The notes beneath the pieces are model-generated. The model ran no database searches. It was not told the origin of the DNA and saw only the letters and a program-made list of their open reading frames with translations. A DNA stretch of 64,000 nucleotides from positions 1,508,777-1,572,776 of the forward strand of contig AP018180.1 in NCBI GenBank assembly GCA_002368155.1, given 5' to 3'. This DNA is from Nostoc carneum NIES-2107 (GTDB taxonomy: Bacteria > Cyanobacteriota > Cyanobacteriia > Cyanobacteriales > Nostocaceae). The translations under genes and the position numbers were made by a program. This document shows, in pieces, positions 1-64,000 of the stretch; the stretch's first letter is position 1, and every line of letters begins with the position of its first letter.

Positions 1-257
1 GAACTTAAATCGAGAGCAGCGTCGTCGTCTCCAGAGACTCAAACACCATAAATTAGTAATTTTCTAGAGTGGCAAAGTTAGCTAGAGCAAAAACTCAAAC
101 CTAGTAAATTCGTTATTGTTGAAAATTTTGGTTTACTTATTTACGCCTATTTCAACCATTACAAACTTACTCTAGTTTATTTTGCCGTTCTAGGTAGGTT
201 GTCACCCTCTGACGCCCAGTTAGATTAAGGAATTTTTTGATGCTAAGGCGATCGCCA
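1..257. other. Left-edge intergenic stretch
   Basis: No coding region or RNA gene can be supported here. It is AT-rich and carries two HIP1 octamers (GCGATCGC) near 249-280, at the end of the next gene. It lies downstream of the minus-strand GST gene, so it probably holds that transcript's 3' end. Confidence 0.4.
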
Positions 258-1229
258 CTATACCTGAACGAAGCGATCGCGGTTGTGCCGTTCCTCAAAA
301 TTAATGATTGGCCCAGAAGGTACAATTCGATTGGGATTGATATCAGTCATACTCATGTAATAAGAACCCTTGGTATAGCCTAGATTGCAAGTAGCTTTGA
401 ACTCCGGATGCTGATATAAATCCTTGAGATAATTCCAGAGGTTTGGATAGTCGATAATTCGCCGCAAATTGCACTTAAACAGACTGTAATATATTGAGTC
501 GAAGCGATATAGGGTTGCAAACATACAAACATCAGCTTCCGTGAGTTGATTACCACACAGATAGCGCTGCTTGCTCAGAATAACTTCCCATCTATCTAAA
601 TTCTCAAACAGTTCAGTGACTGCATCTTCATAAGCTGTTTGCTCCCTTGCAAAACCTGCTCGGTATACACCAGCATTAATTGGTAGATAAATCGCATCAA
701 TTGTTTCATCAATTTGCTGCTGTAGTTCGTGTGGGTATAAATCTATTTTCTGTGTTGCTAAGGAAGCAAACTCTACGTCAAACATTCGCATGATTTCGCG
801 AGATTCGTTGTTGACGATGCTTTGATTTTGTTTATCCCATAACATCGGAACTGTAACTCTACCCGTATATTGAGGATTGGCTTTCAGATAGATTTCTTGC
901 AAATATCGAGCGTGATTTACTGAGTCAGAACTTGCTCCTGAAGCTTGAGAAAACTGCCACCCTTTGTCACTCATAACCATATCGGCAATAGTAACGGAGA
1001 TGACATTATTCAATCCTTTGAGTTCTCGCATAATTAAGGTACGATGCGCCCAAGGACAAGCTAAAGAAACATAGAGGTGATAGCGTCCTGCTTCTGCCTT
1101 AAACCCGCTAGATCCATCAGATGTGATGCGATCGCGAAAGGTTGTTGGTATGTTATGTAAATCACTACTTTGATTTTGCTCGCTTGCATCGGTTATCCAT
1201 TTACCTGCGACCATTATTCCTGATGCCAT
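258..1229 (-). CDS. Glutathionyl-hydroquinone reductase / omega-like glutathione S-transferase
   Basis: The 323-residue protein has the length and layout of the ECM4/YqjG family, which reduces glutathionyl-hydroquinones in the cytoplasm with glutathione. The catalytic-cysteine motif SLACPWAHRT is near residues 55-65. A thioredoxin-like N-terminal half is followed by an all-helical GST C-terminal half (residues ~170-290) containing the family-type segment ANPQYTGRVTVPMLWDK. The ATG at 1229 gives the usual short N-terminal extension before the thioredoxin fold. It stands alone: CorA, the nearest gene upstream, is about 540 bp away across a repeat-filled gap. Physiological substrate is not visible; detoxification of quinones is an inference from the family. 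Confidence 0.87.
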   Translation of the reverse strand: MASGIMVAGKWITDASEQNQSSDLHNIPTTFRDRITSDGSSGFKAEAGRYHLYVSLACPWAHRTLIMRELKGLNNVISVTIADMVMSDKGWQFSQASGASSDSVNHARYLQEIYLKANPQYTGRVTVPMLWDKQNQSIVNNESREIMRMFDVEFASLATQKIDLYPHELQQQIDETIDAIYLPINAGVYRAGFAREQTAYEDAVTELFENLDRWEVILSKQRYLCGNQLTEADVCMFATLYRFDSIYYSLFKCNLRRIIDYPNLWNYLKDLYQHPEFKATCNLGYTKGSYYMSMTDINPNRIVPSGPIINFEERHNRDRFVQV

Positions 1230-1293
1230 AATGCTGTCCTAAAAGTGATAGTGTAATTATGCTTTTGCTTTGAGTAAACCAAAAAAATAAATT

Positions 1294-1431
1294 AGGACTT
1301 ACGCAAGTGTCATATTTTTTTCGTTGAGGTTTGTCCAGGGTCAAATGTCAAGAGTCCAAAAAACCTAAATTTTTGACCCTTGACTCTTGACTCTTATGCC
1401 AGAGGATCACTGTGCCAGTTGCGTAAGTCCT
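1294..1431. repeat. Non-autonomous inverted-repeat element (MITE-like)
   Basis: The ends are inverted copies: AGGACTTACGCAAGTG on the left and, on the right, the reverse complement of AGGACTTACGCAACTG. The interior of about 105 bp has no ORF and carries the heptamer-like words GGTCAA/TTTTGACC/CTTGACTC. This is the structure of a MITE mobilised by a transposase with matching ends. No such transposase is in the window, and no clean target duplication is visible. Confidence 0.6.
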
Positions 1432-1765
1432 GTAAATTATTAACAGCCTTTAGTGAACAAGAATATCCAATTAATTTTTACTAAGGCTAATAGTTGATAA
1501 AGCAACAAAATATTTTTATATTATTTAGACATTCATAAAATATATAATCTTCATTCAGTATGAATACTTTTATATTAAAATTGAGGATGATAAATAACAT
1601 CTGAAAAAAGTCTGGAAGATATCATCAGCGAAATATATAAATTCACTATAACTTTCGTAGTTAACATCAGCATATATTCCTATAACGAAAGTTATAGCCA
1701 GAATAACAAGCTGGAGATTATGATTTGTATTCCAATGCGAGGAATCATTAATTGCAGCGATTTAC
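1432..1765. other. Intergenic region between CorA and the GST gene
   Basis: No gene seen. It contains a small perfect hairpin at 1680-1697 (CTATAAC-GAAA-GTTATAG), with a related half-copy CTATAACTTTCGTAG at about 1645-1660. The hairpin lies just downstream of the corA stop on the transcribed strand. It could take part in 3' end formation, but no T-run follows it. Confidence 0.35.
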
Positions 1766-2746
1766 TTAAAGCCAACTTTGGTTTTTAGCATACATGATAC
1801 TGCCAATCACAATTAATACCATTACACAAATCACCATAGGATAAGCAAAAGGGTGTTCTAATTCAGGCATATGTTTGAAGTTCATGCCATAAAATCCAGT
1901 AATGAAAGTGAGTGGTAAAAATACTGTAGAAAGGATAGTCAAGCGATTAATTCGTTCACTTGTTTTGCTAGCAGTATTATCGCGTTGAATTTCGAGTAAT
2001 TCTGACATCCATATTCTCAAAGCTTGGTATTCTTGCCAGAGCTTATCGACTTGGTGGGCTAATTCTTGATGAAACAGTTCTTTAACTGGCGAACTTAACC
2101 ATTGAAAATCTTCATAATCTATCATAGCTAGCAGAGACTTGATGCTTTGAAAATTACGTCTGCCGCAGCGAGTAGATTGCCTCATTGTGGCAATTTTTTG
2201 GTAGGTTGATTCATCGCCAGAATTATCCAAAACTGCATCTTCTAAATCATCCAGTTGTCTAGAAATATAATCAAATACAGTATAGTAATTATTTAATATG
2301 TCTCTATAGATAAGATATATGAGATAATCTACATTCTGATTTTGGAGATTGATAATTCCCTTTTGGATATTATTAGTTAGGATAGTTAAAATTCTGATTT
2401 CAGTAGTTTCAAATGTGAGGATAAAATTGCTGCCTACCACAATACTGCCACGCACTATCTCAAACTCGCGATTTTTTATTTGATTAGTCATAATTTCATA
2501 GTTATCAAATAAACAATCCTCTATGTCTTCATCAATGCCTAGAGGAAAATGGTTGAAAACCATATCAACGCGAGATGGCAGAAGTCCGAAGTGGTTGATA
2601 ATTTTAGCAATGGCAGTGCGATCGCGGAAGCGAATACAACGCAACCAGATATTGTCAAAGCTACTAATTCTCTCCAGTATGGAGTTGACATCGTTACTGG
2701 AGAATAGTTCCAGATGATTCTGGGAAAAGCTGAGCAGAATTAGCAT
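1766..2746 (-). CDS. corA: CorA-family divalent metal (magnesium) channel
   Basis: The family carries Mg2+ (or Co2+/Ni2+) across the inner membrane as a pentamer. The 326-residue protein has a long soluble alpha/beta N-terminal part, a helical neck (~150-265) and two C-terminal membrane helices. The first helix (LTILSTVFLPLTFITGFYG) ends in the diagnostic GMN motif, seen as YGMNFKHMPE near residues 287-297. The second is PFAYPMVICVMVLIVIGSIM, followed by a short basic tail. Size and order match CorA. A small putative ORF lies 40 bp upstream on the same strand; no M-box-type Mg2+ riboswitch is recognisable in the leader. Confidence 0.9.
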   Translation of the reverse strand: MLILLSFSQNHLELFSSNDVNSILERISSFDNIWLRCIRFRDRTAIAKIINHFGLLPSRVDMVFNHFPLGIDEDIEDCLFDNYEIMTNQIKNREFEIVRGSIVVGSNFILTFETTEIRILTILTNNIQKGIINLQNQNVDYLIYLIYRDILNNYYTVFDYISRQLDDLEDAVLDNSGDESTYQKIATMRQSTRCGRRNFQSIKSLLAMIDYEDFQWLSSPVKELFHQELAHQVDKLWQEYQALRIWMSELLEIQRDNTASKTSERINRLTILSTVFLPLTFITGFYGMNFKHMPELEHPFAYPMVICVMVLIVIGSIMYAKNQSWL

Positions 2747-2789
2747 ATCGCAATCCTAATTGAGCCGTGAACAACACGGTTACTGGCAA

Positions 2790-2978
2790 TCATACCTTGA
2801 GAGACGAACTGTCTGATCGTTGCCAGTGATACAAACTGCTGCAAGCAAAAGCTGTTTGAAGTTTGTATGCAAGTATACATTGCTCAATAGTAATAGCGAT
2901 CGCATCTTCTTTGCTGGCTAGAGAAAGCAAGCGAACAGAGGAAGCAATTTGCAGAAAGCTCTGATTGTGAGCCTTCAT
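2790..2978 (-). CDS. Possible small protein (62 aa), unknown
   Basis: The reading frame opens at ATG 2978, with a purine-rich GGGGGAAG about 5 nt upstream that could act as a ribosome binding site (an earlier TTG is at 2999). The peptide starts MKAHNQSFLQIASSVRLLSL, is of mixed composition, contains two cysteines and shows no family motif. It is co-directional with corA 40 bp downstream and could be a leader gene. The ribosome-binding-site-like sequence is the only positive evidence; it may be chance. Confidence 0.3.
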   Translation of the reverse strand: MKAHNQSFLQIASSVRLLSLASKEDAIAITIEQCILAYKLQTAFACSSLYHWQRSDSSSLKV

Positions 2979-3103
2979 TTTGCTTCCCCCTCTGCTCAAT
3001 ATTGGTGTAAGTTAAAAATGCTGAATCCTTAGTCAAAAATATTATTTAACGTCTAGTCCTTATTCTCTAAGCCTTTTCCATCCGGTTACTCAGTTCATAG
3101 TGG

Positions 3104-5206
3104 TTACTTATTCTCAACCCTAGTCCATTGGATCTGAGGAGATTCAACTGCAGCATTACTAGAAACTGGAAGAATCACGTCGTTTTTCTTAGGTACTTGA
3201 ACTCTGGTTCCAGGTGTCAGCACCTTACCATTGACGATGCTGTTTCCTCCGAGGGTTGTTCCTCTTGTGGTGTAACCTGTTGCTAGAGCAGGCAAAATGG
3301 TATTCCCTTGTTTGTTGACGTTGACAACTTCTTTGACAACCATCAACTCAGCAGGAGAAACCTCACGAGCTTTACCAACCAAAGGCTGGGATAAGTCGCT
3401 ATCCACCACACCAATCAGGCGGTTTTGGTAAGTGAAGGCAAAACCAAGCTGTTGTACTGAAGCCAGAGCCATTCCTTTTTCCTGTGCAATCCTTTTTACT
3501 TCTTCCTCAAGGTTGAAGTTCTTGTCTTGTTCCTCAGCTTGGAGCAAGTTGCGAATCTCTTCAAATGCTTTTTGCGGTTCGCGATCGGCTGCAAGTTTTT
3601 CAGCTTTGTCAAAAGTTTGAGGAGATATAGAATTTCTTACCAAGAGGATCTTGTCGGGTGTACTCTCTACCTCAACAGCACTAACAACTAACTTTTCCTC
3701 AACCTGGGATTTCTCCCCTACCCAACGTTCAGATTGGAGGCGATATGCTTCAGGATTTGCATTAGGAGGAGTTAGCCCAGCCTTCCTTACCTCTTGAGCA
3801 GTGGGATTAGCTCCGATGAGAGTCACAAGGTATTTAGTAACTTTTACGACATTAGAAGAGGCGCTTGCTTGCTTGATACCACAAGGAGTTCCTACAAAGT
3901 CAAAGTTAACAACCCCTCTTACACCCCATTCTGAGTATTGGTTAGATCCAACGGTATAGTCTCCAACTAAGGCGGCTCCAGATGTACAAGATAGAGCTAC
4001 AGACATACCGCCAGAAATTCTTGCGGCTTGACCTTGTGCTGTCTTTGCAAAAGAGTACAATCGTTGGGCTGCTTCTGCTTGAGCAAATACAGAGACTTTT
4101 TCTCCCACAGGGCGCTGAACCCCTCCAATGATTCCTACATTGCCAAAGGCAGTTTGAGAAACCTCATCTCCACCAGTATTTCCGATACCAACGACGTTGC
4201 TATAAACCCCGACATAGCTGTTGTGACGAAGAGAATCACCAGGTGCATTCAATACAACTCCAGCAGTTACGCCTCCTGCTCCAATTGCATCAGATGGAGC
4301 TGCAGGATTGTATGTAGCTTGTCCAAAGAGGAATGTATTTTTAGCCAAACGATGGCTAACAGTGCCTTCAACTCCAGCTGTGGGGAAGGTACCACCACCT
4401 GCAAACACAGAACCGGAAATGTCTGTATGACCAACTTTTACCCTTCTAGCACCAGCAAGTGGCATAGAAGAAATAGGAACAAGGTTTCCAACTACTTTGC
4501 TTTTCTTTTTAGGTTCCGGTTGAGAATCACCATTGGGTTGGCCATTGGGTTGGGTACTGGGACTAGATTGAGGGTTTGGTTGGGGTTGAGAATTGGCATT
4601 ACCTGGTGGATTGTTTTGAGGATTGGAATTTGGTTGGGGATTATTGGGATTGGGTTGTGGATTTCCTTCAGGGTTTGGTTGGGGGTTGGGATTTGGTTGT
4701 GGATTAGGATTGGGTTGTGGGTTTGCTTCAGGGTTCGGTTGGGGGTTGGGATTTGGTTGTGGATTAGGATTGGGTTGCGGATTTGATTCGGGGTTCGGTT
4801 GGGGATTGGGATTTGGCTGGGGGTTAGGGTTAGGTTGTGGATTAGGATTGGGTTGCGGATTTGATTCAGGATTTGGTTGTGGGTTGGGATTTGGCTGGGG
4901 GTTGGGATTCGGTTGTGGGTTTGGTTTGGGATTTGATTCAGGATTAGGTTGCGGCTTGGGTTGGGGATTGGGTTTTGGATGTGATTCGGGATTAGGTTGC
5001 GGTTTGGGCTGGGGATTAGGTTTGGGGTGTGCTTCAGGATTAGGTTGCGGTTTGGGCTGAGGATTAGGTTTGGGATGTGATTCAGGATTGGGTTGCGGCT
5101 TATGTTGGGGATTGGGTTTTGGCAAACAAGGTTCTCCGGCGAATGCAGATTGCGTCACCAAGAGCAACAACAGATGAGATATTGCAACAGAAACTCTATG
5201 AATCAT
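3104..5206 (-). CDS. Secreted Asn-Pro-Gln/Lys-Pro repeat protein with C-terminal beta-rich domain
   Basis: I choose the ATG at 5206 rather than a frame-open start at 5341, because GAGGAGGAAA lies 4-5 nt before it and the protein then begins with a clean signal peptide (hydrophobic ISHLLLLLVTQSAFA, cleavage near residue 23). The result is about 700 residues. Residues ~29-240 are a low-complexity repeat of KPNPQPKPQPNPE changing to NPNPQPNPE units. The rest is beta-prone and glycine-rich (~260-440, VFAGGGTFPTAGVEGTV-like, with three cysteines), then a charged helical segment (~540-600) and a mixed C-terminus. The layout suggests an envelope protein with a stiff proline-rich spacer, comparable in principle to TonB-type or wall-spanning linkers. 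No known family is recognised. Confidence 0.75.
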   Translation of the reverse strand: MIHRVSVAISHLLLLLVTQSAFAGEPCLPKPNPQHKPQPNPESHPKPNPQPKPQPNPEAHPKPNPQPKPQPNPESHPKPNPQPKPQPNPESNPKPNPQPNPNPQPNPNPQPNPESNPQPNPNPQPNPNPQPNPNPQPNPESNPQPNPNPQPNPNPQPNPEANPQPNPNPQPNPNPQPNPEGNPQPNPNNPQPNSNPQNNPPGNANSQPQPNPQSSPSTQPNGQPNGDSQPEPKKKSKVVGNLVPISSMPLAGARRVKVGHTDISGSVFAGGGTFPTAGVEGTVSHRLAKNTFLFGQATYNPAAPSDAIGAGGVTAGVVLNAPGDSLRHNSYVGVYSNVVGIGNTGGDEVSQTAFGNVGIIGGVQRPVGEKVSVFAQAEAAQRLYSFAKTAQGQAARISGGMSVALSCTSGAALVGDYTVGSNQYSEWGVRGVVNFDFVGTPCGIKQASASSNVVKVTKYLVTLIGANPTAQEVRKAGLTPPNANPEAYRLQSERWVGEKSQVEEKLVVSAVEVESTPDKILLVRNSISPQTFDKAEKLAADREPQKAFEEIRNLLQAEEQDKNFNLEEEVKRIAQEKGMALASVQQLGFAFTYQNRLIGVVDSDLSQPLVGKAREVSPAELMVVKEVVNVNKQGNTILPALATGYTTRGTTLGGNSIVNGKVLTPGTRVQVPKKNDVILPVSSNAAVESPQIQWTRVENK

Positions 5207-6287
5207 TGATTTCCTCCTCACGTGTATAGATTTCAAACTCTCCATTCCCAAGGATGAGAGAGTAAATAGGTAGCGGAAACAATCGCACAACTGATGCCGA
5301 TCGCCTATCATGAAAAAAATATAGATAGTTAAAAATCTCAAGAGCGCAAACTATCGGCAAGTTGTCTCTTGCCAATGGCAATATATGCATAGATGATGCA
5401 TCCCAGAATTATAAAGTTGAAAAAATCCTAGTTCGTCTCAGTCAACTAGTCTTAAAATATGCCAAAACTTAATAGGGAACTTAATTGAAGATATACAAGC
5501 AATCTTTACCAATTCCGTAAAGTTTTTGCTAGATATTTCTCAAAAAACCTCTTGATTAGTTGATGTGAGATATAAATTATTTTGATAAGGTATCTTTTCA
5601 TATTTCATCTCAAGAGCAGATACCTGTATTCAAAATAAGTATCTCTGTCAAACAACGAAGCAATATTTTATTTAGCTCTAGGAATGCCATGACATTTAGA
5701 GCAAATTCAGCACCTTCTTTCAAGAGAATGCAAGTTTTAAGATATTGACTGATGATAAAAAGAGAAAATTGATTGCAGGCAGATTATTACTTAGCCTTGG
5801 CAATTTCAAGAATTGAATGCTGTAAACCTTAAAGCTGCAATTTTGCAGTTACAATTCCACCACTTGTCATAGTTGCCTCACAATATTTAGATGCATTTAA
5901 CCCAATTCATCTTTAGAGACTCAAAATCATCAGATAACTTTACTGTACCTGATGTTTTAGTTCTCAATCCTAACTCAAAAATACCTATAGAAGCTGAAAA
6001 TCCAAAATAATTAGCATTTTTAATTAATTACAGTCAAAACAGCCTAAAAGTCCAGCACAGTAGGAGCTTTAGCAAAACTGCTGTTTTTAATATCTTACTA
6101 GAAAATCAACCTTCAAATGCTTGTTAAATATGCATTTGAAATTTTAAACATTGCTTTTTTGCCTTACAGAAATTTAAGTTGGTTAAAGACTGTAAGTTTT
6201 GCGTATTTTGTCGGATGCACTCAGATAGAAGATTCATCTCTGTTAATAGAAATGCTGTATAAATATCCTTTTACCATATATCAACTA
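5207..6287. other. Long AT-rich non-coding region
   Basis: About 1.1 kb upstream of the repeat-protein gene with no convincing gene. A 60-codon open frame at 6117-6299 (plus) has no visible ribosome binding site or family feature and was not accepted. The part next to 5206 must hold the promoter and leader of the repeat protein. Confidence 0.4.
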
Positions 6288-6369
6288 GTTTTTGGATAAA
6301 TTAAACACATATTCATCTGTCATACACGGGGTTGACATAATCATAGATATATGCATAAGAGTAATAAAA
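6288..6369 (+). repeat. Direct repeat copy 1, promoter-like block
   Basis: This block is repeated with few changes at 6903-6975; both contain CATACACGGGGTTGACATAA. Here TTGACA (6332-6337) is followed at a 16-nt spacing by CATAAG, a reasonable sigma-70-type pair. About 150 bp further on, a hairpin with a T-run (6522-6553) could end a short transcript. Confidence 0.6.
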
Positions 6370-6521
6370 ACACACTCCAGCCCACGTGATCTAACCAAGG
6401 ACACTTTATCAACTTGAATACATAAGTTCATTTCATTGCTGTTACAAGATATTATTCAATTAACGTGGGATTCTGGTATTGGCGTACCAGAACCCAGTAT
6501 ATAAACTTAAAACAATTCTCT

Positions 6522-6553
6522 AACCCTATTGATTAACAATGGGGTTATTTTTT
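6522..6553 (+). terminator. Candidate Rho-independent terminator (plus strand)
   Basis: AACCC-ATTG and CAAT-GGGGTT arms flank a small loop and are followed by ATTTTTT. The T-run is on the plus strand, so it would end a transcript coming from the left (for example from the TTGACA block at 6332). It overlaps the 3' end of the minus-strand gene at 6545. Confidence 0.45.
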
Positions 6554-6787
6554 GAGGGTTTTATGTGGTTTGTCACTCAGAGTTTTTTTTAGTTTATTAC
6601 TCAGAGTTTTACTAGGTTTCTCATTCGGAATGAGATATCCCAGAAAAGTAGCGATACAAATTTTTGCTACCTCTAGGAAGGTCGACCGACTATTTGCAGC
6701 ATCGATTACTGCAAAGCCAATCAAACCCAAGATACTGATCAGAACTAATGCACCTAGGGTTAAGTCTTTAATGTTGTAGCTGTTCAC
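6545..6787 (-). CDS. Small two-helix membrane protein, unknown function
   Basis: 80 residues. Two hydrophobic stretches are visible: LGALVLISILGLIGFAVID (about 11-29) and, after a short polar turn, VAKICIATFLGYLIP (~40-54). The basic C-terminal tail repeats a KTLS(N/D)K-type unit (KTLSNKLKKTLSDKPHKTLKK region). The fold resembles small holin-like or phage-like membrane proteins, but no family is recognised. It sits between the two copies of a ~75-bp direct repeat, which suggests it may have moved or been duplicated as part of a small unit. Confidence 0.5.
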   Translation of the reverse strand: MNSYNIKDLTLGALVLISILGLIGFAVIDAANSRSTFLEVAKICIATFLGYLIPNEKPSKTLSNKLKKTLSDKPHKTLKK

Positions 6788-7223
6788 CTTTTATATCCAA
6801 AATTTGATCTAGAGAATTTTGAGCTTTTTAGCTCATATTGCAGGTTTCTTTGTCACAACGTACTCAGAACCCCTTAAGTTTCATAATAGTAAATTGCTCC
6901 ATGTTTTTGGATAAATTGAACACATATTCATCTGGCATACACGGGGTTGACATAACAATGCATATAAGCAATAAAATACTGAATTGGAAATATGAAGTTA
7001 CCTTTATGAGACTTTATCCATCATTAAAAGATATTTCCACTGCTAAAATTCAATGCTTTGGAGCCCTGGTGATGGTTTATGTAATTAAGTAAAAATAATT
7101 ACATGATTAATTGCTGGTAGATTCCTAACTAATTTTTCAATATCTTTTACTCAACCTCATCTTTTCGGAGAATGACAGAACAGGGGTAAATCTAATCTGA
7201 GATTACTCGCGTAAGAATTTAGT
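6788..7223. other. Intergenic region with second direct-repeat copy
   Basis: It contains direct-repeat copy 2 at 6903-6975 and a small hairpin GTAATTA-N7-TAATTAC at about 7080-7100. An open frame at 6838-7092 runs through the repeat and looks accidental. No other gene is seen between the small membrane protein and the acetyltransferase. Confidence 0.4.
6903..6975 (+). repeat. Direct repeat copy 2, promoter-like block
   Basis: Near-identical to 6288-6369 over about 73 bp. TTGACA is at 6947-6952, with AATAAA at 17-nt spacing. The two copies are 615 bp apart and flank the minus-strand small membrane-protein gene. Confidence 0.6.
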
Positions 7224-8090
7224 TTAAATTACCTCTTTCCAATAGCCAGAGTAGCATTTGCCAATAATGTGAAAATCCAAGGATTGATAAAGTTTAATTG
7301 CCTCAATATTATTTTCATCTACCCATAGCCTGACTCTTGGGTATATGTGCAATAATTCCTCAATTAAAAATGCTAGTAGCTTGCGGGCAAATCCATGTCT
7401 GCGGAATTTTGCGAAAGTAAAAGGGGCAATGACGAGAGCATCACGTTTGGTTGTAATATAGCGAACTACAGAGACAATTTGGTTTTCATGTTCCAAAACT
7501 GCGATCGCTCTTTTTTCGATCAAATTATCCCAGTCGTGATTTAAACTACCACTACCACGTTCTTTGAGATATGCTTCTGCATAGGCTTGTAAGGCTGGTT
7601 TATCCTGGGGAATTGCCCAGCGTCCTTCAGCGCCAGGTGGGGTTTGATTGCAAACCATCACAAGTTGGTCGTATTCGCGTGCGGATAAATATTGCTGCAA
7701 TAACATGGGACGAATCCAGTTTTTTACCCTCCCAGAAGTACAAACTTTTTGAGGACAACCTTGTGCAGCTGCAATGGTTAATAGAGATTTAGCTGTACTA
7801 TAATTACAACTTTCAATCAACAGATTTGTATTACCAGGTTTTGCCATAACAATCCCTTGGATATTCTCGATATCAAGGGAGTTAGCAGCAGAGGGGTTAT
7901 AAGCAATTGCAACCAGTCCTCCTCTTTGGTGAGGGATAATCTGATGTTGAATCAGATAATTGAGGGCAATTTCTAAATTGGGATTGTTGATTTGTAAGTT
8001 TACCAGCCAATCGCTAACAGTTTGAATCTGGTTAAGGTTAGGGGTTTTAATAATTGTAATTGCAGTTGTGGCAGAAATATGATCCTTCAT
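7224..8090 (-). CDS. GNAT-family N-acetyltransferase
   Basis: Acetyl-CoA-dependent transferase of unknown substrate. The GNAT core is in the C-terminal third: a beta strand (IVSVVRYITTKRDALVIAPF), the acetyl-CoA loop FRRHGFARKLL (R-x-x-G-x-A type), then LWVDENNIEAIKLYQSLDFH, the usual N-x-x-A-x-x-x-Y-x-x-x-G/D-F ending. The N-terminal ~180 residues are a second, less recognisable domain, so this may be a double-GNAT-like protein. I prefer the ATG at 8090 (GGAAG about 10 nt upstream, 288 aa) over the GTG at 8123. It lies downstream of adhE on the same strand but is separated by a strong hairpin at 8275-8302. Confidence 0.8.
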   Translation of the reverse strand: MKDHISATTAITIIKTPNLNQIQTVSDWLVNLQINNPNLEIALNYLIQHQIIPHQRGGLVAIAYNPSAANSLDIENIQGIVMAKPGNTNLLIESCNYSTAKSLLTIAAAQGCPQKVCTSGRVKNWIRPMLLQQYLSAREYDQLVMVCNQTPPGAEGRWAIPQDKPALQAYAEAYLKERGSGSLNHDWDNLIEKRAIAVLEHENQIVSVVRYITTKRDALVIAPFTFAKFRRHGFARKLLAFLIEELLHIYPRVRLWVDENNIEAIKLYQSLDFHIIGKCYSGYWKEVI

Positions 8091-8274
8091 GGCGATCGCT
8101 TCCGAGTTTAAGGAGCAATACACCTGCTTTTACTGAATTTCCTGTATCGAACTATATCACCACGGATAAAATCGCTAATTTGATGCAGATATACAGAAGT
8201 GTGGTTGAGGGATGATGGCGATCGCTTACCCTTCCGTAGAGTACAGTATATTTAACGTAAATCCTATTACAAGG

Positions 8275-8302
8275 GTAGGGGCACAATATTTTGTGCCCCT
8301 AC
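8275..8302. repeat. Hairpin repeat between adhE and the GNAT gene
   Basis: A perfect 12-bp stem with a 4-nt loop: GTAGGGGCACAA-TATT-TTGTGCCCCTAC. No T-run follows on either strand. It belongs to the same loose family as the hairpin at 63500-63526 (AAGGGCACAAC and its complement). It may still stop or process the adhE transcript. Confidence 0.55.
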
Positions 8303-8334
8303 AATTATCTAGACCTGACTATTTTGAATTGCTA

Positions 8335-11034
8335 TTACACTTCTACCTTGTGAAATCCGACATCACCATCGAAAAAATCCGGGGTGCTGTGATAGAGTGC
8401 GGCATCGATACGACAACCTTGATAGGCTAGAACATATAATTCTTTCAGGTCGTTCATTAGCGGATAGCGCGGGTTTGCGCCTGTGCATTGGTCGTCAAAT
8501 GCTTGTTCTGCCATTTCTTCCAGCTTGGCATAGAATTCTTGATCTTCATCTCCCAAGGCTTGTTTAATCGTGGCAGGAATATCAATTTGACGTTTGAGAT
8601 TCTCGATTTCCCTAATCAATAATTCCACTTTTTCATCGGCTGTATTGCCACCTAAGCGCAAGTGGTCAGCTATTTGAGCATACCTGTCCTTGGCATTAGG
8701 ATATTTGTATTGTGGGAATATTGCTTGCTTAAAGGGAATATCCGTAGCGTTGTAGCGGATGACGTGGGAAATCATCAAGGCGTTAGCGAGTCCGTGGGGA
8801 ACATGGAAGGTAGAACCGAGTTTGTGCGCCATTGAGTGACAAATACCCAAGAAGGCATTCGCAAAGGCCATACCTGCAATTGTGGCGGCGTAATGTACTT
8901 TTTCCCGCGCTTTCGGGTCGTTCGCACCATTTTTGTAAGCGCTTGGTAAATATTTGAACAATAGCCTGATAGCTTGTAGTGCCAAACCGTCGGTAAATTC
9001 GGTTGCCATTACTGATACGTAGGCTTCCAGTGCATGAGTTAACGCATCAATCCCACCGTATGCCGTCAGTTTTTTGGGCATATTTAACGTCAGTTCCGGA
9101 TCGGCGATCGCAATATTCGGAGTCAGGGCATAATCTGCTAAGGGGTATTTCACGCCGACTCTGTCATCTGTGACCACAGCAAAGGGTGTTACTTCTGAAC
9201 CAGTACCCGAAGTTGTGGGAATCGCCACCATGATGGCTTTTTGTCCCAAAGGCGGTAATTCATAAACCCGCTTGCGGATATCCATAAACCGCATCGCCAA
9301 GCCTTCAAACTCGACATCGGGATGTTCATACATCAACCACATGACTTTAGCTGCGTCCATTGGCGAACCGCCACCAATGGCAATAATTACATCTGGTTGA
9401 TAACTTCTGAGTAAGGCTAAACCTTTATTGACATTCGATAATGTAGGGTCAGGTTCAACATCATGAAATACGTCATGTCTCACGCCAATTTCGTCTAACA
9501 CCTGGGTAACTTTATCGACTATCCCTAAATCAAATAACGGTTTATCGGTAATGATAAAGGCTCGTTGTTTACCTACTAAGTCTCGTAAAGCTATAGGTAA
9601 ACAACCATATTTGAAATAGACTTTCGGTGGAATTCGGAACCACAACATATTTTGCCGACGTTGCGATACCGTTTTAATATTTACCAAGTGATGAGGTGTG
9701 ACGTTATCGGAAACTGTATTACCTCCCCAAGTACCACAACCTAAAGTTAAAGATGGGTCTAGCTTAAAGTTATATAAATCGCCAATTGCACCTTGAGAAG
9801 ATGGCGTATTAATTAGGACACGCCCGGTTTTCATCTTATTCTCAAAATAAGCAATGTCATCTAAATTTGCGGGGTTTGTATACAGTACTGATGTATGTCC
9901 TAGCCCACCAAATTCTATTAATTGTTCGGCTTTATCTACAGCTTCATGGAAGGTCGAGGCACGATACATAGCCAAAATTGGTGATAATTTCTCATAAGCA
10001 AAAGCTTCACCTGCTCCCACTGTATCAACTTCACCAATCAAGACTTTATAAATCTTCGGTGTTTGGAAATAATTATTCTCATTGTCATCATCGCTAGGCA
10101 GATTAATTCCAGCCAAACTCGCTAAATTCTGTACTGACTGTCCGACAATTGCTGGGTTTAATCTGCCATCTTTTAAAATCACATTACCCAGCTTTTGTTT
10201 TTCATCTTCATTGAGAAAATATGCACCCCGGCTGATAAATTCTTGTTTGACTTTTTCGTAAACATCATCAACCACAACAACTGATTGTTCTGAAGCACAA
10301 ATCATACCGTTGTCGAAGGTTTTACTTAATAAAATCGAACTAACAGCAGTTTGAATATGGGCGCTACTATCAATTACTGCTGGAGTATTACCAGCACCAA
10401 CACCTAACGATGGATTACCAGAAGAATAAGCAGCACGTACCATTCCCGGCCCGCCAGTGGCTAAAATTAATCTAATATCTGGATGCTGCATTAAAGCTTT
10501 AGATAAATCCACCGTTGGCTCATCAATCCAACCAATAATATCTTCTGGCGCACCTGCAGCAATTGCAGCTTTCAGGATAATTTTCGCTGCTTCTACAGTA
10601 CAATTTTTAGATTTTGGATGGGGCGAAAAAATAATAGCATTGCGAGTTTTTAAAGCAATTAACGCCTTAAAAATTGTTGTCGCAGTTGGATTAGTTACAG
10701 GGACAATTCCAGCAACAATCCCTACAGGTTCAGAAATCTTTTGAATCCCAAAAGTATGGTCTTCTTCTACAATTCCGCAGGTTTTTTCATGTTTATATTT
10801 GTTGTAGATAAATTCTGATGCAAAGTGATTTTTTATCACTTTATCTTCTACAATTCCCATACCTGTTTCTGCAACTGCCAATTTAGCTAGACGAATCCGT
10901 TCTGCGTTAGCAGCTAAGGCAGCTTTTTTAAAGATTAAATCTACTTGTTCTTGAGAGTAATTTGCATATTTGGCTTGTGCGGCTTTGACTCGTTGCACAA
11001 GGACTTCTAATTCTTCAATATTAGTGATTTGCAT
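8335..11034 (-). CDS. adhE: Bifunctional acetaldehyde/alcohol dehydrogenase AdhE
   Basis: Converts acetyl-CoA to acetaldehyde and then ethanol with two NADH, the ethanol branch of fermentation; in other bacteria it forms spirosome filaments. 899 residues, the normal length. Residues ~1-440 are a CoA-acylating aldehyde dehydrogenase with the catalytic cysteine in GMICASEQS (C247). Residues ~450-899 are an iron-containing alcohol dehydrogenase with the NAD-binding GGGSPMDAAK and the iron-site histidines in FLGICHSMAHKLGSTFHVPHG. The ATG start has AAGGAAG 6 nt upstream. It lies 80 bp downstream of pflA on the same strand, forming a pyruvate to acetyl-CoA plus formate to ethanol module with pflB. 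Confidence 0.96.
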   Translation of the reverse strand: MQITNIEELEVLVQRVKAAQAKYANYSQEQVDLIFKKAALAANAERIRLAKLAVAETGMGIVEDKVIKNHFASEFIYNKYKHEKTCGIVEEDHTFGIQKISEPVGIVAGIVPVTNPTATTIFKALIALKTRNAIIFSPHPKSKNCTVEAAKIILKAAIAAGAPEDIIGWIDEPTVDLSKALMQHPDIRLILATGGPGMVRAAYSSGNPSLGVGAGNTPAVIDSSAHIQTAVSSILLSKTFDNGMICASEQSVVVVDDVYEKVKQEFISRGAYFLNEDEKQKLGNVILKDGRLNPAIVGQSVQNLASLAGINLPSDDDNENNYFQTPKIYKVLIGEVDTVGAGEAFAYEKLSPILAMYRASTFHEAVDKAEQLIEFGGLGHTSVLYTNPANLDDIAYFENKMKTGRVLINTPSSQGAIGDLYNFKLDPSLTLGCGTWGGNTVSDNVTPHHLVNIKTVSQRRQNMLWFRIPPKVYFKYGCLPIALRDLVGKQRAFIITDKPLFDLGIVDKVTQVLDEIGVRHDVFHDVEPDPTLSNVNKGLALLRSYQPDVIIAIGGGSPMDAAKVMWLMYEHPDVEFEGLAMRFMDIRKRVYELPPLGQKAIMVAIPTTSGTGSEVTPFAVVTDDRVGVKYPLADYALTPNIAIADPELTLNMPKKLTAYGGIDALTHALEAYVSVMATEFTDGLALQAIRLLFKYLPSAYKNGANDPKAREKVHYAATIAGMAFANAFLGICHSMAHKLGSTFHVPHGLANALMISHVIRYNATDIPFKQAIFPQYKYPNAKDRYAQIADHLRLGGNTADEKVELLIREIENLKRQIDIPATIKQALGDEDQEFYAKLEEMAEQAFDDQCTGANPRYPLMNDLKELYVLAYQGCRIDAALYHSTPDFFDGDVGFHKVEV

Positions 11035-11114
11035 ATTTCTTCCTTTGGCAGAATTTTCTACAGAGATTGCACTCGTTCGGTTTCAACTAATCAAACTTCG
11101 TTCCATACAAGTAC

Positions 11115-11918
11115 TTAAATCGCAAAAATTTCTCTCCTGCGAAATATATCCAATGCTGCTTGTATTTGTTCTGGAGATGGTGGGGAAGTATTATTTAAGA
11201 GGTATTCATACCCTAATTCTTGCCATTTATATTCTCCCATTTTATGAAATGGCAAGACCTCTAACCTTTCAACATTATTGAAGGGAGCAATAAAATCCGC
11301 TAGTCCGGTCATATTTTCTCTATTATCAGTTAGACCTGGAACTAAAACAAATCGCATCCAAGTAGGCTTATTAATTTCATTTAGATATTGAGCAAAGGCT
11401 AATGTTGGTTCAATGTTACCACCTGTAACTCTAGTGTAAGTTGCTGGGTCAAATGATTTCATATCTAGCAAAACTAAATCTACAAATTCTAATACAGATT
11501 TAGCTGATGCTAAATTACAAAATCCTGAAGTATTTAACGCTGTGTGAATACCTAATTCTTGGCAACGTTTAAATATTTCTCGCACAAATCCAGCTTGCAT
11601 CAATGGTTCTCCGCCACTGATAGTTACACCCCCATGAGAATATCTCATATAAGATGTATATTTCTGAATTTCTATTACTAGTTCGTCAACGCTGACTTGC
11701 TTACCATTTTCTAGATAGCGGGAATCAACATTGCTGCAATAAAGGCAGCGCAGAGGACAACCAGATGTGAAAATTAAGAATCGAATACCAGGCCCGTCAA
11801 CTGCTGCACAACTTTCTATGGAATGGATGTAGCCGGAAGTAATTATTTCTGGCAATCTTTGATTATTTTCTATTGCGTGATTTTCATTTGAACAATTGGG
11901 AAATTTGAGATTGTGCAT
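11115..11918 (-). CDS. pflA: Pyruvate formate-lyase activating enzyme (radical SAM)
   Basis: Installs the glycyl radical on PflB using S-adenosylmethionine and a 4Fe-4S cluster. 267 residues. The cluster motif C-x3-C-x2-C is C54-C58-C61 in SGCPLRCLYCSN. The GGEP SAM-binding motif is seen in HGGVTISGGEPLMQAGF (~95-111), and further family signatures follow (DLVLLDMKSFD, VLVPGLTDN). The ATG is preceded by AGAAGG at a suitable distance. It lies between pflB and adhE on the same strand, supporting a common anaerobic function. An AGAAGG site and a 469-bp gap to pflB suggest it may have its own promoter. Confidence 0.95.
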   Translation of the reverse strand: MHNLKFPNCSNENHAIENNQRLPEIITSGYIHSIESCAAVDGPGIRFLIFTSGCPLRCLYCSNVDSRYLENGKQVSVDELVIEIQKYTSYMRYSHGGVTISGGEPLMQAGFVREIFKRCQELGIHTALNTSGFCNLASAKSVLEFVDLVLLDMKSFDPATYTRVTGGNIEPTLAFAQYLNEINKPTWMRFVLVPGLTDNRENMTGLADFIAPFNNVERLEVLPFHKMGEYKWQELGYEYLLNNTSPPSPEQIQAALDIFRRREIFAI

Positions 11919-12387
11919 AAGTTGTACCTTCTTTGAAATCAGCCATCGACCTGGCTTTTAACTCTTACTTTGAGTTATAGGTAACAAATGTGAGGAAGTT
12001 GTGGGGATATTTTGGTGTTAACAATTAATTTCAGAAAATAAATTTGCTTTTGTATGATCCCCATTCGATATGCATCAAAATAGGGAAACTTGAGGTTAAG
12101 TATAAGTTAAGGAATCATGATATTTAAATTTCTTGAGTAAGGAAATAAGGGCAGCAATATGCATACCATACAAGAGTTTGATAGCATTTGATTTGCACAT
12201 GAGATATGTTTGAGGGGTAGCAATTTTAAATTTAATGTTGTATAGGATTGCAAAAAAAAATATCCCCGATTTTTCTGAAAAGTTGGGGATATAATTATCT
12301 CTTTTTTGTAAGTGTTTAGACGCAACAATACGCTTTTTATGAGAGTAGAATCGCATCTAGATAGCTAGTTTTTCAGACTGCTGAACC
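11919..12387. other. pflB-pflA intergenic region
   Basis: 469 bp with no convincing gene. Overlapping short frames at 12096-12356 run through the pflB terminator and lack features. The rest, next to 11918, presumably contains the pflA-adhE promoter; I could not pick out an FNR-type or NtcA-type site. Confidence 0.4.
12252..12290 (-). terminator. Rho-independent terminator of pflB
   Basis: Read on the minus strand, the arms ATCCCCAACTTTTC and AAAATCGGGGAT pair around a short loop and are followed by a T-run of nine (the A-run at 12252-12260). It is about 100 bp after the pflB stop. A perfect relative of this hairpin is at 60315-60347. Confidence 0.8.
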
Positions 12388-14685
12388 TTAAAATCGTTCG
12401 TGGAATGTCCGCTGAATCACATCAAGTTGCTGTTCGCGGGACAATTTAATAAAGTTCACTGCATAACCAGAAACTCGAATAGTTAATTGCGGATATAACT
12501 CTGGATGTTCCATAGCATCCATCAACATTTCTCGCTGCAAGACGTTAACGTTGATTTGATGTCCGCCATCATGGAAATACCCATCAAGCATTCCCACGAG
12601 GTTGCTGATTTGATCAACTTCTAACTTACCCAAAGCAGATGGTACAACCGAGAAGGTATTGGAAATACCATCTTGCGCGTATTCGTAGGGAAGTTTAGCA
12701 ACTGATTCTAGAGAAGCAACTGCGCCTTTACTATCCCTTCCGTGCATCGGGTTAGCGCCAGGCGCGAAGGGTTCGCCGGCTTTTCTTCCATCAGGTGTGT
12801 TCCCTGTTTTCTTCCCATAGACAACGTTGGAGGTAATCGTCAGTACCGATTGTGTGGGTTTGGCTTGGCGATAAGTTGGATGTTTACGCAGTTCAGTCAT
12901 AAATTTGGTGACTAAATCCACGGCTATTTCATCAACTTGATTGTCGTTGTTACCATATTTAGGGAAATCGCCAGTAATTTCATAATCGACAGCTAATCCG
13001 GTTTCATTCCGCAAGACTTTGACTTTGGCGTATTTGATGGCGGATAAAGCATCTGTGACCACCGATAAACCTGCTATTCCGCAAGCCATTGTGCGTAAAA
13101 TATCCCTGTCGTGCAAGGCCATTTCAATGCGTTCGTAGCAGTATTTATCGTGCATGTAATGGATGACGTTAAGGGTATTGATATAAGCTTTTGCTAACCA
13201 CGCCATCATGATTTCTAACTGATCCCACACCTGTTGATAGTCTAGATATTCCGATGTGATTGGTGCGATCGCAGGTGCAACTTGTTCCCCTGATTTTTCA
13301 TCTCTACCGCCGTTGATGGCGTACAGCAAGCACTTAGCCAGATTGACTCGCGCACCGAAAAACTGCATCTGCTTCCCAACTCTCATTGCTGAGACACAAC
13401 AAGCGATCGCATAATCATCTCCCCAGTACAGGCGCATTAAATCGTCGTTTTCGTACTGTATAGAGCTAGTATCAATTGAAACTTTTGCACAATAACGTTT
13501 AAAGCTATCTGGCAAGCTTTCCGACCACAACACGGTTAAATTTGGTTCTGGTGCAGCACCTAAATTATACAAAGTATGCAGGATACGGAAACTATTTTTC
13601 GTCACCAAGGGCCTACCATCTTCACTGACACCACCCACACATTCCGTTACCCACGTGGGATCGCCAGAGAAGAGTTGATTGTAATCTGGTGTTCGCAAAA
13701 ATCTCACCATTCGTAGTTTCATTACGAAATGATCCATGAGTTCTTGCACTTCGGATTCGGTGATTGTCCCTTGTTGTAAGTCTCGTTCAAAGTAGATATC
13801 TAAGAACGTAGACACTCGTCCCAACGACATCGCCGCACCGTTTTGTTCTTTGACAGCTGCGAGGTAGCCAAAATATAGCCACTGCACAGCTGCTTTCGCT
13901 GTGGCTGCGGGTTGGCTAATATCAAACCCGTAGCTTGCAGCCATTGTCTTGAGTTCAAACAATGCTTTGATTTGTTCAGAAATTTCCTCACGTTGGCGAA
14001 TAGTCTCTTCGTTGATGACATCCAACTCTAAAGATTGCAGTTGTGCTTTTTTGTCTTCAATCAGAGCATCAACGCCATACAAAGCCACTCGTCGATAATC
14101 TCCAACAATTCTGCCCCGTCCGTAAGAATCAGGCAAGCCGGTAATGATCCCATAGTGACGACATAAGCGCATTTCGCGGGTATAAGCATCAAATACGCCA
14201 TCGTTATGAGTTTTGCGGTATTTGGTAAATATCTCTGCGGTTTTGGGATTAAGTTCGTAACCGTAAGCTTTTAGCGCATCTTTAACCACACGAATCCCGC
14301 CTAATGGCATAATTGCGCGTTTTAGCGGTTTATCAGTTTGCAATCCTACTACTTGTTCCAGTTCGCGGTTAATATAACCCGGTTGATGGGAGGTAATTGT
14401 CGAGACAACCTCTGTATCTGTATCGAGAATCCCCTTTTCGCGTTCAACTGACATTAAGTCCTTGACTTGATCCCAGAGTTTTTGAGTAGTTGGAGTTGTA
14501 CCTGCTAAAAAAGATTCATTACCATTGTAAAGAGTGTAATTGTTTTGGATGAAGTCGCGAACGTTGATTTCTTCGATCCATTTGCCACTGTTAAAGCCTT
14601 TCCATTGTGCCAACATCTTTGAGATGTCCCCCAGTTGATGAAGCTGATAATTGACTGCGGTATCTTTTGCGGGATAACGTAGCAC
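12388..14685 (-). CDS. pflB: Formate C-acetyltransferase (pyruvate formate-lyase)
   Basis: Cleaves pyruvate with CoA to acetyl-CoA and formate under anoxia; a glycyl-radical enzyme destroyed by oxygen. The active-site pair is C429-C430 in [13 protein letters not shown], and the radical glycine is G740 in [10 protein letters not shown], just before the C-terminus, as in the family. Substrate-binding [19 protein letters not shown] is near the N-terminus. The open frame begins at a GTG (14685) with no ribosome binding site. An ATG at 14616 (MLAQWKGF) would give a start close to that of the E. coli protein, so the true start is uncertain. It is followed by a terminator, then pflA and adhE. Confidence 0.95.
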
Positions 14686-15012
14686 ATTTGACTTTTATAT
14701 TAACAACACCTTTAGGAAAAAAAGAGGGTAAACACGTAAGAATGATGCAGTCTGTTCATATTGAAGAGAAAAGCCAGCAGGGTGCGTTAGCTAGCGGAAA
14801 GTACCGAAAATCTCGCATGGTGCGTTAGCCTACGGCGTAACGCACCCTACTCAAAGAAAATAAGTGTGAGTGAAATTTTCTGGCTTGTTTAGGGATAATT
14901 CGCTAATCTTCTTCTTTGAAAAATTTAGGATTATTTTATTTTTGAAATTCCCCAAAGTTACAGGTGGTAAATGGGTACATTAACTTCATGACATTCTGTG
15001 TAATGAAGGAAA
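14686..15012. promoter_or_regulatory. Divergent intergenic region, pflB / MoxR operon
   Basis: 327 bp between divergent transcripts, so it should contain both promoters; I cannot assign boxes with confidence. It contains the hairpin repeat GGTGCGTTAGCCTACGGCGT (and complement) at 14819-14846 plus a partial relative at about 14779. That repeat family also occurs at 29911, 60253 and 63412. Confidence 0.45.
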
Positions 15013-15975
15013 ATGGATAATCCTAACCTACAAACTCATCAATTGCCAAGCCAAGAAATTTATCAAAGAATTTTTAATAATATCCAAAAGGTGATCAAAG
15101 GGCAATCAACCGCAATTAGAAAATTGCTATCAGCCTTTGCTAGTGGTGGACACGTGCTACTAGAAGATTATCCGGGAACAGGTAAAACAACCTTAGCAAA
15201 AGCTCTTGCATACTCTGTAGATGTAGCTTTCAAGCGGATTCAATTTACACCAGATTTGTTGCCTTCGGATATTTTAGGCTTATCCATGCTTGATCCCAGC
15301 GAACGCACCTTTCATTTCCACGAAGGGCCGATTTTTGCTCATATTGTCTTGGCTGACGAAATTAACCGCGCTTCACCGCGTACCCAATCCGCACTACTAG
15401 AAGCTATGGCAGAGTTTCAAGTCAGTATTGATGGAAACTTGCGAAAACTGAAAGACCCCTTTTTTGTAATCGCTACTCAAAACCCTGTGGAATCTCGCGG
15501 TACTTACCCTCTTCCAGAAGCGCAAATGGATCGCTTTGCACTGCAGTTTAGTTTGGGGTATATATCCCCAGAAGATGAGGTGAATTTACTTTCTGACCAA
15601 ATTCAACAACACCCTATCGATACCATTCAACCTTGTGTTGATTTGCAAGACATCATGACTTTAAAGCAGCAAGTCAAACAAGTCCGTATTTCTCAAGAAT
15701 TAAAAACCTACCTTGTCGATATTGTTAATGCTACTCGCTCGGCTCCAGGGGTGCAATTAGGCGCTAGTCCGAGAGCGTCTATTGCTTTGATGAAAATTGC
15801 TCAAGCATTAGCCTTATTTGATGGCTATGAATTTGTCACACCAGAACATATCCAAGAACTAGCGGTATCTGTAATTGCTCACCGTTTAGTTATGGAACCA
15901 CAAGCACGTTTTTCTGGGAGAACCGCCACCAGTGTGGTGGAAGATATTCTCAAATCTGTTACAGTTCCAGTTTAA
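15013..15975 (+). CDS. MoxR-type AAA+ ATPase
   Basis: MoxR ATPases act as chaperones that mature or insert metal or membrane complexes, usually with a DUF58 partner. 320 residues. Walker A is in LLEDYPGTGKTTLAKAL (~50-66) and Walker B in VLADEINRASPRTQSALLEAM (~114-134). Sensor 1 is ATQNPVESRGTYPLPEAQMDRF (~155-176), the MoxR signature region. The C-terminal lid (~230-315) contains GASPRASIALMKIAQAL. It is the first gene of a three-gene operon with the DUF58 and transglutaminase genes, 12 bp and -4 bp apart. Confidence 0.93.
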   Translation: MDNPNLQTHQLPSQEIYQRIFNNIQKVIKGQSTAIRKLLSAFASGGHVLLEDYPGTGKTTLAKALAYSVDVAFKRIQFTPDLLPSDILGLSMLDPSERTFHFHEGPIFAHIVLADEINRASPRTQSALLEAMAEFQVSIDGNLRKLKDPFFVIATQNPVESRGTYPLPEAQMDRFALQFSLGYISPEDEVNLLSDQIQQHPIDTIQPCVDLQDIMTLKQQVKQVRISQELKTYLVDIVNATRSAPGVQLGASPRASIALMKIAQALALFDGYEFVTPEHIQELAVSVIAHRLVMEPQARFSGRTATSVVEDILKSVTVPV

Positions 15976-15987
15976 TAACAGTGAAAG

Positions 15988-17337
15988 ATGAAACTTTTTA
16001 TCTATCGTCTTTTCTATTTTAGTTATGGCATCCACCGCAAGTTAATTAGACGAGTTACTGTTAGCGGTATGTTGATTTCATTGCTAGTGATCGCAGCTGC
16101 TGTTACTGGGTCTAGTAATGAAAGTATGAACTATCAACTAGTGACTTTCTTATTATCAATTATCACCATTGCTATAGTTTATAGCTTGTTTTTTCGCTAT
16201 CGCTTTAGTGCTAATCGCCATCTACCTAGATTTGCAACTGCAGGTGTGAAACTCAATTACAAAATTGTCATTCATAACAAAAGCGATAAAATTCAAAAGG
16301 GACTAAAACTATTTGAAAATTGGGCCGATCCCCGCCCCAGTTTTAATGATTTTATAGCAACATCAACAACAGTTACAACTCGGCAACTGTCTTTAAATCA
16401 AGCTTTTGGATATGATAGATGGCTGTGGTTAATTGCTCGTCAGCAATGCGGTGTAGCTCTACCAATCAAGTTACCAGCCTTAGCACCTCATAGTAAAACA
16501 GAAATTATTGGTGAAATCATCCCTACTCACAGAGGGATAATGCGGCTAACTGGGATGACAGTAGCTAGACCCGATCCTTTTGGTTTATTTAATGCTTGTA
16601 AAACTATTTCTTTACCCCAATCTTTATTAATTTTACCTAGGTTATATCAACTGCCACCAATTCAACTTCCTGGCGTAAAAAAACATCAATCTGGTGGTGT
16701 GGCGTTAGCTTCTTCTGTAGGTGATTCAGAAGAATTTAGGTCATTGCGTGATTATCGTCCAGGAGATCCACTGCGAAAAATTCACTGGAAAAGCTGGGCG
16801 AAAGTGGGTAAGCCAATTGTTAAAGAAGAACAGGATGAGTTTTTTGTCAGACACGCTTTGATTTTAGATACATTTCAAAGCGTGAACTATAGCGAAATTT
16901 TAGAATCAGCAATCTCAATAGCTGCTTCATTAGCTTGTGAAGTGCAAACCCAAGAATCGTTATTAGATTTAATGTTTGTCGGTCATGAAGCTTATTGTTT
17001 TACCTTTGGTAGAGGACTCAGCCATACTGATAAAATGCTGGAAATTTTAGCATCTGTTGTTGCCTGTCGAGATAAATCTTTTGATGCAATTATTCCTGTA
17101 GTACTGGAGAAATTATCTTTATTGAGTGGCTGTATCTGTATCTTTCTCTGTTGGGATGAAGATAGAAAAAGATTAGTTAATTATCTCAAAACTATGGGTA
17201 TACATACTTTAGTTTTAATCGTTACAAATCAAGCAAGTGAATTAGATAACTCTGATTTAGCTTCAATGAACGACCAACTAGCAACCTTTCATGTTTTAAC
17301 TTTGGGCAATATACAAGAGGAACTAATGCATCTATGA
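15988..17337 (+). CDS. DUF58 domain protein
   Basis: 449 residues. Two membrane helices are near the N-terminus (GMLISLLVIAAAVTG and LVTFLLSIITIAIVYSLFF). The diagnostic DUF58 segment is EEFRSLRDYRPGDPLRKIHW near residues 248-267, leading into a von Willebrand A-like fold. DUF58 proteins are the usual partners of MoxR ATPases, and their molecular role is poorly known. The gene follows the MoxR gene by 12 bp and overlaps the transglutaminase start by 4 bp (ATGA), implying translational coupling. Confidence 0.9.
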   Translation: MKLFIYRLFYFSYGIHRKLIRRVTVSGMLISLLVIAAAVTGSSNESMNYQLVTFLLSIITIAIVYSLFFRYRFSANRHLPRFATAGVKLNYKIVIHNKSDKIQKGLKLFENWADPRPSFNDFIATSTTVTTRQLSLNQAFGYDRWLWLIARQQCGVALPIKLPALAPHSKTEIIGEIIPTHRGIMRLTGMTVARPDPFGLFNACKTISLPQSLLILPRLYQLPPIQLPGVKKHQSGGVALASSVGDSEEFRSLRDYRPGDPLRKIHWKSWAKVGKPIVKEEQDEFFVRHALILDTFQSVNYSEILESAISIAASLACEVQTQESLLDLMFVGHEAYCFTFGRGLSHTDKMLEILASVVACRDKSFDAIIPVVLEKLSLLSGCICIFLCWDEDRKRLVNYLKTMGIHTLVLIVTNQASELDNSDLASMNDQLATFHVLTLGNIQEELMHL

Positions 17338-19337
17338 AAGCGCCAGTACTGCTGTTGAGTGCGGCTTTAATCTTTTGGGGATCGCAGACAGGAATGTGGA
17401 TTTTTGCTATACCTATGTCTGTAATTTTAGCAGGATATCACGTGATCAATTCGCGGTGGGATTTTTCCAATGATGATTTCCAACGCATTGCTAAGTTATG
17501 TTTGATGATTTTCCTGATTGTATTTGGTTCTTTAATTACTACTAACCGTTCAATTTACTTAGCCTACACTCTGTTGCAGTGGTTGCCATTAACATTTTTT
17601 CCCCTGCTAGCTGCTCAAACATATTCGGTAAATGAAAGTTTTGATATTAGGACACTTTTTGTCTCGCTGAAAAAATTAACACAAGTAGAATCACAACGCT
17701 TTATTATTAACTTAAATTATCCCTATTTTGGGATTTGTATTTTATCGGCTGGAGCCGCAAATAGTCAGGAGATTTCTTTTTATATTGGGATGTTTATCCT
17801 AATTGGCATTGCTTTATGGTTTGTGCGATCGCACCGATTTTCAGTAAGTATATGGCTAAGTTTAATTTTACTAGCTGGAGGTGTAGGTTTTATCGGACAA
17901 ATGGGAGTCTATCAACTACAACAGAATTTAGAAAGTGCTGTAGTTTCATGGTTAAGTAATGCTAATGGTTTTGGACAATTAATAGATTCAAAAACTAAAC
18001 AAACAAGTATTGGCGAAATTGGATTTTTAAAGCAGTCTAATCAAATTATCTTCCGAGTCGCATCTGATAGTTCTAAAGTTTCTCCGGGATTGCTCAAAGA
18101 AGCAACTTATAATAAATATAAATCTGCGGTTTGGATAGCAGCTAATTCTAATTTTACCCCTGTACAAGCTGACGTTAGTGGTAAGAATTGGCGTTTAGAA
18201 AATAAAGCATTCACAGGCTCAACCCTCACCATTGCTGCTAATTTGAATAGAGGTAAAGGCTTACTGCGCCTCCCTGAGGGCACATTTGAAATTAATGAAT
18301 TACCAGTCAGCCGCATGGACAAAAATAAATATGGCACAGTAAAAGTAGAGGGTAAAAATGATGCGATCGCTTACCGAGCCATGTTTAATGATCGCCTTTC
18401 CTTAGATAGCGCACCTACAGCCGATGATTTACAAATAGCTACAACTGAACAAGAAACAATCGATCAAGTTATTAGTAAACTAAATATTACCGGAAAATCG
18501 CCCCGCCAAATTTTACAGCTTGTAGATAGCTTCTTTATCAAGAATTTTCGTTATTCTTTAAAACTCACAGGTAAAAATAATCAGCCAACACCTTTATCAG
18601 CATTTTTATTAGAAACTCGCGCTGGACATTGTGAATATTTTGCTACTGCTACTACATTACTTTTACGTGCTGCTGGTATACCAGCTCGTTATGCTGTAGG
18701 GTATTCAGTGCGTGAATTTAGCCAATTAGAAAAACAATATATAGTACGTAGTCGCCATGCTCATGCTTGGACATTGGCTTATATAGATGGTAAATGGCAA
18801 ACCTTTGATACCACACCTGCTGACTGGGCAAATATAGAAAATGCCAATGCTTCAAAATTAGCATTCATCTCTGATTTATGGTCATTTTTTAGATTTAAAC
18901 TTTCAGGCTGGTTACGTTCTAACTTAGTTAAAAGTCTATTGAATTATGGCTGGTGGCTAATTATGCCATTAATGTTGTTGCGGTTGTGGAAGTTTAATTC
19001 TAAAAGTACCGCACGTCGTTTATCTAAAAAACAATTAGTCACTGGTAAATTAGCTAAATCTAATTTAAAAAGAAAGGATGATGAATTTTATTTAATTGCA
19101 CAGAAATTAGAAGATTTAGGATTGCACCGTCACGCTTCCGAGTCTTTAAAAACTTGGCTACAGAGGCTCAAAGAGGAATTACCTACAGCAGATTTAATTG
19201 ATGATTTGCCATTGATCGTGGAATTATATTACCGCGATCGCTTCGATCCGCAAGGTATTAAAGAGACTGAAAAAGCTAAATTAAAATCTGCTGTTGCTGC
19301 ATGGCTAGTTAAACATAACCAGGTAAAAAACACATAA
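17334..19337 (+). CDS. TgpA-like membrane transglutaminase (DUF3488/transglutaminase-like)
   Basis: 667 residues. Several N-terminal membrane helices (~1-190) are followed by an extracytoplasmic transglutaminase-like domain with the papain-type triad C433 (RAGHCEYFATA), H477 (RHAHAWTL) and D492 (TFDTTPADW). One more membrane helix follows (near 535-555), then a cytoplasmic tail of about 110 residues. In Pseudomonas, TgpA of this type is essential, and the neighbouring MoxR and DUF58 genes are the standard operon partners. Substrate is unknown; a role in envelope protein processing is inferred. The 4-bp overlap with the DUF58 gene supports one transcript. Confidence 0.9.
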   Translation: MKAPVLLLSAALIFWGSQTGMWIFAIPMSVILAGYHVINSRWDFSNDDFQRIAKLCLMIFLIVFGSLITTNRSIYLAYTLLQWLPLTFFPLLAAQTYSVNESFDIRTLFVSLKKLTQVESQRFIINLNYPYFGICILSAGAANSQEISFYIGMFILIGIALWFVRSHRFSVSIWLSLILLAGGVGFIGQMGVYQLQQNLESAVVSWLSNANGFGQLIDSKTKQTSIGEIGFLKQSNQIIFRVASDSSKVSPGLLKEATYNKYKSAVWIAANSNFTPVQADVSGKNWRLENKAFTGSTLTIAANLNRGKGLLRLPEGTFEINELPVSRMDKNKYGTVKVEGKNDAIAYRAMFNDRLSLDSAPTADDLQIATTEQETIDQVISKLNITGKSPRQILQLVDSFFIKNFRYSLKLTGKNNQPTPLSAFLLETRAGHCEYFATATTLLLRAAGIPARYAVGYSVREFSQLEKQYIVRSRHAHAWTLAYIDGKWQTFDTTPADWANIENANASKLAFISDLWSFFRFKLSGWLRSNLVKSLLNYGWWLIMPLMLLRLWKFNSKSTARRLSKKQLVTGKLAKSNLKRKDDEFYLIAQKLEDLGLHRHASESLKTWLQRLKEELPTADLIDDLPLIVELYYRDRFDPQGIKETEKAKLKSAVAAWLVKHNQVKNT

Positions 19338-19422
19338 CACCAATTTGACGAAAAATTGTAGGGGCAAGGCACTGCCTTGCCCTCTAGAATATGATGTATC
19401 GCCAACATTATTTGATTTGGTA
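19338..19422. repeat. MITE-like element, hairpin family GGCAAGGCA (copy 1)
   Basis: Ends are CACCAATTTGA on the left and TTTGATTTGG on the right. The core is the hairpin GGGGCAAGGCAC and its complement, followed by words shared with the 25260 and 59887 copies (here inverted: GATGTATCGCCAACATTATT). It lies directly after the transglutaminase stop and may serve as its 3' hairpin. Confidence 0.6.
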
Positions 19423-19601
19423 AAAATAGGATACCAATCCCCAAATTTATCCTTATTAAAAACGAGAAATACATAAATTAGAGGCACAAATTTTTGCGCC
19501 CCTATAGATAATTTATTTGTTGAAACAATTTAGCAATGTGTCAGTACATAGACAGAATTAATTACACAAATTGTTTTTTATCCTACCTAAATTAGTGCCA
19601 A

Positions 19602-20402
19602 TTACTGTGAAACAATCGGTTGCGTTGCTACGTTACTTAAACCGATGCTATTGATTAAATTTTGCCATTCGGCTTGCAGCTTGCTATCGTTAGGATTCTT
19701 TTGACGCAATTGTGCCAAAATTGTCACTGTTTCGTACCAAATGCCATTTTGGGCATAAATGGCTAGCTGCTGTTGGGGTTGAGCTTTTTCTAATTTTTGA
19801 GCGATCGCCTGATTTAAATTTACTCGCTGAATTACGCCTTCCACAAAAATCGGCGGCGATTGTTTTTCTGGATCGCAAGAGACACTCAGAAACCAGCGAT
19901 ATTGTTTATTCAATTCCAATGGTGCAACCGTTTGCGGTAGAGAAACGCTGATAACTCCCGGTTGCTTGGGTGGAGCGATCGCAGTTTGGTAAATTTGCTT
20001 GTCGCCTTCACCTTGTAAAGTAAACTCCACTTGATTACTCCAATTTTTTGGTAATGGTAGATAAAACCAAAAAGTTGGATGTGCGGCTGTCGTTAATCCC
20101 CAAACATCCTCAGTTGAGTCCGCTTTTTTAATAAACGGTACTAAAGCTGTCAGTTCAGGTTTAAACAGTGGACAAGTACCACGTTTGGCTCCTCCCAAAA
20201 CGCGACCCCCTGGAGGTGGTTCTGGTGGCGGCGTGGGTACATTAAAGTTAACGGTTGTAATAGTAGTGTTACTTGACTTTGTATTGATTAGCTGTCTAGA
20301 GGTTCCTGGGCCTGCAACAATTGATGTCTGTCCCAGCAGTATACTAGTGCAACTAACAGCTAGTGCTAAAGACAATTTCATTGGTGATGAAATGAATTTC
20401 AT
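19602..20402 (-). CDS. DUF928 domain protein, secreted
   Basis: 266 residues with an N-terminal signal peptide (MKLSLALAVSCTSILLGQTSIVA region; an alternative internal ATG at residue 8 also fits). A proline-rich stretch (VPTPPPEPPPGGR) leads into the DUF928 start, GGAKRGTCP. The body is beta-rich with the typical HPTFWFYLPLP, followed by a helical, TPR-like C-terminus. DUF928 is a cyanobacterial family of unknown function. In my recollection of cyanobacterial genomes it often sits beside DUF1822 and CHAT/CHASE2 genes, as here. It is downstream of the CHAT-CHASE2 gene on the same strand, across about 145 bp of heptamer repeats. Confidence 0.85.
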   Translation of the reverse strand: MKFISSPMKLSLALAVSCTSILLGQTSIVAGPGTSRQLINTKSSNTTITTVNFNVPTPPPEPPPGGRVLGGAKRGTCPLFKPELTALVPFIKKADSTEDVWGLTTAAHPTFWFYLPLPKNWSNQVEFTLQGEGDKQIYQTAIAPPKQPGVISVSLPQTVAPLELNKQYRWFLSVSCDPEKQSPPIFVEGVIQRVNLNQAIAQKLEKAQPQQQLAIYAQNGIWYETVTILAQLRQKNPNDSKLQAEWQNLINSIGLSNVATQPIVSQ

Positions 20403-20547
20403 AGGATTTACTGGGAATAAAAGATGGAATTTGGTAATGGGTAATAGGTAATTGGTAATGGGTAATTGGTAATGGGTGTTGGTAATTTCTCCTCATCTTC
20501 CTCATTTCCCTCATTTCCCCAGCCCCCAGTCCCCAGTCCCCAATTCC
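20403..20547. repeat. Short tandem (STRR-type) repeats
   Basis: Runs of GGTAATGGGTAATTGGTAAT, CCTCATTTCCCTCATTTCC and CCCCAGT/CCCCAAT fill the space between the DUF928 and CHAT-CHASE2 genes. CCCCA(A/G)T is the STRR1 heptamer of heterocystous cyanobacteria. Confidence 0.8.
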
Positions 20548-22235
20548 CTAAATATTTTCCCGGATTAATTTTGAATTTTGAATTTTAAATTTGGAATTTT
20601 GGACGAGTATCACGCCAACTGTGCCTACTAATGAAGCAGATGCGGGTATGAAAGGTACCCAAAAACCCCAAATTAATAGACCAAAGCAGAATAAATACAG
20701 TACACCTGAGGTAAAGCCAACTGCGATTACTAATGAGGATTGGGAAGATATTCGCCAAGTTAGTAGTCCGCCAATGAAAGACCAAATCCAAATCCAGAGG
20801 ATTTCTTGCCAGGGTGACCAAACTTGTAATAAGGGACGATTATCTAAAACTGCACTCAGAAGTTGGCTGACCATGTGGGCTTGTACTATCACTCCTGGCA
20901 TTTGGTGGTCTAAGTTATTACCGTAGGGAGTAGCCCAGTAGTCTGGGAAATCTCCTTTGGCGGAGACACCAATCAACACAATGCGGTCTTTAATGGCTTT
21001 GGGGTTGACTTGTCCAGAGATTAACTGCGTCAGGGTTACCTGTTCCGCTATTTTTTTAGTGGAACGATAGTTGAGTAAAAGTTGACCGCCGTTAGCATCA
21101 ATACTTTGATAGCCACTAGCACGGGATGCAAGCCGGGGTAATACTGTTTTGCCTAGTTGTAACTGTTTTTGTGGGGTAAAGGTCGGTTGAATTCCTAAAG
21201 GTAAGAGATAGCGGAATGCTAATTGGGTACTGAGTGCATAGTGCGTAGTACACAATGATGCTGCTTCTGGTGTCATGAATAACAGCTGGCGGCGTACTAC
21301 CCCATCTTTATCGTGCAAAAAGTCGCTAAATCCTTGGCGTTCTACTGGAATTTCTGGGGGTGGGGCAATGCCTTTAGTTTTTTCTGTGGTATCACTTCCT
21401 TTACAAACTCCTATTAAGTTATCGGTTTGTTGCAGCCGGGAGATTAAATCTTTGGGTTCGGCGGCAAAATCACGGTAAATATCTAAACCAATGGCCCGGG
21501 GTTGATACTTTTGCAGTGTCAGCAAAAGTAGGTTGAGTGATTTATCTGAGAGCGAAGTTCCTTTTAACTCTTCGCGATTTTGGCGTTGAAATGCTAGGTC
21601 GCTATCGTCAATGGTGACTAATAGCAACCGCGAATCTGGCCCTTCATCAGGACGCGATCGCATCATTTGATCGAAGGCTTGAAATTCTAAACCTTGTAAT
21701 GTTCCCAAAAATCTCAATCCGCAAACAATCGCAGTCATTACCACGCTGGAGAAGAATGCTACTTGAAATCCGGGTTTTGTTACTAAAGGTAAACTGGGGT
21801 TGGCTTTTTTGTAGGTGCGTGTCAAACAATCCCAAGTCATTGGCGGTTGTGAGGGATTTTGAAAAATCACTGGTAACCAAGTTGCACAGGGAAATCTATC
21901 TTCTAGACCTTGTAGGCGTTCTCTTGCTTGCCTAACTGCTTGATATAAAAGGTCACCACCTGCAAAACTGCCCAGCAGATACTTTAAAAACTCTTGCGCT
22001 ACGCGATCGGGGATAGGTTCTCGCATGACGATCATTTGCGGTATTTGCAAATCTGCGAGTTCTGTTGCCAATCCCAATCCATCACAGGAGTTGAAAATTG
22101 CTAATTGTAAGCCGCGTTCAATGGCTTTTTTCAAGGCATATTTTAATTCACCAATTGTCAGGCTATCTGTTTTATTTAAAAATATTCGCCCAGTCCCATC
22201 TTTACCTTGACTGGAACTATGCCCGGCGAAAAATA

Positions 22236-22243
22236 GAATATCC
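22236..22243. repeat. Target site duplication, left copy
   Basis: GAATATCC abuts the left IS end and is repeated exactly at 22999-23006. Eight bp is a usual duplication length for the IS1 family. Confidence 0.9.
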
Positions 22244-22998
22244 GGCGTTGCATAATAGAGGGATGAATTTAGGTGCGCTACTGTGAATTGTCCATACTGC
22301 GGCTCTACTGAGATTAGGAAAAATGGCTGGCGACGAGGTAAACAGAATCACATCTGTACTAATTGCGATCGCCAATTCATTGATATCTACAGCCCACCAA
22401 AAGGATACTCAGATGAGAAGAAAGTAGAATGCTTAAAAGCATACGTTAATGGTGCAGGCTTTAGAGCAATTGAACGTCAAACAGGGATTCATCACACGAC
22501 GATAATTAACTGGGTAAAACAAATCGGCGAAAAGTTGCCGGAGGCACCGCCAACAGATAAAATACCATCCGTTGGGGAATTAGATGAACTAGAAACTTTT
22601 GTGCGGTCAAAAAAAACAAAATTTGGATATGGACGGCGTTAGACCACTTTAATAGGGGAATTTTGGCTTGGGTTGTAGGAGACCATAGTGCAGAAACCTT
22701 TAAACCTTTATGGAATATTGTTAGCCTCTGGGGATGCTATTTTTACGTCACAGATGGATGGCCTGTTTACGCTAGTTTCATTAACCCAGGAGACCATATT
22801 ATTAGCAAAACATATATGACACGAGTAGAAGGAGAAAATACACGTTTACGCCATTATCTGGCACGTCTACATCGCAAAACATTATGTTACTCCAAATCTG
22901 TAGATATGCTTAAGCTATCAATTAAATTGTTACTACATTACCTGAAGTATGGAGAAATACCCGTATTTAGCTAATTCATCCCGCATTTATGCAACGCC
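22244..22998 (+). mobile_element. IS1-family insertion sequence, complete (755 bp)
   Basis: Terminal inverted repeats are GGCGTTGCATAATAGAGGGA on the left and the complement of GGCGTTGCATAAATGCGGGA on the right, continuing as GATGAATT. It is flanked by the 8-bp direct repeat GAATATCC. It carries one two-frame transposase gene and nothing else. The ends are intact, so the element should be mobile if the transposase is made. Confidence 0.95.
22283..22974 (+). CDS. IS1-family transposase InsA/InsAB' (programmed frameshift)
   Basis: Frame 1 (22283-22642, GTG start, 119 aa) is the InsA-like part: a zinc-ribbon CPYCGSTEIRKNG...CTNCDRQF followed by a helix-turn-helix (GAGFRAIERQTGIHHTTIINWV). Frame -1 continues to 22974 as InsB. 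An A8-C run at 22609-22617 is a good slippery site for a -1 shift. The fused product then reads KIWIWTALDHFNRGILAWVV, giving the first DDE aspartate, followed by VTDGWPVY (second D) and RVEGENTRLRHYLARL (E). The frameshift is the normal IS1 way to make transposase, not damage. Confidence 0.92.
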
Positions 22999-23006
22999 GA
23001 ATATCC
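22999..23006. repeat. Target site duplication, right copy
   Basis: Exact copy of GAATATCC at 22236-22243, directly after the right end of the IS. On the minus strand the original site read GGGATATTC within the codons for W-D-I-L. Confidence 0.9.
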
Positions 23007-23786
23007 CAGTTTTTTTCCCAAAGATGATCGGTTAATTCTTTGCGTTCAGGTTCTACTAACAAGCAGACATCTGCATTGCGACAGCGTTGTAGTAGTTCTA
23101 AATCAGCATGAGTATCAATTCCTTCGCTATTACCCACGATCGCCAAAATATTCACCACTTTATTGGGGGTGCGTGACTTTGGTATGCGCTCATAAGTTGG
23201 AGATGATAAAGCAATTTCGGCTTTAGGGTAGCGTTCTAGTAAGTCCCAAAGATGCCAAGGTAATCGCTGTAATTGGCTATTTTCTGCTTGCAAAATTACC
23301 CGCACTTGGTCTGTAGGCAAGAGGCTTTCTAGCCATTTTTCCCGGATGGGGCGAAATTCTTCTGCTCGCAGCCAAGTATTGAAGCGTGCCCGTAAAATAT
23401 GAGAGGTATTCAGGCAGTCTTGTGTCATTGACACATTCGTTATCTGTACTTTATCTGCATCTAGGCGATAACCATTACCTAAACGACGATAACTAGTTTG
23501 CCAGTGACTATAATATAGGGGAATTTCCGGACATGGCGGCAGCTTACCCATAATTTCTGTGGTGGGGCGATCGCATTCTTCACCAATTTGGAGGGTAACA
23601 GCAAATCCTTGCTCGAAACTACCGTATGCAAACTTCAGAACCACTAACTTACTCATGACAGTCGCTGCACTCCAATTGAAAATTCAAAATTCACAATAGT
23701 CAGCCTGGAATTTTGAATCGCCCAGTGTGTTTAAATTATCACATCCCAATTACCAATTACTGACAATGGGGAAAGTAGCTGCACCT

Positions 23787-24755
23787 TCAGATCACAAACT
23801 GTTCTGTAATACTGATATCATTAAATGCTACTCTGACGCTAAACATTTCTTTGGTCACACCGCGAAACTGTAACTGAATGTAATTGTCGGCGCTTCTGGC
23901 TTGCGCTTCTAAAAATACTGCGCCTGATTCATCTAAAACTATGAGTTGCACTCCTGGTGGTAAAAAATTTAACTTCCCTGTGGGATGTAACTGCAGACGA
24001 ATATGGGTTTTTTCGTTAGCTTGGGGGCAAAGTTCCACAATCAACATCAGGGGTTTATCGGCAATTTGAATGCCAAAATCCATCAATTTTGCCCGCCTAG
24101 TAATTGTTTCTGGCCGATGCGAAGTTTCTTGTTCAAAAGTTTCCGGGCCGCGAAACCCATAAGCTAGTTGAGGTTCTTGAGAATTCCACAAACTTTCGAT
24201 AGTTTGCCAACCGGATTCAAATATACCAGCCAACCACTGACTTAAATTTACTGGCTTACTGGCTGAAGATAGTTTTAATTGTGCTAAATGTTCAAGGAAG
24301 GCTTCAGGAGATTTTAATTTACTCAAAGACAGTTCTTCCGTATCCACACTGGCCACAAAACCCAGCAATTTTGCTTCTAGTAGGGATTCATCAATTTGCA
24401 CAACTATGTAACCTATGCGTTCTTCCCATGTTTCGGGGGGAACAGCACAAGTATTTTTTAAAACACCTACAGGACGACATTCCAAACGACCCAATCCGGG
24501 TATAACTAAGTCAGCGATATCTGCAAATAGGCGCATTACAGGATTCCAACTATCACTAGCGCTGAGATTGGTTTCAATCTCCATCATTTGCAAATAATCG
24601 TTGACTACCAACACAGCTAAGGTATTGAGCCTCACTTGTGCTGCTTTTTCGGGAGTGGGTTGTTGGTTGGCAAACTTTTGTGCAGTTGTGCGTGCTGCTT
24701 GAGCGATCGGCAAGGGTACAGAGAAATTATCTAGGTGATAAATGGTATGAGTCAT
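23787..24755 (-). CDS. DUF1822 family protein
   Basis: A cyanobacterial family of unknown function. 322 residues from ATG 24755 (MTHTIYHLDNF), preferred to the open-frame start at 24791 because GGGGAC lies upstream. The family core is clear: PEKAAQVRLNTLAVLVVNDY, then SASDSWNPVMRLFADIADL and GRLECRPV (~30-100), with WEERIGYIVVQIDESL after it. The C-terminal ~100 residues are beta-rich. There is no signal peptide or membrane helix, so it is probably cytoplasmic. It lies 130 bp upstream of the CHAT-CHASE2 gene on the same strand and is probably co-transcribed with it. Confidence 0.88.
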   Translation of the reverse strand: MTHTIYHLDNFSVPLPIAQAARTTAQKFANQQPTPEKAAQVRLNTLAVLVVNDYLQMMEIETNLSASDSWNPVMRLFADIADLVIPGLGRLECRPVGVLKNTCAVPPETWEERIGYIVVQIDESLLEAKLLGFVASVDTEELSLSKLKSPEAFLEHLAQLKLSSASKPVNLSQWLAGIFESGWQTIESLWNSQEPQLAYGFRGPETFEQETSHRPETITRRAKLMDFGIQIADKPLMLIVELCPQANEKTHIRLQLHPTGKLNFLPPGVQLIVLDESGAVFLEAQARSADNYIQLQFRGVTKEMFSVRVAFNDISITEQFVI

Positions 24756-25259
24756 ATAGTTAAGTCCCCAGTGATCAATGCTGCTATACACATATCAACT
24801 GCATTCACTAAATTTATGCCAAAAAATTGGAATTATTAAATTTTTGTGATCAAATCCGAGAAGTCATAATTTCGCTCAATTATGAATGAATTATGAATAA
24901 TAAATTATTGATTATCAACTATCAATTATGAATTAATTATCAATTCAAACACTCCTTGAAAGCGACTATTTCAATTTAGTCATGATAATGATACAGGAAT
25001 CATATTTGATTTCTGCAAAGCTAGGAATAGCTTATACAAATTTTGGATTTTAGATTGCGGATTTTAGATTGAAACCCTTTAAAACAAGGCGGTTACAGGA
25101 TTTTAAAACAATCCTACATATCCCAAGTTGGTATTAATTACTTGTTGCCTCATGTGAAAGTGCTCAGTCACCGAAGTTCAGATGCCTGCGGCAAGCCGCT
25201 ATCGCGTCTACGGCGGAAGCCGCCGCTCCGACTTCTCGCTGAATAAAAATTCCATTCTC

Positions 25260-25359
25260 ATACCAAATCAAATAATGTTTGCGACACATCAATATATTTT
25301 AGAGGGCAAGGCAGTGCCTTGCCCCTACAATCTGTTGCATTCTTTTTTCAAATTGGTAT
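25260..25359. repeat. MITE-like element, hairpin family GGCAAGGCA (copy 2, complete)
   Basis: 100 bp with inverted ends ATACCAAATCAAA and TTCAAATTGGTAT. The core is TGTTTGCGACACATCAATAT plus the hairpin GGGCAAGGCAGTGCCTTGCCC. It is the most complete copy of the family; others are at 19338-19422 (inverted) and 59887-59956. Confidence 0.7.
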
Positions 25360-25676
25360 CACTTTCATGTATGGCAGTAAAATTTTCTTGGTGAGGCTGT
25401 CATCTTCCTAAAGAAGTATTTTTTCCTAGGTTATGTGAAAATACAGTTCAGTTAAGAAAATTAATTGATCACAAAACCAAAAAACAGAACAATACTTTTG
25501 GAGGGGGTTTGGGTGACGGTTGCGTCCCCCAATCGGGGGTTTGGGGGATTTTCCCCCAATTTATCTGGCTTCTTTAATAAGTGACCAATCAATCGCTAAT
25601 GAGCTTAACTGAAATGTATTGGGTTATATGAAACAGGAAAAAAAAGATGAGGGAGCAGAGGAAGCAGGGGAGAAAT

Positions 25677-25742
25677 TCCCATTACCCATTACCCATTACC
25701 CATTACCCATTACCCAATCCCCAATCCCCAATCCCCAATCCC
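25677..25742. repeat. STRR heptamer array
   Basis: Several CCCATTA units followed by CCCCAAT units, ending right at the stop codon of the TPR-CHAT gene. Confidence 0.85.
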
Positions 25743-25745
25743 CCT

Positions 25746-28397
25746 TTACAACCAATTCCCAATTAATACATAAGCCGACCAATAAGAAGGTGCTTTGTAG
25801 TTAGAGTGTTGCAATAATTTTAACTGTGCATGACGGAGAGCTTGGGCTTTAGTAACTTTCTTGCTTTGCAGTTGTTGATAGAAATCACCCACAAACATAG
25901 CTGTGGATTGATCGTCAATTTGCCACAAAGATGCTACAGTACTGCGCGCTCCGGCTCTGACTGCGGCTCCAGCTAAACCCAGTGCGGCGCGGTTATCTCC
26001 GGCGGCGGTTTGACAAGCACTTAACACCAATAGTTCCACTGGTTCTGGTTTGGTTTCATCCCGAGTGCGGAGTAGGTTATCAAATTGCTTCACATTGATG
26101 GCACCGTCAGCAGCTAAGATAAATGTGTCTTCGGCGCGGGAGCTAAATTGTCCGTGAGTTGCCAAATGTAGAATGTTAAAGGGAGCTTGATTAACTTGTT
26201 TTGCTAATGCCTTTTGGGTAAATTTTTCATCTAAGAGATCAGTTGTAGATACTCCAGCTTTTGCAATTAAACCCACTTCCGATTTAATTGCAGGTAACGG
26301 TGAGAAGTTAGGGAAATCTGGCGGGGGTTCTGTTAAACCAGCAGTTAAAGCTCGCAACTGCTGTGTTTCTATAGGTTTGGGATTAAGTAATTGCAATCCT
26401 ACACTAAGTGCGATCGCATATTTCTCTATTAAATATTGTTTACCATCGTAAAGAGATGCCATTGGCAAGTTGCGTAATGCGCCATCTAGTACAAATACGA
26501 GGGTATTTACTTTATTTTCTGGTAATTGTGATTCAATAGGTTTAATTAGCCAGTCATAAACCTGTTTTCCTTGGGTTTTAACGGCGTTGTTCGCAGTAGG
26601 ATTAACTAAATTTCTTCGCAGTTCTGCCAAAATTTTGTTAACTTCCGCCTGGGGAATTTGGGTACTGTAATGCTGTAGGGGTTTTTGGGGGATTTTGGCA
26701 ATTACCTGAATTTCTTGCGGGAGAATAATTGGATAAAGAATTGCTGCATTGGGATTATCTTTATCTACGACTTGATCTAAAGCCACACTCTGTCCTAATA
26801 GACAAGCTTCCCGAAAGAAGTTATCTAATTCTGCTAACTGTAAAGCCTCGATGCGCTGGCGTGCTTTATCTAAAATTTTGTTATCAGCTGTTCCTGCTTG
26901 GGATTGCAGCAACAACTCTACAGACTCTCGATACACTGGTTCCACACTATCGCGGAAGCTAAATTGCACATCCTGATTAATTGCAACCAAGTCCCGACGC
27001 AGAGAATTGAGAGTTGCTACTGCCCCATCATAAGCCGCGATCGCTTTTGTTAAATCATTTTGTGCCCAAAAAATTCTGCCTAATTGCCACTCTAAGCGAT
27101 AAGCTATTTCCGGTGCATTGTTCGTTTGCGCTAAGACTAACGCTTGTTTAGTTAGCTTTTGCGCCTCTTGCCAATTTTGGGCTTGCTCGTACAAATTAGC
27201 TAAACTGCCTAAAGCATAAGCCTCTGTTTTTTGATCCCCCAAATTGCGAGATTGTTCAATAGCAGTGGTGAGTTGCAGAGACGCGATAACCCTTGTCTGT
27301 ACAAGATTGCTGAGTTGGGATTGAGATGTTGTTAGTTTGTTGAGGCTTTGGGCGAAGTTAATGGCGGCGTAAATACTTGCACGGCTGGGGGGGAGTTGTG
27401 TAAGCTGGGATTGGATCGTGGGTAATAGGGTTTCGGCTGTGGAAAGCTGTTTATCTTCGATGAGTAGGCTGAGAAGATTTAGCTGTGCCTGTACTTTGGT
27501 TAAAGGTGAGGGGGATAATTGCACAGCTTTTTGATAATTAGCGATCGCTTCTGCTGTTTTCTGCTGTGTGCGGGCGTTGTTTCCTAAACTGAAAAGAATC
27601 GCCCCAATCTCTGCATTTGATGGTAAGCTTTTGGCAATTTCTTGACTTTGCTGTAAGACAGCTTCCGACTTTTTCCCATCGCCTATGGCTAACAGGCTAT
27701 CTCCAAGCGATCGCAATCCTACGGCTTTTTCTATAGAATTGGGCTGTGATTGTAGTTTTTGATGCGCTTCTTCTAGTATTTCTACAGAGCGCAAATAAGC
27801 GCCTTGGCTTCTCCAAGCCTGTGCTTGATTAATCAGCGTCCGCACTACGCCCGATTCGTTCTTTAGCTGCGTATAAATTTTTGCTGCTTGTTGCCAAGTT
27901 GCTAAAGCCGCCTCCGCCTGTCCCGTGGCTAATTGCAAGCGTCCTTGAATATCTAAAGATTGCGCGAAGATTTGCAGATTTTGGCTGTTTTGTTCGACCT
28001 TGAGCAAATTCAAACTATCTGTAATTGCCTTTTGTGCTTCCTGCCAAGCACCGAGTTGCTGGTAAGCTAGGGAAAGATTACTCAAAGTTGCGGCTTGTTT
28101 GATGCGATCGCCTTGATTTTGATATTCCTTCACAGCTTGCTGCAATACCTGCACCGCCTCACTAAACTTTCCTGCATCGTAAAGCAGTTTACCCTGTTGC
28201 AGTAGGGAAGTTGGATTTGCAATTTCTTTAACAATCGGTTGAGATGAAGCAGCAATTCCCGGAACCACCGCCATGATTGGTGAACTCAAACTGCACAGCA
28301 AAGCCATAATAAAGTAAATAAACATGCGGAAAAATTTGATTTTTCGCTTATTTTCTCCGGAATAACTGGCTATAGACAATTGAGTTACTTTCTTCAT
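25746..28397 (-). CDS. Secreted TPR-CHAT protein (caspase-like protease domain)
   Basis: 883 residues. The N-terminus has a basic stretch and a hydrophobic core (MFIYFIMALLCSLSSPIMA), i.e. a signal peptide or anchor. Residues ~65-440 are many tetratricopeptide repeats (for example LLQQGKLLYDAGKFSEAVQVL and AATLSNLSLAYQQLGAWQEA). Residues ~600-883 are a CHAT domain with an intact dyad, H748 in LHLATHGQFSS and C795 in LSACQTAAGD, followed by the typical LAGAAVRAGARSTVASLW and the ending YWSAYVLIGNW. CHAT domains are caspase/separase-like cysteine proteases that usually cut a specific partner. The partner is unknown; a location outside the cytoplasm is inferred from the N-terminus. It lies upstream of the DUF1822 gene on the same strand. 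Confidence 0.93.
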   Translation of the reverse strand: MKKVTQLSIASYSGENKRKIKFFRMFIYFIMALLCSLSSPIMAVVPGIAASSQPIVKEIANPTSLLQQGKLLYDAGKFSEAVQVLQQAVKEYQNQGDRIKQAATLSNLSLAYQQLGAWQEAQKAITDSLNLLKVEQNSQNLQIFAQSLDIQGRLQLATGQAEAALATWQQAAKIYTQLKNESGVVRTLINQAQAWRSQGAYLRSVEILEEAHQKLQSQPNSIEKAVGLRSLGDSLLAIGDGKKSEAVLQQSQEIAKSLPSNAEIGAILFSLGNNARTQQKTAEAIANYQKAVQLSPSPLTKVQAQLNLLSLLIEDKQLSTAETLLPTIQSQLTQLPPSRASIYAAINFAQSLNKLTTSQSQLSNLVQTRVIASLQLTTAIEQSRNLGDQKTEAYALGSLANLYEQAQNWQEAQKLTKQALVLAQTNNAPEIAYRLEWQLGRIFWAQNDLTKAIAAYDGAVATLNSLRRDLVAINQDVQFSFRDSVEPVYRESVELLLQSQAGTADNKILDKARQRIEALQLAELDNFFREACLLGQSVALDQVVDKDNPNAAILYPIILPQEIQVIAKIPQKPLQHYSTQIPQAEVNKILAELRRNLVNPTANNAVKTQGKQVYDWLIKPIESQLPENKVNTLVFVLDGALRNLPMASLYDGKQYLIEKYAIALSVGLQLLNPKPIETQQLRALTAGLTEPPPDFPNFSPLPAIKSEVGLIAKAGVSTTDLLDEKFTQKALAKQVNQAPFNILHLATHGQFSSRAEDTFILAADGAINVKQFDNLLRTRDETKPEPVELLVLSACQTAAGDNRAALGLAGAAVRAGARSTVASLWQIDDQSTAMFVGDFYQQLQSKKVTKAQALRHAQLKLLQHSNYKAPSYWSAYVLIGNWL

Positions 28398-28596
28398 GGG
28401 ATAGATTGTCAGCCTATGTCAGCGTAGTCTGCAATCAAATCCTACAGGAATAAGGGAACTTTGGTAAGCACCTCATTATGCTCGCCTCTCGGTTGTGCGA
28501 TCGCCTAAAACAAATTTAGTCTAAATTTTTGAGTTGTTTTGCGTAAAATCAACGTTATTTTAGCAATACAACGATAAATTAACGTTTTTATTAAAA

Positions 28597-28794
28597 ATGG
28601 AACAAGTACAATTTAGCGAACTCAAGAATAATGGAATATATAAAATTGAGTTTCTTAATGGCTATAAATTACAGGTTAAATTTATAGGAATCAAAGGCGG
28701 ACGTTACTATTTTTTAGATGAAAAAGGACAAGAATTTTCTTTTGCCAACAACAGTATTGTGCATCTGCGCTTTTATAAATCCAATGCTGAATAA
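28597..28794 (+). CDS. Small conserved-looking protein, unknown (65 aa)
   Basis: Starts at ATG 28597 after an AT-rich leader. The sequence is strand-turn-strand in character (YKIEFLNGYKLQVKFIGIKG then GRYYFLDEKGQEFSF and SIVHLRFYKSN), suggesting a small beta-barrel such as an SH3/Sm-like fold. No cysteine or signal peptide. Codon use looks like its neighbours. It is divergent from the TPR-CHAT gene, about 200 bp away, so the two could share regulation. Function not recognised. Confidence 0.6.
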   Translation: MEQVQFSELKNNGIYKIEFLNGYKLQVKFIGIKGGRYYFLDEKGQEFSFANNSIVHLRFYKSNAE

Positions 28795-29003
28795 AGTGTT
28801 ATTACAGAACGCCAAGCCTAAACCAGACTAAGCACCAGGATGCGATCGCAAACTCTACAGGCGATCGCACATTCTCACTCAGACACCAATAGTACAGATA
28901 ATTGTAAGGGCAGGCAGTGCCTTGCCCCTACCCGAGACACTGTATTATTGAAGGTAACCAAATAAATGCGATCGCACATCCCCCATAAATAAGCGATCGC
29001 TCT
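28795..29003. other. Intergenic repeats after the 65-aa gene
   Basis: No gene. HIP1 octamers recur (e.g. ATGCGATCGCA, GGCGATCGCAC). A partial hairpin GGGCAGGCAGTGCCTTGCCC at about 28909-28929 is related to the GGCAAGGCA element family. Confidence 0.45.
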
Positions 29004-29212
29004 GTAAACTAGCTTTTGCAACTCGCAAACTAGCACTTGCAACTCACAAACTAACACTTGTAACTCGCAAACTAGCACTTGCAACTCACAAACTAACACT
29101 TGCAACTCGTAAACTAGCTTTTGCAACTCACAAACTAACACTTGCAACTTGTAAACTAGCTTTTGCAACTCGCAAACTAACACTTGCAACTCGCAAACTA
29201 GCTTTTGCAGCT
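29004..29212. repeat. 21-bp minisatellite, about 10 units
   Basis: The unit is GCAACTCGCAAACTAGCACT plus one T, with variants ACTCACAAACTAACACTTGC and AACTCGTAAACTAGCTTTTG. Period is 21 bp, so it stays open in frame on the minus strand as a heptapeptide repeat (LVCELQV/LVYELQK). I regard it as a DNA repeat, not a gene, because the frame lacks a credible start context. It ends about 175 bp before the gene at 29387. Confidence 0.85.
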
Positions 29213-29386
29213 AATTTCCGGAAATATACTCTTATTTATTAATTTTGCTCATACTATTGCTAGCAAACTTCTGTAACTTCACTGTGGCTAGTACATTTAT
29301 TCATTGCGTATCTTAAAGGTATCTAAGGAACTCAGTATCAAGCATTATCAGGGTTCTTCATATCAAAATTTCAACAGGAAAACTTT

Positions 29387-29755
29387 ATGGCGCAAAAGAG
29401 ACGCAATTCGATCGCACTCACCAAAGCAGAACGACGGATTGAAGGGATGCAGATGATCAGTTCTGACTTAGACTTTGGTAATGGGTTATCAATCGCCAGT
29501 TATCAAAATAAAATTTTGGAGATTCGAGATAAATTAACCGCCTATAACCAAGCAAAAACAATGGTTGAGACAACACACTCTGCATTAGTAGAAGCCGAAA
29601 GTCAGTTGAATATGATTTCTGAGCAAATGCTGCTGAGTGTTGCATCTCGCTATGGCAAAACTAGTGATGAGTATGGCATGGCTGGTGGAACGCGCAGGAT
29701 ATACAGAAAGAAAGCACGTCCAGCAGTTCAAACAGCATTATCTGCGGAGAAATAA
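29387..29755 (+). CDS. Small helical protein, paralogue of the gene at 59349
   Basis: 122 residues, basic N- and C-termini, with a long charged helical middle (~40-90, coiled-coil-like NKILEIRDKLTAYNQAKTMV). It shares its plan with the minus-strand gene at 59349-59744: basic start (KxAExRxxGxxxI), L-x5-I spacing, IE/VE-x4-L-x-E-x-E, an S-x-x-ML-x-x-V region and the near-identical motif YGK-(T/D)-S-(D/N)-EY-x-x-AGG. The ATG has AGGAAAAC upstream. No known family is recognised. Both paralogues have a 21-bp tandem repeat upstream. DNA- or RNA-binding is possible from the basic ends but not shown. Confidence 0.7.
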   Translation: MAQKRRNSIALTKAERRIEGMQMISSDLDFGNGLSIASYQNKILEIRDKLTAYNQAKTMVETTHSALVEAESQLNMISEQMLLSVASRYGKTSDEYGMAGGTRRIYRKKARPAVQTALSAEK

Positions 29756-30053
29756 TTGAAAATTTGCAATTACTTGCATTAGCCAGCAAAGAGGTAAATT
29801 GAAAATATTTGCCTCTTTGCTTGTGTAAAACACCAAAATGAATATGCAAATTCCCATTTTGCTTATTTAATTCTGTAGAACTCATATTTGATTTTTGAAG
29901 TTGACGTAGGATGCGTTAGCGATAGCGTAACGCATAACCTATCCGCACTAAATACTGTGAGCCATTAAAAAGTACCCTGGTGGGTACCGTCAAGATGCGA
30001 TCGCAAAAGCAACAATTAAGGCAGACATCCTAATTTAACAAGTAAGAATTTCA
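29756..30053. other. Intergenic region upstream of the haloperoxidase gene
   Basis: No gene. It contains the hairpin repeat ATGCGTTAGCGATAGCGTAA (29911-29935) and, 67 bp before the haloperoxidase ATG, a perfect 6-bp stem GTACCC-TGGT-GGGTAC (29972-29987). The latter could be an operator or RNA hairpin, but nothing confirms this. Confidence 0.45.
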
Positions 30054-31397
30054 ATGAGTATTCTAATTGTTAACGATCTAGCTCTGAAATTAGTTGCTCG
30101 CGATTTTAGTAATGGAAATCAGCCTACAAACGGAGGCCCAACTAAAACTTCTCGTGCCTTGGCGATTATTCACCTTGCTGCTCATGATGCTTACGCGAAA
30201 GTAACAGGAAAATTTGCTCCCAGGCTTGGAACTCTACCAAATCCACCAGAAGGAATTGGCAGTGACGAAACCACTGGAACTATTGCGCTGTTGGGTGCAG
30301 GTATTACTGCGGCTGAACGACTATATCCTGAAGATGACTCCTTTATTGAGGCTTTCATGACTGCTGAAGCTGGAAAGCTAATCAAGGGTAAAGATCACAA
30401 AGCTTTTAAATATGGCGAAAAAGTTGCTGAGGCTTGGATCAAAGAGAGAAAGAATGATGGCTCAGCAAAACCCCAACTCGATCAGCAATACGATAACGCT
30501 CCTGGCCGCCATCGTCGCGATCCTTTAGATCCACAACAGCAAACGCTCGGTCGTACATGGGGAAGTGTGCAACCTTTTATACTCAAGGATGTGAAAGCAG
30601 ATGCACCTTTGGAGGCTCCTCCAAAATTGGATAGTAAAGAATATGCAGCTGCTTTTGATGAAGTCATCAACCTGGGCAAAAATGATATTGCTTCAAGAAA
30701 ACCTGATCTAGCTGCCATAGGCGTTTTCTGGGGATATGATGGTGCAAATATGCTGGGAACACCTCCGCGCCTTTATAACCAAATTGTGCGAGAAATTCCC
30801 GAATTTAAAAGCAGCTTCCATCCCGATCAGGTTCGGATTTTGACTGCGATTAACGTTGCTATGGCAGATGCAGGAATTGCAGCCTGGTATTGGAAATATA
30901 ACTACGACTTTTGGCGACCTGTTGTAGGTATTCGTGAAGCAGAAAAAGGATTTGGGACTACTGGCATAGGCGATCAGAATCCCCACCGGACTGCAAAAGG
31001 CGATCCCTTCTGGCTACCGTTAGGCGCACCTAGAAGCAATCCTTTCCCCGCACCAGTTTTTGGTAACAAAGGCAGCAACTTTACACCAAACTTTCCCGCC
31101 TACCCTTCTGGACACGCCACTTTTGGGGCAGCTTGCTTTGAAACGGTTGCTAGCTTGCTAGGAAAAACCCCAGAACAGATTACAGTAACGGTTGTATCTG
31201 ATGAATTCAACGGCGACACCACAGACAATACCGGTACTACCCGCCCGAAATGGCAGCAAACTTTTACGTTACGTGAAGCAATTCAACAAAATAATTACAG
31301 TCGCATTTATCTAGGGGTGCATTGGTCATTCGATGCTAGTGGCGGTGAATCCCTTGGTAAAGCTGTAGCTAATAAAGTTATCACAGCTTTTAAATAA
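30054..31397 (+). CDS. Vanadium-dependent haloperoxidase (PAP2 superfamily)
   Basis: Oxidises halides with H2O2 at a vanadate centre; related to acid phosphatases. 447 residues with all three superfamily motifs: K-x6-R-P as K281...R288 (KYNYDFWRP), PSGH at 351-354 (FPAYPSGHATFG) and S-R-x5-H-x3-D as SRIYLGVHWSFD with H423 and D427. The helical N-terminal domain (~30-150) is typical of bacterial family members. No classical signal peptide is visible, although family members are often exported by other routes. Which halide it uses cannot be read here. It is a stand-alone gene in a repeat-rich neighbourhood, consistent with an accessory gene. Confidence 0.9.
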   Translation: MSILIVNDLALKLVARDFSNGNQPTNGGPTKTSRALAIIHLAAHDAYAKVTGKFAPRLGTLPNPPEGIGSDETTGTIALLGAGITAAERLYPEDDSFIEAFMTAEAGKLIKGKDHKAFKYGEKVAEAWIKERKNDGSAKPQLDQQYDNAPGRHRRDPLDPQQQTLGRTWGSVQPFILKDVKADAPLEAPPKLDSKEYAAAFDEVINLGKNDIASRKPDLAAIGVFWGYDGANMLGTPPRLYNQIVREIPEFKSSFHPDQVRILTAINVAMADAGIAAWYWKYNYDFWRPVVGIREAEKGFGTTGIGDQNPHRTAKGDPFWLPLGAPRSNPFPAPVFGNKGSNFTPNFPAYPSGHATFGAACFETVASLLGKTPEQITVTVVSDEFNGDTTDNTGTTRPKWQQTFTLREAIQQNNYSRIYLGVHWSFDASGGESLGKAVANKVITAFK

Positions 31398-31424
31398 GCT
31401 TGGCGACGCGTACATCCAACTGTA

Positions 31425-31549
31425 AGGGACTTCCAAATAAAAAAATATCCCAGAATTTATTGTGGGGTGGACATCTTGTCCGCCCAGTTTATGTGGCGGG
31501 CAAGATGCCCGCCACAAAAGATGGAATAATTTATTTCTTGGAAATCCCT
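31425..31549. repeat. MITE-like element, AGGGACTTCC family (copy 1)
   Basis: 125 bp, nearly identical to 60366-60490. Inverted ends are AGGGACTTCCAAATAAA and the complement of TTTATTTCTTGGAAATCCCT. The interior holds the hairpin pair GGACATCTTGTCCGCC and GGCGGGCAAGATGCCCGCC. It lies between the haloperoxidase and xisI genes. Confidence 0.8.
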
Positions 31550-31672
31550 AAGAAAAATATTGCTTAACTTTGGGTGACGCAAAATATCAAAATTGAGAGC
31601 GATCGCTATAATCTGGACAAGCAATTGCCAACAACTGGCTATTGAAACAGAGCGATCGCTCTTTTATGTGCA

Positions 31673-32010
31673 ATGGATACCAAATTAAAATACCAAAACA
31701 TTATTAAAAGCGTACTCCAAAATCATGCCGATTATCGAACAGCATTAGGCGATGGATATGCTTCTCAAGTTTTATTTGATGATGAACGGGGTCAATATTT
31801 AGTTTTAGATATAGGTTGGAGTGGTGACAAATATCTTCATACAACACCCATACATTTAAGTTTAATTGATGAAAAAATTTGGATTCAATGGGATATACCG
31901 AAGAAGGCGTAGCTAGTGATTTGCTAGCAGCAGGAGTTCCTAAAGAAGATATAGTTCTTGGTTTTCGCCATCCTAAAATCAGGCAACATACAGGTTTTGC
32001 TGTGGCATAG
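31673..32010 (+). pseudogene. xisI-like gene, frameshifted
   Basis: XisI proteins are small controlling factors first linked to excision of the fdxN element in heterocyst development and are now widespread in Nostocales. The first frame (31673-31912) reads MDTKLKYQNIIKSVLQNHAD and later IHLSLIDEKIWIQWD. The conserved ending then continues in another frame as TEEGVASDLLAAGVPKEDIV, then LGFRHPKIRQHTGFAVA, stopping at 32010. One base appears to have been lost near 31895. The usual upstream partner xisH is absent, its place being taken by a MITE-like element. If the frameshift is real, the product would be a 79-residue truncated protein. Confidence 0.8.
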
Positions 32011-32019
32011 CTTTAGAAT

Positions 32020-32220
32020 ACTTTCCCCCTTTTCCCGACTTCTAAGAGATGGGCAAAGGAAAAAGGTTAAAGGTAAAGGGGAAAATACAAACCCCTTCCC
32101 CCTTACCCCTTAGCCTTTTCCCAACTTCTGCTTATGTTAAAGGTAAAGGGGAAAATCCAAACCCTTTCCCCCTTCCCCTTTCACCTTTTCCCAACTTCTA
32201 CAAAAAGTCTATTGACCCAA
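32020..32220. repeat. Imperfect ~75-bp purine/pyrimidine tandem repeat
   Basis: The words GTTAAAGGTAAAGGGGAAAA and CCCCCTT..CCTTTTCCCAACT occur twice (about 32066-32128 and 32134-32199). The arms are complementary in character (AAGGGGAAAA / TTTTCCCC), so the RNA could fold. The der gene starts about 75 bp later. Confidence 0.6.
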
Positions 32221-32295
32221 ACAATTAAATCAAGACTTAAAGTAGCTAAAATGTAAAAACGTGATATATTACGTCTCTTACTTAATCCTGGTTTT

Positions 32296-33657
32296 ATGGC
32301 ACTGCCAATTGTTGCAATTATCGGTCGCCCCAATGTGGGCAAATCTACCCTGGTTAATCGTCTCGCCGGGGAACAAACGGCGATAGTCCATGATGAACCA
32401 GGAGTAACGCGCGATCGCACTTATATGCCATCTTATTGGAACGATCGCGAATTTTTGGTTGTAGATACAGGTGGCTTGGTTTTTAATGATGACACGGAAT
32501 TTTTACCACTGATTCGCCAACAAGCAATGACAGCATTAGCCGAAGCGAGTGCGGCTATCTTTGTGGTTGATGGGCAAACTGGGCCTTCTCACGCTGATGA
32601 AGAAATTGCAGAGTGGTTACGTCAACACCCTGTACCTGTACTGTTGGCTGTCAATAAATGTGAATCCCCCGATCAAGGATTAATCCAAGCTGCAGAATTT
32701 TGGCAATTGGGGTTAGGTGAACCTTACCCAATTTCGGCAATTCATGGTAGCGGTACAGGCGAATTGCTGGATGAGTTAGTTAAGCACATTCCCCAGGTAA
32801 CAGATGTACCGGAAACTAATGAAATCAAAGTAGCAATTATTGGTCGCCCCAACGTTGGTAAATCTAGTTTATTGAACGCTTTTGTGGGAGAAGAAAGAGC
32901 GATCGTCAGTCCCATCTCTGGTACAACCCGCGATGCGATTGATACCATGTTTGAGCGGAATGGACAAACCTATCGCTTGATTGATACTGCTGGTATTCGC
33001 AAAAAGAAAAGCATCGAATACGGCACAGAATTCTTTAGTATTAACCGCGCTTTTAAAGCAATTCGCCGCGCCGATGTAGTGTTAATGGTAATCGACGCTT
33101 TAGACGGAGTTACCGAACAAGACCAAAAATTAGCAGGACGAATTATTGATGAAGGTAGAGCTTGTGTAGTTGTAGTTAATAAATGGGATGCTGTGGAAAA
33201 AGACTCCTACACCATTTATGACTATGAAAAGACTATGCAATCCCGGTTGCATTTCACTGAATGGGCAGACACAATATTTGTCAGTGCTGTCACAGGTCAG
33301 CGTGTAGAGAAGATTTTAGAATTAGTCAATCAAGCTGCGGAATCACACAAACGCCGTGTCAGCACATCTGTAATTAACGAAGTTTTAGAAGATGCAGTAA
33401 GTTGGCATTCACCACCAACCTCACGCGGTGGACGACAAGGTAGAATTTATTACGGCACCCAAGTCAGTAGCCAACCGCCTACGATCGCACTATTCGTTAA
33501 CGATGCTAAACGCTTTAACGAAAACTACCGCCGCTACATCGAAAGACAATTCCGCCAACAACTAGGATTCAAAGGCACTCCGATTCGTTTATTGTGGCGT
33601 AGTAAGAAAGTCCGTGATGCAGAAGTTGGTAGTATCAATCGTGCTACCCGCGTTTAG
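32296..33657 (+). CDS. der: Ribosome biogenesis GTPase Der
   Basis: Essential double GTPase for 50S subunit maturation. 453 residues: G domain 1 with P-loop [12 protein letters not shown] (~9-20) and DTGG; G domain 2 with [12 protein letters not shown] (~180-191), DTAG and NKWD (~295); then the KH-like C-terminal domain (~350-453) ending [17 protein letters not shown]. Length and order are normal. The TAG stop lies at the edge of an AGGGGCTTCC-type MITE relative (33656-33772). It is the first of several plus-strand housekeeping genes. Confidence 0.97.
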
Positions 33658-33772
33658 GGGCTTCCAACTAGAAAAATAGCCTATTGCTGTCTTGGCAGAG
33701 GGGCAGGGGGCAGGGGGCAGGGGGAAGAATATTATTTGAGTAAATTGGATAATTTATTTTCTGGAAGTCCCT
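33656..33772. repeat. MITE-like element, AGGGACTTCC family (copy 3, diverged core)
   Basis: Left end AGGGGCTTCCAACTAGAAAA and right end TTTATTTTCTGGAAGTCCCT are inverted and match the ends of the 31425 and 60366 copies. The core differs: GGGCAGGGGGCAGGGGGCAG. The left end includes the last two bases of the der stop codon. Confidence 0.65.
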
Positions 33773-33892
33773 CAAAATTTGAGATTTAGGATTTGGAACT
33801 TTAGACTGGAGTGGACTAACTAACAATCAGAAGCTTATACCTACGACAGACCTAATAATCCAAAATCCAAATCTAAAATCTAAAATTGCAAC

Positions 33893-34819
33893 ATGGATTT
33901 ACTGCGATCGCTACCGCTGGGACTTTATTTAGAAGAACCTCAAACTTGGCTGCATAGAATTGATCCCCGCGTCAAGTTTGCTTGGTTGATGAGTTTGCTC
34001 ACCAGTTATTTATTTGCCCCTATCGAATGGCGGGTACTGCTAGTCATAGTATTGATTTTTGTGACTCTCACTGCCAGAATTCCTAAAAGAGTATGGCAGC
34101 AGCAAATGGGCTGGTTATTACTATTGTCGGTTCTGGTCTTATTAATTGCCGCTATCAGCCCCGATGGTTTAGGTGTAAATTATCAGCCCCGCCTACCTGC
34201 CAACGAGCAAATTTTAACTCAGCCATCCACAGCCAAACCGCCAAATGTTGATGAAAAAGCAGAATTTGGCAATAAAGAATATAGATATGTGCTATTTCAC
34301 CAAGGGCCAGTCAAAGTCAATCGTCGTTCTTTAGATTTAGCGGTGCGCCTAAGTACGATTTTATTTACCGTAATTTATAGTACTAACCTGTATCTGCTCA
34401 CCACAGCACCAGAAGAAATCACAGCAGGACTGGAAAGCTTAATGCAACCACTGCGACGGCTGAAGTTACCTGTAACAGAAGTAGCTTTAACTTTAACTTT
34501 ATCTTTGCGGTTTATTCCTCTAGTCTTAGAAGAAGTGCAGAATTTAGTGCGATCGGTAATGACTAGGGCGATTAATTGGAAAAAGCTAGGGATCAAAGGC
34601 GCAGTCAAAGTTTGGATGATTGTAGCAGAGAGATTATTAGAAAATTTGCTACTTCGTGCCGCACAAATGGCGAGTGCAATGATGGTGCGAGGTTTTACCA
34701 GTCCTAACGAGCATCGCGTATTGTGGCATGACCTACGCTTAAAAAGGTGGGACTGGTTCGCGATCGCAATTTTAAGCTTATTTTGGGGCGTGCGCCTATT
34801 ACTCGGCATCCAAGTTTGA
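33893..34819 (+). CDS. ecfT: Energy-coupling factor transporter membrane protein EcfT (CbiQ-like)
   Basis: The shared T-subunit of ECF vitamin/metal importers, linking ATPases to a substrate-binding S protein. 308 residues with about five hydrophobic segments (MSLLTSYLFA, LLVIVLIFVTLTA, LLLLSVLVLLIAAIS, TILFTVIYSTNLYLL, FAIAILSLFWGVRLL). The cytoplasmic coupling region carries the Ala-Arg-Gly-type motif in AAQMASAMMVRGFTSP (~258-273). Start: ATG preceded by an AATCTAAAATCTAAAATT repeat without a clear ribosome binding site. ATPase and S components are not in the window; the substrate is unknown. Confidence 0.88.
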   Translation: MDLLRSLPLGLYLEEPQTWLHRIDPRVKFAWLMSLLTSYLFAPIEWRVLLVIVLIFVTLTARIPKRVWQQQMGWLLLLSVLVLLIAAISPDGLGVNYQPRLPANEQILTQPSTAKPPNVDEKAEFGNKEYRYVLFHQGPVKVNRRSLDLAVRLSTILFTVIYSTNLYLLTTAPEEITAGLESLMQPLRRLKLPVTEVALTLTLSLRFIPLVLEEVQNLVRSVMTRAINWKKLGIKGAVKVWMIVAERLLENLLLRAAQMASAMMVRGFTSPNEHRVLWHDLRLKRWDWFAIAILSLFWGVRLLLGIQV

Positions 34820-34908
34820 GTTTTAGACAGCCGCGATTAGAGACGAAAAACTCCGACAACCTCTAACCCTTTATTAATTACGAATTACGAATTACGAATT
34901 AGTAATTT

Positions 34909-36480
34909 ATGATGACCCACCCTTGGTATTGGCGATCGCTTCCTTTAAAAAATCGTACTGGTTCCGAAGTATTCGCGGCTTTATTTCGCCCCACTCATCA
35001 ATCTGAAATCGCCACCCTACTAGAAAGCACCTACCCCACGCCAAAAAACCATCCCCAACTCAATCGCTATTCAATTTGTGCCGGCGCACCTCGCATCATC
35101 AATGGTGTCCCCCAAATATGGACACCCGCACTAGGAAAAGTTCTACCCTTTTTATCCGACTTACTAGAAAACAGAGGAATCGGACAACAAATAATTTCCC
35201 CCTCATCCCCCCCACCTCACCTCCCCTTCACCGGCGGTTGGCTGGGATGGTTGGGTTATGACATAGCCTGGGAGATTGAACAACTACCGCAAAATAAATG
35301 CGATCGCTTGCCGTTTCCTGTAGCTTTTTGGTATGAGCCAGATTGTTTTGCCATTTTGGATCACACTGAACAAATTCTTTGGCTAGCGGCTAGCGATGAG
35401 AGTAAATTAGATGATTTACAGGAAAAATTAGCTAAAAAAGCCGCAATTCTCCATCAAGAAGCCTTAGAAAACAATCGCAAAATTCAAGATTACGCTATCT
35501 CCCCCCGCTTCCAGACATCACAATCAGATTACGAGACAGCCGTTAACCAGGCGAAAAAATATATTCAGGCGGGAGACATTTTTCAAGCCAATTTGTCATT
35601 GCGATTTGAAGCCACTACAGCCGCTTCTGGTTGGTCAATTTATCAAACATTGCAGCGGATTAATCCTTCTCCTTTCGCTAGTTATTGGCAAACACCTTGG
35701 GGAGAAGTGATGAGCTGTTCCCCCGAAAGGTTAGTGTTATTGCAAAATGGCCAAGCCGAAACTCGACCGATCGCCGGGACGCGATCGCGGGGGATCACGC
35801 CAGAACAAGACATTCAGCTAGCACAAGAATTGCTGAGTAACACCAAAGAACGCGCCGAACACATCATGCTGGTGGATTTGGAACGTAATGATTTAGGGCG
35901 AGTTTGTGAATGGGGGACTGTGTGTGTTGATGAATTGCTAACAATTGAGCGCTATAGCCACGTTATGCATCTTGTTAGTAATGTCAAAGGTCACTTAAAA
36001 AGCGATCGCACCGCCATCGATTTAATTCGCGCCCTTTTCCCTGGTGGCACAATTACAGGGTGTCCCAAAGTTCGTTGCATGGAAATTATTGAAGAACTAG
36101 AACTAGTGCGACGCAGTTTATTCTACGGTTCCTGCGGCTATTTAGATTGGCGCGGTAACTTAGACTTAAATATTTTAATCCGTACCCTCTTACTAGCTCC
36201 AGCTCCAGGGGAACAGGGGATCAGCGAAAATTATCTTAACTCCCAACTCCCAACTCCCCACTCTTGTACAGACGCGATTCATCGCGTCTCTCCCACTCCC
36301 AACTCTTGTACAGACGCGATTCATCGCGTCTCTCCAACTCAGCACTCAGCACTCAACATCGTTTGGGGACAAGTTGGCGCAGGTATTGTCGCTGATAGTG
36401 ATCCTGAGCGAGAATGGTATGAATCTCTGCACAAAGCTCAGGCACAATTGGTAGCACTGAATATGCTAAATCATCAATAG
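34909..36480 (+). CDS. Anthranilate / para-aminobenzoate synthase component I (chorismate-binding), with repeat-derived insertion
   Basis: Aminates chorismate, with a glutaminase partner, for folate (PabB) or tryptophan (TrpE). 523 residues. Family motifs: SCSPERLV, PIAGTRSRG, VDLERNDLGRV, SHVMHLVSNVKG, FPGGTITGCPKVRCMEIIEELE and YGSCGYLDWRG. PIAGT is TrpE-like, whereas the N-terminal WxRSLPL and overall length resemble cyanobacterial PabB, so the product is left open. Between NILIRTLLLAP and IVWGQVGAGIVADSDPEREW there are about 40 extra residues made of STRR-like and palindromic repeat DNA read in frame (SCTDAIHRVSPT twice). The leader is an AATTACGAATTACG repeat. Confidence 0.87.
   Translation: MMTHPWYWRSLPLKNRTGSEVFAALFRPTHQSEIATLLESTYPTPKNHPQLNRYSICAGAPRIINGVPQIWTPALGKVLPFLSDLLENRGIGQQIISPSSPPPHLPFTGGWLGWLGYDIAWEIEQLPQNKCDRLPFPVAFWYEPDCFAILDHTEQILWLAASDESKLDDLQEKLAKKAAILHQEALENNRKIQDYAISPRFQTSQSDYETAVNQAKKYIQAGDIFQANLSLRFEATTAASGWSIYQTLQRINPSPFASYWQTPWGEVMSCSPERLVLLQNGQAETRPIAGTRSRGITPEQDIQLAQELLSNTKERAEHIMLVDLERNDLGRVCEWGTVCVDELLTIERYSHVMHLVSNVKGHLKSDRTAIDLIRALFPGGTITGCPKVRCMEIIEELELVRRSLFYGSCGYLDWRGNLDLNILIRTLLLAPAPGEQGISENYLNSQLPTPHSCTDAIHRVSPTPNSCTDAIHRVSPTQHSALNIVWGQVGAGIVADSDPEREWYESLHKAQAQLVALNMLNHQ
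36235..36358. repeat. Palindromic repeat pair inside a coding sequence
   Basis: Two copies of CTTGTACAGACGCGATTCAT with the palindrome GACGCGATTCATCGCGTC at 36271-36288 and 36313-36330. They are surrounded by CCCAACTC heptamer-like words and CAGCACTCAGCACTCA. Relatives with the same palindrome are at 37327-37344 and 53564-53581, both intergenic. Confidence 0.85.
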
Positions 36481-37000
36481 TGTACCCTTGGCGATTGTGT
36501 GCCGACAGGCGAAAATTGTGGCAGCATTAAAAGAGGTTTATGCACACAGAAGTCTAAGGGCTGAATTTTATCTTGAGAAACCTTGCATGACATATCCCTT
36601 GGTCGTTCTTTACAGGAGATAAAATGGCTGATATTTTCTGAGCCTTACCCTACATAGCACCTGAATGTAGGTTTCCCAGGCGAAATTGCCATTACTCTTG
36701 TTGTTGTCCCCTACTAGTACAGCAAGCGCAAACACCAAACTAGCAACTCAAAATTAGCGAAAAGCTTATTTAATCAACTTTTTGGTGCCTTAATTTTGAG
36801 TTTCGCGTAGCGCTACTAGCTTCAATACTGCCTTTAAAACACTAGATCAAGGGCTTGGCAAACACCACTCTACAGCAAACATTGTTGTATTTCGCGTAAA
36901 TTTGCACAAATATTCTTACGAAAGCGGTGTATCATCGTCTGAATGTTTGTACTAAAACTGCGGAAAGATATAAAAAATAGACGCTTACCTTGACCACTAA
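36481..37000. promoter_or_regulatory. pipX upstream region
   Basis: 520 bp with no gene. A perfect 12-bp inverted repeat, AACTCAAAATTA (36745-36756) and TAATTTTGAGTT (36791-36802), encloses a 34-nt loop. It might be the end of a small RNA or an operator. A pipX promoter must lie here, but I found no clear GTA-N8-TAC NtcA box near the start. Confidence 0.4.
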
Positions 37001-37279
37001 ATGAATTCAGAAAACTCAGAAACTTACATTAATCATCCGACCTGGGGTCTCCTTTACAGAATCTGTATGGTTGACGAGACCCAGGATTTGTTCACTACAC
37101 TTTATGCCCAACGTTTATTTTTTTTGGTAACAAATGACATCAAAGGTATAAAATTTCAGCCCATAGGCCGCACCGAAGCCAGAATGATGTTGGAAAATCG
37201 CTTGCGTACTCTGCGTCGCACCGGTCATTCTCAGGAGTACGAGCAACTTCACAGTGTTTTCCAACGCACATTCCAATAA
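37001..37279 (+). CDS. pipX: PII-interacting protein PipX
   Basis: PipX is the switch protein of cyanobacterial nitrogen control. It binds and activates NtcA when 2-oxoglutarate is high and is sequestered by PII (GlnB) when it is low. Exactly 92 residues, the family's usual length. The N-terminal Tudor-like domain (HPTWGLLYRICMVDETQDLF, LYAQRLFFLVTNDIKGIKF) and two C-terminal helices (GRTEARMMLENRLRTLRR and QEYEQLHSVFQRTF) match the known pattern closely. It lies upstream of pipY on the same strand, the conserved order. Confidence 0.97.
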   Translation: MNSENSETYINHPTWGLLYRICMVDETQDLFTTLYAQRLFFLVTNDIKGIKFQPIGRTEARMMLENRLRTLRRTGHSQEYEQLHSVFQRTFQ

Positions 37280-37586
37280 GAAGCAGGGGAGCAGGGAGCA
37301 GGGGAGCTAATCTTCACTCTTGTACAGACGCGATTAATCGCGTCTCTCCAACTTGCGCGTCTCTCCAACTCGCCATTAATCGCGTCTCTCCCACCCAGCA
37401 CTTTGCTAGACCTAGAAACTGCTGTAATGTAGGGGATCGTTAATTTTGAATTTTGGATTGTGAATTGTGAATTGCGATCGCAGCGAAGTGATATCCAATT
37501 AAAAAAATGATTGCGATGGAGTCACACAAGTCTCAACCAGACAGCAATTCCCAATCCAAAATCTAAGATCTAAAATCTAAAATTGT
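37280..37586. other. pipX-pipY intergenic repeats
   Basis: It holds a GAGCAGGGGAGC stretch and the palindromic repeat GACGCGATTAATCGCGTC (37327-37344) with broken extra arms up to about 37400. An AATCTAAAATCTAAAATT-type repeat abuts the pipY start. In many cyanobacteria pipX and pipY are close; here repeats separate them by 307 bp. Confidence 0.6.
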
Positions 37587-38264
37587 ATGATTAGTTCCAT
37601 TGGCGAACGCATTACCAAAATTAGCTCCTCCCTACCTTCCTCTGTACGCTTGATTGCAGTTAGCAAAACAGTGCCGGTGGAAATGATGCGCTCTGCATAC
37701 GCCGCCGGAATCCGCGATTTTGCCGAAAGCCGGATTCAAGAAGCTGCGAAAAAGCAAGCCGAATTACAAGATTTAAGCGATATTACCTGGCACTTCATTG
37801 GGCATTTGCAAAGCAACAAAGCCAAAAAAGCCCTAGAACAATTTTCCTGGATTCACTCTGTCGATAATTTGCAGTTAGCACAGCGCTTGGATCAATTAGC
37901 AGAACAATTGGGGGTGAATCCTAATGTCTGTCTGCAAGTCAAAATTCTTCCCGATCCCAACAAAGGCGGCTGGAATATACCACAACTGTTAAATGACTTA
38001 TCCGTAATTAATCAATATAAAAATTTACATATTCAAGGTTTAATGACAATTCCGCCTTTAGGATTAAATGAGGCGGAAATTTTAAATGTATTTAATACTA
38101 CTTCAGACCTAGCAAAAACCATTAGGGATCAAGACTGGTCGCACATTGAGATGCAGCACTTGTCGATGGGGATGTCTAGTGACTATCACCTAGCCGTAGA
38201 AGCAGGAGCAACGATGGTAAGGTTAGGAACCATCTTGTTTGGCGATCGCACTGAGAGAATGTGA
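37587..38264 (+). CDS. pipY: PipY, YggS-family pyridoxal-phosphate homeostasis protein
   Basis: A single-domain TIM-barrel PLP-binding protein (COG0325) that keeps vitamin B6 and amino acid pools in balance; in cyanobacteria it is linked to pipX. 225 residues. The PLP lysine is in LIAVSKTVPVE (~22-32). Family motifs include FAESRIQEAAKKQ, WHFIGHLQSNKAK, WIHSVDNLQLA, GLMTIPP, and HLSMGMSSDYHLAVEAGATMVRLGT near the C-terminus. The ATG is preceded directly by repeat DNA and lacks a clear ribosome binding site. Confidence 0.95.
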   Translation: MISSIGERITKISSSLPSSVRLIAVSKTVPVEMMRSAYAAGIRDFAESRIQEAAKKQAELQDLSDITWHFIGHLQSNKAKKALEQFSWIHSVDNLQLAQRLDQLAEQLGVNPNVCLQVKILPDPNKGGWNIPQLLNDLSVINQYKNLHIQGLMTIPPLGLNEAEILNVFNTTSDLAKTIRDQDWSHIEMQHLSMGMSSDYHLAVEAGATMVRLGTILFGDRTERM

Positions 38265-38630
38265 GAATAATATTCAATTGCCTGTAGATATTGGTATCAG
38301 AAGCTTTCAGCCGTTTTTGAGAAGGCTTCTCAAAGAGAATATTGCAACAAGTAACAAAATATATAGTTTGACCACAAGTTTGATCTCCGAAAAATCAGGT
38401 GGAAATAAACTTTCATTCGGAGAAACATTCGTATATAATCTTGACTCATTATCGCGTTTAGGTAATCATGCAGATGCAATCAACCACATCTGTTATCCAC
38501 CTAAGCCTGTAGTAGAAACTACCGCTAGTATTAGAATTGCTGAATAAGGCATCCATGTAGCGATCAAAGCTGGCTACATTGATTTATAGTCAGGTAAAAA
38601 TAAAGCTAAATTGCACCAGGAGCGTACACA
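38265..38630. other. pipY-sepF intergenic region
   Basis: 366 bp. A frame opening from TTG 38239 runs to 38547 and overlaps the end of pipY; it has no recognised feature and I do not call it a gene. It might be an old gene remnant. A short hairpin AGAAGG-CTTCT lies near 38320-38333. The sepF ribosome binding site AGGAG is at about 38619. Confidence 0.4.
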
Positions 38631-39221
38631 ATGAACAATATATTTTCTAAACTAAGAGACTTTGTTGGACTAAATGAACAAGTAGAATACGAATACTACG
38701 AAGAAGAACCAGAAACCGAAAGCTACCAAAATCTCTATCAAGAAGAGAATCCCCAACCAGCACCACAAGAACCTGTGGCAGCAAATCGACGTTGGCGGGA
38801 GCCCATGCCTACAATGAGTAATGACGTAGCCACAGGTTCAAAATCAATGGGGAATGTAATAGGTATGCCAGGCGCAATTAACGGAATTTCGGAAGTATTA
38901 GTACTTGAGCCACGCACATTTGAAGAAATGCCTCAAGCAATTCAAGCCTTGCGTGAGCGTAAATCAGTAGTATTAAATTTAACAATTATGGATCCCGACC
39001 AAGCTCAACGGGCGGTAGATTTTGTAGCAGGTGGTACATACGCATTAGATGGACATCAAGAACGTATTGGAGAAAGTATCTTTTTGTTTACACCCAGCTG
39101 TGTGCAAGTTAGCACTCACGGCGGAGTTATTCACGAAGTACCGCAACCACCCGCACGTCCTCGGACAACAACTCCAACACCTGCATGGGGCAATGAAGTT
39201 AACCGGATGGCAGCACAATAA
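38631..39221 (+). CDS. sepF: Cell division protein SepF
   Basis: SepF tethers and bundles FtsZ at the septum and is essential in cyanobacteria. 196 residues: an N-terminal amphipathic helix ([14 protein letters not shown]), an acidic Gln/Pro-rich linker (~15-75), then the SepF core (~85-170) with [41 protein letters not shown] and [16 protein letters not shown] proline/threonine-rich tail ends the protein. The ATG has AGGAG about 9 nt upstream. It lies between pipY and proC, the gene order seen in other cyanobacteria. Confidence 0.96.
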
Positions 39222-39352
39222 AGGTAAAGTAGTCAAGGGTCAAGGGTCAAGGGTCAAGGGTCAAGGGTCAAGAATTAATTTTTTGACTTTTGACTTTTGA
39301 CTCTGGACTCTGGACTAATAAAAGTATTGACTATTGGCTATTGAACTAATTA
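39222..39352. repeat. GGTCAAG/TTTTGAC heptamer array
   Basis: Tandem GGTCAAG units (~39236-39272), then TTTTGAC units and CTCTGGA units. It fills the space between sepF and proC. The arms are loosely complementary (GGTCAA / TTGACC). Confidence 0.8.
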
Positions 39353-40174
39353 ATGACTATTAAATTTGGTTTAATTGGTGGCGGGGTAATGGGAGAAGCG
39401 CTATTATCCCGCCTTATTGCGCGTGAAATTTATCAACCATCAGAAGTTATAGTTAGCGAACCCCAACCTGCGCGCCAGAATTTTTTAAAACAGCAATATA
39501 ACGTGGCAGTAACTACCGATAATCGCCTGGTGTTAGAGCAAACTCAGGAAGTTGTATTATTGGCAGTGAAACCGCAAGTGTTCAGTGCGATCGCTCAAGA
39601 AGTAGCAGAGATGATCGATCTGAAAATTACTGAACACTCACCCCTATTAATTTCTATTTTGGCAGGTGTGCCTTTAAGTCAGCTAGAAGCTGCATTTGCC
39701 AGATTGCCAGTCATTAGAGCCATGCCCAATACACCCGCCACAGTCGGAGCAGGAATGACAGCAATTTGCTCAGGTGCTTACACCAACGCCAAACACCACC
39801 AAATAGCCCAGCAAATATTTGCCGCCGTGGGAGAAGTGGTAGAAGTTTCGGAATACTTAATGGATGCAGTCACAGGACTCTCCGGAAGCGGCCCGGCTTA
39901 CGTAGCGCTCATGGTAGAAGCACTCGCTGATGGCGGAGTAGCCGCAGGTTTACCCAGAGCGATCGCCAATCAACTAGCCTTACAAACAGTACTCGGAACC
40001 GCCACACTCTTACACGAGAGCAAAATGCACCCCGCAGAATTAAAAGACCGTGTCACCAGCCCCGGTGGTACAACAATTGCCGGTATCGCCCAACTAGAAA
40101 AAGGCGCATTCCGCTCCGCTTTAATCGAAGCAGTGAAAGCAGCCACCGAGCGATCGCAGGAGTTGGGGAAGTGA
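39353..40174 (+). CDS. proC: Pyrroline-5-carboxylate reductase
   Basis: Last step of proline synthesis: reduces pyrroline-5-carboxylate with NAD(P)H. 273 residues. An N-terminal Rossmann domain has [16 protein letters not shown] (~6-21), followed by [33 protein letters not shown] and the signature [22 protein letters not shown] (~180-201). The dimerisation domain ends with [19 protein letters not shown]. Normal length. It is the last gene of the pipX-pipY-sepF-proC cluster, followed by a long STRR array. Confidence 0.97.
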
Positions 40175-40545
40175 GGGATTGGGGATTGGGGATTGGGGAC
40201 TGGGGACTGGGGACTGGGGACTGGGGACGAGGGACTGGGGACGAGGGACTGGGGACTGGGGACTGGGGACGAGGGACTGGGGACTGGGGACTGGGGAACT
40301 CGGGGCCCCCTCTGGGGATAAGGGGTAATGGGGACTAGGGACTGGGATGAAGGAGATGAGGTAGACAAGGGGCCAAGGGAAGAAAAGCAATACCCAATAC
40401 CCAATACCCAATACCCAATACCCAATACCCAATACCCAATCCCCAATACCCAATCCCCAATACCCAATCCCCAATACCCAATCCCCAATACCCAATACCC
40501 AATACCCAATACCCAATACCCAATCCCCAATCCCCAACCCCCCAT
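40175..40545. repeat. Large STRR1 heptamer array with opposed arms
   Basis: The left half (~40177-40300) is GGGGACT/GGGGATT heptamers with GGGGACGAGGGACT variants. The right half (~40388-40542) is CCCAATA and CCCCAAT heptamers on the same strand. The two halves are thus largely inverse and could form a long imperfect hairpin. Between them is an insert containing GGGGCCCCCTCTGGGGATAA, which also occurs near 44305 and, inverted, near 47055. Confidence 0.9.
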
Positions 40546-40604
40546 TCCAAAGTTGACAAAATAGCCGTTAATATAGTAGACAGTCTGGTTGCAAATTTGA
40601 TTGA

Positions 40605-43274
40605 GTGAACTATCCCGCACCGTCCCAAGAAGTTGACCTAGAGTCAATATTTCCTTTTCATCTAGATCAATTCCAAAAAGATGCGATCGCGTCCCTCAAT
40701 GCTGGTCGTTCTGTAGTCGTTTGTGCGCCTACAGGTTCGGGCAAAACGTTGGTGGGTGAATATGCTATTTATCGTGCTCTGGCGCGAGGTAAACGCGTAT
40801 TTTACACTACTCCTTTAAAGGCGCTGTCGAATCAAAAGTTACGTGATTTCCGCGAAAAATTCGGGTTTGAGCAGGTCGGTCTGTTAACTGGAGATGCCTC
40901 CATTAACAGGGATGCGCCGATTGTGGTGATGACTACAGAAATTTTCCGCAATATGCTCTACGGCACACCCATAGGGCAAGTTGGCATATCTTTAGTAGAT
41001 GTGGAAGCGGTGGTACTAGATGAGTGCCACTACATGAACGATCGCCAACGCGGAACTGTTTGGGAAGAATCTATTATTTATTGTCCCCGTGAAGTGCAAT
41101 TGGTGGCGCTGTCGGCAACGGTTGCCAATAGCGATCAGCTCACCGATTGGCTAAATCGCGTTCACGGGCCTACTGACCTGATTTACTCCGATTTTCGCCC
41201 CGTACCTTTAGAATTTCACTTTTGCAATCCCAAAGGATTGTTTCCCCTACTCAACGACAGCAAAAACAAAATTAACCCCCGCCTAGCCAATAGGGGAAAA
41301 AGGCGACCAGCAGACAAGGGCAAAGGTGGTAGGCCAGAAGCTCCCAGCATAATTTATACCTTGAATCAGCTACAGCAACGGGATATGCTACCCGCCATTT
41401 ACTTTATCTTCAGTCGGCGGGGGTGTGATAAAGCTGTGGCAGAGGTGGGTGATTTATGGCTGGTAAATAATGATGAATCCCAGATTTTGCGCCGTCAAAT
41501 TGATGACTTTTTAAGCCGCAACCCCGAAGCGGGACGTTCGGGACAAATTGCGCCTCTCTATCGCGGAATTGCAGCTCACCATGCGGGAATTTTACCTGCC
41601 TGGAAAGTGCTAGTAGAAGAACTATTCCAGCAGGGGCTAATTAAGGTTGTATTTGCCACCGAAACACTAGCAGCGGGAATTAATATGCCCGCCCGTACCA
41701 CTGTAATTTCCACCCTTTCCAAACGTACCGACACCGGACATCGCCTGTTGAACGCTTCCGAATTCTTGCAAATGGCAGGACGCGCTGGTCGGCGTGGTAT
41801 GGATTTACAAGGTCATGTAGTTACAGTACAAACCCCCTTTGAAGGTTCCAAAGAAGCGGCATATTTAGCAACCTCCAAACCAGACCCTCTAGTTAGCCAG
41901 TTTACCCCCAGTTACGGGATGGTACTGAATCTACTGCAAACCCATACATTGGACGAAACTAGAGAACTGATAGAACGCAGTTTTGGCCAGTACATGGCGA
42001 CTCTGCATTTACAGCCAAATTACGATGAGATTGCTGAACTGCAAGCCCAATTAAATCAACTGCAGGAGCAAATCGCCGCAGTTGATGAAAATGAACTGGC
42101 TGTGTATGAGAAATTGCGCCAACGGTTGAAAGTAGAACGGCAATTATTAAAAACTCTGCAACAGCAAGCACAGGAAGACAGACAAGAACAATTAGCAATG
42201 ATGTTGGGCTTTGCTGTCTCCGGGACAATGTTGAGTCTCAAAGGCAAAAACATTACAGTTCCGACACCAATTACAGCCGTGTTAATTGGTAAAACATCTG
42301 GTGAGCAAACACCTTACTTGGTCTGCTTAGGACGAGATAATCGATGGTATGTAGGCACAACCGAAGATATCGTGGATTTGTATGCCGAATTACCACGAAT
42401 TGATATCCCACCGGAGATTTTGCCACCACCGGAACTAGTGTTTAAGCCGGGACAGATATACCGTGGTGACGCACAAACAGCAGCTATTGCCCAAAGAATT
42501 CTGCAACCAGAGGAATCTTTATATATGGCTCCAGAAGTTGCAGAACAACTCAGCCGTGTAACTGCTGTACAAGAGCAATTAGAAGCCCATCCTGTGTATC
42601 AATCGGGTAATGCTGGCGCTATTTTTAAACGTCGAGCACGTTATGTAGAACTAGAAGCCGAATTGCAACTGTTGCAAGAGCAAGTAGAGCAACAATCCCA
42701 ACATCATTGGGAAGAGTTTCTCAATTTAATTGAAATTTTGCAGCATTTTGGCTGTTTAGATAACTTAGTACCCACAGCATTAGGGCAAGTTGCTGCTGCT
42801 ATTCGGGGAGAGAATGAATTGTGGCTAGGTTTGGTATTAGCTAGTGGTGAACTCAATAATTTAGATCCGCACCATTTAGCCGCCGCAGCTGCAGCGTTAG
42901 TTACAGAAACGCCTCGCCCCGATAGCAAAGTGCGGTTTGACATCAGCAATCAAGTTGTAGATACTTTGGCAAAACTGCGGGGAATTCGCCGCCAGATGTT
43001 CCAAATCCAACGGCGGTATAACGTGGCACTGCCTATATGGTTAGAGTTTGAATTAATTGCCCTAGTCGAACAATGGGCACTAGGAATTGAGTGGACAGAA
43101 TTATGTGAAAATACGACCTTAGATGAAGGTGATGTGGTCAGAATATTACGCCGGACTTTGGATTTGTTATCTCAAATTCCCCATGTGCCGAATTTACCAG
43201 AGTCACTGCAACGCAATGCTTACCGCGCTATGCAGTTAATTGATAGGTTCCCTGTGAATGAGGTTGTGGAATAG
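40605..43274 (+). CDS. Ski2/Mtr4-like DExH-box RNA helicase
   Basis: 889 residues. It starts at GTG 40605 ([16 protein letters not shown]). Helicase core motifs: Q-like [11 protein letters not shown], Walker [17 protein letters not shown] (~38-53), motif [14 protein letters not shown], motif III LSATVAN, motif [16 protein letters not shown] and motif [15 protein letters not shown] long helical region (~470-530) and a C-terminal DSHCT-like helical bundle complete the Ski2/Mtr4 plan. These enzymes unwind RNA for degradation or processing. Bacterial members are common in cyanobacteria, but the substrate is unknown. It may be co-transcribed with proC, though a 430-bp repeat region separates them. 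Confidence 0.93.
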
Positions 43275-43400
43275 GGCATTGGGCATTGGGCATTGGGCAT
43301 TGAATTGGTAATGGAAATTTCTTCCTCATCTCCCTCATCTCCCTCATCTCCCTCATCTCCCTCATATTCCCCAGTCCCCAATCCCCAATCCCCATTAAGA
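43275..43400. repeat. STRR heptamers after the helicase gene
   Basis: GGGCATT units follow the helicase stop, then CCCTCAT/CTCCCTCAT units and CCCCAAT units. No gene. Confidence 0.8.
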
Positions 43401-43470
43401 ATTGATTTCAGGCGATCGCACATTGCCTTGACTCTTGACGAAGACAAATATACAATTCAGATTGATATAG

Positions 43471-43617
43471 AAGGGGAGTAGCTGCTGGCATGAAAAGCCA
43501 GCCCATCTGAGTCAACATACTGGCGATGAGCCTGGTTCAGATGACAAGTATCAAGTATTTGGCAGCGAGACCTTCACCGAGTTCACACCCAAAAGGGTGG
43601 AGCTTGGTGAGGTCTTT
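43471..43617 (+). promoter_or_regulatory. yybP-ykoY (manganese-sensing) riboswitch with terminator
   Basis: The conserved parts of this aptamer class are present in order: GGGGAGTAGC (43473-43482), a hairpin (CTGGC..GCCAG), the loop words GTCAACATACTGG (~43511) and GAGCCTGG, and the closing GCGAGACCTTCACC (43565-43578). The 3' arm also begins a terminator: GACCTTCACCGAGTTCACACCC, loop AAAA, complementary arm GGGTGGAGCTTGGTGAGGTC, then TTTT at 43614-43617. In this class Mn2+ binding favours the aptamer over the terminator and turns the gene on. The downstream gene is a GDT1-type manganese transporter, a good fit. Confidence 0.93.
43569..43617 (+). terminator. Riboswitch expression-platform terminator
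   Basis: A long stem with small mismatches around an AAAA loop, followed by TTTT. Its 5' arm overlaps the aptamer's last conserved segment (GAGACCTTCACC), so aptamer and terminator are mutually exclusive. Confidence 0.85.
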
Positions 43618-43668
43618 TGGTTCTCATCAAGCTCCATCGCAGTCAACAATTTTCAGGAGCTTGAGAGA

Positions 43669-44286
43669 GTGCTAACAGCTTTTACCGCAGGTTTGTTACT
43701 AATTACAATTTCCGAGTTAGGGGATAAAACATTTTTTATCGCCGTAATTTTGTCAATGCGTCACCCACGACGCTTAGTCTTCTTGGGGGTGACAGCTGCT
43801 TTAGCTGCAATGACAATCCTTTCGGTGGTTTTGGGACAAACAATATCTTTATTGCCCAAAATTTATATTCATTATGCCGAAATTGCTTTGTTTATTGCCT
43901 TTGGTCTGAAGCTGCTGTATCAAGGTAGTAAGATGTCAAAGGCCTGTGATACGGAAGTTGTAGAAGAAGCGGAAGCTGCGGTAAAGCAAGCAGATTTACA
44001 GCTACCCAAACGCAAAACCCCACTGGCAATTTTAATCGAAGCCTTTACCTTAACATTTATGGCAGAGTGGGGCGATCGCACTCAAATTGCTACCATTGCC
44101 CTAGCAGCAGGTAATAATCCCATTGGGGTGACTGTAGGTGCAGTATTAGGACACGCCATTTGTGCTGCGATCGCAGTCATTGGTGGGAAAATGATTGCCG
44201 GAAGAATCTCAGAACGTCAAATAACTTTAATTGGTGGCTGCTTATTTTTAATTTTTGGTGTTGTAGCAGCCATTGAAGGAGCGTGA
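43669..44286 (+). CDS. TMEM165/GDT1 (UPF0016) family manganese transporter
   Basis: Members move Mn2+ (or Ca2+) out of the cytoplasm; the Synechocystis homologue Mnx protects against Mn excess. The open frame extends upstream to 43597, but that would start inside the riboswitch terminator. GTG 43669 has AGGAG 9 nt before it and gives 205-206 residues, the usual size. Both signature motifs are present: E-L-G-D-K-T (ISELGDKTFFIAVIL) and E-W-G-D-R-T (MAEWGDRTQIATIAL), in two homologous three-helix halves. The central loop (~90-125) is acidic then basic. Control by the Mn riboswitch just upstream is strongly implied. Confidence 0.95.
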   Translation: MLTAFTAGLLLITISELGDKTFFIAVILSMRHPRRLVFLGVTAALAAMTILSVVLGQTISLLPKIYIHYAEIALFIAFGLKLLYQGSKMSKACDTEVVEEAEAAVKQADLQLPKRKTPLAILIEAFTLTFMAEWGDRTQIATIALAAGNNPIGVTVGAVLGHAICAAIAVIGGKMIAGRISERQITLIGGCLFLIFGVVAAIEGA

Positions 44287-44660
44287 GGTTGGGGACTGGG
44301 GAACTCGGGGCCCCCTCTGGGGATAAGGGGTAATGGGGACTGGGGATTGGGGACTGGGGACTGGGGATTGGGTAATGGGTAATAAGCTAATCGTCATTTA
44401 AATTGCATCATTGTTTATGCTGGTAAAAGCTGCAAACCCTCTCCCTTGCTCCCTGCTCCCTGCCCCCCTGCAGTCTCAATGTGCAAATTAAATGCTTAAC
44501 AGCTTAGGAAAGGGAAAAGGACGACAGGAGAAAAATTGTGCTTTTGAACGCCAGTTGCTACCCTGTGGGAACGCTTTGCTTTCATCGGTACAATTCCGGG
44601 CACAGCAAGGGCGCACTGGCTCCCCTTGACTTTTGACTTTTGACCCTTCACCCTTAATTC
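44287..44660. repeat. STRR1 array and unique spacer
   Basis: GGGGACT/GGGGATT heptamers with the insert GGGGCCCCCTCTGGGGATAA fill 44287-44375. The rest contains a CTCCCTGCTCCCTGCCCCCC stretch and a TTTTGACTTTTGACCC repeat just before the TPR gene's stop. No gene. Confidence 0.75.
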
Positions 44661-45539
44661 TTACGGTTTACTTGCTGGTGAGGCTGTAGACGATACAGTT
44701 GGCGCTGGAACTGGAGCAACTTCTGCTGCTTTATTAATTTCGTCTTTGTATTGAGCAGGTGCTAAAGCCGAAGCTGTATTAAATAAAGGTTTAGCTTCAG
44801 CAACTTTGCCTTGTTGCTTCAGTAACATTGCCTTAGCTAAAACCGGACGAAAATCCTTGGTATCTTTTTGAATTGCTTGGTCGTATGCGGATATAGCTTG
44901 GGTATAACGTTTTTGAGAGGCATGGACAGTGCCTAAAAGCACCTGTACTGCAACTGTATCTACACTTCCCGGCTGAATTTTATTAGCTTGGGGTGCGGCG
45001 GATAAAGTATCTTGCAATAAACCAATAGCAGCTTCAGGACGTTGTTGACTGAGCAACAGAGACACCATCCCTTGCAAAGCTTTTAAATCGCCTGGTTTTG
45101 TACTTAAAACACTGCGATAAGCTTGAGCTGCGCCTTCCTTATCGCCAATTTGCTGCTTGGCTTGAGCCAAAAGAACAGCATATTCAGTTTGTTCTGGATT
45201 CAGTTTGGCTAACTTTTCTAAAGGTTCAATTACACCTTGAATATCTCCCTCTTTGAGAGTTAAAAGTTGTAACCTTGCTTGGAGCAAGCCTTTGAGAGCA
45301 GTTTGATTTTCTGGTTCCCGTTGTAAAACCTGCTGATAACCCCGAGCTTCATCTTGGAGTTTTGATTTTTGGTCAGTTGAAGCCACATTGTTCCCAGCGC
45401 TGGCATTGTTCTGGGCTGGGGTTTGCTTATCATTTTGTTGATTAAATGCAGCAAACAGTGGAACCATTGAAATTCCCACAAAAGCAAGAACTGCCAGAGC
45501 CAGCACGACCTTAACTAACCAGCTGCGCGTTTGAGACAC
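44661..45539 (-). CDS. TPR repeat protein with N-terminal membrane anchor
   Basis: 292 residues. One N-terminal hydrophobic helix (VVLALAVLAFVGISMVPLFA) follows a short basic start, i.e. a signal anchor. A glutamine/asparagine-rich linker (~35-60) leads into tetratricopeptide repeats (~62-265), with helices such as LLLAQAKQQIGDKEGAAQAY, LLGTVHASQKRYTQAISAYD and VLAKAMLLKQQGKVAEAKPL. The tail is rich in Ala, Pro and Ser. It probably scaffolds other proteins at the membrane facing the periplasm or thylakoid lumen. The partner is unknown. It is divergent from the gene at 45914. Confidence 0.85.
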   Translation of the reverse strand: MSQTRSWLVKVVLALAVLAFVGISMVPLFAAFNQQNDKQTPAQNNASAGNNVASTDQKSKLQDEARGYQQVLQREPENQTALKGLLQARLQLLTLKEGDIQGVIEPLEKLAKLNPEQTEYAVLLAQAKQQIGDKEGAAQAYRSVLSTKPGDLKALQGMVSLLLSQQRPEAAIGLLQDTLSAAPQANKIQPGSVDTVAVQVLLGTVHASQKRYTQAISAYDQAIQKDTKDFRPVLAKAMLLKQQGKVAEAKPLFNTASALAPAQYKDEINKAAEVAPVPAPTVSSTASPASKP

Positions 45540-45913
45540 AAGACTTCCTTCTTTTGAACATTAATGACATTATCATTTACAGAAATCGCAAAGTTAAAAA
45601 TTTCCAAAACTTTGCGGAATACCGTTAATTGCCTGTGAATTTTATAACAAATAACGATCAACGCTTGCTAAAGTAAGTGATGACTTTAGGAGGAGCCGTC
45701 AGCATTGTAGCTATGATATGCTTCCGAAACTAGTGTAAAGACGCTAAATTACACATTTAGTGTACAAATAAATTTGCGTCTTTAGAATTGTATAGGGCGC
45801 TCTGGCGTGGCTGGGTTGAAAGTAAATATACTTTCATCTGCCGCACAAACGCTCTTTTCAGCTGCCTTCGTAAAATCCCACAATGGGATGTGTCTCCGCC
45901 GCAAGGAGTTTTT
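45540..45913. promoter_or_regulatory. Divergent intergenic region
   Basis: 374 bp between divergent genes, so both promoters should lie here. The words AAATTTGCGTCTTTA and GACGCTAAATT near 45740-45785 form a loose inverted repeat (AAAGACGC-AAATT / AGACGCTAAATT). The upstream extension of the plus-strand frame to 45788 is not coding in my view. Confidence 0.35.
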
Positions 45914-46930
45914 ATGAATTCCGACCTGATGCCGTCGCCTGAATCTTCCAACTCTTCTGCCTCTAACCAGGGCCCTATTCAAGAGGCAGCCGCTAGTGTT
46001 CCTACAGTAGCAGCTCAGTCCTCTAAAGTTGACAACTCGACCGTTGAACCCAGCGAAACTGCTGCTAATAGCAACTTCGCGAATCGCCAACAACCGATTC
46101 CACCACCCAGTGAACCACTGCAGTATCGCGCCATTGGGTTAGTTCGCGGTCGCTATCTTGCTAGTGATGAACAATTTACCCAAGGTTCTCTGCTAACTGC
46201 AGATGGGGTAGAACTCAATGCCGTTCTCCTAGGACGGATTATGAGCTTAGTTAAGAATCATTTAGATTTAGAACAAGAACATCTTTGGGTAGTTTATCCG
46301 CGCACCAGACAAGAAAATGATGCATTGCACCTTCAAATTGTCGGCGTTTGGGAGCCAGAAAAACTGGCTAAACAACTGACAGATGAAGACGAGCCAGAAT
46401 CAGAATCAGAAACTGCTGATGATACTGCGTCCAAAACTGCCGAAGAAACTGCCAGTGCCCCAAAACCCTCATCAGAAATTCCAGATGGTGGTTTTTCCGT
46501 TCGCGGTGAAGTCGTCTACCAGTCATTTGATGCTAAAAGCTTAGTGGTCAAAATTAAGCAGGCTCCGCGTAAACCCACTGATAAACCCAAATATTTTAAA
46601 TTGAAATTGACGGGTGTGCTGACGACTAAAGCAGTAGGAAAGTTCTGGGACTTTCAAGTGAAGCGGGAAGCTGACTTACTGCTCATAGAAAATGCTGAAG
46701 CGATCGCCGATTTACCCAAAAAACGCAGACCATCATTCAGAGGTGGCCCTCGTGGTGGTGGTGGCGGTGGTGGCGGTAGCAGAAGACCATTCACACCCCG
46801 ACGCGGTAGTAGCGATACTCCACGCCCAGTCAAGAAAATAGGCGGTGGTGACTCCACTGCTGTCTCAAAACCAGTACCAAAAACTCCTGCACCTAAGCCA
46901 ATTAAACGGCCAAAACCGGCTCAGGAATAG
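45914..46930 (+). CDS. Conserved cyanobacterial-type protein with Gly/Arg-rich tail
   Basis: I choose ATG 45914 (MNSDLMPSPE), preceded by AAGGAGTTTTT; the frame is open further upstream without features. 338 residues in three parts: a Ser/Ala/Pro-rich disordered start (~1-65); a folded region (~70-165, YRAIGLVRGRYLASDEQF, EHLWVVYPRTRQEND) and a second beta-rich segment (~200-275, FSVRGEVVYQSFDAKSLVVK); and an acidic linker plus basic tail with RGGPRGGGGGGGGSRRPF and KKRR. The tail resembles RGG-box RNA-binding tails, and the middle could be OB/S1-like, so an RNA-related role is possible. I do not recognise a named family. Confidence 0.75.
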   Translation: MNSDLMPSPESSNSSASNQGPIQEAAASVPTVAAQSSKVDNSTVEPSETAANSNFANRQQPIPPPSEPLQYRAIGLVRGRYLASDEQFTQGSLLTADGVELNAVLLGRIMSLVKNHLDLEQEHLWVVYPRTRQENDALHLQIVGVWEPEKLAKQLTDEDEPESESETADDTASKTAEETASAPKPSSEIPDGGFSVRGEVVYQSFDAKSLVVKIKQAPRKPTDKPKYFKLKLTGVLTTKAVGKFWDFQVKREADLLLIENAEAIADLPKKRRPSFRGGPRGGGGGGGGSRRPFTPRRGSSDTPRPVKKIGGGDSTAVSKPVPKTPAPKPIKRPKPAQE

Positions 46931-47137
46931 GAATGGGGCATGGGGCATGGGGCATGGGGCATTGGGTAATTGGTAATTGGTGATTGGTAATTGGTAATTG
47001 CTGTTCTCCCCTTGTCTCCCTCATCCCCCTCATCTTCCCCAGTCCCCATTACCCCTTATCCCCAGAGGGGGCCCCGAGTTCCCCAGTCCCCAATCCCCAA
47101 TCCCCAGTCCCCAATCCCCAATCCCCAATCCCCAGCC
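46931..47137. repeat. STRR arrays with the GGGGCCCC insert
   Basis: GGGGCAT units, GGTAATT units, then CCCCAAT/CCCCAGT heptamers. They contain TTATCCCCAGAGGGGGCCCC, the inverse of the insert seen at 40305 and 44305. It ends at the stop of the DUF39 gene. Confidence 0.85.
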
Positions 47138-48307
47138 TCAAAACTCCGTCCAACGGTCTTGGGGGATGAAAGACCGTTCCATCGGCACTGGGGATACTGG
47201 TTCGGTGAGAGTAAAGGTGCCAGCTTCGATCCAATTTTTCAACTCTAAAGCAACTTGCCGAGATAAATATAAACTTGCCAATGGTGCTACACGCACAGTT
47301 TTGCCTTCAATGGTGACACGACCAGACTTGAGTTGCGCGTAACTCACTAAACCAAATGTAGGACGAACGCGCCGGGGAATGGAAAAGTCTACGATTGGCG
47401 CGACTAAGTCTTTATCTAGCACGGCGCAATGTTCAACTACTTTTTCCGATAACACGGGAATTGGCACCCCAACACCTAACATCAATGAAGGGCCATAGCT
47501 TTTGAAGTAGCATCCCCTCACCCAACGCGCATCCATGTGCTTGGCATCGCCAATTAAAGCTAAAGTCGCAGATGGCCCTATGGGTGTATCATTAGCCAAG
47601 CGTTTTTGTAAGGGGAAGTGTTGAGTACCTTCCCAAGCCACATAGCCAATACCGCCACCTAAAAAAATTCTCGTGCCAATGCCAACAACTTCTAAATTCG
47701 GGTCGTTAAGTAAAGGCGAAATTGCCCCCGGATTAGAGTAAACTGCATTGCCTAAACGTGGTTGTAACGGCCCCAAATAAGTAAAAAGTGGGCGATCGCC
47801 TCCATTCACCCCTACGATAAAATTTTGGTAGAGATTTCGCGGATTAAATAAATAAAACTGATTTATCGTTTCCCGCATGATCGTGGTTTCAAATGTGGCG
47901 CGCGGGTAACAATCGGTAACTTGTCCTTGCGCTCGTAATTGTACAGCTTTACCTGCAATCAAATCTTCAATGACATGACCACCGCCACGTTCTTTGACTT
48001 CTTCTCCATCGATCGCATCGGCTGGACAACTGGCTCCAATGTATAAATCTACCGCACCAAAACCAGAGTAAGCTGGTACACCATCTAACCAACAACGGCG
48101 AATTTTGATTGGCGGGTCAGTATGTCCCAGATTAATAATGGCACCACTTGATTCCATTGGCTCAAATGTGCCAGTGGTAACTACATCAACTTCTTTGGCA
48201 GCTTTTGCTACACCAATTTCTGCAACTCTGGCTTTCAGTTCTTCAACTGTCAACACCACTGCACGTTGACTAGTGATTTTTTCGTTAATTTCCGCAATTG
48301 TTCGCAT
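47138..48307 (-). CDS. Homocysteine biosynthesis protein (DUF39 family)
   Basis: In methanogens and some bacteria DUF39 proteins turn aspartate semialdehyde into homocysteine using sulfide. The same role here is inferred. 389 residues. Characteristic segments: VDVVTTGTFEPMESSGAIINLG (~40-61), PIKIRRCWLDGVPAYSGFGA, YIGASCPADAIDGEEVKERGGG (C94), GHVIEDLIAGK and KRLANDTPIGPSATLALIGDAK. There are no extra CBS or ferredoxin domains, which some relatives carry. It stands alone between STRR arrays and a phosphatase gene. Confidence 0.85.
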   Translation of the reverse strand: MRTIAEINEKITSQRAVVLTVEELKARVAEIGVAKAAKEVDVVTTGTFEPMESSGAIINLGHTDPPIKIRRCWLDGVPAYSGFGAVDLYIGASCPADAIDGEEVKERGGGHVIEDLIAGKAVQLRAQGQVTDCYPRATFETTIMRETINQFYLFNPRNLYQNFIVGVNGGDRPLFTYLGPLQPRLGNAVYSNPGAISPLLNDPNLEVVGIGTRIFLGGGIGYVAWEGTQHFPLQKRLANDTPIGPSATLALIGDAKHMDARWVRGCYFKSYGPSLMLGVGVPIPVLSEKVVEHCAVLDKDLVAPIVDFSIPRRVRPTFGLVSYAQLKSGRVTIEGKTVRVAPLASLYLSRQVALELKNWIEAGTFTLTEPVSPVPMERSFIPQDRWTEF

Positions 48308-48652
48308 ATTAAATGTAGCAAATTAGCATATTGATTATGGGGCTTGAAGCTGCCACCTAATTGATTAAATCAGTTTGGCTGGAGAAATCTTATAAGCTGA
48401 TACGCACCTAAATCAAATATTCTGCTGTTAGGGCTGTCAAGGGTCAAGAGTCCAAAGTCCAAGCTAGCCTTTGACCCTGGAATCTTGAACGCACTGGCTC
48501 CTTTTGACCACACCCAAGGGAAATATACAATTTAAATGCGTAACAACTTATCAACAGTTGTTGGTTAAGGGAAAAATAGCAAGAAAAACCTTTAACCTTT
48601 ACCCTTTCTCCTGCGGAGACGCTACGCGAACACCTTTCCCAAATGCCGATTC
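48308..48652. other. Intergenic region upstream of the DUF39 gene
   Basis: No gene. It contains GTCAAGGGTCAAGAGTCCAA-type repeats (~48438-48482) and a CTTTAACCTTTACCCTTTCT stretch. The segment next to 48307 should carry the DUF39 promoter. Confidence 0.4.
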
Positions 48653-49354
48653 CTATAACGCTTTAATTTGTCCAACTAGCTCGATTTTGTTATTTTTATT
48701 AGCTCTCACTACAACTGATTCACCAGATTTAGGGTAACTATCACCGATCAGTGCTGTAATGTTGACTTCGTGTGTCACCATCACAACTACACCAGCGCGG
48801 TTACGATTATTGACAATAAACTGACGTAGTTGTGCAGTTTGCTGTGGTTGAGTTTTGTAATTATTAAAAAAGGAATTGAGCGATGGGAAAGGCTCAACCT
48901 TACCCAAATTCATCAATTTGGCTGTTTCTAAACAGCGACACCACTGACTTGATAGTACTCTAGAAACTTGAATCTTATTGCTTATAAAAGCCTTTCCAGT
49001 TCTTATTGCTTGCTGTCTACCTGCTTCTGAAAGGTTACGTTGTGTAGAACAATCATTCAAGCGAAATTCAACAGGATCGCCAATCCCTGGGGCTAATGTA
49101 TGACGCATAATCACTACATAACCTCTTCCCTGCTGAAGCACAGACCAAATTTTTGCTTGAGAAGTAGCAGAACTATTAGTTGCAACTGGTAAAGTTGAAG
49201 TTTGTTTTTTATTAGTTACAGAAGGTTGAGGTTGCTGTTTAGGTGCTGCTGCTTGTGGTGCTTGCGGTTGAGGATTGGATTGCATCCATAAAGGTTTAAG
49301 TATTAACCATAGTGCAACAGCACCAAGACCAAAAATAATGTAGCGACGCATCAT
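48653..49354 (-). CDS. Histidine phosphatase superfamily protein, membrane-anchored
   Basis: 233 residues. One N-terminal hydrophobic helix (YIIFGLGAVALWLILKPLWM) anchors it, followed by a Gln/Pro-rich linker (~28-60). The catalytic core starts at VVIMRHTLAPG: the usual R-H-G is R-H-T here. Further motifs are NLSEAGRQQAIRTGKAF, VLSSQWCRCLETA and VVMVTHEVNITALIG, which supplies the second histidine. It is probably extracytoplasmic; the substrate is unknown. Confidence 0.85.
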   Translation of the reverse strand: MMRRYIIFGLGAVALWLILKPLWMQSNPQPQAPQAAAPKQQPQPSVTNKKQTSTLPVATNSSATSQAKIWSVLQQGRGYVVIMRHTLAPGIGDPVEFRLNDCSTQRNLSEAGRQQAIRTGKAFISNKIQVSRVLSSQWCRCLETAKLMNLGKVEPFPSLNSFFNNYKTQPQQTAQLRQFIVNNRNRAGVVVMVTHEVNITALIGDSYPKSGESVVVRANKNNKIELVGQIKAL

Positions 49355-49523
49355 GATTTAGCAAACCAATTTTAGATTTTAGATTTTGCAAAAAGCCACG
49401 TGTTTTTCCCCCTTGAGTATACTTTTTAGGCTGGACATTCGCGATCAATCAAACAACGAGGGCATGAAAACTTTCTTTCCCATGCCCAATGCCCAATGCC
49501 CAATGCCCCATGCCCAGCAAGCA

Positions 49524-50696
49524 TTAATCTTTTTCTTGCCAAGCATCATCAGTCGTCCGTTCTACATCATTATGTGGGCTATCTGCCTCCCAAGGATCAT
49601 CTACCCCTGGCGAGTTAGAAACAATGACTAACTCAGCTTCTTTTTGATGACTATTTCCCCATTCATCCAACACATCTTTAATCAAAACTTCTTGAAGCCA
49701 AATCTTCGCCACCACAGTGAGAGGTAGGGCTAAAAATAGTCCTAAAAAACCAAAGAAGGTCACAAAAAATAACTGAGAAATTAAAGTCACGGCTGGTAGT
49801 AAGGAAACTTGATGAGCCATGACAACTGGTGTAATGAAATTACTTTCAGCTTGTTGAATGAAAAAGTAGAGAATCAAGACAGCAACAGCTTTCCAAGGTG
49901 CATCCAAAAGTGCGATCGCCATTGCAGGAACTACACTCATTGTCGGGCCAAGGTTGGGAATCAAGTTTAAAAAGCCTGCTAAAACGCCTAAAGCCAAAGC
50001 CGCCTTCACACTTAAAGCCGACAAGCCGATAACGCTCATCAATCCCACTACACCCATAGCAATGAGCGCACCGATTACCCATCCTTCTAAAGAAGTTTCG
50101 CACTGATTCAAAATTCCATCTACCCGCCGCCGATAAAATGAGGGGAAAAGACGCACAAATACTCGGCGGTAAGCCAGGGGATTGGCTAATAACATCCCTG
50201 TTAAAACCAGCACAAGTAAAATTTTGAGAAGAGCTTCTAATGAACCAGAAACAAAAGCGAAAGAGTTTCCTACTAGCTTATTAATAAATGGCTGTGCTTG
50301 TTGGATCAGACTGTCTAAATCTGGAATATAAGGTACTAGTTGAGCGGGAACTTGAGTTTTCATCGCATTCACCCAACTATTTAAGCGTTCTAAACCTTGG
50401 GGAACTCGATAAGTCAGTTCGTGAAACTGTGCTGTAAAAGGCGGTACAATCAACCAGAAAAAGCCGACTATTAAAGCAAAAAATATACCTACTGCGATAA
50501 GTACGGCGAAACCACGTTTGATTCCCCAACGTTGAAACCATCTCGCTAGACGATTTAAGGTAGAAGCTAATACAACTGCGGCAAACATCAGCAATAAAAC
50601 TTCTTTAATTTGCCACAAGATGTATAACGAAAGAACTATGGCGATTAAGCCTATCCATTGACCTAGGTTCACAGGCTGACTCCCAGCTGTTGGCAA
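49524..50696 (-). CDS. AI-2E / PerM family membrane protein
   Basis: 390 residues with about eight hydrophobic segments, for example WIGLIAIVLSLYILWQI, GFAVLIAVGIFFALIVGFFW, ILLVLVLTGMLLANP, VIGALIAMGVVGLMSVIGLS, ALGVLAGFLNLIPNLGP and FVTFFGFLGLFLALPL. The NLIPNLGP segment is characteristic of the family. Members are called AI-2 exporters or putative permeases; some act as Na+/H+ antiporters, so the substrate here is open. The acidic C-terminal tail (~350-390) is cytoplasmic in character. Confidence 0.88.
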   Translation of the reverse strand: MPTAGSQPVNLGQWIGLIAIVLSLYILWQIKEVLLLMFAAVVLASTLNRLARWFQRWGIKRGFAVLIAVGIFFALIVGFFWLIVPPFTAQFHELTYRVPQGLERLNSWVNAMKTQVPAQLVPYIPDLDSLIQQAQPFINKLVGNSFAFVSGSLEALLKILLVLVLTGMLLANPLAYRRVFVRLFPSFYRRRVDGILNQCETSLEGWVIGALIAMGVVGLMSVIGLSALSVKAALALGVLAGFLNLIPNLGPTMSVVPAMAIALLDAPWKAVAVLILYFFIQQAESNFITPVVMAHQVSLLPAVTLISQLFFVTFFGFLGLFLALPLTVVAKIWLQEVLIKDVLDEWGNSHQKEAELVIVSNSPGVDDPWEADSPHNDVERTTDDAWQEKD

Positions 50697-51018
50697 GCTA
50701 CATTTTTCTGGGGACTAGGGATTGGGGACTGGGGAAGATGAGGGAGATGAGGGAGATGAGGAAGCAGAGGGAGCAGAGGGAGCAGAGGAGAAATAATTAA
50801 TGACAAACCCCAAACACCCAATTACCCATTACCCATTACCCATTACCAATGCCCCATGCCCCATGCCCTATTCCTACAATTAATGCAGCTAGGTTAGCTG
50901 ATTTTAGCAACTTCCGCCTAGACGATGAACAGCTATCAAGAAGGATGAAGTTTTAAGGATAAAGGAAGAAAAGAATCGTTACATACCTGCACATTTTTGG
51001 GTGAGGTAATTTCAGCCT
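50697..51018. repeat. STRR and GAGGGA-type arrays upstream of the PerM gene
   Basis: GGGGACT units, GATGAGGGA units (~50738-50760), GCAGAGGGA units (~50764-50787), CCCATTA units and GCCCCAT units run to about 50872. No gene. Confidence 0.8.
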
Positions 51019-51210
51019 TTACACTAGAGACTTCATTTTTTGGAATCGCCATAATAATGCGATCGCCATAATTGTCGCTGGTGATAAGACCATAATCAAG
51101 GCCACTACATCTGTCCCCGGAATTCTCAAACCTGGTGCTGCATATTTAATGAAGAACGACAGCACAATCGAGAGTATAAATACCTTGAGCAGCAATCCTA
51201 GCTTATTTTC
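51019..51210 (-). CDS. Small membrane protein, unknown (63 aa)
   Basis: From ATG 51210 the protein reads MENKLGLLLKVFILSIVLSF with a second helix in VVALIMVLSPATIMAIALLW, separated by AAPGLRIPGTD, and ends with a basic tail. Two membrane helices, no family recognised; such proteins are common in cyanobacteria. An upstream extension to 51252 is open but has no better start signal. It is divergent from ftsH. Confidence 0.6.
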   Translation of the reverse strand, partial: ENKLGLLLKVFILSIVLSFFIKYAAPGLRIPGTDVVALIMVLSPATIMAIALLWRFQKMKSLV

Positions 51211-51496
51211 CATAGAAGTTCGGCAATACGCATTTTTCTGTGGGGTATACACGAATTTGGTCTACGCCATCTAGTTTCTAGAATAAACCTAAGAGATACA
51301 AAACTTTGCAATTCACGTTACGTTGTTATGGGGCATTGGGCATTGGGCATTGGGCATTGGTAATTGGTAATTGGTAATGGGTAATTGGGATTTGTTATTT
51401 ATTTCTCCCTTGTCCCCCTTGTCCCCTTGTCCCCAATCCCCAGTCCCCAGTCCCCAATCCCCAATCCCAAAAACATTAAATTGAGGGTACATCAAA
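51211..51496. repeat. STRR arrays between the small membrane protein and ftsH
   Basis: GGGCATT units (51333-51358), GGTAATT units, TTGTCCCCC units and CCCCAAT/CCCCAGT units end about 30 bp before the ftsH ATG. The ftsH promoter must be within or upstream of this array. Confidence 0.8.
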
Positions 51497-53434
51497 ATGC
51501 CTGTAGAAAATAATAATAAAAATCAATTGAAACCTTCGAGATGGCGGCAGTTTGGTGGCAGCTTCTTGATATTACTAACTGTATTATTGCTGCTTAACTT
51601 TATTGTTCCCAGTTTCTTTGGCCCGAGATTGCCACAGGTTCCTTATAGTGACTTTGTGGTTCAGGTAGAAGCTGGTAAAGTTGAACGGGCGATGGTAGGT
51701 AGCGATCGCATTGAGTATGTCCTCAAAACTCAAACCCCCGATGGCAACCCGACAGAACAAGTATTAACTACTACACCCGTAGCTTTGGATCTCGATTTAC
51801 CTAAGATTCTCCGAGAACATAATGTTGAATTTGCTGCGCCCACACCAGACCAAAATGGTTGGCTAAGTACTTTAATTAGCTGGGTAGCTCCACCGTTAAT
51901 TTTCTTTGGTATTTGGGGCTTTTTAATGAATCGTCAGGGAGGCGGCCCCGCAGCGCTGACAGTAGGTAAAAGCAAGGCGCGGATTTCATCTGATGGCAGC
52001 ACAGGTGTGAAATTTACTGATGTGGCTGGTGTCGATGAAGCCAAAGTGGAATTAGAAGAAATTGTTGATTTCTTGAAGAATGCTGACAAATACACCCGCT
52101 TGGGAGCGAAAATTCCTAAAGGTGCATTGTTAGTAGGTCCTCCAGGAACAGGTAAGACATTATTAGCGAGAGCGATCGCGGGTGAAGCTGGGGTTCCTTT
52201 CTTTAGTATTTCCGGTTCGGAATTTATCGAATTATTCGTTGGTGTCGGTGCTGCACGTGTCCGCGATTTATTCGACCAAGCGAAAAAACAAGCTCCCTGT
52301 ATTGTCTTTATCGACGAGTTAGACGCACTGGGTAAATCTCGTGCTGGTAATGGTGGATTTGTGGGCGGTAATGATGAACGTGAACAAACCCTTAACCAGT
52401 TACTTACCGAAATGGATGGTTTTGATGCCAATACAGGCGTAATTATTATCGCCGCGACTAACCGTCCTGAAGTCCTCGACCCTGCATTACGTCGTCCCGG
52501 ACGCTTTGACCGCCAAATTGTAGTTGATCGCCCTGATAAAATTGGTCGTGAAGCGATTCTTAACGTTCATGCGCGCAACGTCAAATTAGCTGATGATGTC
52601 AACTTCGCTACCATCGCTATCCGCACGCCAGGTTTTGCAGGTGCAGATTTAGCTAACTTGGTGAACGAAGCCGCACTGCTAGCAGCCCGTCAAAATCGGC
52701 AAGCTGTAATTATGGCAGATTTTAACGAAGCGATTGAGCGCTTGGTTGCTGGTTTAGAAAAACGCTCTCGCGTGTTAAATGAAACTGAGAAGAAGACCGT
52801 AGCTTATCACGAAGTTGGTCATGCGATCGTTGGGGCTTTAATGCCTGGTGCTGGTAAAGTTGAAAAAATCTCCGTTGTGCCTCGTGGTGTCGGTGCTTTG
52901 GGTTATACAATCCAAATGCCAGAAGAAGACCGCTTTTTGATGGTGGAAGACGAAATTCGCGGACGAATTGCAACTTTATTGGGTGGACGTTCGGCTGAGG
53001 AAGTTGTCTTTGGTAAGGTTTCTACTGGCGCTTCTGACGATATCCAAAAAGCTACTGATATGGCAGAACGTGCGATTACCATCTATGGTATGAGCGATAA
53101 ACTAGGCCCTGTAGCATTTGAGAAGATTCAACAGCAATTTATCGAAGGCTATGGAAATCCTCGCCGTTCGATTAGTCCCCAAGTCGCAGAAGAAATTGAC
53201 CGCGAAGTGAAGCAAACCCTAGATAATGCTCACCACATCGCTTTGAGTATTTTGCAACATAACCGGACATTGCTAGAAGATACTGCACAAGAACTGTTGC
53301 AACAAGAAATTTTAGAAGGTGCATCTTTGCGGGAACGTCTCCAGCAAGCTGTCGCACCAGAAGAATTAAATGAATGGTTGCGGACAGGGAAGATATCGGA
53401 AGATAGACCTTTGCTGCAGACGCTTTTGGTGTAA
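51497..53434 (+). CDS. ftsH: ATP-dependent zinc metalloprotease FtsH
   Basis: Membrane-anchored AAA+ protease; in cyanobacteria FtsH hexamers remove damaged photosystem II D1 and other membrane proteins. 645 residues. Two N-terminal membrane helices ([18 protein letters not shown] and [19 protein letters not shown]) flank an extracytoplasmic domain. Walker A is GPPGTGKT at 214-221 and Walker B is [12 protein letters not shown]. The second region of homology is [20 protein letters not shown], and the zinc site is HEVGH beginning at H438 ([13 protein letters not shown]). Which of the four cyanobacterial paralogues this is cannot be settled here. Confidence 0.97.
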
Positions 53435-53457
53435 GAATTCGAGATTGAATTAAAAAA

Positions 53458-53490
53458 GCGATCGCATTTTTAGGGTGCGATCGCTTTTTT
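53458..53490 (+). terminator. HIP1-armed terminator after ftsH
   Basis: GCGATCGCA and TGCGATCGC pair around TTTTTAGGG and are followed by TTTTTT. The stem is made of two HIP1 octamers. It is about 24 bp after the ftsH stop; an A-run on the other side makes it usable in both directions. A near-copy is at 54199-54231. Confidence 0.88.
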
Positions 53491-53782
53491 GTTATTGAAA
53501 AATAGTAGGCGATCGCAATACGGGTTGAATAAGACAAATCAATTGACATTTAAATCTTGTAGAGACGCGATTTATCGCGTCTCCACCACCCGAAAATCAT
53601 GACGAAAAATTTTTAACTGAACCGTATTTTAGGCGATTAGACTTTCACAAAATTCATCAGCCCCATGATGTGATACAAAAAAATAAAAACACATTTTGGA
53701 AACTTATAAAACTGCACTCAGGCAGCTAGGAGAAAATTTTTATAAAATAAATTAACAGTTAAATATAAACTTGGTCAAGAAA
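53491..53782. other. Intergenic region after ftsH
   Basis: No gene. It contains the palindrome GACGCGATTTATCGCGTC at 53564-53581 with CTTGTAGA before it, a relative of the pabB-like and pipX-pipY repeats. The rest is AT-rich leader for the gene at 53783. Confidence 0.55.
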
Positions 53783-54130
53783 ATGAAACTCTCTTTTAAA
53801 GATATTCAATTTATTATTGAAGCAATTAACAATTTAATAAAAATATATGAATTACGGCTAAATGATGAAAACATAGATGAAGATGAGTTATCGGATATTG
53901 GTAATGATTGTATGTTTTTAGAGACACTTCGGGTAGATTTAGAAAATTATCTACAGCAAGTGTTAGGACAAAATAAAAATAATCAAAATACTGTACCAGC
54001 AGATTTAATCAATGTATCTACACAAGATTTAAAGCAATCTGTTGTGCAATTACCAATTAGTCAACGCTTGGTTTTAGTCGATGCGATTACTGAATCAATT
54101 AGACAAGAATTATCATTGAGCCAAAGGTAA
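53783..54130 (+). CDS. Small acidic protein with antitoxin-like tail, unknown
   Basis: 115 residues from ATG 53783 (MKLSFKDIQFIIEAINNLIK); a TTG at 53771 is less likely. The first ~65 residues are helical and acidic (LRLNDENIDEDELSDIGNDC). The last ~35, TQDLKQSVVQLPISQRLVLV then DAITESIRQELS, resemble the L-x-x-x-E/Q-R-L-x-L-V-x-x-I-x-x-S-I helix of small addiction-module antitoxins. No toxin gene follows it directly (a HIP1 terminator does). A role in a toxin-antitoxin system is only a possibility. Confidence 0.6.
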   Translation: MKLSFKDIQFIIEAINNLIKIYELRLNDENIDEDELSDIGNDCMFLETLRVDLENYLQQVLGQNKNNQNTVPADLINVSTQDLKQSVVQLPISQRLVLVDAITESIRQELSLSQR

Positions 54131-54198
54131 GGCGATCGCAATACTTATTTAGGTTGAGGGTATGTATTTGATAGAACCAGCTAAAAATTCTGTAAAAA

Positions 54199-54231
54199 GC
54201 GATCGCTCTTTTAGGGTGCGATCGCTTTTTT
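54199..54231 (+). terminator. HIP1-armed terminator between convergent genes
   Basis: GCGATCGC arms around TCTTTTAGGGT are followed by TTTTTT, with AAAAA on the other side. It serves the plus-strand gene at 53783 and, in the other direction, the RelE-type gene. The loop and arms match the terminator after ftsH. Confidence 0.85.
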
Positions 54232-54260
54232 AATTTAACTTGTACAAAAACTTCTAATAA

Positions 54261-54527
54261 TTAAGGAAAATACCTGTAAATATCTTTTCTTGGTAACGCT
54301 CGTATAAAAACAAATATATTATCAGAAATTTTTAACCCTATTCTGTAATCTCCAACTCTAATCCGATAATAATCACCATCAGTTTTGAGTTTTTTAATAT
54401 TACTTAATTCTCCAATATTTTCAGCATTTTCTACTTCTTCGATTACTTTTTGTATTCGTTGCAATATGGTTTCGTCTTTAATTTTGCTCAAATCCTTTTC
54501 AAAGCTTTTACGGAACTCAACAATCAT
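54261..54527 (-). CDS. RelE/ParE-type toxin
   Basis: 88 residues: a type II toxin of the RelE/YafQ plan, which cuts mRNA at the ribosome (or poisons gyrase if ParE-like). It starts MIVEFRKSFEKDLSKIKD. Typical features are the KKLKTDGDYYRIRVGDYRIGLKI strand region with several arginines and the end VFIRALPRKDIYRYFP. Its start overlaps the end of the antitoxin gene by 4 bp, the classic coupled arrangement. Confidence 0.9.
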   Translation of the reverse strand: MIVEFRKSFEKDLSKIKDETILQRIQKVIEEVENAENIGELSNIKKLKTDGDYYRIRVGDYRIGLKISDNIFVFIRALPRKDIYRYFP

Positions 54528-54742
54528 CCTTTATTTCCCAAAATCTTAAAAATTGCATCTCGGCTTACTGGTTCTGTATCTTCACCTTCTTTAATTGCTT
54601 TTTCAAGAGCGATATCTTCAATAATTTCTGCTAACAAATCAGAAAATACTTCTTTCTGTTCTTGAATTACTTCAATGAGAGCGCTTTTAAATAGTTGCTT
54701 AATTCTCTCTTCGTCAAAGTTAAGTTCTGTCATATTATTCAT
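54524..54742 (-). CDS. Antitoxin partner of the RelE-type toxin
   Basis: 72 residues, acidic and helical (LLAEIIEDIALEKAIKEGED), ending PVSRDAIFKILGNKG. Small antitoxins of this kind precede RelE toxins in cyanobacteria. The first ATG (54742) is taken; a second is at 54733. It would neutralise the toxin by binding and probably represses the pair's promoter, located in 54743-54800. Confidence 0.8.
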   Translation of the reverse strand: MNNMTELNFDEERIKQLFKSALIEVIQEQKEVFSDLLAEIIEDIALEKAIKEGEDTEPVSRDAIFKILGNKG

Positions 54743-54807
54743 TCAATCGGATTTACAATAATATTAACATCCCTATTGGGGATAGATTGTGAATATGATT
54801 TGATTTT

Positions 54808-55071
54808 ATTCTTCCACATTGGACGGTAGAAATTCTTTCACCTGACCAAAAAGCTACCAAAGTTATTAGCAATATTTTGCACTGCCTAAAATATGGTACT
54901 CAACTTGGATGGTTAATTGACCCAGATGAGCGATTAATTTTAGCTTTTATTCCTGGACAGGAACCTTTAGAGTTAACAGGTAGCGAATCTCTACCAATAC
55001 CCAATTTTTTAACACTTAATTTGACAGTTAAGCAAGTTTTTGGGTGGCTGAAAGTTAGCCGTAATTCGTAA
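54808..55071 (+). pseudogene. Uma2-family gene, 5'-truncated
   Basis: Uma2 (DUF820) proteins are PD-(D/E)XK nuclease-like and very abundant in cyanobacteria. Only the C-terminal half is present: PHWTVEILSPDQKATKV, NILHCLKYGTQLGWLIDPDE and ending PNFLTLNLTVKQVFGWLKV. The frame opens at 54799 after a stop, with no start codon before the conserved WTVEILSPDQ. The N-terminal ~90 residues are missing, so it is a remnant. It lies next to the toxin-antitoxin pair, typical of a gene-turnover site. Confidence 0.8.
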
Positions 55072-55128
55072 TTATCCAGTCACTTCTTTCTTCCTCTCTG
55101 CGCCTCTGCGTCTCTGCGTGAACTTTCA

Positions 55129-55968
55129 TTAGATAATATTCTGATTTTTCGTCTTCACTCGCTGATATAACTCCTCCATCGTTTCAATAAAAGAATTATC
55201 CTTGCGCCAAAAAGCCGGGAAATCTCCCTGCTTCTTCACTAAAATTGCTGATACCCCGCTTTGACTACCGACTTCAATTGTTTGTGGTAATCGCTTCGTT
55301 CCTAACCAAAATTCCCTCACACTTGGCTTTTGTGCAATAGCTTGCTTTTCTAATTTTGTATATAGCGAAGTTGATAATTCTAAGGGAATTTCCTTCGTAT
55401 TCAGTTCTTCCGATAGCGCTTTACCTAAATTTGACTCAGCCAGCTTTGCTTGCAGTTCTGTTTTGGATAATCCCCGTAGTTCAAACAAAAGAAATGGGTT
55501 TTCATCTAACTGTGACGCAACTAAATAATATACACCAGCGATATGCTTGCAAGGATTGGCATAATCTGGACAAGAACATTTGGTTTTAAAATCCTTGCTG
55601 CTGTGGGGTAATAAATGTAATCCCAAGCTTGCAAAAGTATTTTCTATATTTTCTGGAACTTCATTAATTAGCAACCGCGAAACAATACTGGCTTTTGAAG
55701 AAAGCTTTTGTATTGCTTCACTCCAGCGATTTTTGGCAATTGGTGTAATTTCAATTGATATGTTATAAGTCGGTTCTTTGTAAACTCCAAAGTAAGGATT
55801 AACTGAGCCTTTGACTTTAGCTGTAATTTTATTTTTCTCTACTTCAAAATTTAAAACTTTACCACCACGTGCATAGGAACGTCCGCGTTGTAACCGTCCC
55901 TCATCGGTAAATTGTTCTAATGCTTGAATAAAGCGATCGCCCCACCAAGTTCTGCTAAATTTAGCCAT
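55129..55968 (-). CDS. SWIM zinc finger protein, partner of the SNF2 helicase
   Basis: 279 residues. The SWIM motif C-x-C-x(n)-C-x-H is visible as KTKCSCPDYANPCKHIAGVYY near residues 128-148. An N-terminal conserved block begins FSRTWWGDRFIQALEQF, then GRLQRGRSYARGGKVLNFEV. The C-terminus is helical and ends in a conserved-looking GDFPAFWRKDNSFIETMEELY. SWIM proteins of this type usually sit beside an SNF2 ATPase and probably bind DNA or the helicase. It starts 5 bp after the SNF2 gene stops, so the two form an operon. Confidence 0.9.
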   Translation of the reverse strand: MAKFSRTWWGDRFIQALEQFTDEGRLQRGRSYARGGKVLNFEVEKNKITAKVKGSVNPYFGVYKEPTYNISIEITPIAKNRWSEAIQKLSSKASIVSRLLINEVPENIENTFASLGLHLLPHSSKDFKTKCSCPDYANPCKHIAGVYYLVASQLDENPFLLFELRGLSKTELQAKLAESNLGKALSEELNTKEIPLELSTSLYTKLEKQAIAQKPSVREFWLGTKRLPQTIEVGSQSGVSAILVKKQGDFPAFWRKDNSFIETMEELYQRVKTKNQNII

Positions 55969-55973
55969 AATAT

Positions 55974-58900
55974 TTACTCCAAAATTGCGCTTTTATTTAA
56001 GGCGATGAGTTGTTTAAATGCTTCGTTATCCAGTTCTGTGAGCCAAGATTCATCACTCCCGACAACAGCCGCCGAGAGTTTTTTCTTATCTTCAATCATT
56101 TGGTTAATTTTCTCTTCAAGAGTGCCAATGGCAACAAATTTATGCACAAAAACATTCTTTTTTTGACCAATTCTAAAAGCTCTATCTGTTGCTTGATTCT
56201 CAACTGCTGGGTTCCACCATCTATCAAAATGGAATACATGATTGGCTTTGGTGAGTGTAATCCCCACACCACCTGCTTTGAGGGAAAGAATAAACACAGA
56301 TGGTTCTGTATCGGGTTCTTGAAATTCGCTAATCATCTGTTCCCGACGTTTGCGGTTTGTCCCACCATGTAAGTAATAAGTATTGCAGTGTAAGTTGTGT
56401 TTGAGATGCTTTTCGATGTTTTCGCAAGCTTCCGTAAATTGGCTAAATATCAGTAAACTTTCACCTTCGGAAATCGCTTCTTCTACCATTTCTGATAATC
56501 GGCTGAGTTTGTGCGATCGCTCTGGGGCAAATTCGCTGTTATCCTGTAAGAATTGGGCTGGATGGTTACAAATCTGTTTCAATTTCATTAAGGTAGAAAG
56601 AATTAAACCTTTGCGTTGAATTCCTTCAGCCTTTTGCAATTGTTCTTCAACATCTTTCACCACGACTTCGTAAAGTGAGGCTTGTTCTTTAGTTAAGTTG
56701 GTGTAGAGTATTTGTTCAACTTTATCGGGTAAATCGTTGATGATCGATTGGTCAGTTTTCACCCGACGTAAAATTAAAGGTTCGACTAATTTTTTCAGGG
56801 TAACTGATTTGACGCGATCATTATCCTTTTGAATCGGAACCTCAAAAGACTTGCGAAATTGTGCTTCTTTACCTAAGTAACCAGGATTGAGAAAATTAAA
56901 AATCGACCATAAATCTAGTAAACGGTTTTCTACCGGAGTTCCTGTCAAAGCTAGGCGATGTTTAGCCGAGAGTTTGAGAATTGCTTTAGTTTGCGCTGCT
57001 TTGGGATTTTTGATATTTTGCGCTTCATCTAAAACCAGACGTTGCCATTCCACACTGTTGAATAGCTTCTCATCTTTGCGAGCCAGGGTAAAGGAAGTAA
57101 TCACAACATCATGTTGAAGACAAGCGGCTTTGAAATCTGCAGAGTCTTGAGTGCGATCGCTCCCATGATGCACCATACTTGTTAAATGCGGCGCAAACTT
57201 AGCAATTTCCTTCTGCCAATTCCCCACTACTGAAGTAGGCGCGATTAATAATGTAGGCGGTAAATCACTCCGTTGTCCTTCCTTCTCTTGTACCAGCCTC
57301 GCTATTACCTGCACGGATTTACCTAAACCCATATCGTCTGCAAGACAGCCATTTAAACCCAATCTTTCTAAATATTGCAACCAAGAAACACCACGCTTTT
57401 GGTACTCGCGCAAATTCCCTTGCAGATTTAGTTGTTCAGAAATTGGTTCTAGCTGACTTTTATCTTGCAGCTTCGCCATCATTTCCGCTAAAACTTCATC
57501 ATGTTCAATTTCCCATTCTTCCCCAGCTTCCGCGCTGCGTTGCAGAAATTCCAGCAAATTCATCTCTGGTTGTTCATCACCATGAGATTGCCAAAATTCC
57601 AACAATTGCTGCATTTTATCTCGGTCTAATTCCATCCATTGACCGCGAAAATGCACTAAAGGAGCCTTAGCATTAATTAATTGTTCCCATTCTTGAGGTG
57701 TGACAACTTGCTCACCAATTGCCAATTCATATTCATACTGTACTAGAGAATTTAAACCAAAATAGCTTGTAGTTTCACCTTTTGTTGGTGCTAATTTTTT
57801 ACCTGAAGCTTTGAGGCGAATTTTCGCACGCCGACGACCTGCGGGAGTATACCAAGCAGGTACAATCACTTTAAAACCAGCATCTTCTAATACCCAAGCA
57901 CTTTCTTGGAGGAAAGCAAAAGCCTCTTCTAAAGTTAATTGCATTTCCCTTGGCTGATCCGTTTCTAAACCCTGCCATAATTTAGGATACATCCTCGCTG
58001 CATAACCTAAATTCAGCAGCAAATGAGTTTCAAAATCTTTTCCATATTGTTTATGTATTGCCGTTTTAGCTGTTTTATTCATAGTCCAGTAATCTGACAA
58101 ATCCAGCTTTAGTGAAGGGTCTTGTTTACTGGCTACTAAAAATTGCATTTGCCAATTATCTATTGCTTCAGCTTGAGGAGAATGTAACTGGAAGCAAAGA
58201 TGAAAAGCAGCATCAGCTTGGGTGCGGGTAATTTTAGTTTTCCATGCCAACCATTGCTGATATTCTGCAAAAGCTTGATTTGTTTTTAAGGGGTTATGTC
58301 GATGGGGATAAAAAGAATATTCAACTAGAGAATCTGCAATTTGTTTATCAAAAGCGGCTGTAGAGGCTGTATGTGTGACTATATTTGTGAGAATCGACTC
58401 AGAAAAATGACGTAATAATGTTTCTTGATCAAAAAACTCAATACTATCGCCAGATGTTGCCGCACCTGCCACACAAATCAGCGGCATATAATCAATATAC
58501 TTTTTAATATTTTCTTCGTAGGCAACAGAGATAATTTCCCAAGTGGCGTAAATTTCAAATGCTTGTGCAGTTGATGATTTGCTTTTCTTCTTAGTTTTTG
58601 CTGCTTCTAACTCTCGATATTTCAGCGATGGAATATATTGGTCTTTCAGGATGACTTGCTTAAAAGCTTGGGTGTAGTGATACCAAAACAATAAATCCGA
58701 ACCGAGTTGCACTTCATCGGCATTGTGTAGCGCTAAAAAATGAATATCCTTGAGCAGTTTGATAATATTATTTACTTTTTCTGTCTTAACAGATATGACC
58801 GTTTCATAACAATCCACCTGCCAATATTGGAAATCCTCATATTCTTCGGGAATTTCCACTTCCAGATACTTGATTAATTCTGGTGAGGGTAATGGTTGAT

Positions 58901-59150
58901 TATCAACAGTAGGTAGAGCAAAATATTTAGGCGATATGCGTTGAATTAATTGATTAGGTGATTCTTTCAATCCTAAAGCTTGCGTTAAAAAAGCAATTAA
59001 TTCAGCTTTTGCTAGATGTCCGGGATGAATATTTTGCTGATTAGCACGACTTTTTTTGACTATCGGGGTTTCTATCCACAAATAAAAAGACCCTGGCTGA
59101 ATAAAGTCAGATGCCGCATTTGGTATCCAGGTGCCATGAATAACTTTCAT
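55974..59150 (-). CDS. SNF2-family DEAD/DEAH ATPase (helicase-like)
   Basis: 1058 residues. The C-terminal ~500 residues are the SNF2 ATPase: motif I LADDMGLGKSVQVIARL (~617-633), motif II LVLDEAQNIKN, motif III LTGTPVENRLLDLW, and in lobe two LIFSQFTEAC, SLKAGGVGITLTKANHVFHF and RWWNPAVENQATDRAFRIGQ, ending IGTLEEKI. The N-terminal half is the SNF2-associated region of bacterial HepA/RapA-like relatives. Such enzymes translocate on double-stranded DNA and remodel protein-DNA complexes. It forms an operon with the SWIM gene. Whether it serves RNA polymerase recycling, repair or defence is not visible. Confidence 0.93.
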   Translation of the reverse strand: MKVIHGTWIPNAASDFIQPGSFYLWIETPIVKKSRANQQNIHPGHLAKAELIAFLTQALGLKESPNQLIQRISPKYFALPTVDNQPLPSPELIKYLEVEIPEEYEDFQYWQVDCYETVISVKTEKVNNIIKLLKDIHFLALHNADEVQLGSDLLFWYHYTQAFKQVILKDQYIPSLKYRELEAAKTKKKSKSSTAQAFEIYATWEIISVAYEENIKKYIDYMPLICVAGAATSGDSIEFFDQETLLRHFSESILTNIVTHTASTAAFDKQIADSLVEYSFYPHRHNPLKTNQAFAEYQQWLAWKTKITRTQADAAFHLCFQLHSPQAEAIDNWQMQFLVASKQDPSLKLDLSDYWTMNKTAKTAIHKQYGKDFETHLLLNLGYAARMYPKLWQGLETDQPREMQLTLEEAFAFLQESAWVLEDAGFKVIVPAWYTPAGRRRAKIRLKASGKKLAPTKGETTSYFGLNSLVQYEYELAIGEQVVTPQEWEQLINAKAPLVHFRGQWMELDRDKMQQLLEFWQSHGDEQPEMNLLEFLQRSAEAGEEWEIEHDEVLAEMMAKLQDKSQLEPISEQLNLQGNLREYQKRGVSWLQYLERLGLNGCLADDMGLGKSVQVIARLVQEKEGQRSDLPPTLLIAPTSVVGNWQKEIAKFAPHLTSMVHHGSDRTQDSADFKAACLQHDVVITSFTLARKDEKLFNSVEWQRLVLDEAQNIKNPKAAQTKAILKLSAKHRLALTGTPVENRLLDLWSIFNFLNPGYLGKEAQFRKSFEVPIQKDNDRVKSVTLKKLVEPLILRRVKTDQSIINDLPDKVEQILYTNLTKEQASLYEVVVKDVEEQLQKAEGIQRKGLILSTLMKLKQICNHPAQFLQDNSEFAPERSHKLSRLSEMVEEAISEGESLLIFSQFTEACENIEKHLKHNLHCNTYYLHGGTNRKRREQMISEFQEPDTEPSVFILSLKAGGVGITLTKANHVFHFDRWWNPAVENQATDRAFRIGQKKNVFVHKFVAIGTLEEKINQMIEDKKKLSAAVVGSDESWLTELDNEAFKQLIALNKSAILE

Positions 59151-59348
59151 AGTTGTGATGCTCTGGATTGTCTAGTAATTCTAGCTGGTTAAAATTACTC
59201 TACCAAAGTACGGTGATAAATTATAAGAATCTGAATTTGATTATTGAAAAAATCTAAGACGTAGGTGGGCATCGCCCACCCTACGTAATATTTTTGACTT
59301 TTGACTTTTGACTTTTGACTTTTGACTTTTGACTTCCACCTTGTGATG
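59151..59348. repeat. TTTTGAC heptamer array
   Basis: At least seven TTTTGAC units at 59288-59337, preceded by GTAGGTGGGCATCGCCCACC (a hairpin, 59261-59282). The array lies right after the stop of the gene at 59349 and before the SNF2 gene. Confidence 0.8.
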
Positions 59349-59744
59349 CTAGGCTGTTGCTACATTATTATCTGCTGTTTTCTCTGCGCTATTTTTTAAG
59401 CGGGTTAATCTGCTTTTGCGGACACGTTCGCTTTGTTTAACGCCACCTGCAAGTTCATATTCATTGCTGTCTTTGCCATACTTGAAACCAACCCCAGCCA
59501 GCATTTTATCGGAAATATTGCTGATGGTTTTTTCCATTTCGTCAAGCTTGGTTCTAGAAGATTCGATTACAGCCATAGCATCATGATATTCATCAAGCAT
59601 ACTGTGAAACTGCTGTATTAATTGAGTCAGATTTTGTAAGTTGTAATTATCATCAAATGCTATGTTTGGATCAATAGCTTTGAGTCCGGTGACTCTAAAC
59701 TCAGCTTTTTCTACAATCCGGGATGTACGTTTCTTGCGAGTCAT
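59349..59744 (-). CDS. Small helical protein, paralogue of the gene at 29387
   Basis: 131 residues with the same plan as the gene at 29387: basic start (MTRKKRTSRIVEKAEFRVTG), a helical middle (QLIQQFHSMLDEYHDAMAVI, SSRTKLDEMEKTISNISDKM) and the shared motif YGKDSNEYELAGG, followed by a basic tail (RVRKSRLTRLKN). The ATG has AGGAG about 7 nt upstream (AAGGAGTAAATATATG on the minus strand). No known family. A 21-bp minisatellite lies 300 bp upstream, as it does for the paralogue. Confidence 0.75.
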   Translation of the reverse strand: MTRKKRTSRIVEKAEFRVTGLKAIDPNIAFDDNYNLQNLTQLIQQFHSMLDEYHDAMAVIESSRTKLDEMEKTISNISDKMLAGVGFKYGKDSNEYELAGGVKQSERVRKSRLTRLKNSAEKTADNNVATA

Positions 59745-59886
59745 ATATTTACTCCTTTAAGACATTTATATAGCTAGTTTGCCTCAATTAAGCTAGATTC
59801 TAGTTCAGCAAAAATAGCAATTTTTTTTACATATTTTTTTATTTATGCCCGTGTTTTCTCTGAATTTAATTATTGAGTGTTATTTT

Positions 59887-59956
59887 ATACCGATTTAAAT
59901 AATGTTTGCGACACATCAATATATTCTAGAGGGCAAGGCATTGCCTTGCCCCTACG
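59887..59956. repeat. MITE-like element, hairpin family GGCAAGGCA (copy 3)
   Basis: AATGTTTGCGACACATCAAT, then ATATTCTAGAGGGCAAGGCA and the complementary TGCCTTGCCCC, almost as in the 25260 copy. The left end is ATACCGATTTAAA; the right end has decayed. Confidence 0.65.
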
Positions 59957-60044
59957 CGAAATCTATATGTATCAGGGTTTTAGTGAAATTGTATTAAGAG
60001 TAAACCAAAAAATTTTTCCTAAAGAGCGATCGCTTAAATTTTAA

Positions 60045-60180
60045 TTCTTAATGGTCAAGGTTTTGTTCTTAATGGTCAAGGTTTTGTTCTTAATGGTCAA
60101 GGTTTTGTTCTTAATGGTCGAGGTTTTGTTCTTAATGGTCGAGGTTTTGTTCTTAATGGTCAAGGTTTTGTTCTTAATGT
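60045..60180. repeat. 21-bp minisatellite, about 6.5 units
   Basis: The unit is TTCTTAATGGTCAAGGTTTT plus G, with GGTCGAGG variants in two units. The 21-bp period keeps a minus-strand frame open (heptapeptide TLTIKNK), but I do not regard this as a gene. It lies upstream of the gene at 59349. Confidence 0.88.
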
Positions 60181-60252
60181 TGTAACCTTGATGACTAAAT
60201 TTGCTTGGCGATGCTAAAGGCGGGCTACACTTACACACCATCGACAATTCAA

Positions 60253-60280
60253 GGTGCGTTAGCCTACGGCGTAACACACC
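60253..60280. repeat. Hairpin repeat GGTGCGTTAGCC family
   Basis: GGTGCGTTAGCCTACGGCGT with its complement (one mismatch), as at 14819. Related hairpins with a GATA centre are at 29911-29935 and 63412-63437. Confidence 0.6.
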
Positions 60281-60314
60281 CTACGGACGAATGTCACTTA
60301 CTTTAGCGAGATTT

Positions 60315-60347
60315 AGATCCCCGACTTTTTGAAAAAGTCGGGGATCT
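60315..60347. repeat. Perfect 16-bp stem hairpin
   Basis: AGATCCCCGACTTTTT, one G, then the exact complement. The arms match the pflB terminator at 12262-12290, but here no T-run follows. Confidence 0.8.
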
Positions 60348-60365
60348 GGGCAGCCACTTTTGCTT

Positions 60366-60490
60366 AGGGACTTCCATATAAAAAAATATCCCAGTATTTA
60401 TTGTGGGGTGGACATCTTGTCCGCCCAGTTTATGTGGCGGGCAAGATGCCCGCCCCACAAGATGGAATAATTTATTTCTTGGAAATCCCT
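60366..60490. repeat. MITE-like element, AGGGACTTCC family (copy 2)
   Basis: 125 bp, the same length as and nearly identical to 31425-31549. Inverted ends are AGGGACTTCCATATAAA and the complement of TTTATTTCTTGGAAATCCCT; the internal hairpin pair GTGGACATCTTGTCCGCCCA / GGCGGGCAAGATGCCCGCC is kept. Confidence 0.8.
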
Positions 60491-60734
60491 TAAGTCAGTG
60501 CCATTCTACGCCTTTTTGCGATCGCTTGATTTTTAAGATAGTCGCTATAAATTACAAATAAATTACTACGTTAGTTGGATGTAGCTGCTTATATTGTTGA
60601 GGTAAATTCTACAGCAATACATCCAAAAATCAGTTTGTTAAAAGATGACTCAACCACAAAATAATTGAGTCACCTGAATTTATTTATGCAAATTTTTAAT
60701 TTTTAGTTTGGAGTCAAGTGACGTGACAATTAAT
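60491..60734. other. Upstream region of the hydrolase gene
   Basis: No gene. GACTCAACCACAAAATAATTGAGTC at about 60646-60670 is an inverted repeat (ATGACTCAA..TTGAGTCA) that could be an operator or a hairpin before the hydrolase gene. Confidence 0.4.
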
Positions 60735-61733
60735 ATGCAGACGACAGCAGAAATTCTAAAAAAAGTTCAGCAATCAGAGTCTAGCATGGGACTCAAAAAC
60801 GAAGCTTGTCGTTCAAAATTCTTTGTCCATCCTCACTCCACTGAGAAAGTATGTCTATTTTTGCATGGCTTTACAGCTGGGCCTTACCAATTTGAGCCAA
60901 TTGGCAAAGCCTTTTTCAATAAAGGATACAACGTTTTAGTTCCTTTACAACCAGGTCATGGACTCTCCGGTGAATGGAACCGTAAAAATCCGCCACCACT
61001 TCCTACAGATATTCAAACTTATCAACAATTTGTGCTGGATTGGTTAGAAATTGCCAAAACTTTAGGTAAAGAAGTCGTAGTAGGTGGATTATCAACAGGT
61101 GGAACTTTAGCAGCTTGGTTAGCTTTAGAGTATCCGCAGTTGATTGATCGCGCTTTATTGTTCACACCTTATTTAGCCAGTCATCAGTTAATATTCGATT
61201 GGTTAATTAAAATTCTGCCAATTTACTTTGAATGGTTCAACAAAGACGCATCTGGTAATTTTGGCTATAAAGGTTTTCGGCTTCCCGCATTACGCATATT
61301 TCTAGAATTAGGAGAAAAGCTGTTAAAACAGTCTGAAAATTCTGTTGCTGCTCCTATATTAATGGTTTGTAGCGAAGGCGATCGCGCTGTGAGTCGTCCT
61401 AAGCAGCAAGATTTTTTCACAACGGTTCTTCAGCAGCAACCAAAGTCTTGGTATTACTGTTTTGATGATTCGCTACATATTGAACACCGGATGATGACAA
61501 AACTTGAAGATAATGATTATGAGGAATTGGTAATTACTCTAGCCAAAGCATTTGTTGAAAGTGATTTAACTTGGACACAGTTTCAGCAAATGGCAAATAG
61601 AATAGTGCATGGCGCAAGCTATGAGCAAATTAAGCGAGAATTAAATATTGATGGTTTAGCTTCTCAACAACTATCTGCAATGATGACGCAACATTTAGGT
61701 TGCGATCGCCTGAAGTGCATTAAACCACGCTAA
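60735..61733 (+). CDS. Alpha/beta hydrolase (esterase/lipase-like)
   Basis: 332 residues from ATG 60735 (MQTTAEILKK); a TTG at 60708 is also in frame. Oxyanion-hole region is LFLHGFTAGPYQFEPIG. The nucleophile elbow G-x-S-x-G is GLSTG in VVVGGLSTGGTLAAW (serine near residue 129). The acid is probably in CSEGDRAVS and the histidine in DDSLHIEHRMM. A C-terminal extension of ~60 residues (VHGASYEQIKRELNIDGLAS) lies beyond the usual fold. The 'PLQPGHGLSGEW' segment resembles monoacylglycerol-lipase/carboxylesterase relatives. Substrate unknown. Confidence 0.85.
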   Translation: MQTTAEILKKVQQSESSMGLKNEACRSKFFVHPHSTEKVCLFLHGFTAGPYQFEPIGKAFFNKGYNVLVPLQPGHGLSGEWNRKNPPPLPTDIQTYQQFVLDWLEIAKTLGKEVVVGGLSTGGTLAAWLALEYPQLIDRALLFTPYLASHQLIFDWLIKILPIYFEWFNKDASGNFGYKGFRLPALRIFLELGEKLLKQSENSVAAPILMVCSEGDRAVSRPKQQDFFTTVLQQQPKSWYYCFDDSLHIEHRMMTKLEDNDYEELVITLAKAFVESDLTWTQFQQMANRIVHGASYEQIKRELNIDGLASQQLSAMMTQHLGCDRLKCIKPR

Positions 61734-62097
61734 TACAAATTTTACCTTCGGCTTGATGCGATCGCACACTAATACCTGTGTGTCTAGTCCTGTCTATGCT
61801 AATTTTTATCTCAATTCATGGTAATAATACGAAACAGTATTGAGATAAAATTTACACTCTTTACATTCTTATACCCAGGCTTTTCTGGAATCGTCGGATA
61901 TAATGTTGCGTGATAAATTACACATTAACTCCAGGAGTTGCTAATCATTATCAGGTTTAAGGCAATAATTAAGGTAATAATTATAACTTTGTGATTACTG
62001 TAATTTGTATTGGGTTAGGCTACAGGCTTAACACGCAAAACGGCTATTTCATTAAAATTACTTGTATTTAAGGTATTTGAAAATAACTTTATTAATT
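61734..62097. other. Intergenic region upstream of the HpsJ-like gene
   Basis: 364 bp, AT-rich, no gene. It contains TTATCTCAATTCATGG and ACAGTATTGAGATAAAA near 61805-61850, an inverted repeat TTATCTCAAT / ATTGAGATAA that could form a hairpin after the hydrolase gene. Confidence 0.45.
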
Positions 62098-62778
62098 ATG
62101 AATCAATTTGAAGATGAATACTGGAATTCAATTTTTAATTTGCGTATTTTCGGTTATATTTTATTATTATTGGCAGCGATAGATGTTGTTAATATCTTTT
62201 TACCTTGGCGCTTTAATAATGCTGTTTGGGAATTTCAAATGCTGGGAGCGCTAGTAGAACACGCACCTTTACCTTTAATAGCTTTAATATTGGTATTCTT
62301 CGGTGAAAGAATTTATCGTGATAAAAGAGAAATTTATCTATTAAAAATTTTATCTTGGGCTGCTTTATTAGCTGGAATTGGATTTATATTATTATTACCT
62401 TTAGGTATTCATAATACATTGCGAATTAATAATCAAAACCTTATCCAAATTAACAATCAGTCTTCGCAACAAATTCTTCAAATCCGACAAGCCAAGTCAC
62501 TATTAAATCAAGCTAAAACAACTGAAGATATCAATAAAGTTTTTAAATCTTTAAATTCCCAAAAGAATACACCTGAGTTACAGGAACCCCAAAAATTTAA
62601 GAATGAATTACTTTTACAAATGGGTCAATTAGAAACAAAAATTACTAATCAAGTTACAGCAGCCAAAAATAATACTTATGATGAGCTGATCAGAAATTCT
62701 GTTAAATGGAATTTAGGTGCCTTAATTTGCGCCTTTGCATTTGTCTGGATCTGGTACGCTACCTACTGGGCACGCTGA
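62098..62778 (+). CDS. HpsJ-like membrane protein
   Basis: HpsJ proteins are linked to hormogonium polysaccharide secretion in filamentous cyanobacteria. 226 residues from ATG 62098. Three N-terminal membrane helices (FGYILLLLAAIDVVNIFL, APLPLIALILVFFGERIY, ILSWAALLAGIGFILLLPLG) are followed by a long charged helical region (~120-195, coiled-coil-like, asparagine/glutamine-rich) and a fourth helix ending the protein (SVKWNLGALICAFAFVWIWY). This plan, including the C-terminal W-x-x-Y-x-x-x-W ending, is what I recall for the family. The assignment rests on that resemblance. Confidence 0.6.
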   Translation: MNQFEDEYWNSIFNLRIFGYILLLLAAIDVVNIFLPWRFNNAVWEFQMLGALVEHAPLPLIALILVFFGERIYRDKREIYLLKILSWAALLAGIGFILLLPLGIHNTLRINNQNLIQINNQSSQQILQIRQAKSLLNQAKTTEDINKVFKSLNSQKNTPELQEPQKFKNELLLQMGQLETKITNQVTAAKNNTYDELIRNSVKWNLGALICAFAFVWIWYATYWAR

Positions 62779-62891
62779 GTCATTCACAACTGTTACTTAA
62801 ATTATTGCTAATTAATTTATACCCTGAGTTTAACTATTACGGGAAACAGAGGCTATAATATTAAGTATCATTTTTGACTTCAGCTATTTTT

Positions 62892-63317
62892 ATGAAATTA
62901 GTCAAAAAATTTTTAGCTGTATGTTTTTTATTATTTGGTATTCCATTCTCTGCCGCAGTGATAATTGATATTCTCAATCCCAAAACTACTGAAAAAGATA
63001 AGAATGATGCAATAGCGGCTTTAACTATTTTGACTGTTCCCTCAACCATGATAGGAGGATGGTTGACTTGGTCTTTAGTCCAGCAAAACAGAAAAGAAAA
63101 AGCATTAATTCTGGAATCAGAACAACAGCGTCTTGAATCAGTATTTTTAAAATTAGTTGAAACCAATGCTGGTAAAATTACAGTATTACAAATGGCGAAA
63201 AATGCTGATATGTCAATTCAGTCATCTAAACAATATTTAGATGAAAAAGCTCAAGAACTTAATGCTGCTTTTGAAGTGGATGAAGAAGGTAATGTTTCCT
63301 ATAAGTTCTCTTTTTGA
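62892..63317 (+). CDS. Membrane protein with possible winged-helix tail, unknown
   Basis: 141 residues from ATG 62892 (MKLVKKFLAVCFLLFGIPFS). The first helix is followed by a short acidic loop (NPKTTEKDKND) and a second helix (ALTILTVPSTMIGGWLTWSLV). After a charged linker (QQNRKEKALILESEQQRLE), residues ~90-141 read FLKLVETNAGKITVLQMAKN, then ADMSIQSSKQYLDEKAQELN and EVDEEGNVSYKFSF, which looks like a winged helix-turn-helix with a final beta hairpin. It may be a membrane-tethered DNA-binding protein. It follows the HpsJ-like gene by 113 bp on the same strand. Confidence 0.65.
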   Translation: MKLVKKFLAVCFLLFGIPFSAAVIIDILNPKTTEKDKNDAIAALTILTVPSTMIGGWLTWSLVQQNRKEKALILESEQQRLESVFLKLVETNAGKITVLQMAKNADMSIQSSKQYLDEKAQELNAAFEVDEEGNVSYKFSF

Positions 63318-63617
63318 TTGGAGTATTGATGAGAGTATTTAAAAACAAAATATAGGAATCCGATTTGCTTTTTGAAAAAATCTCAGTAACGCACGCAAAA
63401 CTTTGGTACTGATGCGTTACGCTATCGCTAACGCATCCTACTAATCTTTTTAGATGGAGTATTAATCAGAGGATTTCAGCAGAAAATATAAACTATTTTT
63501 AAGGGCACAACATTGTTGTGCCCTTACCCATTTATTCTATTTTAATTGCTATTAGAGAATCTGCTTTGCTTCAAGTTTAGGGTAGGTAGTAATTCTCCTC
63601 AGAGTTTGTATATCTGA
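63318..63617. other. Intergenic hairpins near the right edge
   Basis: Two hairpins: GATGCGTTACGCTATCGCTA with its complement (63412-63437), and TAAGGGCACAACATTGTTGT with the complement completing the stem (63500-63526). Both belong to families seen elsewhere in the window. No gene. Confidence 0.55.
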
Positions 63618-64000
63618 TTAACTTTGAGGGCGAGGGGCGTTGAAGGCTTCCCAAGCAGCTTTAGCGGCACTTTGCACGCGATCGCCAAATCCTGTAATCT
63701 CTTTAATTAGCAGGTGCCAATTTTTTTCAGCTTCATCTTGCATTACCGCCCAGGAACGTTCAATGCGATCGCGTTCTATGAGTTTCTCCCCTTCTAAAGC
63801 TTCCCGTGCTTGGCGTACAGCGTTTAAATAAGTTTCGCGGGTAAGAGTACCTGCTGACTCGGCTTCAGTTTGGGCGCGTCTTTTGAGTGCTTCAATTAAC
63901 GCTTTCGTTTCACGCTTCACTTCATCAGTTTCGCCAGCCATTTCAGTTTCTACTAATTCGTGAGTTTGAGGACTAATTTCTACTACTACTGTTGATTCAA
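63618..64000 (-). CDS. Charged helical protein, 5' end beyond the window (partial)
   Basis: The C-terminal 107 residues after an ATG at 63941 are highly charged and helical (EVKRETKALIEALKRRAQTE, NAVRQAREALEGEKLIERDR), ending AFNAPRPQS. The frame stays open to the window edge with a plausible sequence (TVVVEISPQTHELVETEM), so the gene probably starts outside; the ATG at 63941 could also be the start. No family is recognised. Long amphipathic helices suggest a coiled coil. Confidence 0.55.
   Translation of the reverse strand, partial: ESTVVVEISPQTHELVETEMAGETDEVKRETKALIEALKRRAQTEAESAGTLTRETYLNAVRQAREALEGEKLIERDRIERSWAVMQDEAEKNWHLLIKEITGFGDRVQSAAKAAWEAFNAPRPQS

Follow-up and report, generated by a model that had tools for sequence, protein, structure and literature searches.

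Genes for a sigma factor, a DUF1822 protein, a CHAT-CHASE2 sensor-protease and a DUF928 protein form the core of a conserved cyanobacterial cluster, examined here from a locus of Nostoc carneum NIES-2107, whose linkage lies far above chance. We regard it as quite possible, though still tentative, that the sensor-protease controls the DUF1822-sigma pair, much like Craspase, Csx30 and CASP-sigma, and so turns outside signals into gene expression. Computation gave us the domains and the order of the genes, their linkage, the conservation of the active sites, the sigma-like character of the neighbour, the two-domain DUF1822 model and the insertion; the topology, the binding of sigma by DUF1822, its inhibition, the cleavage, the cut site and the part played by DUF928 are inferences. 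If true, the proposal would give a function to three uncharacterised families (DUF1822, DUF928 and EACC2) that recur together across cyanobacteria, and would make direct proteolysis run by a sensor a further read-out of CHASE2 domains beside phosphorylation and cyclic-di-GMP; it also names a precise candidate cut site in DUF1822. The window locus alone is of smaller value, because its key gene is broken.

Within the window, that is, the whole stretch of 64,000 nucleotides that was analysed, the TPR-CHAT, DUF1822, CHAT-CHASE2 and DUF928 genes all lie on the minus strand where the first-pass annotation had placed them, and Pfam bears out the domains it had named:

25746..28397, minus strand: TPR-CHAT protein, 883 aa (Pfam CHAT E=1e-58, plus TPR)
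26154..26156, minus strand: His748 codon of TPR-CHAT (motif LATHG at residue 745; position computed from the ORF start)
26013..26015, minus strand: Cys795 codon of TPR-CHAT (motif SACQ at residue 793; position computed from the ORF start)
24792..24821, minus strand: promoter-like block TGGCATAAA-N16-GATAT, upstream of DUF1822
23787..24791, minus strand: DUF1822 protein (PF08852; Pfam E=6e-87), no hydrophobic segment
22976..23656, minus strand: 5' part of the CHAT-CHASE2 gene, coding for an EACC2-like N-terminal domain and the beginning of CHAT before it crosses into the insertion
20548..22243, minus strand: 3' part of the CHAT-CHASE2 gene, coding for the remainder of CHAT, a membrane segment, CHASE2 and further membrane segments at the C-terminus
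19602..20402, minus strand: DUF928 protein (PF06051), 266 aa (Pfam E=1e-68)

The TPR-CHAT protein, with a single N-terminal hydrophobic stretch (residues 20-51), is likely exported, as is the DUF928 protein, with one at residues 12-30. The two motifs of TPR-CHAT place the H748/C795 dyad exactly where it had been claimed. This gene lies 955 bp from DUF1822, and the two are therefore probably separate transcripts. Since the conserved promoter-like block runs right up to the GTG start of DUF1822, the true start is probably the ATG at 24752. Its TGGCAT core is shared by 25 of the 29 upstream regions from the window clade. In its exact form the block has one occurrence in the genome, with nine more sites at one mismatch (the reversed control gave three sites in all); as a sigS regulon motif it was rejected.

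The CHAT-CHASE2 gene is interrupted, five codons ahead of its catalytic His, by an IS1-type element flanked by a target duplication:

22244..22998, plus strand: IS1-type insertion element, 755 bp (inverted ends; ORFs 22283-22642 and 22663-22974)
22999..23006, no strand: 8-bp target duplication GAATATCC, first copy in gene order
22236..22243, no strand: 8-bp target duplication GAATATCC, second copy in gene order
22219..22221, minus strand: catalytic His codon of the interrupted CHAT (His225, L061 numbering)
22084..22086, minus strand: catalytic Cys codon of the interrupted CHAT (Cys270, L061 numbering)

The second ORF of the element (22663-22974) matches DDE_Tnp_IS1 in Pfam, and the genome holds at least 11 full-length copies at ~100% identity, the window copy included, with 40 of 58 candidates scored. 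A Pfam scan gave the upstream piece (22976-23656) no match of its own; the downstream ORF (20548-22134) matches CHASE2 (E=6e-66) and the end of the CHAT domain (24.5 bits, cut-off 24). The earliest start codon of that ORF is at 22134, and the His codon lies upstream of it. The first-pass numbering of H225 and C270 in the restored frame agrees with the intact homologue L061, one of the relatives in which the gene is whole. Given the interruption, the copy in this genome is probably dead.

The cluster of the first-pass annotation had no sigma factor. Among relatives, the gene immediately 5' of DUF1822 is sigma-like in 68 of 74 anchors (72 loci, taken from the best DUF1822 matches plus loci of the same genome and so not random, several from one genome and some near-identical, hence not independent) and in 41 of 43 held-out anchors (from the same list of best matches, short DUF1822 favoured), which makes the sigma factor the most constant neighbour of DUF1822. 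Gene calling in these counts was mechanical, and the sigma gene of L157 is present but was lost to the overlap rule. The sigma-like neighbours form two families, sigL and sigS. Two of the three sigL members tested exceed the NCBIfam cut-off for sigma-70 (E=1e-27 and 3e-31). SigS has no Pfam match and matches sigL weakly by profile; against RpoE the profile match is weak (E=0.031) with both regions in order. Its AF2 model has two helical domains joined by a flexible linker, and 23 of its top 24 Foldseek matches carry the description of a sigma factor or of a transcription complex (best E=0.029), at low TM-scores of about 0.2-0.3; from model and ECF sigma matches, sigma2 and sigma4 domains stand in order. 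SigS appears sigma-like in character, of ECF type, and as such would be expected to bind RNA polymerase and promoters. Distances of sigma and DUF1822 correlate (r=0.77 and 0.89), about as highly as those with EACC2 (sigma 0.74-0.75, DUF1822 0.83-0.84), and relatedness inflates all of these values, so the correlation is not decisive for a sigma-DUF1822 partnership.

The 64-kb window itself holds no sigma gene, and a search for traces of one, in the 955-bp gap and across the rest of the window, found none (best E=0.2). The orthologue of this genome lies ~2.5 Mb away (G000:C1:4054517-4055164), next to a 458-aa gene that is its neighbour in L070 and L061 too (77% and 74% identity). Pfam Sigma70_r2 matches 14 places in this genome, which include neither the relocated sigS nor any sigma-like gene beside DUF1822. 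In L059, L061, L070, L198 and L201 the sigma gene sits beside the cluster, in L061 four genes off DUF1822. With its sigma gene elsewhere and its sensor-protease gene broken, this genome's copy probably no longer signals.

EACC2-CHAT occurs within five genes of DUF1822 in 45 of the 74 anchors, and is the first protease within three same-strand genes 3' of the sigma-DUF1822 pair in 36/68 cases (held-out 37/41). Among sigS pairs, 57 of 60 have some HMM-detected protease in that stretch, and L294 adds one that Pfam identifies as M48. DUF1822 is the next gene 5' in 64 of 80 CHASE2-type anchors, which were the top-ranking of 560 matches obtained with a window-clade query. The conserved EACC2-like N-terminal domain was found in 45 proteins by an HMM grown from the window piece, separate from the EACC2 profile of PMC8195603. 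Two findings on which the proposed system had been staked beforehand came out in its favour: linkage exceeded chance, and the His/Cys dyad is kept in 127/127 aligned EACC2-CHAT proteins of at least 440 aa and, by a loose motif, in 54/54 TPR-CHAT-sized proteins. Four EACC2 ORFs shorter than 440 aa (the window's, L298, L300 and L324) fall outside the dyad count, and the two shortest may be broken copies.

Sensor parts vary whilst EACC2-CHAT, DUF1822 and sigma stay: CHASE2, Peripla_BP_6 and nSTAND1-WD40 occur, and weakly HEAT and PsbP-like. DUF928 goes with the CHASE2 sensor and not with DUF1822, being within five genes in 28/32 anchors with CHASE2 nearby versus 2/42 without (held-out 21/27 versus 0/16), and its partners include CHASE2 histidine kinase and GGDEF-EAL proteins as well. 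The only paper found on DUF928 function, in mainly open-licence literature with few subscription papers, was PMC5587647, which in the part drawn on here notes one CHASE2-DUF928 cluster and cites the acid-stress response of a DUF928 protein.

The predicted structure of DUF1822 has two domains (20-205 and 231-334) and a linker with pLDDT of about 50-62. At linker column 214, 55 of 61 sequences have R and 3 have K, and the linker motif appears in 52/61 linkers against at most 36 in 1000 shuffles; a replicate alignment has R/K at the Arg column, which falls in a gappy region, in 58/73, and in 12 of the remaining 15 an R stands at the next position. A looser check of the held-out set gave the motif in 38/43 DUF1822 proteins. 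This conserved Arg is our candidate cut site.

On the mechanism we favour, the CHASE2 sensor would lie outside the membrane and the caspase-like EACC2-CHAT protease inside, with exported DUF928 probably joining in the signal at the CHASE2 domain. Upon signal, EACC2-CHAT would act on cytosolic DUF1822, most likely a two-domain regulator and probably an anti-sigma factor of the neighbouring sigma. Once DUF1822 was cut or displaced, perhaps at the linker Arg, the sigma factor would be freed and its genes switched on. A more sweeping version, which we consider doubtful, envisages a large cyanobacterial receptor-protease family in which one caspase-like domain with interchangeable sensors would cut the DUF1822 linker Arg and free a dedicated sigma, as a receptor-driven counterpart of Craspase/Csx30/CASP-sigma, and DUF928 would be the extracytoplasmic partner of CHASE2 sensors whatever the output (protease, histidine kinase or cyclic-di-GMP enzyme).

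It is unlikely, in our estimate, that the cluster is instead a conflict or cell-death system, in which the sensor-protease would activate itself and other effectors upon an invader or damage and the sigma would be only a secondary output. This is near the view of PMC8195603, which in the part drawn on here places EACC2-caspase proteins among counter-invader systems and proposes activation by autopeptidase action, and it fits relatives that carry an EACC2-CHAT-nSTAND1-WD40 protein (L064) or a NACHT-HEAT-sigS fusion (L252). However, for six proteins compared with PADLOC the similarity was weak and confined to the TPR, BovA and CARF types, and no defence system was assigned, and the pairing of DUF928 with CHASE2 histidine kinase and GGDEF-EAL proteins looks like environmental sensing.

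DUF1822 might otherwise be a positive cofactor or scaffold of the sigma, with the CHAT protease cutting something else, a reading to which we give a low probability. It draws on pairs that stand apart from a protease: 23 of 40 first-set sigL-DUF1822 pairs have no HMM-detected protease in the next three same-strand genes, so that DUF1822 and sigma often go without one, although among these 23, L169 has a CHAT protein (Pfam) and L132 a divergent EACC2-CHASE2 gene. It is also consistent with the lack of a recognisable anti-sigma fold, as Foldseek matched no known one over the length of DUF1822. The fold matches are weak (best E=1e-3) and mostly cover ~100 columns of beta-sandwich proteins, and the sensor domain of the anti-sigma factor RsgI4 (E=0.02, weak) is one of many such matches. 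Against it, a disordered linker with a conserved basic residue is the pattern expected of a cleavable regulator, though it could also bind a partner. No paper on DUF1822 function was found in mainly open-licence literature with few subscription papers. Protease swapping (trypsin-like, M48) is weakened as proof of regulation by cleavage: among the alternative proteases found at that position, an N-terminal hydrophobic stretch is present in L057, L165 and L294, L173 has membrane segments and L066 looks signal-peptide-like, judged by eye only, and most such proteins, appearing exported or membrane-bound, are therefore no simple stand-ins for a cytosolic protease.

The first-pass system of four families stands as a linked sensor-protease system, but its unit differs, since the core includes the sigma factor and TPR-CHAT is less tightly associated: a further CHAT protein, usually of TPR-CHAT size, lies within five genes of DUF1822 in 23/74 anchors, compared with 45/74 for EACC2-CHAT. 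The two-CHAT relay it had suggested, with exported TPR-CHAT activated or making a signal then sensed by CHASE2-CHAT, found no direct support and is very improbable: TPR-CHAT does adjoin the cluster in L053, L059, L061 and L070 of the window clade, a CHAT gene occurs anywhere in the locus in 6 of the 22 closest named loci (L197-L218), and 6/14 CHASE2 genes of this genome have a CHAT gene no more than 6 kb away (mean of 0.76 at random), but three of those six carry a fused CHAT domain of their own, the second CHAT protein is near in those 23 anchors only, TPR-CHAT is probably transcribed apart from DUF1822 in the window, and it has its own tie to two-partner-secretion (TPS) genes, with 8/44 CHAT matches of this genome within 6 kb of them (random mean 1.2) and TPS-CHAT fusions among relatives.

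HetF is a cyanobacterial CHAT protein with a protease role; membership of the window-type protein was rejected, L061 scoring 24.5 bits against a cut-off of 1200 (NCBIfam NF045509). The first-pass term 'undescribed' is only partly right, as the core had already been predicted in silico by Kaur et al. 2021 (eLife; PMC8195603). In the parts of that paper drawn on here, EACC2-caspase proteins combine a constant N-terminal domain and a caspase-like domain with variable C-termini such as CHASE2, DUF1822 being near in the majority of TRADD-N-independent cases and an ECF sigma factor in the majority, not all. The window has the CHASE2 sensor and the adjacent DUF1822 and lacks a nearby ECF sigma gene; because the paper gives sigma as usual rather than required, we class the locus as a variant of this system. 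It differs in its relocated sigma gene and broken protease gene, section 9 of the paper makes no mention of DUF928, two-partner secretion or exported TPR-CHAT, and there DUF1822 is called a TPR protein, with which our structure model disagrees.

In Craspase (type III-E CRISPR), as described in the parts of PMC10028731 drawn on here, the TPR-CHAT protease Csx29 cuts Csx30, which inhibits CASP-sigma; there too, genes for an ECF sigma, a CHAT protease and a protein whose two domains are joined by a flexible linker stand together. The cut in Csx30 falls within a loop of the C-terminal domain rather than in the linker, and we compare Csx30 with DUF1822 by analogy: no Csx30 chain appeared among the PDB matches of the DUF1822 profile or among the best 50 of 1032 fold matches. 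Activation is by RNA there, whereas in the window cluster it would be by a membrane sensor. Regulated proteolysis of the RseA/DegS type, as outlined in the same parts of PMC10028731, also links an envelope signal, a protease, an anti-sigma factor and an ECF sigma, but with other proteases and folds, and in the window type the protease would be joined to its own sensor, on the cytosolic side.

The four minus-strand genes named in the first-pass annotation (TPR-CHAT, DUF1822, CHAT-CHASE2 and DUF928) agreed with the open reading frames and domains of the window, and the closest named relatives of its CHAT-CHASE2 protein were cyanobacteria, chiefly Nostoc and its kin, on which basis the host is taken to be cyanobacterial. 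Within this 9.36-Mb genome, an IS1-type element of 755 bp, flanked by an 8-bp duplication, interrupts the CHAT-CHASE2 gene; at least 11 full-length copies of the element (~100% identity, window copy counted) occur genome-wide. Since the upstream piece loses frame five codons before the catalytic His, and the first start codon of the downstream piece comes after the His codon, the window copy is probably inactive. The gene is unbroken in close relatives (L053, L059 and L061), and the same genome carries two more clusters (L051 and L115), each encoding a sigma factor, DUF1822 and an uninterrupted CHASE2 protein with the EACC2 domain that precedes CHAT. Upstream of TPR-CHAT, a repetitive minus-strand ORF with LVCELQ repeats (28875-29189) is probably a minisatellite rather than a gene.

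The catalytic dyads anticipated for both CHAT proteins are retained in homologues. His225 and Cys270 (numbered on the intact L061 protein) were present in all 127 aligned EACC2-CHAT proteins of at least 440 aa (46/46 in the first alignment), a count that excluded four EACC2 ORFs below 440 aa, the window's own included. Motif positions bore out H748/C795 in the window TPR-CHAT, and a loose pattern recovered the motifs in 54/54 proteins of 750-1100 aa.

DUF1822 was detected in 94 of 145 genomes of the class and in none of 14 control genomes. Across regions fetched around listed DUF1822 matches (74 anchors, comprising best matches and own-genome loci, not a random sample, some of them near-identical), a sigma-like gene lay directly 5' in 68; EACC2-CHAT (n = 45), CHASE2 (n = 32), DUF928 (n = 30), another CHAT protein (n = 23) and two-partner secretion (TPS) genes (n = 14) occurred within five genes. 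All four families of the originally proposed unit were present at 15 anchors. The sigma position recurred in 41 of 43 held-out anchors (40 further loci), the two misses being a 93-aa fragment and an anchor at a contig end. Conversely, around 80 CHASE2-type EACC2 anchors (the best of 560 matches; 79 loci from named genomes, several cut by contig ends), DUF1822 was the next gene 5' in 64, DUF928 the next gene 3' in 67, and a sigma gene lay within four genes in 49, with another CHAT protein in the locus at 31 anchors and TPS at 24. Loci L210 and L211 hold a head-to-head pair of DUF1822-EACC2-CHASE2-DUF928 clusters with a single gene of the short sigma-like family sigS (see below) in between. TPS secretion and CHAT domains share a single protein in L137:13652-18118 (1489 aa), L287 (1647 aa) and L323 (1974 aa), each adjoining a sigma-DUF1822-EACC2-CHASE2-DUF928 cluster, and twelve TPS-domain genes occupy ~39 kb elsewhere in the window's genome (G000:C1:2837757-2876642).

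DUF928 lay within five genes of 28/32 DUF1822 anchors with CHASE2 nearby versus 2/42 without (Fisher p = 7e-14), and of 21/27 versus 0/16 held-out anchors (p = 4e-7). In the window's genome, 6 of 11 DUF928 places (two of the 11, one of them among these six, under the curated cut-off) fell within 6 kb of CHASE2, compared with a random mean of 0.2 and 0/4000 draws as high; the other five did not, and 8 of 14 CHASE2 genes had no DUF928 within 6 kb. As DUF928 also adjoins CHASE2 proteins with other outputs, a histidine kinase in L118 and a GGDEF-EAL protein in L114, gene context indicates that it tracks the sensor, not the sensor's output. Beyond a single CHASE2-DUF928 cluster mentioned in PMC5587647, we found no such partnership described in the accessible literature text.

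Two sigma-like families precede DUF1822, sigL (~400 aa) and sigS (~220 aa). Two of three sigL members tested exceeded the NCBIfam sigma-70 cut-off, the divergent L056 member giving no sigma match, and a search of solved structures with the sigL profile retrieved sigma factors (best E = 1e-11). SigS had no Pfam match; its profile reached RpoE (E = 0.031, both regions in order), and its model (pLDDT 83, pTM 0.46) retrieved mainly ECF sigma factors in Foldseek (best E = 0.029, TM-scores about 0.2-0.3). It is taken here as a divergent ECF sigma factor. A Pfam Sigma70_r2 search of the window's genome detected neither family. Between sigS and DUF1822 lie TPR-CHAT (L070, L198 and L201), TPS plus TPR-CHAT (L059), or TPR-CHAT plus a restriction-modification pair (L061; C5 DNA methylase and Bpu10I-type restriction enzyme genes at 10567-12788, between TPR-CHAT and DUF1822). 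Only 5 of the 22 nearest named loci (L197-L218, some on short contigs) include a sigma-like gene. The window's genome encodes sigS at C1:4054517-4055164 (405 bits), 2.5 Mb from the cluster and next to the 458-aa gene that it also adjoins in L070 (77% identity) and L061 (74%), an arrangement indicating that rearrangement separated the sigma gene from the window cluster. Two Scytonema/Rhizonema MAGs (L252:6400-8973 and L249) encode a fusion with sigS C-terminal to a NACHT-HEAT STAND protein (858 aa in each; Pfam search of L252), immediately 5' of DUF1822 and EACC2-CHASE2. Another locus of the window's genome (L123, G000:C3:75491-87558, 221-kb contig) contains sigS, a shortened 252-aa DUF1822, a TPR protein of 1034 aa and two CHAT matches.

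Upstream of DUF1822, a promoter-like block is common to the window clade (TGGCAT in 25/29), and its exact form occurs once in the window's genome. A DUF1822 model from 61 sequences (mean pLDDT 89, pTM 0.72) predicts an alpha/beta domain joined to a beta-sandwich domain by a poorly modelled linker (~205-230); the modelled fold is not that of a TPR protein. Sequence searches returned no solved relative, and fold searches gave weak matches. Linker column 214 is R in 55/61 and K in 3/61, and an alignment-free linker motif occurred in 52/61 (1000 shuffles: mean 23.7, maximum 36); in a replicate of 73 proteins, 58 carried R/K at the column and 12 of the remaining 15 an R one position on.

Because Csx29/Csx30/CASP-sigma provides a precedent (accessible text of PMC10028731), the simplest reading is a plausible chain, open to test, in which a sensor would act on a protease, the protease on DUF1822 and DUF1822 on the sigma factor, with binding, inhibition and cutting all putative. 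Sensor parts differ among relatives and the remaining components are constant. For 57 of 60 sigS-DUF1822 pairs, the HMMs detected a protease gene among the next three genes on the same strand, the first being EACC2-CHAT (n = 50), other CHAT (n = 2), trypsin-like (n = 3) or M48 (n = 2); of the remaining pairs, L294 precedes an M48 gene, L302 runs up to the end of its contig, and no protease gene follows in L153. Counting against the chain, however, most of the trypsin-like and M48 proteins appear to be exported or membrane-bound, and 23 of 40 first-set sigL pairs lacked a detected protease. The trypsin-like (Trypsin_2) proteins follow sigS-DUF1822 in L057, L066 and L165, where K replaces R at the linker site; these DUF1822 proteins share 75-82% identity and are thus probably one lineage. 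EACC2-CHAT is fused to Peripla_BP_6 in L146, L055 and L167; with no membrane segment predicted in the L146 protein, its binding-protein-like sensor may be cytosolic.

The cluster is real and conserved, and its core was predicted before. Section 9 of PMC8195603 already groups EACC2-caspase, CHASE2, ECF sigma and DUF1822, with autopeptidase activation proposed for these systems, of which the window locus represents a variant. The suggestion of an undescribed system is accordingly only partly right. Added here to the accessible account in PMC8195603 are DUF928 as a CHASE2 partner, TPS/TPR-CHAT neighbours, a predicted fold and a candidate cleavage site for DUF1822, and the displaced sigma gene in the window's genome.
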